A stretch of DNA of 41,758 bases from contig JAKSDO010000201.1 of the NCBI GenBank assembly GCA_022360055.1, forward strand, positions 1-41,758, written 5' to 3'. Below are positions 1 through 41,758 of the stretch, piece by piece. The position numbers and the translations under genes are program-made. Every line of letters begins with the position of its first letter. Position 1 is the first letter of the stretch. The notes beneath the pieces were generated by a model, which was not told the origin of the DNA, made no database searches, and saw only the letters and a program-made list of their open reading frames with translations. This DNA is from Cytophagales bacterium (GTDB lineage Bacteria > Bacteroidota > Bacteroidia > Cytophagales > Cyclobacteriaceae).

Positions 1-282
1 AGGCCAACATAAGTGCGAATCAATTTAGACAAAATGAACGTAATTGGTAATACAAACCTGCTGGGTAAGAAAGTGACTGCAATGTCGATCGTTGTTGATA
101 ACCCGACCTTTGCAAATATTGTTCATTAGTACGTCAGGAGAGATCTGGCTTACTAGTGGTGGCCCGGTGTTGATTGAACCAGATTTCTCACTCCGTTCAA
201 AATGACACTTTACTTTTTACTTAAGGGCTAGATTTTGAGTTATAATCTTATATCATCTAAATGCTATCCCCACCATTACCTC
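1..282. other. Gene-poor left edge, repeat-like
   Basis: No convincing gene lies here. A short plus-strand frame (ATG at 34, stop at 127-129, about 31 codons, in-frame stop upstream at 10-12) is too short and too unlike known proteins to call. An imperfect 11-bp inverted repeat is visible (138-148 with 179-189, one G/T mismatch), directly followed by a stretch ending TTCAAAATGAC. This resembles dispersed intergenic repeats I have seen in draft bacterial genomes. That resemblance is from memory and untested. Confidence 0.35.
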
Positions 283-714
283 TCAATACTCCAGAATAGT
301 TAAGCTGTTTTTGTAGTCAAATGTTATTATAAAGTTTGAGAGGAAATTCGCCACTCCTAATAATGGGGGAATATTGCTATGTTCTACACAATCGATTAGC
401 TGTTCTTCTGATTCCCAAAATACATTTCGAAAACTAAGATCTTTGAGCCTAATCCTAAATGTATGTTTCCATGTTCTTACATTTACTCCACCAACCCCTT
501 GAGAGACTTCACTTAGAACTCCAGTGCCATTAACATTATGACCTGTTTGGGTTGCTATTATTCCTGGCAAAACACATGAATCTGCACCTGTATCAGCTAA
601 ACTATAGGCTATAAATGTTTTATTCTCATGAGGGTTATACCATTCTATAGGCAGATATGGTCTAAGCCTCGCACCTTCATGCAGTTGCATAAATGGATAG
701 GTTGCGCGTGGCAT
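283..714 (-). CDS. Retropepsin-like aspartic protease (clan AA)
   Basis: This is a 143-residue protein with the retropepsin signature DTGAD at residues 41-45, where D41 would be the catalytic aspartate, followed by hydrophobic strands and a second element (LLGVANFL, about 118-125) that fits the rest of the single-domain fold. Retropepsin-like enzymes act as dimers, each chain giving one DTG. There is no signal peptide or membrane segment, so it is probably cytoplasmic. It lies 32 bp downstream of a small DUF5678-like gene on the same strand, and the two probably share the promoter near 992-1023. Substrate and role are unknown. The family assignment is fairly secure. The active site is seen but activity is inferred. 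Confidence 0.75.
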   Translation of the reverse strand: MPRATYPFMQLHEGARLRPYLPIEWYNPHENKTFIAYSLADTGADSCVLPGIIATQTGHNVNGTGVLSEVSQGVGGVNVRTWKHTFRIRLKDLSFRNVFWESEEQLIDCVEHSNIPPLLGVANFLSNFIITFDYKNSLTILEY

Positions 715-746
715 AATGTCAGATCTAAAAAATAAAAAAAATAGAT

Positions 747-932
747 CTAGAAAACGTAATTAGTATTCTCTTTTGGGATGAAAACCATTGCGTAGCTTTT
801 ACCAGATTTCTCAGCTTTCTTGATTACAGATTCTGGTTTTACTCCTTCTGAAATGATATTGTTTGTGTTTGGTTCTACAGCAACCCATTTGGTTTTAGGT
901 TTGCTTGGGCGAATTGAAATTACATCTGCCAT
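747..932 (-). CDS. DUF5678-like small protein
   Basis: This is a 61-residue protein: a short basic N-terminus, then KTKWVAVEPNTNNIISEG, a helical lysine/glutamate-rich part and a strand ending in AMVFIPKENTNYVF. The W-V-A-x-(12)-G order and the final strand match the small DUF5678 type, whose members often sit beside retropepsin-like proteases. That pairing is from memory. It is the first gene of a two-gene unit and the protease follows 32 bp later. It could be a substrate, inhibitor or chaperone for the protease, but nothing in the sequence decides this. The start is ATG, and a good promoter lies about 60-90 bp upstream. Confidence 0.65.
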   Translation of the reverse strand: MADVISIRPSKPKTKWVAVEPNTNNIISEGVKPESVIKKAEKSGKSYAMVFIPKENTNYVF

Positions 933-991
933 TGTAAGTCTTTAAAAGTGATTTATGCCTGTTAATTGATTAGTCGGTAGTTCAAGTCTAT

Positions 992-1023
992 CAAATGTAA
1001 TATTTACAATGTAAACAGTCCAA
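992..1023 (-). promoter_or_regulatory. Promoter for DUF5678/retropepsin unit
   Basis: On the minus strand, TACATTTG (992-999) is a full match to the Bacteroidota -7 box TAnnTTTG, and TTG (1021-1023) lies 21 bp upstream as the -33 box. Transcription would start near 985, giving a leader of about 50 nt before the ATG at 932. Confidence 0.6.
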
Positions 1024-1291
1024 ACTAAATTATCAAAATATTAGTCAATTTGGCACATTAAAATGTTAAATTTTTAATAAGTAATTATTTGAACTGAAAA
1101 CATTATCAATTGTTACATCATTTGTTAACAATAAATTTAGCATAATTTAATTCAAAAAAAGCTGACTTTGATCAACTAATTCTATGATACTATTTTTCGT
1201 ATTCCAAGGAATACCACATATTTATACATTTAATTTGATACTTATAAGTAACCCAACAAAAGAAAAGCCAGCTAACCCACCAGCTAATTCC

Positions 1292-1353
1292 TTGCATCCT
1301 TTTGAAGATTAAATCACTCATATTTCAGGCATCCAAATTTGAAAAGGATGCAA
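1292..1353. repeat. Perfect 12-bp inverted repeat, 38-bp spacer
   Basis: TTGCATCCTTTT at 1292-1303 is the exact reverse complement of AAAAGGATGCAA at 1342-1353. It lies about 80 bp upstream of the purB promoter. No U-tract follows, so it does not look like a terminator. Confidence 0.7.
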
Positions 1354-1432
1354 AGACAGTCATATATCGATTTCAATGCCTCAAACGAGATTTGGATGAA
1401 ATCCCGGAATATCTAATTTATATAGTGGAAAC

Positions 1433-1465
1433 TTGAGGAAAAAAACTGCTATATACGTACCTTTG
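1433..1465 (+). promoter_or_regulatory. purB promoter
   Basis: TTG (1433-1435) and TACCTTTG (1458-1465), separated by 22 bp, fit the Bacteroidota -33/-7 pattern. The predicted start of transcription near 1472 leaves only about 5 nt before the TTG codon at 1477 but 20 nt before the ATG at 1492, supporting the ATG as the real start of purB. Confidence 0.7.
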
Positions 1466-1491
1466 CAACTTGTTTTTTGAAACAGGATTCT

Positions 1492-2841
1492 ATGGATTTA
1501 AATAAGCTCACAGCCATTTCCCCAATTGATGGCAGATACCGAAAACAGGTTGACGTAATTGCAAAATACTTCTCGGAGTTTGGCCTGATTAAATATCGCG
1601 TGCAGGTAGAGATCGAATATTTTATTGCACTGTGTGAGCTTCCACTACCTCAGCTAAAGGAGATTAAGTCTGAAGCTTTTGATGAGCTTCGAAATATTTA
1701 TCTCTCATTTTCGGAAGCAGATGCAACAAAGGTTAAAGAGATTGAAGGTGTTACAAACCATGACGTAAAAGCTGTTGAATATTTTATAAAGGAAGAATTC
1801 GATAAGCTCGGACTGGAAAAATACAAGGAATTTATCCATTTTGGATTGACCTCACAGGATATAAATAATACGGCTACTCCGATGTCTCTCCAAGATGCCA
1901 TGGTGGAGGTGGGCATGCTCTTCCGGGAGCTCATCAATCTCATGAAAGACAAAGCTTCTCAATGGGTGGATATTCCGATGTTGGCCAGAACTCATGGACA
2001 ACCGGCCTCCCCAACGCTGCTGGGAAAAGAGATCGCAGTTTTTATTGAGCGACTGGAGCAACAACTCGAGCAAATGGTCGCCGTTCCGTTTTCCGGAAAA
2101 TTCGGAGGGGCAACCGGCAATATGAATGCGCATGTGGTGGCATATCCGGATATTGACTGGAATGCTTTTGCGGATAAATTTGTCGGAGAGCGTTTGGGCC
2201 TGGCGAGGAGTTATCCGACAACGCAGATCGACCATTATGACAATTTGGCGGCGCTCTTCCAGGGATTGACAAGGGTGAATACCATTTTAATTGATTTCAG
2301 CCGGGATATCTGGCAATATATTTCGATGAATTACTTTAAGCAGAAAATAAAAAAAGATGAGGTTGGCTCATCTGCCATGCCGCATAAAGTAAATCCGATC
2401 GATTTTGAAAATGCAGAGGGCAATCTTGGAATGGCTAACGCGATTTATAATCATTTGGCATCAAAGCTTCCTGTTTCCCGCCTTCAGAGAGATCTTACGG
2501 ATTCCACCGTATTACGAAATATTGGCGTCCCCATCGGGCACAACATAATTTCCATAAGATCTTTGATCAGAGGCATCAATAAACTGGAATTGGATGAGGA
2601 GACGATGCTCACCGATCTTGAAAAAAACTGGGCCGTAGTTGCGGAGGCAATTCAGACCATATTGCGCAGAGAAGGTTATCCAAAACCATTTGAAGCGCTT
2701 AAAGATCTCACCAGGATCAGTGAAAAAATAACAAAAGAAAGCATCTGGCGTTTTATTGAGGGCTTACAAGTGAGCGGTGCGATTAAAAATGAGTTGAAAG
2801 AAATAACACCTTTCAATTATACCGGAATCCGGCAGGGATGA
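1492..2841 (+). CDS. purB: Adenylosuccinate lyase
   Basis: This is a 449-residue cytoplasmic enzyme of the fumarase/aspartase superfamily. It removes fumarate from SAICAR and from adenylosuccinate, two steps of purine synthesis. Visible marks are LTAISPIDGRYR at the N-terminus, the TSQDINN stretch near 120, ARTHGQPASPT near 165 and the superfamily signature GSSAMPHKVNP near 290. Length is normal for the PurB type of Escherichia coli. The ATG at 1492 is chosen over the TTG at 1477 because ACAGGA lies 4-6 bp upstream and because of the promoter position. It is probably transcribed alone or into the BatA gene 84 bp downstream. No other purine gene is close. Confidence 0.97.
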   Translation: MDLNKLTAISPIDGRYRKQVDVIAKYFSEFGLIKYRVQVEIEYFIALCELPLPQLKEIKSEAFDELRNIYLSFSEADATKVKEIEGVTNHDVKAVEYFIKEEFDKLGLEKYKEFIHFGLTSQDINNTATPMSLQDAMVEVGMLFRELINLMKDKASQWVDIPMLARTHGQPASPTLLGKEIAVFIERLEQQLEQMVAVPFSGKFGGATGNMNAHVVAYPDIDWNAFADKFVGERLGLARSYPTTQIDHYDNLAALFQGLTRVNTILIDFSRDIWQYISMNYFKQKIKKDEVGSSAMPHKVNPIDFENAEGNLGMANAIYNHLASKLPVSRLQRDLTDSTVLRNIGVPIGHNIISIRSLIRGINKLELDEETMLTDLEKNWAVVAEAIQTILRREGYPKPFEALKDLTRISEKITKESIWRFIEGLQVSGAIKNELKEITPFNYTGIRQG

Positions 2842-2925
2842 TGGAACATCATATATGAAATTACATGCAATTGTCTGAAGTAAACGGTAGATTGTTTTGA
2901 GGATTCTTTACTACATTTATTGCCA

Positions 2926-4932
2926 ATGAAATTTCTCTATCCAGAATTTTTATTCGGTTTTTTTACCCTTGCCATTCCCATTATCATTCATCTTTTTAAT
3001 TTCAGAAAGTCGAAAAAGATCTATTTTTCCAGTACCCGGTTTCTGAGAAACATTAAAAAATCCACTAATCAGAAGCTCAAAGTAAAGCACTATTTAATTT
3101 TATTTTCCAGGCTATTGTTTCTGGCTTTCCTGGTATTGGCTTTTGCGCAGCCTTACTTGCCCGGCACGGACAAAAACCCCCGGACCGAAAGCGTATATAT
3201 CTATTTGGATAATTCTTTCAGCATGTCAAACAAGGTGGAAGGCAATCTTTCCGGCCTGGATTTGGGAGTGGATTTTGTAAGTAAAATTCTGGAGCTGTAT
3301 CCGACAAACACGACTTATAGATTCGTAACCAACGAGTTTGCTCCATCCTCCAATACATTAAAAAGCAAAGTTGAAATCGAGGAATTACTCACCGAATTGA
3401 AATTTAGCAATATTTCCAGGACTTTACCCGAGGCATATGCCAGATTACAAAGCCCGACGCTGCAACAGACCCGAAAAGCAAAGGATGTTTTTATAATTTC
3501 CGATTTTCAAAAATCTACCGCAGGAAGTTTGGAGCAATTGCAAATTGATTCCTTAGATCAGATATTTATATCTCCGATTTTGTTTGAGGCGACGAAAAAT
3601 GTCTTTATCGACAGCATCTATCTGGCCAATCCTTTTCTGGTTACCAATGGGAAAAATCAATTGTCCGTAGAAGTTAAAAATTCAGGATTTGAGGATGCGG
3701 TAGACTTGCCGATTCGCTTATTTATCAATGAGATACAAACTGCGAGTTCTACCTTAAATATTCCAGCCGGCGGTTCTGGAAAATTTGGGTTTGATATAAG
3801 TTATAACCTGAAAGACGTGAACAAATGCAGGATAAATTTCGAAGATTACCCGGTTACATTTGATAATGATTTCTACTTTGTTTTGAAGCTGGAGAATAAG
3901 ATTAGCATCATGGAAATTAAAAAGGGTGAAGTGGTTTCCCCTATCGAACAGGTTTACGGAAATGCCAATCTGTTTAGTTTTACATCTCAAAGCGCCTCAA
4001 ATATCGATTACAGCCTGATTCAACAGTTTGATCTGGTGATAATTAACGGTCTTCAAAGCGTAGATAATTCGCTGGCCTTGGAACTGAATAACTACATTGA
4101 GCAAAACGGATCATTGCTCATTATCCCTGATGAAAATCCGGATATCAATTCTTACGGGGCCCTCCTCCCGGCAATTTCATTGATAAGAAATGATACTTCC
4201 AGGGTAAAATTATCCGTGCCCGATCTTGCGGATCCTTTCTATGAAAATGTTTTCGAAGCGGTAAATGAGCGGATTGAAATGCCGGAAGCTTTACCTGTAT
4301 TGAGTTGGCGTGGTCAGCAGATGGATCTCCTGAAGTTGAGAAACAATTTAAGTTTTCTTTCAGGTTTCAGAAGGAACGGGACCATATTTATCATGGCCGC
4401 CCCATTGGTAGAAGAATATTCAAATTTTGACCGTCATGCTTTGTTTGTGCCTGTAATGTACCGATTGGCAGCGATGAGTAAGCGGAGTTTTGAAAAGCCC
4501 TATTATAACATAAATGATGCATTGATCAACTTGAAGCTGGATGGTTTGCAAAAACGGGACATTTTCTCCCTGGTCAATGACCGGATTGAACTTATACCCG
4601 ATCAACGGATTCGCGCCAACGAGCTCATCCTTGAATTGCCCAAGCATACATTAAATCCGGGGTTTTATAATTTGAACTTAAATGAAGAAGCGAGGGCAGC
4701 CTTAGCCTTTAACCTGGACAAGGCAGAATCTTACCTGCAGCAAATCCCGCCTTCCGAATATGGAGCTTTCTTTTCCGGTTTTGATAATGCGACACTTTTT
4801 GAAGTAAATGATGCAGACAATTTTTCAAATGAGGTTAAAAAAAATAAATTTGGAGTACCTTTATGGAAATATGCCATAATATTGGCTCTGTTATTTTTAC
4901 TGGCTGAAGTCTTGTTAATTAGATTTTTATAG
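2926..4932 (+). CDS. BatA-domain, VWA-like membrane protein
   Basis: This 668-residue protein begins with an N-terminal BatA (aerotolerance-type) domain: FLFGFFTLAIPIIIHLF as first membrane segment, a basic loop, then LILFSRLLFLAFLVLAF as second, ending near residue 80. A von Willebrand-like region follows, with YLDNSFSMS near 95-103 (D-x-S-x-S would be the metal site; here D-N-S-F-S is kept). The C-terminus is a single membrane helix. Most of the chain should lie outside the cytoplasmic membrane. The exact role of these Bacteroidota proteins is not known. It heads a compact operon: the next gene starts 1 bp after its stop. ATG at 2926 is preferred to TTG at 2920. Confidence 0.85.
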   Translation: MKFLYPEFLFGFFTLAIPIIIHLFNFRKSKKIYFSSTRFLRNIKKSTNQKLKVKHYLILFSRLLFLAFLVLAFAQPYLPGTDKNPRTESVYIYLDNSFSMSNKVEGNLSGLDLGVDFVSKILELYPTNTTYRFVTNEFAPSSNTLKSKVEIEELLTELKFSNISRTLPEAYARLQSPTLQQTRKAKDVFIISDFQKSTAGSLEQLQIDSLDQIFISPILFEATKNVFIDSIYLANPFLVTNGKNQLSVEVKNSGFEDAVDLPIRLFINEIQTASSTLNIPAGGSGKFGFDISYNLKDVNKCRINFEDYPVTFDNDFYFVLKLENKISIMEIKKGEVVSPIEQVYGNANLFSFTSQSASNIDYSLIQQFDLVIINGLQSVDNSLALELNNYIEQNGSLLIIPDENPDINSYGALLPAISLIRNDTSRVKLSVPDLADPFYENVFEAVNERIEMPEALPVLSWRGQQMDLLKLRNNLSFLSGFRRNGTIFIMAAPLVEEYSNFDRHALFVPVMYRLAAMSKRSFEKPYYNINDALINLKLDGLQKRDIFSLVNDRIELIPDQRIRANELILELPKHTLNPGFYNLNLNEEARAALAFNLDKAESYLQQIPPSEYGAFFSGFDNATLFEVNDADNFSNEVKKNKFGVPLWKYAIILALLFLLAEVLLIRFL

Positions 4933-4933
4933 C

Positions 4934-6202
4934 ATGAGTATTCTCATAAAATCTGCCAAGATCCTGTGTGCAGGATCTCCCTACAACAATAAAACCTTAA
5001 ATATTTTCATTTCAGATTCAGGTATTATTAAATCCATTGGCAAAGACGAGCCGTCCGCCACAAAGATTATTGAGGGCGAAAACCTTCACGTATCCCTCGG
5101 TTGGTTTGACATGCGCGCCAACTTCAACGACCCGGGAAACGAACATAAGGAAGACTTGAAATCCGGTCTGAAAACCGCCGCCGCCGGTGGATTTACCGGA
5201 GTGGCGCTGTTGCCCAATACCCGGCCATGCATAGAATCGAAAAATGATGTCAGTTATTTGTGCTCCGATAATTCGAAGCGTGTAACTCAGATCTTTCCGA
5301 TGGGCGCAGTGACAAAAGGATGTAAAGGGGAAGATTTTACTGAAATTCTGGATATGCATGCAGCGGGAGCCGTTGCCTTTACAGATGGAGAAAATCCAAT
5401 TTGGAATACGCATATTCTTCTGAAGACACTTCAATATCTTCAGAAATTTAACGGACTATTGATCAATCGACCGGAAGATAAATATCTGACAGCCTTTGGA
5501 ACGATGAACGAAGGAATAACATCGACTTATCTTGGATTAAAGGGGATGCCCGGACTTGCGGAGGATATTATGATCAAGCGAGATATCGAGCTCTTGAAGT
5601 ATGCAGGCGGCCGGATTCATTTTGCCAATGTTTCTACTGCTCAGGCCGTAAAACAAATTATTAAGGCAAAGAAAAACGGTCTCAGGGTCACCTGCGATGT
5701 AGCTGCTCATAACCTGCTTTTTGAGGATACCCTGCTCTCGGAGTATGATACCAATTACAAGGTGAATCCTCCGCTCAGGAGTAGAAAAGATATATTAGCC
5801 TTGGAAAAGGCCATGATCAATCATCAGATTGATGTCATTGTATCGTCACATACTCCTCAGGATGAGGAGTCGAAAAAACTGGAGTTTGATTATGCTGAAT
5901 TTGGCATGTTGGGATTGCAGACCTTTTTGCCAATTGTCCTGCAAAAACAAAATGGGATGGATCTTTCCAGTCTGATTGAAAAGTTTACAGTGAATCCAAG
6001 AAATCTCTTGAATATTGCCATACCTGAGATAAAGGAAAGCGCAAGGGCCAATCTTACGGTTTTCGATCCTGATCTTGAGTGGACCTATGATACAAATTCC
6101 AACTATTCAAAATCGGTGAATTCTCCATTATTGGGACAGAGGCTCAAAGGATGCGTAATAGGAGTGATTAATAATGGAAAATGGCTTTTTAATGACTTTT
6201 AA
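4934..6202 (+). CDS. Dihydroorotase-like protein without metal ligands
   Basis: This 422-residue amidohydrolase-fold protein aligns along its length with class I dihydroorotases (GFTGVALLPNTRP near 86-98, YDTNYKVNPPLRSR near 271-284). The metal site is gone: the usual D-x-H-x-H-L is D-M-R-A-N-F (R61, N63), the next histidine is N178, the histidine of CHVST is N232, and the aspartate of TDHAPH is S305. Only D151 is kept. It is thus very unlikely to make dihydroorotate. Known pseudo-dihydroorotases (PyrC' of Pseudomonas) hold aspartate transcarbamoylase together, and a structural role is the best guess here. It starts 1 bp after the BatA gene and its stop overlaps the next start by one base (TAATG). 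Confidence 0.85.
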   Translation: MSILIKSAKILCAGSPYNNKTLNIFISDSGIIKSIGKDEPSATKIIEGENLHVSLGWFDMRANFNDPGNEHKEDLKSGLKTAAAGGFTGVALLPNTRPCIESKNDVSYLCSDNSKRVTQIFPMGAVTKGCKGEDFTEILDMHAAGAVAFTDGENPIWNTHILLKTLQYLQKFNGLLINRPEDKYLTAFGTMNEGITSTYLGLKGMPGLAEDIMIKRDIELLKYAGGRIHFANVSTAQAVKQIIKAKKNGLRVTCDVAAHNLLFEDTLLSEYDTNYKVNPPLRSRKDILALEKAMINHQIDVIVSSHTPQDEESKKLEFDYAEFGMLGLQTFLPIVLQKQNGMDLSSLIEKFTVNPRNLLNIAIPEIKESARANLTVFDPDLEWTYDTNSNYSKSVNSPLLGQRLKGCVIGVINNGKWLFNDF

Positions 6203-6726
6203 TGGCCTTGCATCCTCTGAATAGAAAACTGGTAAAAGTACCTCTTAGATATGGCATCCTTGGTGGCGGTGTCGTCATGTTTCTATTTCTAATGTTCTAT
6301 TTTCTGGATTTGGATCCGCTGGTGAATATAAAGGTGATCGATATGTTGATCCTGGCGATTTTTATATTCTTTGCTTTAAAAGAATTTCGGGACAGGTATA
6401 ATAATCGAGCGCTTCATTTCTGGCAGGGTATGACCGCAGGCGTAGTTACATACCTGACGCTCGCCCTTGTCTCAGCAATTTTTATTTATATAATGACTGT
6501 AATAATTGACCCGGAATTGACCACTAAATATATTGAAGGTCGTACCGAACTCCTGAAACAAAATAGGCAAAACCTGGTAGATACAATGGACGAAGCTACT
6601 TATTTAGAAGCAGTTGCCGGTGTAAAAGAAACAACTCCTTTGGACTTAGCGCTGGACGACTTTTTGAAAAAATCTATTATTGGCCTATTTTTAACGATTA
6701 TAATTGCCGTAATTTTGAGAAAATAA
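6202..6726 (+). CDS. DUF4199 family membrane protein
   Basis: This is a 174-residue membrane protein with four hydrophobic segments: about 16-33, 42-56, 75-100 and a C-terminal helix 155-172 (IIGLFLTIIIAVIL). A soluble stretch between the third and fourth segments is rich in acidic residues. The layout fits DUF4199, a family of unknown function common in Bacteroidota. Its ATG overlaps the preceding stop. A second copy of the family follows 20 bp later, so the pair may be a duplication forming a heteromer. No catalytic residues are evident. Confidence 0.75.
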   Translation: MALHPLNRKLVKVPLRYGILGGGVVMFLFLMFYFLDLDPLVNIKVIDMLILAIFIFFALKEFRDRYNNRALHFWQGMTAGVVTYLTLALVSAIFIYIMTVIIDPELTTKYIEGRTELLKQNRQNLVDTMDEATYLEAVAGVKETTPLDLALDDFLKKSIIGLFLTIIIAVILRK

Positions 6727-6746
6727 ACAACTAACTACTTTTTATT

Positions 6747-7265
6747 ATGGAAGACAAAGTAACTATTTCGCAAGTCGGACTGAGGTATGGAATTATCATT
6801 GGTCTCATTATGATCGTTTATAGTATGACCTTACAATTTACCGGTCAGGCGGCTAACAATTGGCTGGGTTCCGTGAACTACATTTTTTTGATTGTAGGAA
6901 TCGTATTGGCCCATAAGGCGTTTAAGGGAGGCGGAGATGGATTTATGAGTATTGGACAGGGATTGGGAATCGGTACATTAATTTGTGTCGTATCCGGGGT
7001 ATTGTCGAGTATTTTTTCTTATCTCTATATAAAGTTTGTAGACGATTCGATGATGACTTTGATCCAGGAAAAGCAAATTGAAGCCATGGAAAAGCAGGGG
7101 CTAGATGATGCTCAGATAGAGCAGGCGATGGAAATGGCTGGCAAATTTTCCAGTCCTGAGATTATATTCGGCATAGCTATAATCGTATTTATATTTTTTG
7201 GATTTATACTTTCTTTAATCGTTTCCCTTTTCACTAAAAAGTCAAATCCTGCATTAGAAGTATAA
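6747..7265 (+). CDS. DUF4199 family membrane protein (second copy)
   Basis: This is a 172-residue protein with the same four-helix plan as its neighbour: helices near 13-29, 42-58, 73-95 and 136-162, and a loop with QIEAMEKQGLDDAQIEQAM between the third and fourth. The start RYGIIIGLIM resembles RYGILGGGVV of the preceding protein, supporting common descent. Function is unknown. It ends 3 bp before the start of a glycosyltransferase gene, so it belongs to the same operon and may assist envelope glycan synthesis. That link is inference from position only. Confidence 0.75.
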   Translation: MEDKVTISQVGLRYGIIIGLIMIVYSMTLQFTGQAANNWLGSVNYIFLIVGIVLAHKAFKGGGDGFMSIGQGLGIGTLICVVSGVLSSIFSYLYIKFVDDSMMTLIQEKQIEAMEKQGLDDAQIEQAMEMAGKFSSPEIIFGIAIIVFIFFGFILSLIVSLFTKKSNPALEV

Positions 7266-7268
7266 TTG

Positions 7269-8234
7269 ATGCTAAAAGAGTTGGATATTTCAGTTATTAT
7301 TCCCGCATATAACGAAGAGGAATCGCTAACTGAACTGAATGACTGGATAAGCCGTGTGATGAGAAAGCACGGCTTTACTTATGAAATTTTGTTGATCGAC
7401 GATGGAAGTACGGACGGCACATGGGCTAAGACAAAGGAATTATCAATAGATAATCACAGTTTGAAAGGAATGAGATTTAACAGGAACCATGGAAAATCAG
7501 CAGCCCTGAACGTGGGATTTCAGCATGCATCGGGAAACGTTGTGATTACTATGGATGCGGATCTCCAGGATAGCCCGGACGAGATTCCGGAGCTGTACAA
7601 AATGATCATGGAAGACAATTATGATTTGGTTTCCGGATGGAAAAAAAAGCGACATGATCCGATAGGTAAAACTATTCCTTCGAGGTTTTTTAATTTTATT
7701 ACCAGGATAATTTCGGGGATAAAGCTTCACGATTTTAATTGTGGACTGAAAGCCTACAAGAATATTGTTGTGAAAAACATCAATGTTTATGGAGAGATGC
7801 ATCGGTATATACCAGTGATTTGTAAATGGCACGGATTCAGCAATATAGGAGAGAAGGTTGTTCGGCATCAGGCACGGAAATACGGGGTTACCAAGTTTGG
7901 GTTTGAGCGTTTTATCACGGGGTTTCTGGATCTGATTTCCGTCACGTTCGTTTCGAAGTTCAGAAAAAAGCCCATGCACTTTTTCGGGACGTTCGGGTCC
8001 TTGTCTTTCATCGCCGGATTTATAATTACATGCTATCTGATCTTTCAAAAAGTGTGGAGCATTTATGCCGATCAACCTTTCAGGGATGTGGTAGATCAAC
8101 CTCTTTTTTATCTGGCGCTGGTCGCGATAGTTATCGGTGTTCAACTATTTCTTGCCGGGTTCCTGGCAGAAATGTACACCATGGCCAATGAGAAAAGTTC
8201 CGAATATTTACTTATAGATAAGATTGGCCTCTGA
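7269..8234 (+). CDS. Family 2 glycosyltransferase, GtrB/DPM1 type
   Basis: This 321-residue protein has an N-terminal GT-A catalytic domain (residues 6-230) with DISVIIPAYNEEES, the nucleotide-sugar motif LLIDDGSTDGT near 41-51 and MDADLQDSP near 94-102. Two C-terminal membrane helices follow (about 239-259 and 276-302). This is the plan of enzymes that move a sugar onto undecaprenyl phosphate or a similar carrier at the inner face of the membrane. The ATG at 7269 is used rather than the TTG one codon earlier. It overlaps the next glycosyltransferase gene by 11 bp. Confidence 0.88.
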   Translation: MLKELDISVIIPAYNEEESLTELNDWISRVMRKHGFTYEILLIDDGSTDGTWAKTKELSIDNHSLKGMRFNRNHGKSAALNVGFQHASGNVVITMDADLQDSPDEIPELYKMIMEDNYDLVSGWKKKRHDPIGKTIPSRFFNFITRIISGIKLHDFNCGLKAYKNIVVKNINVYGEMHRYIPVICKWHGFSNIGEKVVRHQARKYGVTKFGFERFITGFLDLISVTFVSKFRKKPMHFFGTFGSLSFIAGFIITCYLIFQKVWSIYADQPFRDVVDQPLFYLALVAIVIGVQLFLAGFLAEMYTMANEKSSEYLLIDKIGL

Positions 8235-9219
8235 TTTATCAATCATTATTCCCGTATTTAATCGTCCGGATGAGCTGGAAGAACTACTTGACAGCCTTGT
8301 AAATCAGTCAGATGATGATTTTGATGTGATTGTTGTGGACGATGGGTCTGAACAGCCCGCGGATTCCGTGGTAGCGCAATTCAAAAGCAAGCTGGATATT
8401 CAATATTTTTATAAACAAAACTCCGGGCCCGGCGATTCAAGAAATTATGGATGCAAACAATCCACATCGGATTTTTTTATCTTCTTTGACTCCGATTGCG
8501 TCATTCCCCCCGACTACATTAAGGTTTTAAGATCAAACTTACAGCGTGCGGATGCTTACGGCGGGCCGGACAGAGATCATGTTTCATTTACACCGATTCA
8601 GAAGGCAATTAGCTATTCAATGACTTCCGTGATAACAACCGGAGGGATTAGAGGCCGCAGGAAATCTGTTGAAAAATTCCATCCCAGAAGCTTCAATATG
8701 GGTTTTTCCAAAGAAGTATTTGAGAAAACCAAAGGGTTCTCAAAGCTGAGATTTGGCGAAGATATAGATTTGAGCATCAGGATATTTGAGTATGGATTCA
8801 AAACAATACTGATCCCGGAATGCTATGTTTTTCATAAAAGAAGGACTGATTTTCGAAAGTTCTTTAAGCAGGTTTTTAATTCGGGCATTGCGCGAATCAA
8901 CTTATACAAACGTCACCCCGGATCTTTGAAGTTGCCACACTTTTTCCCGGCTGTATTTGTTATTTATCAGGTACTGTCCATTCCACACGCCATTTACCGG
9001 GAAGAGACTTGGGCGCTTTATCCTACGGTATTATATTTATTGTTGATTTTTGCAAATGCAACAAAATGCACTAAAAATCCGTGGATCGGAGTACTTTCGG
9101 TTTGGGCGTCAATAGTCCAACTGTTTGGCTATGGGTTGGGATTCATTAAAGGATTTATCAAGCGGATGATTTTCGGACAATCAGAATTTCACGCCTACCA
9201 AAAGACATTTTATGACTAG
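8224..9219 (+). CDS. Family 2 glycosyltransferase
   Basis: This 331-residue protein has the GT-A start DLSIIIPVFNRPDE, VVDDGSEQ near 36-43 and the metal-binding FFDSDCV near 93-99, then a GT2 C-terminal part with FGEDIDLSIRI (acceptor-side ED motif). Hydrophobic stretches near the C-terminus suggest membrane association. The only reasonable start is TTG at 8224, inside the preceding gene. Donor and acceptor cannot be read from the sequence. Its TAG stop lies in a 20-bp palindrome shared with the convergent methyltransferase gene. Confidence 0.85.
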   Translation: MASDLSIIIPVFNRPDELEELLDSLVNQSDDDFDVIVVDDGSEQPADSVVAQFKSKLDIQYFYKQNSGPGDSRNYGCKQSTSDFFIFFDSDCVIPPDYIKVLRSNLQRADAYGGPDRDHVSFTPIQKAISYSMTSVITTGGIRGRRKSVEKFHPRSFNMGFSKEVFEKTKGFSKLRFGEDIDLSIRIFEYGFKTILIPECYVFHKRRTDFRKFFKQVFNSGIARINLYKRHPGSLKLPHFFPAVFVIYQVLSIPHAIYREETWALYPTVLYLLLIFANATKCTKNPWIGVLSVWASIVQLFGYGLGFIKGFIKRMIFGQSEFHAYQKTFYD

Positions 9220-9234
9220 GTGCCGGCGCCTAGT
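9215..9234. repeat. 20-bp near-perfect palindrome over both stop codons
   Basis: ACTAGGTGCCGGCGCCTAGT equals its own reverse complement at 18 of 20 positions, and the two exceptions form G-U pairs in RNA. It carries the TAG stop of the plus-strand glycosyltransferase (9217-9219) and, on the other strand, the TAG of the methyltransferase (9230-9232). No T-tract follows on either strand, so it is at most a weak bidirectional terminator. Confidence 0.6.
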
Positions 9235-10057
9235 TGTCAGCCCTTTGCTTCTCGCAGAAATAGATGGTTTCCTCCTCCGGTAAGGCATATCGCCTTTTAA
9301 CTTCCGCACTCAATTCATCCAGATAGTTCTCCTCTGTCACTTTAAAACCAGCTTTTCTCAATCGGTTTCCATAGTCCTTTCCGTATTTCCTCATGTGATC
9401 ATCCTGGCCGTAGATCCGTTCCCGTTCCCTGGGGGAGGTAACGGAAGGATCTTCCAATGTTTTTGCCAAATATGAATAGACGGGCGACTGAATAATCGCC
9501 CAACCTCCCGGCTTCAAAACCCGGTTGATTTCGGACATTGCTCGTATATCGTTTTCTACATGTTCCATGACATGATTGCAAAAAACAACATCAAATGAGC
9601 TTTCCTGAAACGGAATATCCAAAACATCCATTTTTACTTTAGCCCATGGAGATTCCAAATCACCTGTGACATATTCTATATTTTTCATTTTTTCGAAGAC
9701 ATCCATGAAGCATAGCTCCGGGGCAATATGCAATAGCTTGATTTGCTCGGAAAAGAAATCGGTCCTGTTTTTCAAAAATAACCATAACAACCGGTGACGT
9801 TCCAATGAAAGTGAGCTGGGACACAGAGCATTCGGTCTGGATTTGAGTCTTCCATAGGGAAGAAATTTGCGATATGTCTTTCCGTTGATTGGGCATTCTA
9901 CGTTATCTCCAGAATAGAATATTGAGATTATTCGCAAGAAATATTGGCTTACAGCCTGGATATATTTTCTTGGAATTTTTCTTAATACAAAACTTATTAT
10001 ATACTTCATGCTACTTTCAAATATCTGATCAACAAACAACTGCCTTATTTTACTCAC
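9230..10057 (-). CDS. Class I SAM-dependent methyltransferase
   Basis: This is a 275-residue protein. The Rossmann methyltransferase core runs from about residue 109: LLHIAPE (motif I, in the degenerate form usual for this group), VTGDLESPWAKVKMDVLDIPF (motif II region), SFDVVFCNHVMEH near 154-166 and RVLKPGGWAIIQSPV. The N-terminal part has CP and ALCPSS followed by LSLERHRLLWLFL, which looks like a decayed zinc ribbon. The start is GTG at 10057; ATG at 10009 is a possible alternative. The substrate is unknown. It is convergent with the glycosyltransferases and may act on glycans or a lipid carrier. Confidence 0.8.
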   Translation of the reverse strand: MSKIRQLFVDQIFESSMKYIISFVLRKIPRKYIQAVSQYFLRIISIFYSGDNVECPINGKTYRKFLPYGRLKSRPNALCPSSLSLERHRLLWLFLKNRTDFFSEQIKLLHIAPELCFMDVFEKMKNIEYVTGDLESPWAKVKMDVLDIPFQESSFDVVFCNHVMEHVENDIRAMSEINRVLKPGGWAIIQSPVYSYLAKTLEDPSVTSPRERERIYGQDDHMRKYGKDYGNRLRKAGFKVTEENYLDELSAEVKRRYALPEEETIYFCEKQRADN

Positions 10058-10108
10058 ATTAATTTTCCATCCATCCTTTAAAAAAATGCGTTCATCACAT
10101 CTATCTTT

Positions 10109-10116
10109 CTATATTT
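10109..10116 (+). promoter_or_regulatory. Possible promoter of the exporter operon
   Basis: TATATTTG is a full match to the -7 box TAnnTTTG. No good TTG lies at the usual distance (TTC at 10090-10092 is the nearest). It would give a leader of about 150 nt before the HlyD start. Confidence 0.4.
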
Positions 10117-10271
10117 GCTGCGTATTGAGAAATTTCGTACAAATATCAGAAATTCTACAGATTCTCTGCGTAGGTTTGATATGTTAAATTGAATGGATTC
10201 GTTGTATAATAATTACAGCCAATTTTAAAAGTTGCGTAAGCAGTTATTATTAGAATTTAAAGCGCCTATTG

Positions 10272-11702
10272 ATGAAAAAGAAAATAATAATTGGCCTTGT
10301 TCTTGCAGCAATCATTGTGTCGGGATTTCTATTTTTCAATGTCTCTGATAAGTCAGACACAAAGGATATAATTGTGCCTGTAAAGAATGGGAAGTTTGTT
10401 GTCGATATTACCACCACAGGAGAGCTCGAAGCAAAGAATTCCGTAAAAATCATGGGCCCTTCGAGGCTCAGAGAATTCAGGGTTTATCAAGTGAGTATTC
10501 AGGACATAATTGAAGAAGGAACGGTTGTAGAAAAGGGCGCTTGGATTGCCACCTTGGATCAATCGGATTTTAATTCGAAGCTTCAAGACAAAGAGATCGA
10601 TCTGGAAAAAAAACAGTCTCAATTTATTCAGGATCAGCTGGATACTACCCTGCAAATGCGACAAGCCCGGGATGAATTAATCAATCTGGAGTACGCGGTG
10701 GAAGAAAAACAAATAAATCTGGACCAATCTCAATTTGAGCCCCCCGCTACAATAAAACAGGCGGAAATTGACCTTGATAAAGCAAGAAGAGCCTTCAAAC
10801 AGGCCAAGGAAAACTATAAAATCAAACTTGAACAAAACAAGGCAAAAATGACTGAAGTAGCTGCCGAGCGTCGAAAAGTGCAGAATGAGTACAATGCCAT
10901 GCTTGCGCTGGTCCAGTCCTTTCAAATCATGGCGCCGGAGCCTGGAATGGTCATATATCATAAGGGATTTGATGGAAAACCGATTAAGGCCGGGTCACAA
11001 ATTCATACCTGGGATCCGGTGGTTGCCACACTACCCGACCTTTCTATAATGTTATCCAAGACCTACATAAATGAAGTGGATGTGCGAAAAGTCCGCTCGG
11101 GACAGAAAGTTGAAATCGGGCTGGACGCCTTTCCCGATAAAAAACTAAATGGCACCGTAATAAAGGTTGCAAATGTTGGCGAGCAAAGCCCGAACTCCGA
11201 TTCAAAAGTATTTGAAGCAACAATAGAAATTGAGGGTTCGGATCCGCTTCTGAGGCCCGCCATGACCACTTCAAATAAGATTTTTGTAAATGAAATGGAT
11301 TCGGCTTTATTTGTTCCTTTGGAAAGCCTCCATAGCAAAGATGATACAATTGCCTATGTATATAAAAGGTCCGGGTTAAAAACAACCAAACAAGAAATTC
11401 AGGTAGGCGAGACAAATGCAAATGAGGCAATTGTTAAACTCGGTTTGAATAAGGGCGACAGAGTTTATCTTTCGGTTCCTTCCGGCATGGAGGATGCGGA
11501 GATCTCCATGCTGGCGGAATTAAACGGGAAAAGGATGAAGAAAGAAGATGAACTGCAAGCAAGTGCGCCCAGGACCAGAACAATAACACTGCCCGACGGG
11601 ACAACAAGGGAGGTCACCGAAGAGCAGATGAGAAAATTCAAGCAACGTAGAGGATCCGGACAAAAAAGACCGGGAGGCGCTCAACGGCAACCAAGCAGAT
11701 AA
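10272..11702 (+). CDS. HlyD-family periplasmic adaptor
   Basis: This 476-residue protein has a short cytoplasmic tail and one N-terminal anchor (IIIGLVLAAIIVSGFLFF, 5-22). A split biotinyl/lipoyl domain follows (GELEAKNSVKIMGPSRL near 54-70; EPGMVIYH near 223-230), interrupted by a long coiled-coil hairpin (about 105-210) and followed by beta-barrel and membrane-proximal domains. The C-terminus is a basic, Gln/Arg-rich tail of about 30 residues. Such proteins bridge an inner-membrane transporter to a TolC channel. The permease and TolC genes follow directly (30 bp gap, then an 8-bp overlap). ATG at 10272 is preferred to TTG at 10269. Confidence 0.9.
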   Translation: MKKKIIIGLVLAAIIVSGFLFFNVSDKSDTKDIIVPVKNGKFVVDITTTGELEAKNSVKIMGPSRLREFRVYQVSIQDIIEEGTVVEKGAWIATLDQSDFNSKLQDKEIDLEKKQSQFIQDQLDTTLQMRQARDELINLEYAVEEKQINLDQSQFEPPATIKQAEIDLDKARRAFKQAKENYKIKLEQNKAKMTEVAAERRKVQNEYNAMLALVQSFQIMAPEPGMVIYHKGFDGKPIKAGSQIHTWDPVVATLPDLSIMLSKTYINEVDVRKVRSGQKVEIGLDAFPDKKLNGTVIKVANVGEQSPNSDSKVFEATIEIEGSDPLLRPAMTTSNKIFVNEMDSALFVPLESLHSKDDTIAYVYKRSGLKTTKQEIQVGETNANEAIVKLGLNKGDRVYLSVPSGMEDAEISMLAELNGKRMKKEDELQASAPRTRTITLPDGTTREVTEEQMRKFKQRRGSGQKRPGGAQRQPSR

Positions 11703-11732
11703 ATTAAATCCCGATCACCAAATAAGATCAAA

Positions 11733-13100
11733 ATGTCTGAAAGGGTATTGGCAAATCTTTATATAGCAATTGAAGCGGTCTTTGCAAATAAGATGCGGTC
11801 TGTCCTGACTGCATTGGGGATAATCTTTGGAGTTGCTGCTGTAATCGCCATGCTTGCCATTGGTAACGGAGCACAGAAAGAGATACTGGAGCAAATAAAG
11901 CTTGTCGGTGTAAATAATATTGTAATTGAGCCGATAATAGAACAAACCGAAGAAAACCTGAGTGAAACTGATGCTACATCCGGTAAAGAAAAAAAGAAGT
12001 TTTCACCAGGTCTTTCATTAAAGGATGTAGAGGCAATATCGGAAATTGTACCTTCGATCCAGTCCATTAGCCCTGAAATTGTCCTCGAGACCTACATTAT
12101 TAAAAATGGTGTCCGGCGTTCCGCCAAACTCGTCGGCGTTGAGCCGAGTTATTTTGACCTCGCGAGTTTTGAACTCTCAAAGGGAAAGATGTTTAATCAA
12201 CAGCAGCTAATCAAGGGCTCTCCGGTATGTATCATTGGCAAGTCCATTCAAACGAAATTTTTCCCGACCGAAGATCCGATTGGCAAAACGATCAAATGCG
12301 GACCCAATTGGTTAACAATTATCGGCGTCCTCAAGGAGCGGATTATTTCAGAATCCAGCATCGCAAAATTGGGGATAAGAGATTTCAATATGGATGTGTA
12401 CGTGCCGATCAAGTCTGTTTTGATCAGGTATGAAAATAGAGAATTGGTTACGAAGGCCATGTTGGAAAAGAATAATAACGTGAGCAGAGGAAGGTTTTTC
12501 GTGATTGGGGGGAACAACGAAGAAGAAGAAACCACTACCCCCGTGAATTATCATCAAATTGACAAGCTGGTCGTACAAGTTGCCGAGACAGAGCTTCTCA
12601 ACCCGATTGCTGAGATCATTTCCCGCGTCCTGGAACGAAGGCATTATGAAGTCATTGATTTTCAGATTACGATCCCCGAACTGCTGTTGAAGCAGCAGCA
12701 GAGAACAAATCAGATTTTCAATTTTGTGCTTGGAGCCATCGCAGGGATCTCCTTGTTGGTCGGAGGAATCGGAATAATGAACATTATGCTTGCCTCGGTG
12801 CTGGAGAGGATCAAAGAAATTGGATTGCGTTTATCTCTTGGAGCCAAAAAAGAAGATATTGTTACCCAGTTTTTGTTTGAAGCCGTTATGATCTCCATCA
12901 CCGGTGGATTAATAGGTATTATTCTTGGCGTGATACTTGCTATGCTAGTTTCGAGATTTGCAGAAATACCAACGATAATAACATTTACATCAGTTCTATT
13001 ATCTTTTGGCGTTGCAGCCACTGTGGGATTAATCTTCGGAATTACCCCGGCCAGACGAGCTGCGAGTCAGGACCCGATAACCTCTTTACGATATGAATAG
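11733..13100 (+). CDS. MacB/FtsX-type ABC transporter permease
   Basis: This is a 455-residue inner-membrane protein with the MacB permease plan. One N-terminal helix (NKMRSVLTALGIIFGVAAVIAM, near 20-42) is followed by a large periplasmic domain of about 280 residues. Three C-terminal helices form the FtsX domain: near 329-353, 381-405 and 413-436. A conserved coupling loop, LERIKEIGLRLSLGAKKEDI, lies before the third helix. No ATP-binding domain is fused and no ATPase gene lies next to it, so the ATPase must be encoded elsewhere. It sits between HlyD adaptor and TolC genes. The cargo is unknown; drug, lipid or peptide are all possible. Confidence 0.9.
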   Translation: MSERVLANLYIAIEAVFANKMRSVLTALGIIFGVAAVIAMLAIGNGAQKEILEQIKLVGVNNIVIEPIIEQTEENLSETDATSGKEKKKFSPGLSLKDVEAISEIVPSIQSISPEIVLETYIIKNGVRRSAKLVGVEPSYFDLASFELSKGKMFNQQQLIKGSPVCIIGKSIQTKFFPTEDPIGKTIKCGPNWLTIIGVLKERIISESSIAKLGIRDFNMDVYVPIKSVLIRYENRELVTKAMLEKNNNVSRGRFFVIGGNNEEEETTTPVNYHQIDKLVVQVAETELLNPIAEIISRVLERRHYEVIDFQITIPELLLKQQQRTNQIFNFVLGAIAGISLLVGGIGIMNIMLASVLERIKEIGLRLSLGAKKEDIVTQFLFEAVMISITGGLIGIILGVILAMLVSRFAEIPTIITFTSVLLSFGVAATVGLIFGITPARRAASQDPITSLRYE

Positions 13101-14592
13101 AATAAAATTTTTAGGACTTGCTACTGCACTATTTTTCGCAGTAAACATCAGCGCTCAAGACATTCAGGAAGCTGGAAAGGTGTATACCCTGAATGAGATC
13201 ATTAATATTGCCCGGAAGCAATCGATCGCTTCCAAGCAAGCGGAAACCACCCGTGAAAACCGGTACTGGCAATTCCAGACATATAAGTCAAATTATAAAC
13301 CTCAACTGGGATTGAATGGAACCATCCCGGCCTATAACCGATCATTTAGTCCCGTCACCCAACCGGATGGAACCATCGAATTCAGGCCTGTTCAAAACAA
13401 TAATTCCGATCTTAGATTAAGCCTTCAGCAACCAATATTTTACACCGGAGCCATGTTGTTTTTGAATTCGGGCATCAACAGATTTGATAACTTTCTGGAA
13501 TCTGACGGTTTGTCGCAATATCATCAATACAGTGGCACACCGTTGGAAATCGGATTGATCCAACCCCTTTTTCAATACAACAGATTGCGATGGGACAAGA
13601 GGATAGAACCGCTGCGATATGAGGAGTCTGAGAGGGAATACTTCGAAAATCTTGAAGACATCTCCGTAAATACGACACGTCGGTTTTTCGATCTGATGCT
13701 TGCTCAGATAAATCTCGAGATTGCTGAGAAGAATGTGGCCAATAACGACACGATTTTTAAAATTGCCCAGGGGCGATACAATCTCGGTAAGATCGCTGAA
13801 AACGAGCTGTTGCAGCTCGAGCTGCAGTTGATGAACTCCCGCCAGCAGGTGGCACAGGCAATGCTCGACATAGAAACAAGAACCCTGAGATTGAAAACAT
13901 GGGTGGGACTTCCCGAGGCATCCGAATTAACTCTGTATCTGCCTGAGGAAATTCCTGATTTTATAGTCGATGAGGAAACAGCACTTGTACATGCCCGAAC
14001 AAACAGGTCCGAATCCATCGCCTTTGAAAGAAGGAAGCTGGAAGCTGATGCCGCCATTGCCGAAGCTAAAGGTGATACAGGCCCACAGGCCGATCTTTTT
14101 GCCAGATTTGGTTTGACCAACAGAACGGCAAATAATGCGCCTATCGGAGACCTTTACGAGAACCCTAAGGATCAGCAAATCGTTCAGCTCGGATTTGAAA
14201 TACCCATCCTGGATTGGGGAAGAAGAAAATCCAGAGTGAAAACAGCCGAGGCCAACCAGAAATTTGTTCAATACACCGTGGATCAGGATATCATCAATTT
14301 CGACGAGGAAGTGCTGACGCAGGTGAGACAATTTGAAATGCTGAAAGAACAAATCAAGATTACCAGAGTGGCTGATGAAATCGCTCAGCGCCGCTATGAC
14401 ATTACCAAAAACAGATACAATATCGGTAAAATTTCCATTACGGATATGAATATCGCTTTGACTGAAAAAGATGAAGCAAAAGCGCGGTACATTCAGTCGT
14501 TGGAAGATTTTTGGATTGCGTATTTTAATTTGAGAAGACTTACGCTTTATAATTTTGAACAAGGATTTCAGATAATAAGTGATGAGCTTTAG
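13093..14592 (+). CDS. TolC-family outer membrane efflux protein
   Basis: This 499-residue protein has a Sec signal peptide (about 1-21, cut after NISAQ or nearby). Two repeated halves of long alpha-helices typical of TolC follow: YTLNEIINIARKQS near 32-45 begins the first, and EEVLTQVRQFEML with RRYDITKNRYNIGKISITDM begins the end of the second. The protein would form a trimeric channel through the outer membrane for the HlyD-permease pair upstream. Its ATG overlaps the permease stop by 8 bp, so it is translated from the same message. The gene is complete. Confidence 0.92.
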   Translation: MNRIKFLGLATALFFAVNISAQDIQEAGKVYTLNEIINIARKQSIASKQAETTRENRYWQFQTYKSNYKPQLGLNGTIPAYNRSFSPVTQPDGTIEFRPVQNNNSDLRLSLQQPIFYTGAMLFLNSGINRFDNFLESDGLSQYHQYSGTPLEIGLIQPLFQYNRLRWDKRIEPLRYEESEREYFENLEDISVNTTRRFFDLMLAQINLEIAEKNVANNDTIFKIAQGRYNLGKIAENELLQLELQLMNSRQQVAQAMLDIETRTLRLKTWVGLPEASELTLYLPEEIPDFIVDEETALVHARTNRSESIAFERRKLEADAAIAEAKGDTGPQADLFARFGLTNRTANNAPIGDLYENPKDQQIVQLGFEIPILDWGRRKSRVKTAEANQKFVQYTVDQDIINFDEEVLTQVRQFEMLKEQIKITRVADEIAQRRYDITKNRYNIGKISITDMNIALTEKDEAKARYIQSLEDFWIAYFNLRRLTLYNFEQGFQIISDEL

Positions 14593-14652
14593 TGTGGAGT
14601 AGAAAAACTTTATGATAATTTATTATCTTCGCTTCATTCGGTTTTTGGAAGA

Positions 14653-15075
14653 ATGAGGCGAATTTTTTTAAGAAATCTTTACCTTTTGCTTTTTAGTAAT
14701 TTAGCTATTGCAGGCATAGCCAGTGCACAGGAAATAGATAATGATTTTTTCCCTACGCCAAATACCCGGATCGATGCCAAACCGGATCCCAAAAAACAGA
14801 AAGAAAAGGAAAAGAAGATCAGGTATATAGTTACCAACGATACAAAAAATACGCTTCCCGGAAATTTATGTTTTGAAGAGGTCACCATGAAAATGGGCTT
14901 TCTGTATCTCGCCGTCCCAAAAGGTCAGCCTCCGAATAAAAATAACTTTTCGAGGTGGTGGCACAACTTTGGTGTAAAGTTTATGATTCTGCTTAAGAAC
15001 GGTCCGTTTTGGAAGACAAAAGTCAATAAGAAATACAAGAAATGTAAATATGGTTCCGGAGATTTTATGGGTTAA
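14653..15075 (+). CDS. Exported hypothetical protein
   Basis: This 140-residue protein is not recognised. A signal peptide is clear (RRIFLRNLYLLLFSNLAIAG, cleavage near SAQ at 24-26). A lysine-rich part with PKKQKEKEKK follows (about 45-55), then an aromatic and basic C-terminal half with two tryptophan-rich spots (SRWWHNF and FWKT) and two cysteines. It is likely periplasmic or attached to the outer membrane. Its TAA overlaps the stop of the convergent BatA gene (TTAA at 15072-15075). Confidence 0.65.
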   Translation: MRRIFLRNLYLLLFSNLAIAGIASAQEIDNDFFPTPNTRIDAKPDPKKQKEKEKKIRYIVTNDTKNTLPGNLCFEEVTMKMGFLYLAVPKGQPPNKNNFSRWWHNFGVKFMILLKNGPFWKTKVNKKYKKCKYGSGDFMG

Positions 15076-16112
15076 TCCTTAAGAACATTGCTCAGAAACG
15101 TCGACTTAAGCGCCACCCAGGTCAGGAAGAATAAGATGGCCCATTTGAGATAAATTTGATAGTAATCCGTGGTATCCTTGAATCTGCTTTCTTTTATTTC
15201 TGCTTTTTCGTACTGATCAATGAGTTTAAACACATCTTCCAGCGCCTTATTGTCCGAAGCCCTGTAAAAATTACCTTCTCCGATTTCGGCAATTTTTCTT
15301 AATGTAGTTTCATCAAGGGTGTTTTCACTGTAAACCGTCTGACCGAAAACATTTTTTCCGGTCGGTACCCTGCCATCTTTTCCGATACCAATCGTATATA
15401 TCTTGATGTCATAGGCGTGAGAAATTTTTGCTGCAGTTTCAGGATCAATATTGCCGGCAGTATTGTCTCCGTCACTGAGCAGGATGATCACTTTGGATTT
15501 GGAGTCGGATTCCCGCATTCGATTTGTCGCAACAGCTAATGCGCTGCCAATAGCAGTTCCTGAAGCCTCGATCTTTTCAAAAGTGATTTCGTCAATATAC
15601 GTATTCAATAATTTGTAATCGGTGGTGAGCGGCGCAAGGCTGTAAGCATCCCCGGAAAAAATTACGATACCAATACGGTCCTGGAATCTACCGGCAATAA
15701 AATCCTTGGCTACCTGTTTTGCCGCTTCCAATCGATTGGGTCTGAAATCCTGGATCGTCATGGACCTGGAGATATCTATAACAAGCATAATATCAATTCC
15801 TTCCGTCCATTGCTCCACCTTTTCATTGCTGGTTTGAGGTCTTGCAAGTGTAACAATTAAAAGGGCAATCACCATCGCAAAAATCAGGTCGGGTATAAAT
15901 CTGAGAAAACTGGTTATGTCTGATCTCAGTTTTCTCTCCGGGAGTGCAATGGTCAGCTTCTGCTTTAGCCTTAGATTAAATAACCATTTCAATATATAGA
16001 TCACAGGAATCGAAAACAGAAACATCAGGAAAAACTTATATTCCCAACTGAAATTTTGAAATGTAGATGGGTAAAACCAGGATAAGGAAAACCAGTTATT
16101 TACATCAGGCAT
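15072..16112 (-). CDS. batA: BatA-like VWA-domain membrane protein
   Basis: This 346-residue protein has an N-terminal membrane segment near 27-45 and another near 72-88, then a von Willebrand A domain. The intact metal-ion site is LVIDISRSM (D-x-S-x-S, near 109-117), a threonine (EASGTAIG near 181-188) and ILLSDGDNTAGN near 210-221. A C-terminal helix lies near 321-341. It belongs to the aerotolerance (Bat) family that works with DUF58 proteins and a MoxR ATPase. It is the third gene of a minus-strand operon, 4 bp after the preceding gene. No MoxR gene is present next to it. Confidence 0.87.
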   Translation of the reverse strand: MPDVNNWFSLSWFYPSTFQNFSWEYKFFLMFLFSIPVIYILKWLFNLRLKQKLTIALPERKLRSDITSFLRFIPDLIFAMVIALLIVTLARPQTSNEKVEQWTEGIDIMLVIDISRSMTIQDFRPNRLEAAKQVAKDFIAGRFQDRIGIVIFSGDAYSLAPLTTDYKLLNTYIDEITFEKIEASGTAIGSALAVATNRMRESDSKSKVIILLSDGDNTAGNIDPETAAKISHAYDIKIYTIGIGKDGRVPTGKNVFGQTVYSENTLDETTLRKIAEIGEGNFYRASDNKALEDVFKLIDQYEKAEIKESRFKDTTDYYQIYLKWAILFFLTWVALKSTFLSNVLKD

Positions 16113-16116
16113 AAGT

Positions 16117-17010
16117 TCAACCTTTTTTTATTTCAGCTATTTTTTGGTTATAAATCTCTATCGAAAACTTCATGAGGTAGTCAAAGCTGGCAAAAAGGTC
16201 GGATCCTTTTTCTCCACCGTAGATGCTCTTGTCGATTGCGCTAAGGTTTTCTTTTAATTGACCATTGCCGTGCAAAACCAGGATTTCCTTGGTAGTTAAT
16301 TTGGAAATAGGTTTATTTTCCAGACGCTCAAGATATCTTTTCCAAAAAGCCAGCACATGTTCAGGTGTTTTTGTCGGATTATTGCTCGAGCTGTCCCGCA
16401 TTAGATTAAAAAATTTCCCGATAAACTTTTTATGGGCTCTTCTCAATCGATAAACCTTCCAGGCCTTTAGCAATTGTTTCCCAAAAAACAAGGCAATCAT
16501 AAATGAAATAAAAAGCAATATTCCGGATCCAATTAAATAATAGGGGTAGTTAAATTGCCTTGGAATATTTATCAGATCAGTATTTGCTTTTAATTCCGGG
16601 TTTTCAGGTATTTCGTGTACGACATGTATCAGTTGTATCGAATCCAGCGATGATAAAAATAGTAAGCTGTCTTCATTATTAACTAGGAATACAGGCAATT
16701 GAAGGTATTGGATCGAATCGATCTCAAATGTAGATAAGTTATAGACTACGCTGTCAAAACTTTGCGTACTATCTGTTTTTGTAGGGAAGTAGGTTTTTGA
16801 GTTGTATTCGAAAGTTCCAAAGTTGTAGGAGCTGTCCGGAAAAAGAATATCAAGTTTTTTATCATATCTCACGGAAAGTGAAAAGGTAATTTCCTCGCCA
16901 ATTTTTGTTTCGTTCTCGAGGAAAGAGCCGTTTGGCTCAATACGTTGAGCCGGTGTGAAATTAATATTAAAAAATACTAAGACTATAAATGCTATTTTTT
17001 TTCTAAGCAA
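16117..17010 (-). CDS. Membrane protein of the Bat cluster, BatD-like region
   Basis: This 297-residue protein has a signal peptide (about 1-21, IAFIVLVFFNINFTPAQ) and an exported beta-rich domain. A membrane helix at about 155-177 (YYLIGSGILLFISFMIALFFG) follows, then a basic cytoplasmic C-terminal half. This is the plan of the BatD/oxygen-tolerance type, but sequence likeness is low and I would not name it. It lies between DUF58 (8-bp overlap upstream) and BatA (4 bp downstream). It probably forms a membrane complex with BatA. Confidence 0.7.
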   Translation of the reverse strand: MLRKKIAFIVLVFFNINFTPAQRIEPNGSFLENETKIGEEITFSLSVRYDKKLDILFPDSSYNFGTFEYNSKTYFPTKTDSTQSFDSVVYNLSTFEIDSIQYLQLPVFLVNNEDSLLFLSSLDSIQLIHVVHEIPENPELKANTDLINIPRQFNYPYYLIGSGILLFISFMIALFFGKQLLKAWKVYRLRRAHKKFIGKFFNLMRDSSSNNPTKTPEHVLAFWKRYLERLENKPISKLTTKEILVLHGNGQLKENLSAIDKSIYGGEKGSDLFASFDYLMKFSIEIYNQKIAEIKKG

Positions 17011-17881
17011 TTTTCCTTGATTTATTCCTAACTCTAAATAGCTTTATCAGTTTTGGGACGTAATCTTCATCTGTGTAAACATTGACGTAATTGGCCTGAT
17101 GCCGTCTACAGAATTGTTCAAGGTTATTTTGATTTCCTTCGAATGTCCCTTTCAAATTATTTCGGAATCCGGACGAACTTGTATTTGTCCAGATTGTTTT
17201 TTTGCTTTCTTTATCCAATAGGGGTACGATTCCCAATCTCGGGAGCTGGGTCTCTCTTATGTCACTGATATGAATTACCACCAAATCATGCTGAGCCGCC
17301 AGGGCTTTCAGATTATGCTCATAACCTTCATCGATAAAATCTGAAATCATGATTACCACACTCTTTCTTTTGATCAGATTCAAAGCGTATAAAATAGATT
17401 TGCCGATATCCGTTTTGAGAGAATTAGGTTTTAAGGTCATTAAATCCGAAATAAATCGAAAAGCGTGTTTTTCTCCTTTTCCGGGTTTTACATATTTTTC
17501 TTTTCTGTCAGAAAAACAAATAAGCCCAACCTGACTTTGCTCCTGTACGGCCGATAAGGAAAGTACCCCGCAAACTTCCTTTACAATATCTATTTTTTGC
17601 TGACCGGGATTGCCGATTTCCTGAGAGGCGCTTACATCAATTAAGAAAAAAACGATCTGTTCTTTTTCTTCCTTAAAGGTTTTTACAAAAGTTCCGTGTC
17701 CTTTGGCCGATACATTCCAGTCAATGGTTCGTACATCATCCCCGTATTGATAGGATCGCACATCGTCAAATTCAAGCCCCGAGCCTTTAAACACCGAATG
17801 AAAGTCACCTTGCATTTGGTTATTTATTGCTTTTCTGATTTGAATTTGATATTTCCTCAGCTTTTTTACCAACTCCCTCAT
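17003..17881 (-). CDS. DUF58 domain protein
   Basis: This is a 292-residue soluble protein. The DUF58 signature is clear near residues 34-70: GSGLEFDDVRSYQYGDDVRTIDW followed by a K-T-F-KEE-KEQ stretch. A VWA-like fold then starts with FLIDVSASQ (D-x-S-x-S) near 77-85. Such proteins work with MoxR-type AAA+ ATPases and Bat membrane proteins in assembling or activating envelope proteins. The MoxR gene that usually precedes it is absent; instead the divergent DUF4296-mutS2 pair starts 51 bp away. ATG at 17881 is taken as start rather than GTG at 17887. Confidence 0.88.
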   Translation of the reverse strand: MRELVKKLRKYQIQIRKAINNQMQGDFHSVFKGSGLEFDDVRSYQYGDDVRTIDWNVSAKGHGTFVKTFKEEKEQIVFFLIDVSASQEIGNPGQQKIDIVKEVCGVLSLSAVQEQSQVGLICFSDRKEKYVKPGKGEKHAFRFISDLMTLKPNSLKTDIGKSILYALNLIKRKSVVIMISDFIDEGYEHNLKALAAQHDLVVIHISDIRETQLPRLGIVPLLDKESKKTIWTNTSSSGFRNNLKGTFEGNQNNLEQFCRRHQANYVNVYTDEDYVPKLIKLFRVRNKSRKIA

Positions 17882-17932
17882 TGGCACAGATTTTGGCTTT
17901 AAAATTAGAACTTATTTGAGTAATTTTCATCC

Positions 17933-18295
17933 GTGAAAAAGTTTTTTTTAATACTCCTTATTTGTCTTTGCACCTTCTGCACAAAGAAAAAAGCAAAAGA
18001 TCCGAAGAATCTGTATACGAAAGAACAGGTGGCTGTTTTTCTCAAAGATCTGTATGTTTTGGAACAGAAAATAAAAGAGTTAAAACTTAAAAAAGATTCT
18101 GCAAAAGTAGTCTTTAAGTATTATGAAAACCTACTGTATGAAAAACATAATATGGATGACTCGCTGTACAGGATGAGTTTTCAGTATTATATGGATGATA
18201 TAAACAGCCTCACCAAGATTTACGAAGTAATAGCCGATAGTCTGAGCCTTGAGGAACGATTGGCTACCAGCACAATTCCCGCTGAAGATGAGTAA
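17933..18295 (+). CDS. DUF4296 lipoprotein
   Basis: This is a 120-residue protein starting at GTG 17933. It has a lipoprotein signal KKFFLILLICLCTFC with C16 as the likely lipidated residue, then a helical, charged body (YTKEQVAVFLKDLYVLEQKIK; Y-E-N-L-L-Y) typical of DUF4296, a family found in Bacteroidota and of unknown role. It ends 11 bp before mutS2, so the two are probably co-transcribed. A functional link with MutS2 is not obvious. Confidence 0.8.
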   Translation: MKKFFLILLICLCTFCTKKKAKDPKNLYTKEQVAVFLKDLYVLEQKIKELKLKKDSAKVVFKYYENLLYEKHNMDDSLYRMSFQYYMDDINSLTKIYEVIADSLSLEERLATSTIPAEDE

Positions 18296-18306
18296 TTGGA
18301 TTAGTT

Positions 18307-20694
18307 ATGCTTTATCCGGAAGATATTGAGGAAAAGTTGGGTTTCGACAAAATTCGCCAATTGCTGAAAAAGCATTGCGCAGGGCAACGGGGAAAATACA
18401 ACGTCGATAGAATCAAATTTTCATCAAATCCGGTGTTGGTCCAAAAGTTGATCAAACAGACCGGGATTTACATGAAAATGCTGGAAATGGGAGAAAAAAT
18501 TCCATCGTTAAACTATCCCGAAGTAGATCCGATTTTAGAAAAGTTAAAGATCCAAGGTGTTTTTTTAGAGATCCATGAGGTTGTCAGTATTTATAAAACC
18601 TTAGAAATACTGAACTTATGGCAAAACTTTCTAAAAGAAAAAGAAGAATACTATCCCGAAATTTCGCTGCTTGCCAAAAAAATTGAGGTAGACCAGATTT
18701 TAATAAAGAAGATCGATTCATGCATTGACGAAAAGGGTGCAATCAGGAGCAATGCATCACCTGAGCTTAGAAAAATCAGATCTGAAATATATAAAAACGA
18801 ACAAATAGCCCGAAAAACGCTGGATCGAATCATGCGCGATTCGAAAAAATCGGAAATATCTCCTGAAGATAGTTCCTTAACGATCCGAAACGGAAGGCTT
18901 GTTATCCCGGTAAAAGCGGAACATAAGCGAAGCTTCAAGGGATTTGTTCACGATGCCTCCGCCTCGGGGAATATAATATTTATTGAACCGTCCGAAGTCC
19001 TGGATATAAATAATGATATCAGGGAACTCTCTTACCGGGAAAAAAGGGAGATTATTCGCATACTGACAGATCTCACCGAAGGAATAAATGCGCAATTTGA
19101 TCAAATCTCCGGCGGAAGCAAATTATTGGGAATCATAGATCTCATCAATGCCAAGGCAAAGCTTTCTTCCGAATTGGATGCCGCCATTCCCGAAATAAAT
19201 AAATACGGGGAACTGGAGTGGCATCAAGCTGTGAATCCGGTCCTGAAAAGAGCACTGCAAAAACAGCAAAAGGAGCTTGTTCCTCTGGACATTCACCTGG
19301 ATAAACAGAAACGGATATTGCTCATTTCCGGGCCAAATGCAGGGGGTAAATCCGTGTGCTTGCAAACGGTTGGGTTGTTGCAATATATGTATCAATGCGG
19401 CCTCCCCATACCCGTTTTGGAAGGCTCCAGGATCACTTTATACAAAAGTATCTTTATAGATATCGGAGACGAGCAATCCATGGATGATGATTTAAGCACC
19501 TATAGCTCACATTTAAAATCCATGAATTTCTTTCTGAAAAATGCCTGTAAGGACACTCTTTTTTTAATAGATGAATTTGGTGCCGGAACCGATCCCCAGT
19601 TTGGAGGTGCAATTGCAGAAGCCATCCTTGAGCAATTGGCAAAATCAAAAAGTCATGGCATCATAACTACCCATTACAACAATCTGAAAAAAATCGCCGA
19701 TGAAAAGGAAGGTTTGGTCAACGGAAGGATGCGTTTTGATGTAAAAAAACTGGAACCGATTTATCAATTGGAAATTGGAAAACCCGGAAGTTCGTTTGCG
19801 CTGGAAATAGCAGGAAAAATTGGATTGGATAAACAAATCATTCAATCGGCAAAAAAGAAGGTCGGCACCAATGCCGTGGAAATGGACCGGTTGCTTACCG
19901 AGCTTGAAGATGAAAAACAGCGATATGAGGAAGAGAATAAGAGGTTTGAAAATCAGAAAATGAAGTTAGATAAAACAATTCAAAGCTATAGTGAATTGAA
20001 AGGTGATATAGAAAACAGGAAAAGAGAAATTTTGAATGAAGCAAAGCGAGAGGCTAAGAATTTACTAAAAGAGACCAATCAAAAAGTAGAGACACTTATC
20101 CGGGAAATAAAGGAAAATAAAGCCGAAAAGGAAGCAACCAAAAAATCAAGAGAAGAGGTTAAGAAATTTGAAAAGAAGATAAACATTGAAAAAATCCGTA
20201 CGAGAAAAGCGGATGTTAAAGTAATCGACGGGCCGATAGTCGTAGGAGATCTGGTGCGGATTAAAGGGCAGCAATCCTTTGGAGAAATCGTGAAAATTTT
20301 AAAAAAGGATGCTGAAGTGCTCTTTGGCGATCTCAAATCTATCATTAAGATGAATCGATTGGAAAAAATATCGAAGGGGGCAGTAAAGAAAATTGAAAAA
20401 GAAAACGCTTCTTCCATAAAAGGAATTGATATAAATACTCGAAAAGCGAATTTTTCGCATGATTTGGACTTGAGAGGAAAACGATCGAACGAAGCGCTCG
20501 TGGCCTTAACCGGATTTATGGATGATGCCATATTATTCGGAGTGCAAAACATTCGGATAATTCATGGCAAGGGAGATGGTATTTTGCGGGAAGTGTTAAG
20601 GAAAGAAATCAAAACATATAAAGAAGTAAAAGCCTGTTACGATGAGCATGCCGACCGGGGCGGAGCCGGTATTACAGTAGTGGAGTTGATTTGA
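18307..20694 (+). CDS. mutS2: Endonuclease MutS2
   Basis: This is a 795-residue cytoplasmic protein. MutS-like core and lever domains (about 1-290) are followed by the ATPase with Walker A SGPNAGGKS near 340, a Walker B FLIDEFGAGTDP near 420 and THYNNLKK (switch histidine). A long charged coiled coil (about 510-640) leads to a C-terminal Smr domain with LDLRGKRSNEAL and RIIHGKGDGILR near 720-765. MutS2 proteins act on branched DNA or on collided ribosomes; which applies here cannot be told. The protein is full length and the Smr motifs look intact. Confidence 0.95.
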   Translation: MLYPEDIEEKLGFDKIRQLLKKHCAGQRGKYNVDRIKFSSNPVLVQKLIKQTGIYMKMLEMGEKIPSLNYPEVDPILEKLKIQGVFLEIHEVVSIYKTLEILNLWQNFLKEKEEYYPEISLLAKKIEVDQILIKKIDSCIDEKGAIRSNASPELRKIRSEIYKNEQIARKTLDRIMRDSKKSEISPEDSSLTIRNGRLVIPVKAEHKRSFKGFVHDASASGNIIFIEPSEVLDINNDIRELSYREKREIIRILTDLTEGINAQFDQISGGSKLLGIIDLINAKAKLSSELDAAIPEINKYGELEWHQAVNPVLKRALQKQQKELVPLDIHLDKQKRILLISGPNAGGKSVCLQTVGLLQYMYQCGLPIPVLEGSRITLYKSIFIDIGDEQSMDDDLSTYSSHLKSMNFFLKNACKDTLFLIDEFGAGTDPQFGGAIAEAILEQLAKSKSHGIITTHYNNLKKIADEKEGLVNGRMRFDVKKLEPIYQLEIGKPGSSFALEIAGKIGLDKQIIQSAKKKVGTNAVEMDRLLTELEDEKQRYEEENKRFENQKMKLDKTIQSYSELKGDIENRKREILNEAKREAKNLLKETNQKVETLIREIKENKAEKEATKKSREEVKKFEKKINIEKIRTRKADVKVIDGPIVVGDLVRIKGQQSFGEIVKILKKDAEVLFGDLKSIIKMNRLEKISKGAVKKIEKENASSIKGIDINTRKANFSHDLDLRGKRSNEALVALTGFMDDAILFGVQNIRIIHGKGDGILREVLRKEIKTYKEVKACYDEHADRGGAGITVVELI

Positions 20695-21016
20695 TTTTGC
20701 GATTGGTGTAAGTACTTTCATTCCTGCCACATATAGATTGAGAGCTTTACGGCTGTTTTCGAAGATAATCGGCATTCTATTCTCCATATAAATTCAGTTT
20801 TAGATGTTCAAGTCGTTTTCCACACTTCCTGAAATTGCATATGATGCCTGAGAATAGAACGCGAAATGTGGAACAAGGAGTAAGAGGGCCCCGCGATTGA
20901 GAAACAAAATTTGTGATTTAGAACTTCAGACTTCCGTCTCCAAAGCGATGTCATATGGCAAGCCTTACATGTGACTGCGGTTTTCTTCCCGGCCTTATAT
21001 ACTTCGGATTGATTCC
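20695..21016. other. Convergent intergenic region, no gene seen
   Basis: This is 322 bp between the ends of mutS2 (plus) and the nitrilase gene (minus). No coding frame is convincing. A small AGAC-TTCC-GTCT hairpin lies near 20928-20939, in a stretch (AGACTTCCGTCTCC) of the sort that recurs between genes in some Bacteroidota. A CCACA/TGTGG pair lies near 20819 and 20867. No clear T-tract terminator was found. Confidence 0.4.
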
Positions 21017-21811
21017 TTACACATTTATATCAAAATCATCCCAATCAAGAAAGACCGGAAAATTCTTTCTGAAAGAATTCAGATCATCCGGGTTAAGTTC
21101 GACGGACTGAATGACAGGTTGTTCGGAGATTTCGTTTATTGCGTGCCCTTTAAAATCATAACATGCCGAATGTCCGTTATAGTCAATCCCGGTGCCGTCG
21201 GATCCTGTCCGGTTTACGCCAATGGTAAAACATTGATTTTCCAAAGATCTGGCTTTTAGTAAAGCATTCCAGACATCTGTTCTCGGCCCTGGCCAGTTGG
21301 CTACAAAAATCAATAAATCATAGTCAAATTCATGCTTAATTTTGTCATACCTGTTTTTTATCCAAACAGGAAATCTTAAGTCGTAGCAAACCAATGGCAT
21401 AATTTTAAATCCCCGATAATTTCGGATCATTCTCTTTCTGCCCCGGGTATAGGTTTGATGTTCCTGACCCATTCGAAAAAGATGCCGTTTATCATAAAAG
21501 TCAAACGCCCCTGAAGGTTCTATAAAATACAGTCTATTGTAAAATTGGGTGGCTTCCCTTACCGTGTAGCTTCCGCAAATTGCTGCGTTCTTCATTTTGG
21601 CCATTTGGTTCATCCATCGGAAGGTTTTAAAATTCATTGGCTCAGCCAGTTTTTCTGCCTCCATCGAAAACCCGGTATTGAACATTTCAGGTAGAATTAT
21701 CAGGTCTGTATTTTCTACGGTGGAGATTTTTTCTTCGAGCATGGCCAGATTGGCATCGACGTCTTCCCAGAAAAGATCGGTTTGTATAAATGTTGTCCGG
21801 AGTGTGTTCAA
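21017..21811 (-). CDS. Nitrilase-family omega-amidase
   Basis: This is a 264-residue carbon-nitrogen hydrolase. The catalytic triad can be placed: E in LPEMFNTGFS near 42, K in YDKRHLFRMG near 112, and C in PLVCYDLRFPVW near 146. Members of this branch (YafV-like) split the amide of 2-oxoglutaramate or 2-oxosuccinamate, completing salvage of methylthio or glutamine-derived keto acids. Substrate is inferred from likeness to YafV. The start is TTG at 21811, since the nearby ATG at 21816 is out of frame. It lies 44 bp downstream of def on the same strand. Confidence 0.85.
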   Translation of the reverse strand: MNTLRTTFIQTDLFWEDVDANLAMLEEKISTVENTDLIILPEMFNTGFSMEAEKLAEPMNFKTFRWMNQMAKMKNAAICGSYTVREATQFYNRLYFIEPSGAFDFYDKRHLFRMGQEHQTYTRGRKRMIRNYRGFKIMPLVCYDLRFPVWIKNRYDKIKHEFDYDLLIFVANWPGPRTDVWNALLKARSLENQCFTIGVNRTGSDGTGIDYNGHSACYDFKGHAINEISEQPVIQSVELNPDDLNSFRKNFPVFLDWDDFDINV

Positions 21812-21855
21812 TTCATTTTTTTGTTCTATTCGTTTTCAGTCATACAACCGTAATT

Positions 21856-22410
21856 TTATCTTTTGGCCGGAAAAGTCATTCTGTAATCGACCTTGGTAAT
21901 GCCCTTGCTTATGTTTGTAAGCTTGCTTTTCAGGAGCCTTTTTTTAAATGCGGAAAGATGATCTGTAAATAATATTCCTTCAATATGGTCATATTCGTGT
22001 TGAATAATTCTAGCGCGCATTCCGTCGAATTCTTCCGTGAACTCGTTCCAGTATTCGTCAAAATAATGAATCTTTAATTTTTCAGGACGGATAACTTCTT
22101 CCCTTATATTTGGAATACTCAGGCAACCTTCTTCAAAAGACCAGCTATCGCCATCTTCATTGATAATCTCCGGGTTTATGAATACCTGTTTCCAATCTCC
22201 AATTTCCTCATCTTCCAGTGGTGTGGCATCGGCAATAAACATTCGAAGGCTTTTACCAATTTGGGGTGCAGCCAATCCAATACCTTGCGCATTGTGCATT
22301 GTTTCAAACATATCTTCGGCAAGCTGCCGAACATCAACTTCATTTTTATCTATTTCTGACGCCTGCTTCTTTAATACCGGATGTCCGTAAGCTACGATTG
22401 GGTATATCAT
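21856..22410 (-). CDS. def: Peptide deformylase
   Basis: This 184-residue metalloenzyme removes the formyl group from the first methionine of new proteins. All three motifs are present: GIGLAAPQIG near 43-52, EEGCLSIP near 99-106 with the metal-binding cysteine, and QHEYDHIEG near 141-149 with the HExxH histidines and glutamate. Length is normal. The ATG start is clear. The divergent YeiH gene starts 99 bp away. Confidence 0.97.
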   Translation of the reverse strand: MIYPIVAYGHPVLKKQASEIDKNEVDVRQLAEDMFETMHNAQGIGLAAPQIGKSLRMFIADATPLEDEEIGDWKQVFINPEIINEDGDSWSFEEGCLSIPNIREEVIRPEKLKIHYFDEYWNEFTEEFDGMRARIIQHEYDHIEGILFTDHLSAFKKRLLKSKLTNISKGITKVDYRMTFPAKR

Positions 22411-22509
22411 TAATCGTTTATTAATTTAACAAGCCGCAAATTTACAAAACCAGATTGAAAATGCCTTCTTAATTTTTTAACAACATTTTTGTACTATTGT
22501 TGATCATTT

Positions 22510-24219
22510 TTGAAGGTTAAAATAAATGGTCCGTTGAAATCCAAACTAGTTACAAGTGAAGACTATTGGGCGATATGGCTCGGTGCTTTCTTCCTGCTTA
22601 CAGGGATAATAATTTACATTATTATTGGTCAGCAATCCATTGGAGAGGAAGTAAAAAGTAATCATAAAAGATTATCTCAGGTTTTGACAGAGGTCCCATT
22701 TCATTCCGTTGAATATTACAAGGCAAAAGAAAAAACGGCTCAACTTACAGGTGCGAATACCTCCATTGGAAAACGTATAAGGAAGCTTTTAAGTAAGCCA
22801 AAATCGTGGAAAGGAAATCCCTTAAATGCTTTTTTAAAAAGTGAAGAACGCCATATTCAGGAGAAGTACAGAAAGCTGGAAATTTTACGAGGCGACCTTA
22901 AAATCCTGGAAGAAAAGGCTCGGAAATCTGAACAAATAGCCGGTAGTGAATCATTTAAAAACGATCTATTAAACCGGGAAGCGGCGGTTGACGCAATTAA
23001 TTGGAAAGCAGCCTATGATAATTCTAAGCGTCTGGAGAAGAAAATCAATTCGAAAGGATACAACGTAATTATAAGTTTATTCCTGTTTGGATTGTCCATT
23101 GCGGCAATATTTGGATTGGGCGCATATTTCATGGGGTATCAATACCGGAAATTTATTCTTGCCTTTTGGGGAGTATTTATTCTTGCCGTTTTTTCATACA
23201 CCCTCGCTGTGCAAACAGATATGAAAAACCTTGGCATCAGTTATGCGGTTTGGGCGATTCTCATTGGTTTAATCATAAGCAATACCATTGGCACGCCGGC
23301 CTGGCTCAAACCGGCCATTCAGACAGAATATTATATTAAGACAGGGTTAGTTTTACTTGGAGCGGAAATACTATTGGGCAAAATTATGGCTATCGGCCTG
23401 CCTGGGATATTTGTTTCCTGGGTAGTAACACCGGTTGTTTTGATAACTACTTTCTGGTTTGGTCAACGGGTTCTGAAAATCGGATCCAAAACGCTCAATA
23501 TTACGATAAGTGCCGACATGTCGGTTTGCGGGGTTTCAGCCGCAATTGCAACGGCGGCGGCCTGTAATGCCAAAAAAGAAGAACTCACACTCGCCGTCGG
23601 GTTGTCAATGGTTTTCACGTCGATTATGATGATAGTCATGCCAGCTTTTATCAACGCTGTCGGGATACCGGAGATCTTGGGGGGCGCCTGGATTGGCGGA
23701 ACGATCGACGCGACCGGAGCTGTGGTAGCGGCGGGCGCATTTCTGGGTGATAAGGCGTTGAATGTGGCAGCTACGATTAAAATGATCCAAAATGTACTCA
23801 TTGGAATAATTGCTTTCGGAGTGGCATTTTATTGGGCTTCAAGGGTGGAGAATACTTCTAAGACAAAAATTAGGGCTTCGGAAATCTGGAAGAGATTTCC
23901 GAAATTCATACTCGGTTTTCTGGGAGCCTCGATAATGTTTTCTGCTTTCTACGCCCTATTATCCGAAGAGCTTTCCTACGCGCTCATCGATCATGGCGTT
24001 ATACGTGGCTTTACAAAGGATTTGAGAGGCTGGCTGTTTTGTCTGGCATTTGTAAGTATTGGTCTTTCGGTAAATTTCAAAGAGCTGAAAAACCAATTTG
24101 CAGGAGGAAAACCGTTGATATTATATGTTTGTGGTCAGAGTTTTAATCTGATGCTTACTTTGTTAATGGCTTATCTGATGTTTTACATTGTTTTTCCGGA
24201 AATCACAAATTTGATATGA
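22510..24219 (+). CDS. yeiH: YeiH-family transporter with long N-terminal extension
   Basis: This is a 569-residue membrane protein. Residues about 215-565 match the YeiH (UPF0324, putative sulfate exporter) family: around ten membrane helices and SADMSVCGVSAAIATAAACN near 336-355, the family's hallmark. The first 190 residues are extra: one membrane helix (about 19-40), then a charged coiled coil (about 45-175). YeiH proteins are usually near 340 residues. The start is TTG at 22510; an in-frame TGA lies 9 bp upstream and no ATG is near. The next gene overlaps by 4 bp (ATGA). Transport of sulfate or sulfite is a family prediction with little direct proof. Confidence 0.85.
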   Translation: MKVKINGPLKSKLVTSEDYWAIWLGAFFLLTGIIIYIIIGQQSIGEEVKSNHKRLSQVLTEVPFHSVEYYKAKEKTAQLTGANTSIGKRIRKLLSKPKSWKGNPLNAFLKSEERHIQEKYRKLEILRGDLKILEEKARKSEQIAGSESFKNDLLNREAAVDAINWKAAYDNSKRLEKKINSKGYNVIISLFLFGLSIAAIFGLGAYFMGYQYRKFILAFWGVFILAVFSYTLAVQTDMKNLGISYAVWAILIGLIISNTIGTPAWLKPAIQTEYYIKTGLVLLGAEILLGKIMAIGLPGIFVSWVVTPVVLITTFWFGQRVLKIGSKTLNITISADMSVCGVSAAIATAAACNAKKEELTLAVGLSMVFTSIMMIVMPAFINAVGIPEILGGAWIGGTIDATGAVVAAGAFLGDKALNVAATIKMIQNVLIGIIAFGVAFYWASRVENTSKTKIRASEIWKRFPKFILGFLGASIMFSAFYALLSEELSYALIDHGVIRGFTKDLRGWLFCLAFVSIGLSVNFKELKNQFAGGKPLILYVCGQSFNLMLTLLMAYLMFYIVFPEITNLI

Positions 24220-24497
24220 TTATGAAAGGCTACATCAGAGCGTTGCTTTGTTTCATCGGGATCTGGGGGTTTATTGAATTTTTCCCGGAACTTCTAAGTG
24301 CAATCAAACCGTACAGAGAGGTAATTGAGTTTTCGGAAAACGCGGGAATAGATAATGCGGCATTGTTTTATTCAGAAGAATCGTTGACATCTTCGGCAGA
24401 GCAAGAAATAAAGGAACAATTAAAAGCGGGAATCTTAAGAAAAAACTCCTCTATGGTTGCCACGGATTTTTTGGAAAAACCTATTCAAAGAGAATAA
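24216..24497 (+). CDS. Small membrane-anchored protein of unknown function
   Basis: This 93-residue protein is not recognised. It has one N-terminal hydrophobic stretch (about 5-20, YIRALLCFIGIWGFIEF) and then an acidic, helical tail. Orientation probably puts the tail outside the cytoplasm. It overlaps the YeiH stop (ATGA) and ends 8 bp before the sulfatase gene, so translation is likely coupled to YeiH. It may be an accessory subunit of the transporter or of the sulfatase. Confidence 0.6.
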   Translation: MIMKGYIRALLCFIGIWGFIEFFPELLSAIKPYREVIEFSENAGIDNAALFYSEESLTSSAEQEIKEQLKAGILRKNSSMVATDFLEKPIQRE

Positions 24498-24505
24498 ATT
24501 GTATT

Positions 24506-25858
24506 ATGCGCACGAAAGAAAATCGATACTTTTTTAACATTGTATTTATCTATGCAATCATTTTCATCTACGCTTGTACTCCCCGGGATTTTGAACGGCC
24601 AAACATCATCCTGATCATGGCCGATGACCTTGGGTATGGAGATATCGGCTGTTTCGGGAACGATGATATCCGCACTCCATTCCTGGATAAGCTTGCTTCG
24701 GAAGGATTGAAATTTACAGATTTTCATTCTAACGGATCGGTTTGTTCCCCGACAAGGGCAGCACTGCTCACAGGAAGGTATCAGCAAAGAAGCGGGTTGG
24801 AAGGCGTAATTTATGCTGATCCAAGAAACGAAACCAGGCAAAGAGGGTTGGATATCGACGAATTGACGTTTGCGGATTATATGAAAAGTGCGGGTTATGC
24901 TACTGGGATCGTTGGGAAATGGCATCTGGGTTATCGTGTGGAATACAATCCCGTTTACCAGGGCTTTGATTATTTCAGGGGCTATGTAAGCGGGAACATT
25001 GATTATCATTCTCATGTGGACCAGGGCGGCTTCCCGGATTGGTGGCATGATCTGGAGAAAATAGAAGAAAAGGGATATGTGACGGATTTGATCACAAACT
25101 ATTCCATGGAGTTTATTGAGAGAAACAGGGATCAACCCTTTTGTTTATATGTCGCGCATGAAGCGCCTCACTATCCTTTTCAGGGGAGAAACGATAAAGC
25201 AGATCGATATCCGGGATATCCCAGGCGCAAAATACCAAGTCAGGGAACCAGGCGGGATAAGAAGGCTGCCTACAGGGAAATGATTGAGGTCATGGACGAA
25301 GGAATCGGAAAAATCATCGATAAACTGGAAGAGCACAATCTAAAAGAAAAAACATTGGTGCTCTTTTGTTCAGATAATGGAGGAATTGGCAAAATTGGAG
25401 ATAACGGAAACCTGCGAGGTACCAAAGGGACGCTTTGGGAGGGGGGCCACCGGGTGCCTGCCATAGCTGTCTGGCCGGGATATATCGCGCCTGGAACGGT
25501 CACAGATGAAATTGTGTTGAGTATGGATTTTTTCCCTACGTTTGTCAATTTGTCCAAAGTTGCTACAAAAAAGGATTTTAAATTTGACGGCACGGATATT
25601 ACACGCCTTCTGATAGAGGACAGATCTTTGCCGGACCGGTCGTTGTTTTGGAAGTATGGAAATCAGAAGGTAGCCAGGTATAAAGACTGGAAGTTGATTG
25701 TGGATCATGATACGACCAAGTTGTATGATCTCAGTACCGATATTTCCGAAACAATCAATCTGGTAAATCTTGAAGAGGTCATGGTTTCCAGGTTATCCTC
25801 GGAGCTTGATCTGTGGGAAACGGATGTTTTGAAAGGTGTGAAGCTGAAGACCAGGTAA
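24506..25858 (+). CDS. Lipoprotein sulfatase
   Basis: This 450-residue alkaline-phosphatase-fold enzyme has a lipoprotein signal, IYAC, with C24 lipidated. The metal aspartates D40-D41 (IMADDLGYGD) and the maturation motif CSPTR at 80-84 follow; C80 would become formylglycine by a sulfatase-maturing enzyme. The C-terminal DNGG (near 290) and RYKDWKLI near 391-398 match the group. It would remove sulfate esters from a glycan or other substrate at the cell surface or in the periplasm. The substrate cannot be read. It is third in an operon after YeiH and the small protein, so released sulfate and its transport may be linked. Confidence 0.9.
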   Translation: MRTKENRYFFNIVFIYAIIFIYACTPRDFERPNIILIMADDLGYGDIGCFGNDDIRTPFLDKLASEGLKFTDFHSNGSVCSPTRAALLTGRYQQRSGLEGVIYADPRNETRQRGLDIDELTFADYMKSAGYATGIVGKWHLGYRVEYNPVYQGFDYFRGYVSGNIDYHSHVDQGGFPDWWHDLEKIEEKGYVTDLITNYSMEFIERNRDQPFCLYVAHEAPHYPFQGRNDKADRYPGYPRRKIPSQGTRRDKKAAYREMIEVMDEGIGKIIDKLEEHNLKEKTLVLFCSDNGGIGKIGDNGNLRGTKGTLWEGGHRVPAIAVWPGYIAPGTVTDEIVLSMDFFPTFVNLSKVATKKDFKFDGTDITRLLIEDRSLPDRSLFWKYGNQKVARYKDWKLIVDHDTTKLYDLSTDISETINLVNLEEVMVSRLSSELDLWETDVLKGVKLKTR

Positions 25859-26085
25859 CCTGTAATAGCTGAAAGGGATGGATCCCAAAGGCTGGTTAAG
25901 ATAAATCCGGCAAGCTCGACAGAAATAAATCAAGGACCTGTAGTGAAACACCTGATCATCTATTCGATATCTTATTGAAGTGTTCTGTTGAATCATCCGG
26001 AACGGAGCAGCCGATAATAGGAGCATCCTTATGAAACAGCTCGCCAATACCGGCGTCAGGTTTCGTGAATTTTTCGGGTTAACTC

Positions 26086-28104
26086 TTAGTTCCCGTATTT
26101 TTTCTCCAATTCAAACAATTCGTCCCGAAGTCTGGCAGCTTCCATAAAGTCAAGATCTTTTGCAGCCTGCTCCATCTTTTGTCTTGTTTGCTCCATCAGT
26201 TGTTTAAGCTGATCTCTATCCAGGTATTCCATCAGAGGATCTGCTGCAATTGTGGGTAAATCCTGCTCTACATAATATTTTTTCCCGGTTTTTTTAGAAT
26301 CCGCAACTTTAGTTTGTTCAAGAATTGCTTCCTTGGATTTTAAAACTGTTTTTGGCTCGATACCATTGGCTTTGTTATAGTCTGTCTGGATCCTTCTGCG
26401 TCTGTTGGTTTCATCAATGGCTATTTGCATTGATTCTGTAATAGTGTCTGCGTACATCACCACTTTCCCGTTGATGTTTCGAGCCGCCCGGCCAATCGTT
26501 TGAACAAGAGATCGTTGATTTCGCAGAAACCCTTCTTTATCCGCATCAAGTATCGCTACCAGGGAAACTTCCGGGAGATCGAGACCTTCTCTCAATAAAT
26601 TAACACCGACCAGAACGTCAAAAATCCCAAGCCTGAGTTCTCTGAGTATTTCCACTCTGTCCAATGTTTTAACTTCCGAATGAATATATCGGCACTTTAC
26701 TCCGGCGCGGTCAAGATATTTTGTGAGCTCTTCAGCCATTCGTTTTGTAAGTGTTGTGACAAGAATGCGATCTTCCATTTTCACCCGTTCATCAATTTCT
26801 TCCAACAGATCATCGATTTGGTTCAAGCTCGGTCGCACGTCTATTATAGGGTCCAATAATCCGGTGGGTCTGATGATTTGTTCGACGACGACGCCCTCGG
26901 ATTTTCGCAATTCATAATCTCCAGGTGTAGCACTTACAAATATCACCTGGTTTAAAAGCTCCTCAAACTCGTTGAATTTTAGCGGCCTGTTATCCAGGGC
27001 GCTTGGCAATCTAAAACCGTAATCAACCAGATTCATTTTTCGCGATCGATCACCACCCCACATCGCCCGTATTTGAGGAACGGTTACATGACTTTCATCG
27101 ATGATCAAGAGATAATCGTCCGGGAAATAGTCCAAAAGGCAAAATGGTCGTTTCCCGGCTTGTCTCCTATCAAAGTAACGTGAATAATTCTCTACCCCGG
27201 AGCAATATCCGAGTTCCCGTATCATTTCAAGGTCGAATTCTGTTCGCTCTTTTATTCGCTTGGCCTCAAGAAATCTTCGCTCATTTTCAAAATAATCGAT
27301 TTGAACAAGCAGATCATCCTGAATTTCGCGAATAGCAACATCGATTACGTCTTTGCCGGTAACAAATAGGTTTGCCGGATAGATCGTTATGAGTTTCTCA
27401 TCGGAGATTTTTTTACCGGTGGCGGGATTTATTATCTGAAGATTTTCGATCTCGTCGCCCCAGAATACAATTCGAAAGGCAAGATCAGCGTATGCCGGGA
27501 AAATATCTATCGTATCTCCTTTTACCCGGAAATTTCCTCGTTTAAACTCCACTTCCGAGCGTGAATACAGAATGTCTACAAAATTAAATAATAATTTGTT
27601 TCTCGAAATAATATCGCCTTGCTGAAGATGCAGCACATTTTTCCCAAACTCTTCAGGATTTCCAATTCCGTAAATGCATGATACGGAGGCCACAACAATT
27701 ACATCCTTCCGGCCGGAGAGTAGGGAAGAGGTAGCGCTGAGACGCAGCTTCTCAATTTCCTCGTTTATGGAGAGATCTTTCTCGATATAAATATTCGAAC
27801 TCGGTATATAAGCTTCAGGTTGGTAATAATCATAGTATGAGATAAAGTACTCTACGGCGTTCTCCGGAAAAAATTGTTTAAATTCCCCGTACAATTGCGC
27901 TGCCAGAGTTTTGTTGTGGCTCAGGATAAGCGTAGGACGATCGATCTTTTTGATTACATTAGCCATCGTGAAGGTCTTACCTGACCCGGTAACTCCCAAT
28001 AGGGTTTGGGCAGGCTCTCCCATCTCCAAGCCATCAACAAGCTGCGATATTGCTTGTGGCTGATCCCCTGTGGGTTCATATTCGCTTGTAAGTAGAAAAC
28101 TCAT
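26086..28104 (-). CDS. uvrB: UvrABC subunit B
   Basis: This 672-residue helicase-like protein hands damaged DNA from UvrA to UvrC in nucleotide excision repair. Walker A GVTGSGKT near 38-45, the beta-hairpin YYDYYQPEAYIP near 91-102, the DESH box (IIDESH near 339) and motif VI QTIGRAARN near 541 are all intact. A C-terminal UVR motif (MEAARLRDELFELE) binds UvrC. The ATG at 28104 is chosen; the frame stays open a further 27 codons upstream, but those residues resemble no UvrB. Upstream lies the divergent TerB-like gene. Confidence 0.97.
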   Translation of the reverse strand: MSFLLTSEYEPTGDQPQAISQLVDGLEMGEPAQTLLGVTGSGKTFTMANVIKKIDRPTLILSHNKTLAAQLYGEFKQFFPENAVEYFISYYDYYQPEAYIPSSNIYIEKDLSINEEIEKLRLSATSSLLSGRKDVIVVASVSCIYGIGNPEEFGKNVLHLQQGDIISRNKLLFNFVDILYSRSEVEFKRGNFRVKGDTIDIFPAYADLAFRIVFWGDEIENLQIINPATGKKISDEKLITIYPANLFVTGKDVIDVAIREIQDDLLVQIDYFENERRFLEAKRIKERTEFDLEMIRELGYCSGVENYSRYFDRRQAGKRPFCLLDYFPDDYLLIIDESHVTVPQIRAMWGGDRSRKMNLVDYGFRLPSALDNRPLKFNEFEELLNQVIFVSATPGDYELRKSEGVVVEQIIRPTGLLDPIIDVRPSLNQIDDLLEEIDERVKMEDRILVTTLTKRMAEELTKYLDRAGVKCRYIHSEVKTLDRVEILRELRLGIFDVLVGVNLLREGLDLPEVSLVAILDADKEGFLRNQRSLVQTIGRAARNINGKVVMYADTITESMQIAIDETNRRRRIQTDYNKANGIEPKTVLKSKEAILEQTKVADSKKTGKKYYVEQDLPTIAADPLMEYLDRDQLKQLMEQTRQKMEQAAKDLDFMEAARLRDELFELEKKYGN

Positions 28105-28242
28105 ATTGGCAAAATAAACATTAAAAATAATTCTTTTGATTAGTTTTTGCGGTCTTGATGCTCTATATTTTATTACCTGAATCACATATTATTTTGTTAT
28201 AAAAGTCGTAAGATCAGGCATGAACCCTAAAAAATAATTCAT

Positions 28243-28614
28243 ATGGCAATAAATACTGTTCTAGTACAGGCTTTAGCGGAGCTTGCCTATTCAATTGCGC
28301 TCGCAGATGGAGCATTGGAGCAGGAAGAAAAGGATGCTTTCAATAGAACCATAGAGGCTGAATTGGGTAAAAGCGCCTGGTTAGCGAAAAACAGATTTTC
28401 AATTCTAGATGAGCGGGTTTCTCCCAACATCGAACAGGCATATAAAGATGCCATGTTTGCCATTAAGAACAATCAGAGTGATTTCGATGAGGAACTGAAG
28501 CGGAAATTTATCAAAGTAATTGAAAAGATCGCCGATTCGGTGGATGGGTTGAGGAGTTATGAGCGTGAGCTGATTAATAGATTTAGAAAAGATATTGAAC
28601 TCATTAAAAAATAA
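28243..28614 (+). CDS. TerB-like helical protein
   Basis: This is a 123-residue, all-helical cytoplasmic protein. The N-terminal AELAYSIALADGALEQEEKDAF (about 11-32) is the metal-binding D-G-x-(2)-E-x-E pattern of the TerB/DjlA N-terminal fold, and the rest forms further amphipathic helices. TerB proteins occur in tellurite and stress operons, but no other ter gene is nearby, so a resistance role should not be assumed. The gene seems to stand alone, divergent from uvrB. Confidence 0.75.
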   Translation: MAINTVLVQALAELAYSIALADGALEQEEKDAFNRTIEAELGKSAWLAKNRFSILDERVSPNIEQAYKDAMFAIKNNQSDFDEELKRKFIKVIEKIADSVDGLRSYERELINRFRKDIELIKK

Positions 28615-28703
28615 CCTCTGCGAGTTTCCTATTATATAGAGTCCAATTTGGAAATGGCATCAAAACCTTGGTTTAAGTCACTTGAGCAAAACAATTTGTG
28701 TAA

Positions 28704-29461
28704 TTATCTCATGGATTCCATGTAATTCCAGATTTCCCAGGATTTTTCAGCTTGCAGTTCCAGCATTTCCAAACCGTTTTTAACAGTCGAACCGAACGTT
28801 TTGCCCTCGCTCAAAATTTGGTTTCGGCCGGATTATAGATCAAATCGTACATAAAATAATCTTTGTTAAGTTTTGAATAATTCAGGTCCGGCTTGGAATT
28901 GATTTGTGGCGACATACCCAATGGAGTCGTGTTTATGATAAGTCGATGGTTTTTAAAAACTCTATCTTCCTTTTTAAGTTCTTCATAGGTAAGATCCCCT
29001 TTGCCCGGATCTCTCGATATTTTTAAATAAGAAATAGACAGGTCGGTTAGAACGGCATAGACAGCCTTTGCCGCACCGCCAACACCAAGCACCAATGCCT
29101 TTATTCCGTGAAAATTCTTAATCCACTTTTCCAATGATGTTCGAAATCCGTAGTAATCTGAGTTATACCCTGTTCTTCCTCCGGTAGGTTCAATTTTTAC
29201 TACATTGACAGCCCCGACTTTTTGGGCGCTGTGGTCAATGCTGTCCATGTAATTCATGATATCATGCTTATATGGAATCGTCACATTGAAACCCTGAAGA
29301 TTTTCAATTTTAAAAACTTCCTCTACTCCGGCAACGCTGCGGATCTCAAAAAGATCGTATTGACAGCCAGTAATATTTTCTTTCTGAAACTTTTCTTCAA
29401 AGTACTTCTTGGAAAACGAGTGACTTAATGGATATCCGATAAGACCGTAGCGCTTTTTCAC
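28704..29461 (-). pseudogene. aroE: Shikimate dehydrogenase, frameshifted
   Basis: The enzyme reduces 3-dehydroshikimate with NADPH. Residues 1-216 run in one frame from GTG at 29461 to TGA at 28811-28813: GYPLSHSFS with the substrate serines, NVTIPYK (catalytic lysine), GAVNVV, the NADP motif GVGGAAKA near 125 and NTTPLGM. The missing C-terminal part follows at once in the next frame: LSEGKTFGSTVKNG, then GLEMLELQAEKSWEIW, to a TAA at 28704-28706, 36 residues. One T lost from the T run at 28813-28816 explains this. The full product would be about 252 residues. Without the tail, the substrate glutamine (LELQ) is absent. The gene starts 3 bp after the DUF368 stop, so it is last in its operon. 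Confidence 0.9.
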
Positions 29462-29464
29462 TTA

Positions 29465-30400
29465 TCAATTTTTTTCTTTTACTATTTGGGCGATTTTATC
29501 AATCCCGATAATCAACAATACCCCGACACAGGCAAACAACAGTGCCTGAAGCACAAGGGGCTCTCCAACTTTTTCAAGGTATTCATTAGGCAATATGTTA
29601 TGTTGATCCAATGGTACAATTTCTCCTTTTCTATCAATTCTCGTACTGATCGTTTCTTTCCAGGGCCATATTCGATTTAAAGATCCAATCATAAATCCCG
29701 CTAGAAAAGCCACCGTTAGATCGTGAAATTTCTTCAATAACCAGGATACCAGTCTTGAAAAGCTGAGCAGTCCGATGACGCAACCGGTCCCAAACACGGC
29801 AATCACCAATATATTCAGGTCTTTAAGCGCTTCAATGATAAATTCATACTTCCCGAGAATGAGCAGTATAAAGCTTCCTGAAATGCCTGGTAGGATCATA
29901 GCACAGATAGCAATTGCTCCGGAAATAAATATGAATAAATAGTTATCCGGAGTTGTAGATGGTGTAGCATCGGTAATTAAATATGAAATGATTATACCTA
30001 TCATTCCTGCAATGATTACTTTGATTTTCCATTGTTTAATCTCTTTGGAAACAAAAATGGCGGAGATAATAATAAGCCCGAAAAAGAATGACCAAAGCTG
30101 GATCGGATGATGGTCGAGCAGAAAATGAATCAATTTGGCCAATGAAAGTATGCTTACAAAAATGCCACCTATCAGTGTGGTGAGGAATCTCCCATTCAGG
30201 TGTTGCCACAAATCCGTAAATCTTCTCTTGAGCAGAAGTTCGATTGCAGATTTATTAAATGATTTGATGCTGTTGAGCAATTCTTCGTAAATCCCGGTAA
30301 TAAATGCAATTGTTCCTCCGGAGACACCGGGTACGACGTCCGCGCCACCCATGCCCATTCCTTTCAAAAAAAGCAATATGTATTCCTTAACATTTTTCAT
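29465..30400 (-). CDS. DUF368 polyprenyl-phosphate transporter
   Basis: This is a 311-residue membrane protein with eight or more helices. The family mark GMGMGGADVVPGVSGGTIAF lies at residues 14-33 and a related GISGSFILLILGKYE lies near 169-183, giving the inverted-repeat plan. DUF368 proteins (PopT) return undecaprenyl phosphate to the inner face of the membrane for reuse in cell-wall and surface glycan synthesis. It sits in an operon after TPR and phosphosulfolactate synthase genes and before aroE. The exopolysaccharide genes on the same strand also need this carrier. Confidence 0.88.
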   Translation of the reverse strand: MKNVKEYILLFLKGMGMGGADVVPGVSGGTIAFITGIYEELLNSIKSFNKSAIELLLKRRFTDLWQHLNGRFLTTLIGGIFVSILSLAKLIHFLLDHHPIQLWSFFFGLIIISAIFVSKEIKQWKIKVIIAGMIGIIISYLITDATPSTTPDNYLFIFISGAIAICAMILPGISGSFILLILGKYEFIIEALKDLNILVIAVFGTGCVIGLLSFSRLVSWLLKKFHDLTVAFLAGFMIGSLNRIWPWKETISTRIDRKGEIVPLDQHNILPNEYLEKVGEPLVLQALLFACVGVLLIIGIDKIAQIVKEKN

Positions 30401-30439
30401 GATGGCACAATTCTTCGGAAATTGAAAAAGATACCGGCT

Positions 30440-31198
30440 TTAACTTAGAAAATGATTAAATGTATCTCCTCTCAATCCTATTCTTATTGTTTCAAGTGGT
30501 ATTACTTCGTTTGGAGCAATATTCCCAAGATTAACATTACTTCCCAGAAGTTTTATGAACCACACTTGTTGAGATTTCTGCGGAGCTTCCCAAATAATAT
30601 TTTCAAAAGGTATTTTGGTTAAAATCTCTTCTACCAGTCCGGATCTTACCTCTCCGCTCGACCGGAAAAGGCCGACATTACCGCTCTCCCTGGCTTCTCC
30701 AATTACTTTCCATGCGCCGGCATCAAGTTCTGCCTGCATAAGCGCAATCCATTTGTAGGGAGGTATTATTTTATCTACATCTTTGGACCCGACTTCAGAC
30801 AATACGGTTACTTTTTGAGAAAGCTTATGAATAAAATCACATTTTACCTCGTGATCAAGGTCGATACTGCCATCCGATACTTCGGCATATTCAAGTTCGT
30901 ATTTTTCAATTACTTTGACATAATCTTCAAATTGCCCGCGGACAATAAATGCTTCAAAAAGAGTGCCTCCAAAATATACCGGTATACCGGCTTTCTTATA
31001 AATACTGATTTTTTCTTTCAGGTTGGGGGTGACATAGGATGTGCCCCATCCAAATTTTACGATGTCGACATAATTACCACAAACATTAACAAAGTCTTCC
31101 ACCTCCCGGATGCTCAATCCTTTATCCATAGCCATGGTAAGGCCGACCTTTCTGGGTTTTTCAGTCCGCTGTGGTATTTCATTTAAAAAATAATTCAT
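30440..31198 (-). CDS. comA: Phosphosulfolactate synthase (ComA-type)
   Basis: This 252-residue TIM-barrel enzyme adds sulfite to phosphoenolpyruvate to form phosphosulfolactate. Family marks seen are GLTMAMDKGLS near 19-29, YVDIVKFGWGTS near 43-54, YFGGTLFEAF near 75-84 and EVSDGSIDLD near 106-115. In archaea this begins coenzyme M synthesis, and in Bacillus it makes sulfolactate for spores. In Bacteroidota it may supply sulfopyruvate or cysteate for sulfonolipids, an inference. It overlaps the TPR gene by 4 bp. No ComB phosphatase gene follows here, so the product's fate is unclear. Confidence 0.85.
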   Translation of the reverse strand: MNYFLNEIPQRTEKPRKVGLTMAMDKGLSIREVEDFVNVCGNYVDIVKFGWGTSYVTPNLKEKISIYKKAGIPVYFGGTLFEAFIVRGQFEDYVKVIEKYELEYAEVSDGSIDLDHEVKCDFIHKLSQKVTVLSEVGSKDVDKIIPPYKWIALMQAELDAGAWKVIGEARESGNVGLFRSSGEVRSGLVEEILTKIPFENIIWEAPQKSQQVWFIKLLGSNVNLGNIAPNEVIPLETIRIGLRGDTFNHFLS

Positions 31199-32601
31199 TT
31201 ATTCGTTTTTCTAAATTGATCTATAATTCTAAAAAGTGCTTTTTGAGTTTCTAAATTTGGGAAAAACTCAAAAAGCTCAATATGCTTGTCAAAATTAAGA
31301 ATCAGGGCATTTTCAAGATGATTGTACGCTTCTTTATATTTTCCGGATGCCAGCAGATAGGCTGTGGCCCTATAATAAAGATCAGCTTCATCAGGAATAT
31401 CACTTAGAGCGTGCACAATTATATCGATGGCTTTTTCATATTCACCTTGTTCGTAATATACTAAGGACCAATCAAGTATTATTTCCACATTATCGGGATC
31501 CAGCAGGCTAGCCTCCTCATAGGCATCCAGGCTGGAGACAAGGTTGCCCACATGATATTCAGCCTCAGCGACTTTTTTCCAATAGTCCGAATTTTCACAG
31601 TCCAGTTTCAGTGCCCTGTTTAAAAAATGGATAGCCTCATACCATTTGTCTTGAGCGGCCAGGCATTTCCCAACGCCATACCAGGCCTCATCATAGAAAG
31701 AATCAATTTTCACTGCCTTTTGATAATATTTTACCGCCAGATCAAAATGCTCAAGTTTCTCGTATGATTCTGCCAGACTACAATATGTCTCGGCGCTGGC
31801 CCCTTCTATTTCAAGTGTTTTTTTATAAGCGTCAACAGCCCGGGTATATTTTTCAAGGCTCATCAGGGAGTTTCCCAAGTTGAAATAAGCTGAAGCAAAA
31901 TTTTCATCAATTAATGTTGCATATTCATAGGCATTTATAGCCTCATTAAATTTTCCTAACTTATTATAGACTATTCCCAGATTATACCAGGCGTAATGCG
32001 AATACGGATCCTGCTCAATAAACTTTTTATAATATGAAATACTGTGCTCAAGCTGGTCGGTAATATCCAGACAATAAGCCAACTCGTAGAGCGCATTTTC
32101 ATGATTGAGGTCAATCTCAATCGCTTTTTTGTAATGCTCAATGGCCACTTGATATTTAAACGCATTCTGATATGCGAGACCAATCTGATAAAATAAATCG
32201 GCCTTTTCCTCGCTAAACGGCATTGCTTTTTTATAATTGTAAATCGCTTCTTTGTGCAAGCCCTGAACAAGATAGATATTGCCCTTCAACGTAAAGATTT
32301 CAGGGTCGTTGGGCTGCAAAGCCATAGCATTGTCCAATATAGTCAGGCTTTCTTCATATCGTTCAAGTGCAGATAGTATTTGCGATTTTTCAATCATTAG
32401 ATTAGTGGAGTAAGGGTACTGATCTATTGCGATTGAACAGGCTCTGAGAGCCATTTTGTTTTTGCCTAGCTCGACATAATGGTTAATAATTTCTTCAAAT
32501 TCTTCAATTTGGTAAAATTCAAGGGATTGGTTTTTTAGCTGCTTTTCAAAATTCTTAATTAAAGTATTTAATTCGTCCTTTCTCTTAAAATTCTCACCCA
32601 T
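31195..32601 (-). CDS. Tetratricopeptide repeat protein
   Basis: This 468-residue soluble protein is almost wholly TPR, with about 11-12 copies of the 34-residue repeat (for example A-L-x-Y-x-L-A-Y-C and A-W-Y-N-L-G-I-V-Y). No signal peptide or membrane helix is present. Such proteins act as scaffolds. It heads the operon TPR, phosphosulfolactate synthase, DUF368, aroE, overlapping the second gene by 4 bp. Partner and role are unknown. Confidence 0.88.
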   Translation of the reverse strand: MGENFKRKDELNTLIKNFEKQLKNQSLEFYQIEEFEEIINHYVELGKNKMALRACSIAIDQYPYSTNLMIEKSQILSALERYEESLTILDNAMALQPNDPEIFTLKGNIYLVQGLHKEAIYNYKKAMPFSEEKADLFYQIGLAYQNAFKYQVAIEHYKKAIEIDLNHENALYELAYCLDITDQLEHSISYYKKFIEQDPYSHYAWYNLGIVYNKLGKFNEAINAYEYATLIDENFASAYFNLGNSLMSLEKYTRAVDAYKKTLEIEGASAETYCSLAESYEKLEHFDLAVKYYQKAVKIDSFYDEAWYGVGKCLAAQDKWYEAIHFLNRALKLDCENSDYWKKVAEAEYHVGNLVSSLDAYEEASLLDPDNVEIILDWSLVYYEQGEYEKAIDIIVHALSDIPDEADLYYRATAYLLASGKYKEAYNHLENALILNFDKHIELFEFFPNLETQKALFRIIDQFRKTNK

Positions 32602-32705
32602 TATTAACGATAATTTTATGGCAAAACCAATGCATGCATATTAGTGAAAAAAAATAATATCGAAAAACAGATTCAAAAATATTAAAATTTGCTTTGAATA
32701 TTGCA

Positions 32706-33437
32706 TCACAACAGGGATCGATTTAATAATTTTCTTGACCGGAGCAGGTTTATATTTATCCGGTTCACCTTGTTTATCAGTTCGTTTACCTGATAGGCAT
32801 TGTGGCAGTCAGTGCCCATAAAATCAATATAGTCGGCCTGCATGAGTTTTTTGGCAAACTTCTTTACATCCCTCGAATAGAACCCTGTCAAGGAAAGCAT
32901 ATTCATTTGAAAGAAAAGATTCATATTTCTAAGCTTATCGACCTGCCCCATATCATTTTGTAAATACACGTATCGTTCGGGGTGTGCCAGTACGGGTTGA
33001 TAGCCCTGCGCATTCATTATAAAGACAGCTTCTTCAAGAAAGGTGGGTTTATTAAAAAAAGATGTTTCAAACAAAAGGTAATTTCGACCAAAAGTCAGTA
33101 GTTTTTCCTGATTGTTTAATTTTGCAATCAGATTTTCATCTAAATAATACTCCGCCGCAGCTTCAAGCTGTATTTTTATTTTTCTTTCAATCAGTTTTTC
33201 TTTTACCTGGGCCAATTTGCCCAATATATCTGCGGTACCATTAGGATAGTAATCGCTCATCACATGCGGAGTGGTGATCACCTTCTTGTAGCCCAATTTA
33301 TGCAGCGCTTTTAATATGTATATAGTCTCCTCAATCGATTTTACTCCATCGTCCAGGCCAGGGAGTAAATGCGAATGAATATCTACCAAAATGGGTAAAA
33401 TGATGTCTTTCTGCTTCTTGCCAAAAATACCAAACAT
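32706..33437 (-). CDS. PHP-type tyrosine phosphatase (CpsB/YwqE-like)
   Basis: This 243-residue PHP-domain metal phosphatase has the DIHSHLLPGLDDG start (H21, H23 as metal ligands), VITTPHVMSDYYPN near 54-67, LAHPERY near 153 and GTDCHN near 214. Such enzymes remove phosphate from the tyrosine tail of the exopolysaccharide kinase. The wzc gene lies 8 bp upstream on the same strand, so the pair is the phosphorylation switch that sets chain length or export. This CpsB-type phosphatase replaces the Wzb type of Escherichia coli. Confidence 0.88.
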   Translation of the reverse strand: MFGIFGKKQKDIILPILVDIHSHLLPGLDDGVKSIEETIYILKALHKLGYKKVITTPHVMSDYYPNGTADILGKLAQVKEKLIERKIKIQLEAAAEYYLDENLIAKLNNQEKLLTFGRNYLLFETSFFNKPTFLEEAVFIMNAQGYQPVLAHPERYVYLQNDMGQVDKLRNMNLFFQMNMLSLTGFYSRDVKKFAKKLMQADYIDFMGTDCHNAYQVNELINKVNRININLLRSRKLLNRSLL

Positions 33438-33445
33438 AGCTTATT

Positions 33446-35803
33446 TCAGGATTGAAATATGCGAATCAGTTTATTTCTTTTTTGAGGTGGAACATCCTCA
33501 TAATATCCCTTTCCATACCCATAATGCCCGTTTGCTTTCTTCTTGAGAGAATTGAGAATTAGCGAGAGGTTTTTAAGTTTATGAATCCTGACAATTCTAT
33601 TAATGTTTTTTACAAATACCTTTTTAGAGAAATCCGCCCTTACAATGTAAATTGGGATAGTTGCTTTTTTTAGTGCTTGTATTCCATCTGTAACAAGACC
33701 AACCGGTGGCGTATCAATAATTATCAGATCATATTTTTTTTGTAAATAATCGATCATTTCATCAAAACTTCCACCTAAGACAAGTTCCGAAGGGTTTGGA
33801 GGAATGGGCCCGGCAGGGATATAGTCAAGGTTTTTAAGTTCTGTTTGATGAATGCACTCATTTATTTCATGCTTGCGGATCAATATGGTGCTAAGGCCTT
33901 TGTTGGGATCCGTTCCTTTAAATACTTCATGAAATCTGGGTTTTCGCATATCAAGATCCACAAGTACGACTCGGTTTTTTAGAAGACTTATTATTCCTCC
34001 CAGGTTTACTGAGACAAACGTTTTTCCTTCGCCGCTTATCGTACTTGTAATTGCTATTATTGGTTTTTTATCGTGACCGTTAAGGAATTCAAGATTTGTC
34101 CTAATCGTTCTGAAAGCTTCACTTATTTCCGATTTCAGGTTGTTGTTTACGACCAGTCTTGTTCCTGCAGCTTTGTCTTTGGAGTAAAATGGTATTGTCC
34201 CTAAAACAAATGCGGAAGATAGTTTTTCAAGCTCCTGCTGGCTGGTAATTTTATTGTGCATCAAATACCTGATACCTACAAAGAGGAAGCTGATAATAAA
34301 TCCTGAAATAACCCCTATTCCATAATAGATGATCTTGCTTGGAGAAATAGGCTCGGATGGCATCGAGGCAGATGAAAGAATCTTATAATCGGTTACTGTT
34401 CCAGCCTGGGCGAGTTCAAATTCAGCCTTATTCTTCATTAGAGACAGGTAAAACTCCTCATAGAGGCTGTAATATCTTTCGGTTTTGCTGTATTCCGTTC
34501 TCTTGGACGGAAGTTCGACGAATTCGGATTCGAGTTTGTATTTTTTCCTTTTAATTTCATCGAGATTCTCAGACAGTTTTTTCCCCGAGGATTCTATAAA
34601 CTTTGTTACCTGATCTTTCAGGAACTTTATCTCCTGATTTTTTTTCTGATAAGCCAGCGTATTTTCTTTATATGAGCTCAGAAGAATTTCATTTTCCTGA
34701 TAAAGCACGTTAAGCTTGTCAAGATCCTGTCTGATTTTGGTGGGCAAAGCAAATACGTCCGCCGGATTCAGATCAAGCTTATTGTTACTGTTTTTGATTT
34801 GGTCATATATAAAATCATACGCTTTTATTTTCTGTTGAATTGAAAAACGTTGAGAGTCCAACTGTTCCAACAGTAATATTGTTTTCGAAAGATTGGCGCT
34901 AAGGTCAGTAGTTTTGTTTTCAATCGTAAAGTTTTCAAAGTAATTCTCTAATTCTGTTAATTTCTCCTCTGTTTGATTTAATTGCTCATTGAGAAAATCT
35001 ATTTTTTGATTGTTGGCTTTGTTCTTTTCAAGTTGAGTGTAGTAGATGTATAAAGTGTCTATTGCAAGCACAATGTCATGGGCTTTTTGCCTGTTGTGAT
35101 CATTGAATGAAATTGTGATCGTTTTTGCTTTGAAATCAAGAGGTTCAACGGTTAAGCTTTTATTGATATAATTTAAGGTCGAACTTACGGTATTTATCGT
35201 AAAAAAATATCTGTTATCAATTTCAGGATTATACTCTTTCGTGAGGGTTACAACAATTTTCAAATCATCGGTTGTGATGGTGTCACTGAAATTATAAGTT
35301 CTGTCAACTGTGCGCTCTCCATATGTATATTTCATATTGAACGTAGAGCTGTCAATGATTTTCAGATCAAGAGGGCGATTTTTTATTTGATGAGCGCAAT
35401 TTATTACATCAACCTTAAATGGAGATTTTTTATATCGCTCTTCAAACAATACATCCCCGTATTGATAATAGCTAATGTCAAAATTTAAGGTTTCGGCTAC
35501 TTTCGTCAGGAAAAGTTTTGATTTTATAATTTCAATTTCTCTTGCCAAATTATTTATGTCCTCATCGAAACTCTTAAACCCCAGGACTTTGGCCTCGCTC
35601 TTAATATCAAGTTGTAATACCGAACTGGATTGAAAAAGTTGTTTGGTATATCTTATCGCAATTGTAGAAATACTCAGGGATACAATTAAGACCGCAATCA
35701 CAACGGGCAAGCTTTTTCTAAAAACCGTTTTGAGCTTATCGGTGTCTAAGCTTTCAATTCCAGAACCGGATGCATCTATATCAATATGTTTTTGATTATC
35801 CAA
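33446..35803 (-). CDS. wzc: Exopolysaccharide chain-length regulator and tyrosine kinase (Wzc)
   Basis: This 785-residue inner-membrane protein has a first helix near 33-51, a periplasmic Wzz domain with a long coiled coil (about 255-480), and a second helix near 490-515. The cytoplasmic BY-kinase has Walker A SGEGKT at 590-595, Walker A' LVDLDMRKP near 615 and Walker B LIIIDTPP near 693. A short tyrosine cluster (Y761, Y763, Y767, Y768) lies before the end. Autophosphorylation of that cluster controls polymer export. The start is TTG at 35803 with GAGCGGAA just upstream. It lies 8 bp after wza. The tail has fewer tyrosines than usual. Confidence 0.93.
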   Translation of the reverse strand: MDNQKHIDIDASGSGIESLDTDKLKTVFRKSLPVVIAVLIVSLSISTIAIRYTKQLFQSSSVLQLDIKSEAKVLGFKSFDEDINNLAREIEIIKSKLFLTKVAETLNFDISYYQYGDVLFEERYKKSPFKVDVINCAHQIKNRPLDLKIIDSSTFNMKYTYGERTVDRTYNFSDTITTDDLKIVVTLTKEYNPEIDNRYFFTINTVSSTLNYINKSLTVEPLDFKAKTITISFNDHNRQKAHDIVLAIDTLYIYYTQLEKNKANNQKIDFLNEQLNQTEEKLTELENYFENFTIENKTTDLSANLSKTILLLEQLDSQRFSIQQKIKAYDFIYDQIKNSNNKLDLNPADVFALPTKIRQDLDKLNVLYQENEILLSSYKENTLAYQKKNQEIKFLKDQVTKFIESSGKKLSENLDEIKRKKYKLESEFVELPSKRTEYSKTERYYSLYEEFYLSLMKNKAEFELAQAGTVTDYKILSSASMPSEPISPSKIIYYGIGVISGFIISFLFVGIRYLMHNKITSQQELEKLSSAFVLGTIPFYSKDKAAGTRLVVNNNLKSEISEAFRTIRTNLEFLNGHDKKPIIAITSTISGEGKTFVSVNLGGIISLLKNRVVLVDLDMRKPRFHEVFKGTDPNKGLSTILIRKHEINECIHQTELKNLDYIPAGPIPPNPSELVLGGSFDEMIDYLQKKYDLIIIDTPPVGLVTDGIQALKKATIPIYIVRADFSKKVFVKNINRIVRIHKLKNLSLILNSLKKKANGHYGYGKGYYEDVPPQKRNKLIRIFQS

Positions 35804-35811
35804 TTCCGCTC

Positions 35812-36600
35812 TTATTTACTGTTATTAATGCTTACTATCAGTGCGACTAATGTGATCGCATTGACAAATATCGCAAAAACGGTCATAAAGTCTCTTGAGG
35901 CTTCGGAAACAATTTTTCTTGTCGGTTCAACATATAAAATATCTCCCGGCATAGCATTCATCATCGATGTTCGCGTACCTTCGATCGTAGATAAATCGAT
36001 TAAAAAAACTTCCGGATCGTGGAGGTCACCCCGGATCAATTTCAAGTTATGGGCTTTCCCACTTTCATCAATCCCACCGGCCAAAGCCACGATTTCGATT
36101 ATAGATGTGCTTTCATTCTCCAGTGGGATTACCTGGCCTCCGGGAGCTCCCAGAACGATGATCCTTTTGTTGAGATACTTTAGACGAACAAAGGCATCCT
36201 GATAATATTCGTTATACTTTTTCTCCAGATAATCTTCAGCTTCGTTGATTTTCATCCCAACAATCTTCACTATACCGATCATTGGAAATTTAACGGTGCC
36301 ATCTTCAAGTACCAAGAATTCCGGCCGGATTTCTTCCTTCCTGTTTTGATTTTGTTGAATTTGCAGCTCATTATTCGGATCAATAATGCGCTCCCCTTTA
36401 TTGGTGTATACCCTTAATTCCAGGAGGTCGTCCGGTTGTATTACATAGTTTTTTTCAGCAACGACAATCTCTGTAGAAATATATGATAGATCCTTTTCTT
36501 CGTCTATTTGGAACATTAAATGCTGCTTATAAGATTTGCATGAATTAAGAGAAATACCTAAAAGCAGTACAAAGAATATTCTGATAAAAAATCTTTTCAA
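35812..36600 (-). CDS. wza: Polysaccharide export outer membrane lipoprotein (Wza-type)
   Basis: This 262-residue protein starts at TTG 36600. It has a basic signal peptide, the lipobox ISLNSC with a lipidated cysteine near 21, the poly-export domain (VIQPDDLLELRVY near 50-62) and a SLBB domain near 150-215. A membrane segment closes the C-terminus (FAIFVNAITLVALIVSI). It is much shorter than Escherichia coli Wza, as is usual in Bacteroidota. The TTG at 36618, 18 bp further upstream, is rejected because it lies inside a perfect -7 promoter box, so a transcript from there would not contain it. Confidence 0.88.
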   Translation of the reverse strand: MKRFFIRIFFVLLLGISLNSCKSYKQHLMFQIDEEKDLSYISTEIVVAEKNYVIQPDDLLELRVYTNKGERIIDPNNELQIQQNQNRKEEIRPEFLVLEDGTVKFPMIGIVKIVGMKINEAEDYLEKKYNEYYQDAFVRLKYLNKRIIVLGAPGGQVIPLENESTSIIEIVALAGGIDESGKAHNLKLIRGDLHDPEVFLIDLSTIEGTRTSMMNAMPGDILYVEPTRKIVSEASRDFMTVFAIFVNAITLVALIVSINNSK

Positions 36601-36615
36601 AGTGCCTTTTTGTAG

Positions 36616-36644
36616 CAAAGATAAATAATATTGCTATATCACAA
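36616..36644 (-). promoter_or_regulatory. Internal promoter before wza
   Basis: On the minus strand, TATCTTTG (36616-36623) matches the Bacteroidota -7 box exactly, with TTG (36642-36644) 18 bp upstream. It overlaps the end of rfbC. A start near 36609 gives a leader of about 9 nt before the TTG at 36600. This would let wza-wzc-phosphatase be made apart from rfbC. Confidence 0.6.
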
Positions 36645-37184
36645 TCCCAGTGCGGATTTATATGCCCGAAATGACTGGAGATTTTTGTCTTTTTCGGAGA
36701 TTATCGGATTTTCAATGTTCCAATGAATATTTAAGTCCGGATCGTTAAACGAGATCCCTGAATCGTAATCTCTGTTATAGGTTTTGGTGCATTTGTAAAA
36801 AAGATAAGAATCCTCGATGGCTAAAAATCCGTGAGCAAAACCTTCCGGAAGGTAAAACATATTTTGCTCTTCCGCAGTTAGGATTACCTTGTCGTATCGT
36901 CCGAAAGTGGGAGAATCCGGGCGAATATCCACCGCAACATCCAAGACCCTGCCTCGAATCACTTTTACCAGCTTTCCCTGTCCATAGGGGCTGGATTGGA
37001 AATGCAACCCGCGAATTACTCCGGCTTTTGAAAATGAAAGGTTATCCTGAACAAAATCAAGATCCAAATTTAGTGCGTCAAACTTATCCTTGTTGTATGA
37101 TTCCAAAAACCATCCGCGGTCATCCTTTAAAAGAGTCGGTTTGATTTCGAGTAACCCGTCAATACTTGTTTGCTTTACTTCCAA
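36639..37184 (-). CDS. rfbC: dTDP-4-dehydrorhamnose 3,5-epimerase
   Basis: This 181-residue cupin enzyme epimerises dTDP-4-keto-6-deoxyglucose on the way to dTDP-L-rhamnose. Motifs seen are GVIRGLHFQSSPYGQGKLV near 53-71 with the catalytic histidine, RVLDVAVDIRPDSPTFG near 78-94 with the aspartate, YLPEGFAHGFLAI near 111 and YKCTKTYN near 129-136. The protein is complete. rfbA, rfbB and rfbD are not in the window, so the sugar is finished by genes elsewhere. It lies 2 bp after the glycosyltransferase gene in the exopolysaccharide operon. Confidence 0.95.
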   Translation of the reverse strand: MEVKQTSIDGLLEIKPTLLKDDRGWFLESYNKDKFDALNLDLDFVQDNLSFSKAGVIRGLHFQSSPYGQGKLVKVIRGRVLDVAVDIRPDSPTFGRYDKVILTAEEQNMFYLPEGFAHGFLAIEDSYLFYKCTKTYNRDYDSGISFNDPDLNIHWNIENPIISEKDKNLQSFRAYKSALGL

Positions 37185-37186
37185 TG

Positions 37187-38296
37187 TTATAGAGTGATTT
37201 TATCTATAGCTGATAGATATTTACCAATGACTATGTTTTCTTCAAAACTCTCTTTGATATAAGCGCGGCTAAATTTGCCCATTTTTTCAAGAGTAGATGG
37301 TTTTTGATGGTATAGCAATTTCATTTTTTCAGCTAAGTCACCGGAATCTTTTACTTTGCATAAGTATCCGTTTTTTCCATCCATAACCACGTTTTTGCAA
37401 CCTGGGACATCAGTCGCAACAATTGGTTTGGCCATACTTGCAGCTTCAAGCAGCGTCTTGGGTGTACCCTCCCTATAAGATGGAAGCACAACACAATCAG
37501 CCTGCTCAATAAATGTTCTGACATCATCTGTTGTACCGAGATATTCGACCTGACTTTTTTCAATCCATTCTTGAACAACACTTGCGGGAATCCCTCTTTT
37601 GTGTTTTTCGTCAATTTGACCCAACAACTGAAACTTGGCGTCGATACCTTGATCCTTCATCGAATTAATAGCTTCGACATACTCAAGAATACCTTTATCA
37701 TAGATCAATCTTGAAATAAGAAGAAACGTAAACTTTTTCCCATGGCGATTCCTGGGGCTGGCCGAAAAATCATCGGTATTAATTCCCGATCCCGGAAGGA
37801 GGCCGCAAGCCTGTTTTGAAACGATCCTCTTTTTGAGGAAGAGCGCTTTATCGTCGTTGTTTTGGAAAAAGATTTTTTTGGGAAACCTGAATGCTACTCT
37901 GTACAACGTAATTGCAACTCTGGAAACCAGGTTATCCTTAAGAAACATTGTCCCTAACCCACAAACATTGTTTATTACCGGAATCCCCAAAAAACTTGCC
38001 GCGATTGTGCCGTAAATATTTGGCTTTATGGTGTAATGTAAAATTACATCCGGTTTAGCTTTTTTGTAGATCCAGTACAATTCCAAAATCAATAAAAAAT
38101 CTCTGAGCGGATTCGCTCCTCTGCTATCCATTTTTACCGGAATATGCTCACATCCCATATTCGACAATTTGGAACTGTACGGATCATTTGGAGCTATTGT
38201 AATAACTTGGTTACCTTTGTCCATCAGAGCATTGATGAGGCCTTTTCTGAAGTTGTAGATATTCCAGGAAGTGTTTAAAACTATAGCTATTTTCAT
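37187..38296 (-). CDS. Family 4 glycosyltransferase
   Basis: This is a 369-residue GT-B enzyme. The N-terminal MKIAIVLNTSWNIYNFRKGL matches the capsule GT4 group (PglA/CapM-like). The donor-side domain has LLISRLIYDKG near 188-198, YLGTTDDVRTF and the E-x7-E motif SYREGTPKTLLEAASM near 273-288. It adds one sugar to a lipid-linked repeat of the exopolysaccharide. ATG at 38296 is chosen rather than TTG at 38311. It is the first gene of the operon running through rfbC, wza, wzc and the phosphatase. Confidence 0.88.
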   Translation of the reverse strand: MKIAIVLNTSWNIYNFRKGLINALMDKGNQVITIAPNDPYSSKLSNMGCEHIPVKMDSRGANPLRDFLLILELYWIYKKAKPDVILHYTIKPNIYGTIAASFLGIPVINNVCGLGTMFLKDNLVSRVAITLYRVAFRFPKKIFFQNNDDKALFLKKRIVSKQACGLLPGSGINTDDFSASPRNRHGKKFTFLLISRLIYDKGILEYVEAINSMKDQGIDAKFQLLGQIDEKHKRGIPASVVQEWIEKSQVEYLGTTDDVRTFIEQADCVVLPSYREGTPKTLLEAASMAKPIVATDVPGCKNVVMDGKNGYLCKVKDSGDLAEKMKLLYHQKPSTLEKMGKFSRAYIKESFEENIVIGKYLSAIDKITL

Positions 38297-38347
38297 ACAG
38301 GCAGAGTTCAAGAAAAAAAATTAAATCATCTATACAAAATTCAGGGG

Positions 38348-38355
38348 CGAAAGTA
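38348..38355 (-). promoter_or_regulatory. Likely promoter of exopolysaccharide operon
   Basis: Minus-strand TACTTTCG differs by one base from the -7 box TAnnTTTG. A run of T lies upstream but no clear TTG, so this is tentative. It lies about 50 bp before the glycosyltransferase ATG. Confidence 0.35.
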
Positions 38356-38473
38356 AAAAAATAAATTATTTTAATCTATAGTAAAAAAAGTCATTTTAAG
38401 TATTATAGTACATATCAAAAAAAACGTTTCAATTCTAAACTAAATATTGGTATAGATATATTTCAGAAGGTAA

Positions 38474-39658
38474 ATGGACGAGATAATAGCAACAGGCGCA
38501 AAAAATGAAAAGGCAGTATTGGTAGCCGCTTCTTTTTCTTCTAAGGATGCGGGTAGAATCAATGAGTATCTGGATGAATTGGAGTTTTTGGCAAGTACGT
38601 TAGGGTTGAAGGCCATCAGGCGATTTACTCAAAAAATGGAACGCCCCGAACCCGGTACCTATGTCCGAAAGGGAAAAGTTGATGAAATCAAGGAGTATGT
38701 CAGATCCTATGGAATAGATCTGGTTATTTTTGATGATGATCTGAGCCCATCACAGCTTAGAAATCTCGAGCGGATATTCAAATGCAGAATTTATGACAGA
38801 AGCCTTTTAATTCTGGACATTTTTTTGAAAAGAGCTCAAACTGCTCAGGCAAAAACACAGGTGGAGCTGGCCAGATACCAATACTTAATGCCGCGATTGA
38901 CGCGACTTTGGACGCACCTGGAACGACAGCGAGGTGGAACCGGAACCAGAGGCGGAGCCGGTGAAAAGGAAATCGAAACCGACAAGAGAAATATCAGGAA
39001 TCAAATTAATGTACTTAAGGGCAGGCTTGAAAAAATAAATAAGCAAAGTATTACGCAGAGAAAATCAAGATCAAAGATCGTACGGGTGGCACTTGTCGGA
39101 TATACGAATGTAGGAAAATCTACCGTAATGGCGCTTTTATCGAAATCAAAAATACATGCGGAAAACAAGCTCTTCGCCACAGTGGATTCTACGGTTAGAA
39201 AAGTTGTAATTGATCAGATCCCCTTTTTGTTGTCCGATACGGTGGGTTTTATAAGGAAACTACCTCATCATTTGATTGAATCGTTCAAATCTACCTTGGA
39301 TGAGGTTTCGGAATCCGACATTTTATTACATGTCGTCGATTACTCTCATCCGTTATATCGCGAACAGATGGATGTAGTAAACCAAACCCTGTCTGAGTTA
39401 GGAGCCGCAGAAAAACCTCAGATTGTCGTATTCAATAAAATCGATCAAATCTACCCGGATCAAAAAATGAGGGTTGAAGGTGATGTTCTTCACGAGATAA
39501 AAGGAATGAAGTTAATGAATGGGGATAACAATAATGTTGTATACGTATCAGCAACCAAAAGGACCAATATAGAACAACTGAGGAATGCTATTCTGAACCG
39601 TGTAAAAGAGCAACATTTAAGGATTTATCCGAATTACCTGGAGCCGAAGGCATATTAA
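38474..39658 (+). CDS. hflX: Ribosome-associated GTPase HflX
   Basis: This 394-residue GTPase splits stalled or stressed ribosomes. The N-terminal HflX domain holds PGTYVRKGKVDEIKEYV near 58-74 and a glycine-rich linker RQRGGTGTRGGAGEKEIETD near 156-175. The G domain has G1 GYTNVGKST near 210-218, G3 LSDTVGFIRKLPH near 254-266 and G4 NKID near 322. ATG at 38474 has GAAGG (38466-38470) upstream. It is divergent from the exopolysaccharide operon and ends 3 bp before the convergent homoserine dehydrogenase gene. Confidence 0.96.
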   Translation: MDEIIATGAKNEKAVLVAASFSSKDAGRINEYLDELEFLASTLGLKAIRRFTQKMERPEPGTYVRKGKVDEIKEYVRSYGIDLVIFDDDLSPSQLRNLERIFKCRIYDRSLLILDIFLKRAQTAQAKTQVELARYQYLMPRLTRLWTHLERQRGGTGTRGGAGEKEIETDKRNIRNQINVLKGRLEKINKQSITQRKSRSKIVRVALVGYTNVGKSTVMALLSKSKIHAENKLFATVDSTVRKVVIDQIPFLLSDTVGFIRKLPHHLIESFKSTLDEVSESDILLHVVDYSHPLYREQMDVVNQTLSELGAAEKPQIVVFNKIDQIYPDQKMRVEGDVLHEIKGMKLMNGDNNNVVYVSATKRTNIEQLRNAILNRVKEQHLRIYPNYLEPKAY

Positions 39659-39661
39659 CAG

Positions 39662-40858
39662 CTAATTTTCGGTTTCATTGTTTTCCAAAAGTATTATATT
39701 AATTTCAGGATCATCAGCCCAGCGGGATTCTATTAATTTACCGAAGTTTATCTTCCCGATTATATATTGGTTTTCCAGGGCCTTATATTCTTCAAGAATG
39801 GAATTAAAAAGTTTTTTATCAATTGAAGTAGAATTATTAAATCTTAAGTAAATACTCAGTTCGATATTGCTAGATATGTTCAGGTCGTTAGCTTGTTGGA
39901 TTTTTTTGTACTCATACTTATAGTTGTACGTGAGCGCCGAAATATCCGAAAGGACCGCCGAACCTGTAGGATATCCTCCTGCTCCTTTTCCAATGAAGAA
40001 CTGGTGTTCGGAAAATGCACCTTCGACGATAACCGCATTAAATTCTCTTTCAACCTTATAAAGCTCACTGTTTTCACTTACAAATTGAGGGATTACGAAA
40101 GCGGCCACCTTATCATCTATTTTGCGGCTCTTGGCCACCAGCTTTATTTTAAAACCGCGTTCGCGTGCTATTTTTATGTCAAAATCAGAGATTTTATGCA
40201 TTCCGATATTCGTTATGTCGGATGGGTCCACAAATAGTCCAAAGGCATGTGTGAGTATGATGCAGAGTTTATATTTGGCATCAAATCCTTCGATATCCAG
40301 CGAAGGATCGGTTTCGGCATATCCCAGGTTTTGTGCTTCTGCCAATGCCTCCGGAATGGATTTTTGTTCGGAGAAAACTTTGGTGAGAATATAATTTGTG
40401 GATCCATTGAATATCCCTTCTACGGCGCTTAGCAAATCGTTGTCGTAATACTCTTCAAGGTTTCGGATGATGGGGATGCTGGCACAGCATGCGCCTTCAT
40501 ACAGCAATGGAACATTATAGTCATTTTGCATTTCGTATAATTCAATCATATGATCTGCCACCATTTTCTTATTGGCAGTAACAACGGCTTTTCCTTTTTG
40601 CATGGCAGTCTTTACGATTTCAAAAGCTGCTTCGGGATCATCAATGAGTTCCAGAACGACATCGACATCCGGATTTTCAAGGATATCCTCTTTTTCGAAT
40701 GTGAAGTACTTTGCCGGCAGCGAACGCTTTTTATTTTTATCCTTTACACAAATTTTTAAGATTTCAGCTTTTATTCCTCTTGTTTCTTCCAATACGCGAT
40801 ACAGGCCCTGACCGACAATACCAAAGCCAAAAATTCCAAGTTTTAAATGTCTATGCAT
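39662..40858 (-). CDS. hom: Homoserine dehydrogenase
   Basis: This 398-residue enzyme reduces aspartate semialdehyde to homoserine for methionine and threonine. Motifs seen are the NAD(P) loop GIFGFGIVGQGLYRVL near 8-23, NGSTNYILTKV near 151-161 and YAETDPSLDIEGFDAKYKL near 181-199, with catalytic aspartate and lysine. No aspartate kinase is fused, and the C-terminal 80 residues are not an obvious ACT domain. It is controlled by a SAM-I riboswitch and terminator directly upstream, so it should serve mainly methionine synthesis. No partner met gene is in the window. Confidence 0.94.
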   Translation of the reverse strand: MHRHLKLGIFGFGIVGQGLYRVLEETRGIKAEILKICVKDKNKKRSLPAKYFTFEKEDILENPDVDVVLELIDDPEAAFEIVKTAMQKGKAVVTANKKMVADHMIELYEMQNDYNVPLLYEGACCASIPIIRNLEEYYDNDLLSAVEGIFNGSTNYILTKVFSEQKSIPEALAEAQNLGYAETDPSLDIEGFDAKYKLCIILTHAFGLFVDPSDITNIGMHKISDFDIKIARERGFKIKLVAKSRKIDDKVAAFVIPQFVSENSELYKVEREFNAVIVEGAFSEHQFFIGKGAGGYPTGSAVLSDISALTYNYKYEYKKIQQANDLNISSNIELSIYLRFNNSTSIDKKLFNSILEEYKALENQYIIGKINFGKLIESRWADDPEINIILLENNETEN

Positions 40859-40869
40859 GTTATATAATC

Positions 40870-40900
40870 AAAAAAAAATCTCTTCTTAGTCAGAAGAGAT
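40870..40900 (-). terminator. Intrinsic terminator of SAM-I riboswitch
   Basis: On the minus strand a 9-bp stem ATCTCTTCT/AGAAGAGAT (40878-40900, 5-nt loop) is followed by a run of U (40870-40877). It lies between the riboswitch and the hom start. Part of the 5' arm and loop (TTCTGACT) can instead pair with AGTCGGAA just after the riboswitch P1 stem, giving an antiterminator. Confidence 0.85.
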
Positions 40901-40916
40901 TTGAAATGTTTTTTCC

Positions 40917-41020
40917 GACTTATTTTCCCCGATTGGGTAGGAGTTAGCACCACAATGCAAATCACATTAGGTTGCCAAGGTTTCTCAGGGCCCAGTCCCT
41001 CCACCTTTCTCAATAAGACA
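40917..41020 (-). ncRNA. SAM-I (S-box) riboswitch
   Basis: On the minus strand the hallmark order is clear: P1 5' strand CTTATT, then GAGAAAGGTGGAGGGACTGG, CCCTGAGAAACCTTGGCAACC, GGTGCTAACTCC (40940-40951), and P1 3' strand AATAAG. This is the S-box consensus. With SAM bound, P1 forms and sequesters bases the antiterminator needs, so the downstream terminator folds and hom is off; without SAM the gene is on. The aptamer match is strong and the switching logic is read from the alternative pairings. Confidence 0.93.
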
Positions 41021-41039
41021 AGACGTTAAGAACGAACTG

Positions 41040-41070
41040 CAAAGAAAGGCAGTTAGAATAACTATTGCAA
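41040..41070 (-). promoter_or_regulatory. Promoter for riboswitch-hom transcript
   Basis: Minus-strand TTTCTTTG (41040-41047) differs by one base from TAnnTTTG, with TTG (41068-41070) 20 bp upstream. Transcription from near 41033 would include the whole riboswitch. Confidence 0.5.
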
Positions 41071-41118
41071 TAAAATGATTAATACTTCTGCAGTTAAGCT
41101 AAATTCCTATTGTGTCGA

Positions 41119-41150
41119 TTGCCAAGTGATATAATTTTTAATTACTTTTG
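41119..41150 (+). promoter_or_regulatory. Promoter of the broken tRNA-Arg gene
   Basis: TTG (41119-41121), then 21 bp, then TACTTTTG (41143-41150): a full match to the Bacteroidota pattern. It lies 14 bp before the tRNA 5' end and now reads towards the integrase gene. Confidence 0.65.
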
Positions 41151-41164
41151 CAGACCAAAAATAT

Positions 41165-41204
41165 GGCCTCGTAGTTCAATGGATAGAATAGGAGTTTCCT
41201 AAAC
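41165..41204 (+). tRNA. tRNA-Arg(CCU), 5' half only
   Basis: The acceptor 5' strand GGCCTCG (41165-41171), the D arm (GTTC...GAAT, 41174-41189), the anticodon stem 5' strand GGAGT and the loop TTCCTAA with anticodon CCT (41198-41200) are all correct for a bacterial tRNA-Arg(CCU). After AAAC at 41201-41204 the expected 3' stem strand (ACTCC) is lost. No T arm or CGAGGCC acceptor strand occurs in the remaining window. The break falls in the anticodon arm, a common crossover site of tyrosine integrases, and an integrase gene follows. Confidence 0.85.
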
Positions 41205-41224
41205 GTTCGTTTTATCTATCCATT
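41178..41224. repeat. Inverted repeat spanning the integration junction
   Basis: AATGGATAGA in the tRNA D arm (41178-41187) is repeated exactly in inverse as TCTATCCATT (41215-41224) just inside the element. Between them, on the junction, lies AAACGTTCGTTT (41201-41212), a palindrome with 5-bp arms. Together these may be recombinase binding sites. Confidence 0.6.
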
Positions 41225-41314
41225 TAAAGACTTATCTCCAAAAACCCTCTTAAACGCTAAATTCGGCTATTCCTTTGGAGCGATTGTTGAGATAAATTCA
41301 ATATTCGTGAATTC

Positions 41315-41336
41315 TGTTCACTAATTGTTCACTAAT
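41315..41336 (+). repeat. Two tandem 11-bp repeats before the integrase
   Basis: TGTTCACTAAT occurs twice head to tail (41315-41325 and 41326-41336), one helical turn apart, 16 bp before the integrase ATG and overlapping its likely promoter region (GACCTTTG, 41341-41348). This fits an arm-type integrase site or an operator. Confidence 0.6.
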
Positions 41337-41352
41337 TTTTGACCTTTGCATT

Positions 41353-41758
41353 ATGAACGTAAGCATCAATTTTGAATGTCGACCTGGATACGTTTCGAAA
41401 AACGGAACAATACCTCTTACGCTAAGGGTCACCTTAAATCGTAAGAACAACTATTTGAATCTGGGTAGAAAAATTAGTGTCGATCAATATGACCCTAAGC
41501 TCAAACGGATCAAGCCTGGCACTAAGGGTTATACCCAAATCAACTCATTCATCAGAAGACAGGAAGTAAAGGTCGATAACATCATCGATGAACTGGAGAG
41601 AACTGATCAGGCCATCACGTTCAAAAAGATCAAGGATGTTTATAGAGGTATTACCGGTAAAATTCAAACCAATGATTTTTATGAGTATGTCGAAGGTGAA
41701 CTTGAAAGAGAAAAGGAAGAGACTCAGATCAAAGAATCTACACTCAAGGGTTACAGAA
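41353..41758 (+). CDS. Tyrosine recombinase/integrase, N-terminal part
   Basis: The first 135 codons are in the window and the gene continues beyond it. The start holds an arm-DNA-binding domain of the Bacteroidota type (SINFECRP, then IPLTLRVTLNRKNNYLNLGRK near 20-40, and ISVDQYDPKLKRIKPG). The beginning of the SAM-like core-binding domain follows (TNDFYEYVEGELEREKEE and STLKGYR near the edge). The catalytic R-H-R-Y residues would lie past the window. Together with the tRNA break it is almost certainly the enzyme that placed this element. The tRNA promoter upstream may also feed it. Confidence 0.85.
   Translation, partial: MNVSINFECRPGYVSKNGTIPLTLRVTLNRKNNYLNLGRKISVDQYDPKLKRIKPGTKGYTQINSFIRRQEVKVDNIIDELERTDQAITFKKIKDVYRGITGKIQTNDFYEYVEGELEREKEETQIKESTLKGYR

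Follow-up and report, generated by a model that had tools for sequence, protein, structure and literature searches.

A tRNA-Arg(CCU) gene cut by a tyrosine integrase element in a Cytophagales bacterium, and related islands that carry a complete spare tRNA

The stretch of DNA analysed here, called the window, is the whole of contig C112 (41,758 bases) of a 300-contig Cytophagales assembly, and it very probably ends in the left junction of an element that has destroyed a tRNA-Arg(CCU) gene on integration and carries a complete spare of the same tRNA. Such an element would use a tyrosine integrase to recombine a short core (9-12 bp in the relatives) in the anticodon loop of the gene. Since the element ends are unlike a tRNA beyond this core, integration would leave a 5' half on one side and a 3' half on the other, neither of them a tRNA. 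The supply of tRNA-Arg(CCU) would then be kept up, while the element stays integrated, by a complete gene located near its other end and beside an excisionase-like gene, as is seen in two related islands. The contig stops within the integrase gene, which places the far end of the element outside the window, so that relatives are needed to supply it.

The cut tRNA gene and its integrase

The half tRNA consists of 40 nt, cut after TTTCCTAAAC, and is identical at all 40 positions to the intact tRNA-Arg(CCU) of G003, a genome of the same genus; the next-best site on either strand of the window matches at 23 of 40. The initial annotation had read these letters as a tRNA-Arg(CCU) cut in its anticodon arm with the 5' half and the promoter side retained and facing an integrase, and it was right on each of these points. 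The half lies on the same strand as the integrase, which starts 148 nt downstream and whose 135 residues, the arm domain only, match Arm-DNA-bind_5 (E 3.3e-13), and a promoter-like box, TACTTTTG, still stands in front of it. Its further statement that the tRNA match stops after position 41204 and no T arm follows also holds across the window: the best ungapped match to the tRNA 3' half is 26/42, ARAGORN finds no tRNA, and Rfam at gathering thresholds returns the SAM riboswitch alone and no tRNA. The one junction that the window holds, the left one, is not called a tRNA by ARAGORN.

Coordinates of the features discussed, in the window and in the two related islands with readable far ends
Feature	Position	Strand	Remarks
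Homoserine dehydrogenase gene (hom)	39662..40858	-	NCBIfam NF004976
Terminator-like hairpin with T run	40876-40902	-	after the SAM riboswitch, ahead of hom
SAM riboswitch	40917..41019	-	Rfam RF00162, 77.7 bits; upstream of hom; chromosomal neighbour of the tRNA
Promoter-like box TACTTTTG of the tRNA gene	41143..41150	+	TAnnTTTG match; starts 22 bp before the tRNA
5' half of tRNA-Arg(CCU)	41165..41204	+	acceptor 5' strand, D arm, anticodon stem 5' strand and loop; chromosomal side of the junction
Probable common core TTTCCTAAAC	41195..41204	+	anticodon loop TTCCTAA plus neighbours; deduced for the window from the G033 and G471 junction blocks
Two tandem 11-bp repeats GTTCACTAATT	41316..41337	+	probable arm-type integrase sites; 112 and 123 bp from the end of the half
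Tyrosine integrase gene, first 135 codons	41353..41758	+	Arm-DNA-bind_5; cut by the contig end; ORF 41353-41757 open
G471 island, 44.8 kb	half C9:108119-108158; integrase 108328; complete tRNA 152643-152717; 3' half 152931-152972
G033 island, 82 kb	half C10:208291-208252; complete tRNA 126459-126387; core from 126261; 3' half to 126205

Relatives of the integrase are few in the genomes searched. Among 146 relatives, and leaving the window integrase itself aside, a single match exceeds 50% identity, namely the full 456-aa integrase of G033 (55%). With the latter as query, 395 genomes of the class gave matches in G159 (55%), G471 (47%), and G210 (39%); the class and phylum searches scored no more than four candidates in each genome, so that members of this clade can have been missed. 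A search of the phylum with alignment A2 at E <= 1e-90 gave no match in 395 genomes, a sample with no known matching genome, and the same alignment recovered one of 38 genomes in the family of G471 and one of seven in that of G159, each being the genome already known. The G033 integrase has a Phage_integrase domain, the catalytic region is aligned in G159 and G471, and the three full-length integrases have a Cys4 tail in common, which that of G210 lacks. A virus or plasmid source of the integrase was rejected on the low identities in the corresponding searches. Single-protein queries found no relative in viral contigs, an alignment query found 28 loci there at 23-36% identity, the best 20 of 63 matches in phage records are all below 30%, and the best 20 of 89 in plasmid records reach at most 27.3%.

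The arrangement itself recurs in all four clade members, that is, the window, G033, G159, and G471, whose integrases are 47-55% identical to that of G033: the same tRNA-Arg(CCU) half, cut after TTTCCTAAAC, stands directly before the integrase gene and on its strand, with a gap of 148-169 nt. The paired repeats keep a constant spacing of 11 bp and lie 112 and 123 bp from the end of the half in the window and in G033, 113 and 124 bp in G471, and 111 and 122 bp in G159, even though the repeated sequence is GTTCACTAAT in the first two genomes and TCTCACAAAT in the other two. Nine integrase matches at or below 39% identity (G025, G074, G094, G100, G063, G014, G064, G088, and G210) have no such half in a search for the CCTAAAC pattern. 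In G210 (L139, C64), the start of the 39%-identical integrase faces a complete tRNA-Leu(UAG) at its 5' end, and this may be another mode of integration within the wider family.

The orphaned tRNA promoter could possibly read through the half into the integrase gene, given that both lie on the same strand and that the gap between them holds no terminator-like site in the three of the four left ends scanned; both sites found by the terminator scan of the window lie to the left of the tRNA. The TAnnTTTG motif, a promoter element of Bacteroidota, occurs within 80 bp before the half in the window and in G471 and before the complete tRNA in G033. No such box was found within the same distance before the G033 half or the G471 complete tRNA, and a sigma-70 scan around the half in the window returned nothing.

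Far ends of the related islands

The far end had been named as the place that should hold the answer, and in G471 and G033 it does, with both a complete tRNA and a 3' half. Both islands show one order: a complete tRNA-Arg(CCU) comes first, then the repeat pair that also stands at the left end, followed by the core and finally the displaced 3' half. The repeats precede the core by 104 and 93 bp in G471, where it reads TTCCTAAAC, and by 101 and 90 bp in G033, where it reads GTTTCCTAAACT. The block common to the left and right junctions is GTTTCCTAAACT in G033 (12 bp) and TTCCTAAAC in G471 (9 bp), and the true core lies 126 bp and 215 bp, respectively, beyond the complete tRNA, so that a finder which looks for one fragment and a regenerated tRNA would probably set the far end in the wrong place. 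By BLAST at E <= 10, no other complete tRNA-Arg(CCU) was found in either genome, a result that bears on whether integrated cells would need the spare to survive. By analogy, the far end of the window's own element would be expected to show a complete tRNA-Arg(CCU), GTTCACTAAT pairs some 100 bp ahead of a TTCCTAAAC core, and a 3' half that ends in CGAGGCTA; that this element carries a spare is inferred from the two relatives.

The idea that the element might use a promoter and 5' half of its own to rebuild the tRNA at the far end was thus correct as to a complete tRNA at that end and mistaken as to its nature, the complete tRNA being an independent gene with the displaced 3' half beyond it and nothing rebuilt. 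The evidence comes from the anticodon stem in G471. The 5' half forms five of five pairs with the displaced 3' half and three of five with the complete tRNA, which forms five of five with itself; the two halves are therefore parts of a single gene, distinct from that of the complete tRNA. When the G471 flanks are rejoined, ARAGORN calls a tRNA-Arg(cct), and it calls neither of the two junctions alone. A C5-A68 acceptor mismatch is present both in the complete tRNA and in the rejoined site of G471, and the displaced 5' half also has C5. The halves of G033 alone could not have decided the matter, because there the displaced 3' half and the complete tRNA share the 3' strand of the anticodon stem. 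Read from both of their junctions, the islands of G471 and G033 destroy the target tRNA, do not rebuild it, and carry a spare.

No tRNA is regenerated at any of the five junctions tested (the left one of the window and both of G033 and of G471), which agrees with the earlier remark that the usual rebuilding rule is broken here and sets these elements apart from classical islands, where the target is regenerated at one junction. What is found instead matches tRNA-dependent integration: a tyrosine integrase at a host tRNA gene, a core within the 8-17 bp range without rebuilding (12 bp in G033 and 9 bp in G471, the window offering its left side only), and a complete cognate tRNA inside the element in G033 and G471. 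In G159 the contig begins inside a similar tRNA, of which a large part is present, 5.7 kb from the half and on the opposite strand; this tRNA is a fragment at the contig start, and no 3' half is visible. In G471 and G033 a gene for an excisionase-like protein of 91-126 aa adjoins the spare, and G159 has one on the contig of its tRNA fragment. The G033 and G159 proteins are 49% and 44% identical to the G471 copy, and matches of this protein to PHROG 575 are weak. In the excised circle, the spare would lie upstream of the integrase gene and on its strand for G033 and G471, but not for G159.

In G033 the halves have a 15-nt insert in the T arm and an anticodon stem with three of five pairs, and ARAGORN returns no tRNA for the two when rejoined. 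This apparent decay fits relaxed selection on the halves while the spare works. The complete tRNA of G471 has an anticodon stem, GTTGT/ACAAT, that occurs in none of 30 related tRNAs, and this unusual stem might protect it from the integrase.

Alternatively, the haplotype represented by the window could simply have lost tRNA-Arg(CCU), its element carrying no spare or a dead one and AGG being read by tRNA-Arg(UCU). A tRNA-Arg(UCU) gene is indeed present in the assembly, and the window's element lacks an assembled far end, but a complete spare is present in both relatives whose far ends can be read, and a large part of one stands at the G159 contig start, so this reading is given little probability. 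Because the window's genome has tRNA-Arg(UCU), cells may nevertheless survive without tRNA-Arg(CCU); AGG might be decoded by the former as well, and dependence on a carried spare could accordingly be partial.

Two further observations concern the contents of the islands. Behind the first integrase of G033 lies a second, partial copy (L132 8212-8559, minus strand) with 89% DNA identity over 399 bp, from which the G033 island may be composite. The cargo of the G471 island includes two large DUF6603 proteins of 1327 and 1136 aa (L140 13608-17591 and L141 14312-17722), between which an FG-GAP/PKD protein with a secretion tail is encoded.

The chromosomal site and its uninterrupted copy

The hom gene adjoins tRNA-Arg(CCU) in five of the six other genomes of the genus (G001, G002, G003, G004, and G006), which indicates that the half tRNA of the window stands at its ancestral place. 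In the sixth, G005, which is 74% complete, neither gene was found. The DNA 3' of the tRNA varies among these genomes, the contig of G002 ending at the tRNA, and in G003 and G006 the intact gene is followed, about 168 bp on, by a 394-aa integrase. That of G006 is distant from the clade of the window, with 22% identity to the G033 integrase. In G006, a sister species (C204; tRNA at L118 1571-1643), one 17-nt match to the tRNA 3' end (E 0.004) lies about 19.2 kb away; judged from this match, G006 probably carries a classical rebuilding island of about 19.2 kb at the same gene. For G003, the 7.7 kb available yielded no fragment of the tRNA 3' end. Thus, tRNA-Arg(CCU) is a site used by different elements. 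Fic-domain genes adjoin the tRNA or an element end in three genomes (L003 9229-10404, minus strand; L142 9156-10196, plus strand; L132 8966-10597, plus strand).

A search for a second tRNA-Arg(CCU) in the genome, which the initial annotation had proposed as a check, did turn up an intact gene, at the end of contig C130 of the same assembly, although the evidence points to a mixed population and not to the far end. Positions 41001..41204 (plus strand) of the window, 204 bp, are common to the end of C130, with mismatches at 41141 and 41190, after which C130 runs into the intact tRNA. Identity is exact over 41001-41140, so that C130 stops 140 bases before the first mismatch; as 140 is k-1 for k=141, the overlap looks like a branch of the assembly graph. 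The C130 gene most likely comes from other cells of a mixed population, in which the site is uninterrupted; the assembly would then combine cells with and without the element. At position 26, the C130 tRNA has C and the half in the window has A; of 30 related tRNAs, 28 have A and two have G (G000:C130:190709-190794 against window 41119-41204).

C130 was also considered as the far end of the window's element and rejected, because its tRNA continues from the window's own upstream DNA. It would hold that position in a quite different design, an element whose attP brings a 5' half and promoter, so that the far end joins the element's 5' half to the chromosomal 3' half. Islands that replace the 5' half do exist, 159 of the 3919 islands in the Islander database being described as leaving a 5' fragment (PMC4383910), and an intact tRNA at a contig end behind 204 common upstream bases with two mismatches is what such an element could leave. 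However, the stretch common to the window and C130 would then need to contain part of the hom riboswitch, and no second hom was found, the only match being one of 28% in an 819-aa frame. Moreover, no repeat pair of the GTTCACTAAT type follows the C130 tRNA in the 50.9 kb of the contig that were read, unlike the element-borne tRNA of G033, and the far ends of G471 and G033 both place arm repeats and a distinct 3' half behind the complete tRNA. The three of five pairs between the G471 5' half and the 3' strand of the complete tRNA point the same way, and a 5'-half-replacing element is considered highly unlikely.

The possibility that the junction at 41204 is an assembly join, which the initial annotation had named among the findings that would undo its reading, is extremely improbable. 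The region is probably an assembly fork, as suggested by the 140-bp identity and by a MAG contig, taken to be that of G003, which is named k141. Yet such a fork concerns the uninterrupted branch and not the junction, and three further genomes, which belong to three families, have the junction at this very base and with matching repeat spacing. The value k=141 itself gains no support from other ends: among 52 contig ends (four of which read as masked or identical blocks of 300 bases, C3 being all N), the 140-bp overlap is seen once, between C130 and the window, and the remaining shared stretches measure 21-48 bases.

Relation to known systems and consequences for the host

Judged by sequence, the elements described here are new members, in Bacteroidota, of the tRNA-dependent integration strategy. 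As described for actinobacteriophages (Guerrero-Bustamante & Hatfull, mBio 2024, PMC10865867), tRNA-dependent lysogeny involves a short core, no rebuilding of the target, and a cognate tRNA on the phage, which in mycobacteriophages has been shown experimentally to be needed; the Lactobacillus prophage Lj965 is mentioned there as a possible further case. The elements resemble these phages in their tyrosine integrase, in a core within the 8-17 bp range inside a host tRNA gene that is not rebuilt, and in putative arm-type site pairs flanking the core. They differ in their Bacteroidota hosts, in their target, tRNA-Arg(CCU), in an integrase of the Arm-DNA-bind_5 clade with a Cys4 tail (three full-length members), and in the placement of the spare beside the attachment site (two complete cases), and they may be phages, phage remnants, or non-phage islands.

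Phage-related sequences of Sinorhizobium meliloti are described as replacing an inactivated tRNA gene by an isoacceptor tRNA gene on the element (PMC11476347); the likeness, by that description, is the substitute tRNA, whereas the hosts are Alphaproteobacteria and the tRNAs are others. The phiLM21-like prophages of S. meliloti, according to a later paper (PMC12429752), show no tRNA-dependent lysogeny. With the islands in Islander, as outlined in PMC4383910, the elements share a tyrosine integrase, a crossover in the anticodon loop in many cases, and a displaced tRNA fragment. However, those islands regenerate their target and leave one fragment, in contrast to the two fragments and independent tRNA found here. 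Riemerella islands near an Arg-tRNA are reported with 53-bp and 19-bp repeats, unlike the present elements, and no report of this layout in Bacteroidota was found among the listed titles and abstract openings of the open-licence literature searched.

The elements would thus extend tRNA-swapping integration from actinobacterial phages, and phage-related sequences of Alphaproteobacteria, to large islands of Bacteroidota with a different clade of integrase. They make clear test cases, because the spare can be compared directly with the two halves. A broader proposal, put forward tentatively and with chances somewhat short of even, is that the islands make their host depend on them by destroying tRNA-Arg(CCU) and supplying its only working copy, that decayed halves lock the island in, and that the orphaned promoter may set integrase expression. 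If this is true, decay of the halves as in G033 would mean that precise excision no longer restores a working tRNA, and the island would be locked in as an essential locus. The G033 case allows a test of whether the decay of its target can make an island essential.

The G033 island may be of phage origin, as far as can be judged from a PHROGs search with 20 proteins (nine from G471, nine from G033, and two from G159). No match to a capsid, portal, or terminase family was found among these 20. The G033 proteins gave two strong matches to families of unknown function (phrog_3964 and phrog_3757) together with endolysin-like matches, a CHAP protein of the same island gave one weak match to a baseplate/tail-lysozyme family, and Cox-like matches were also present among the proteins searched.
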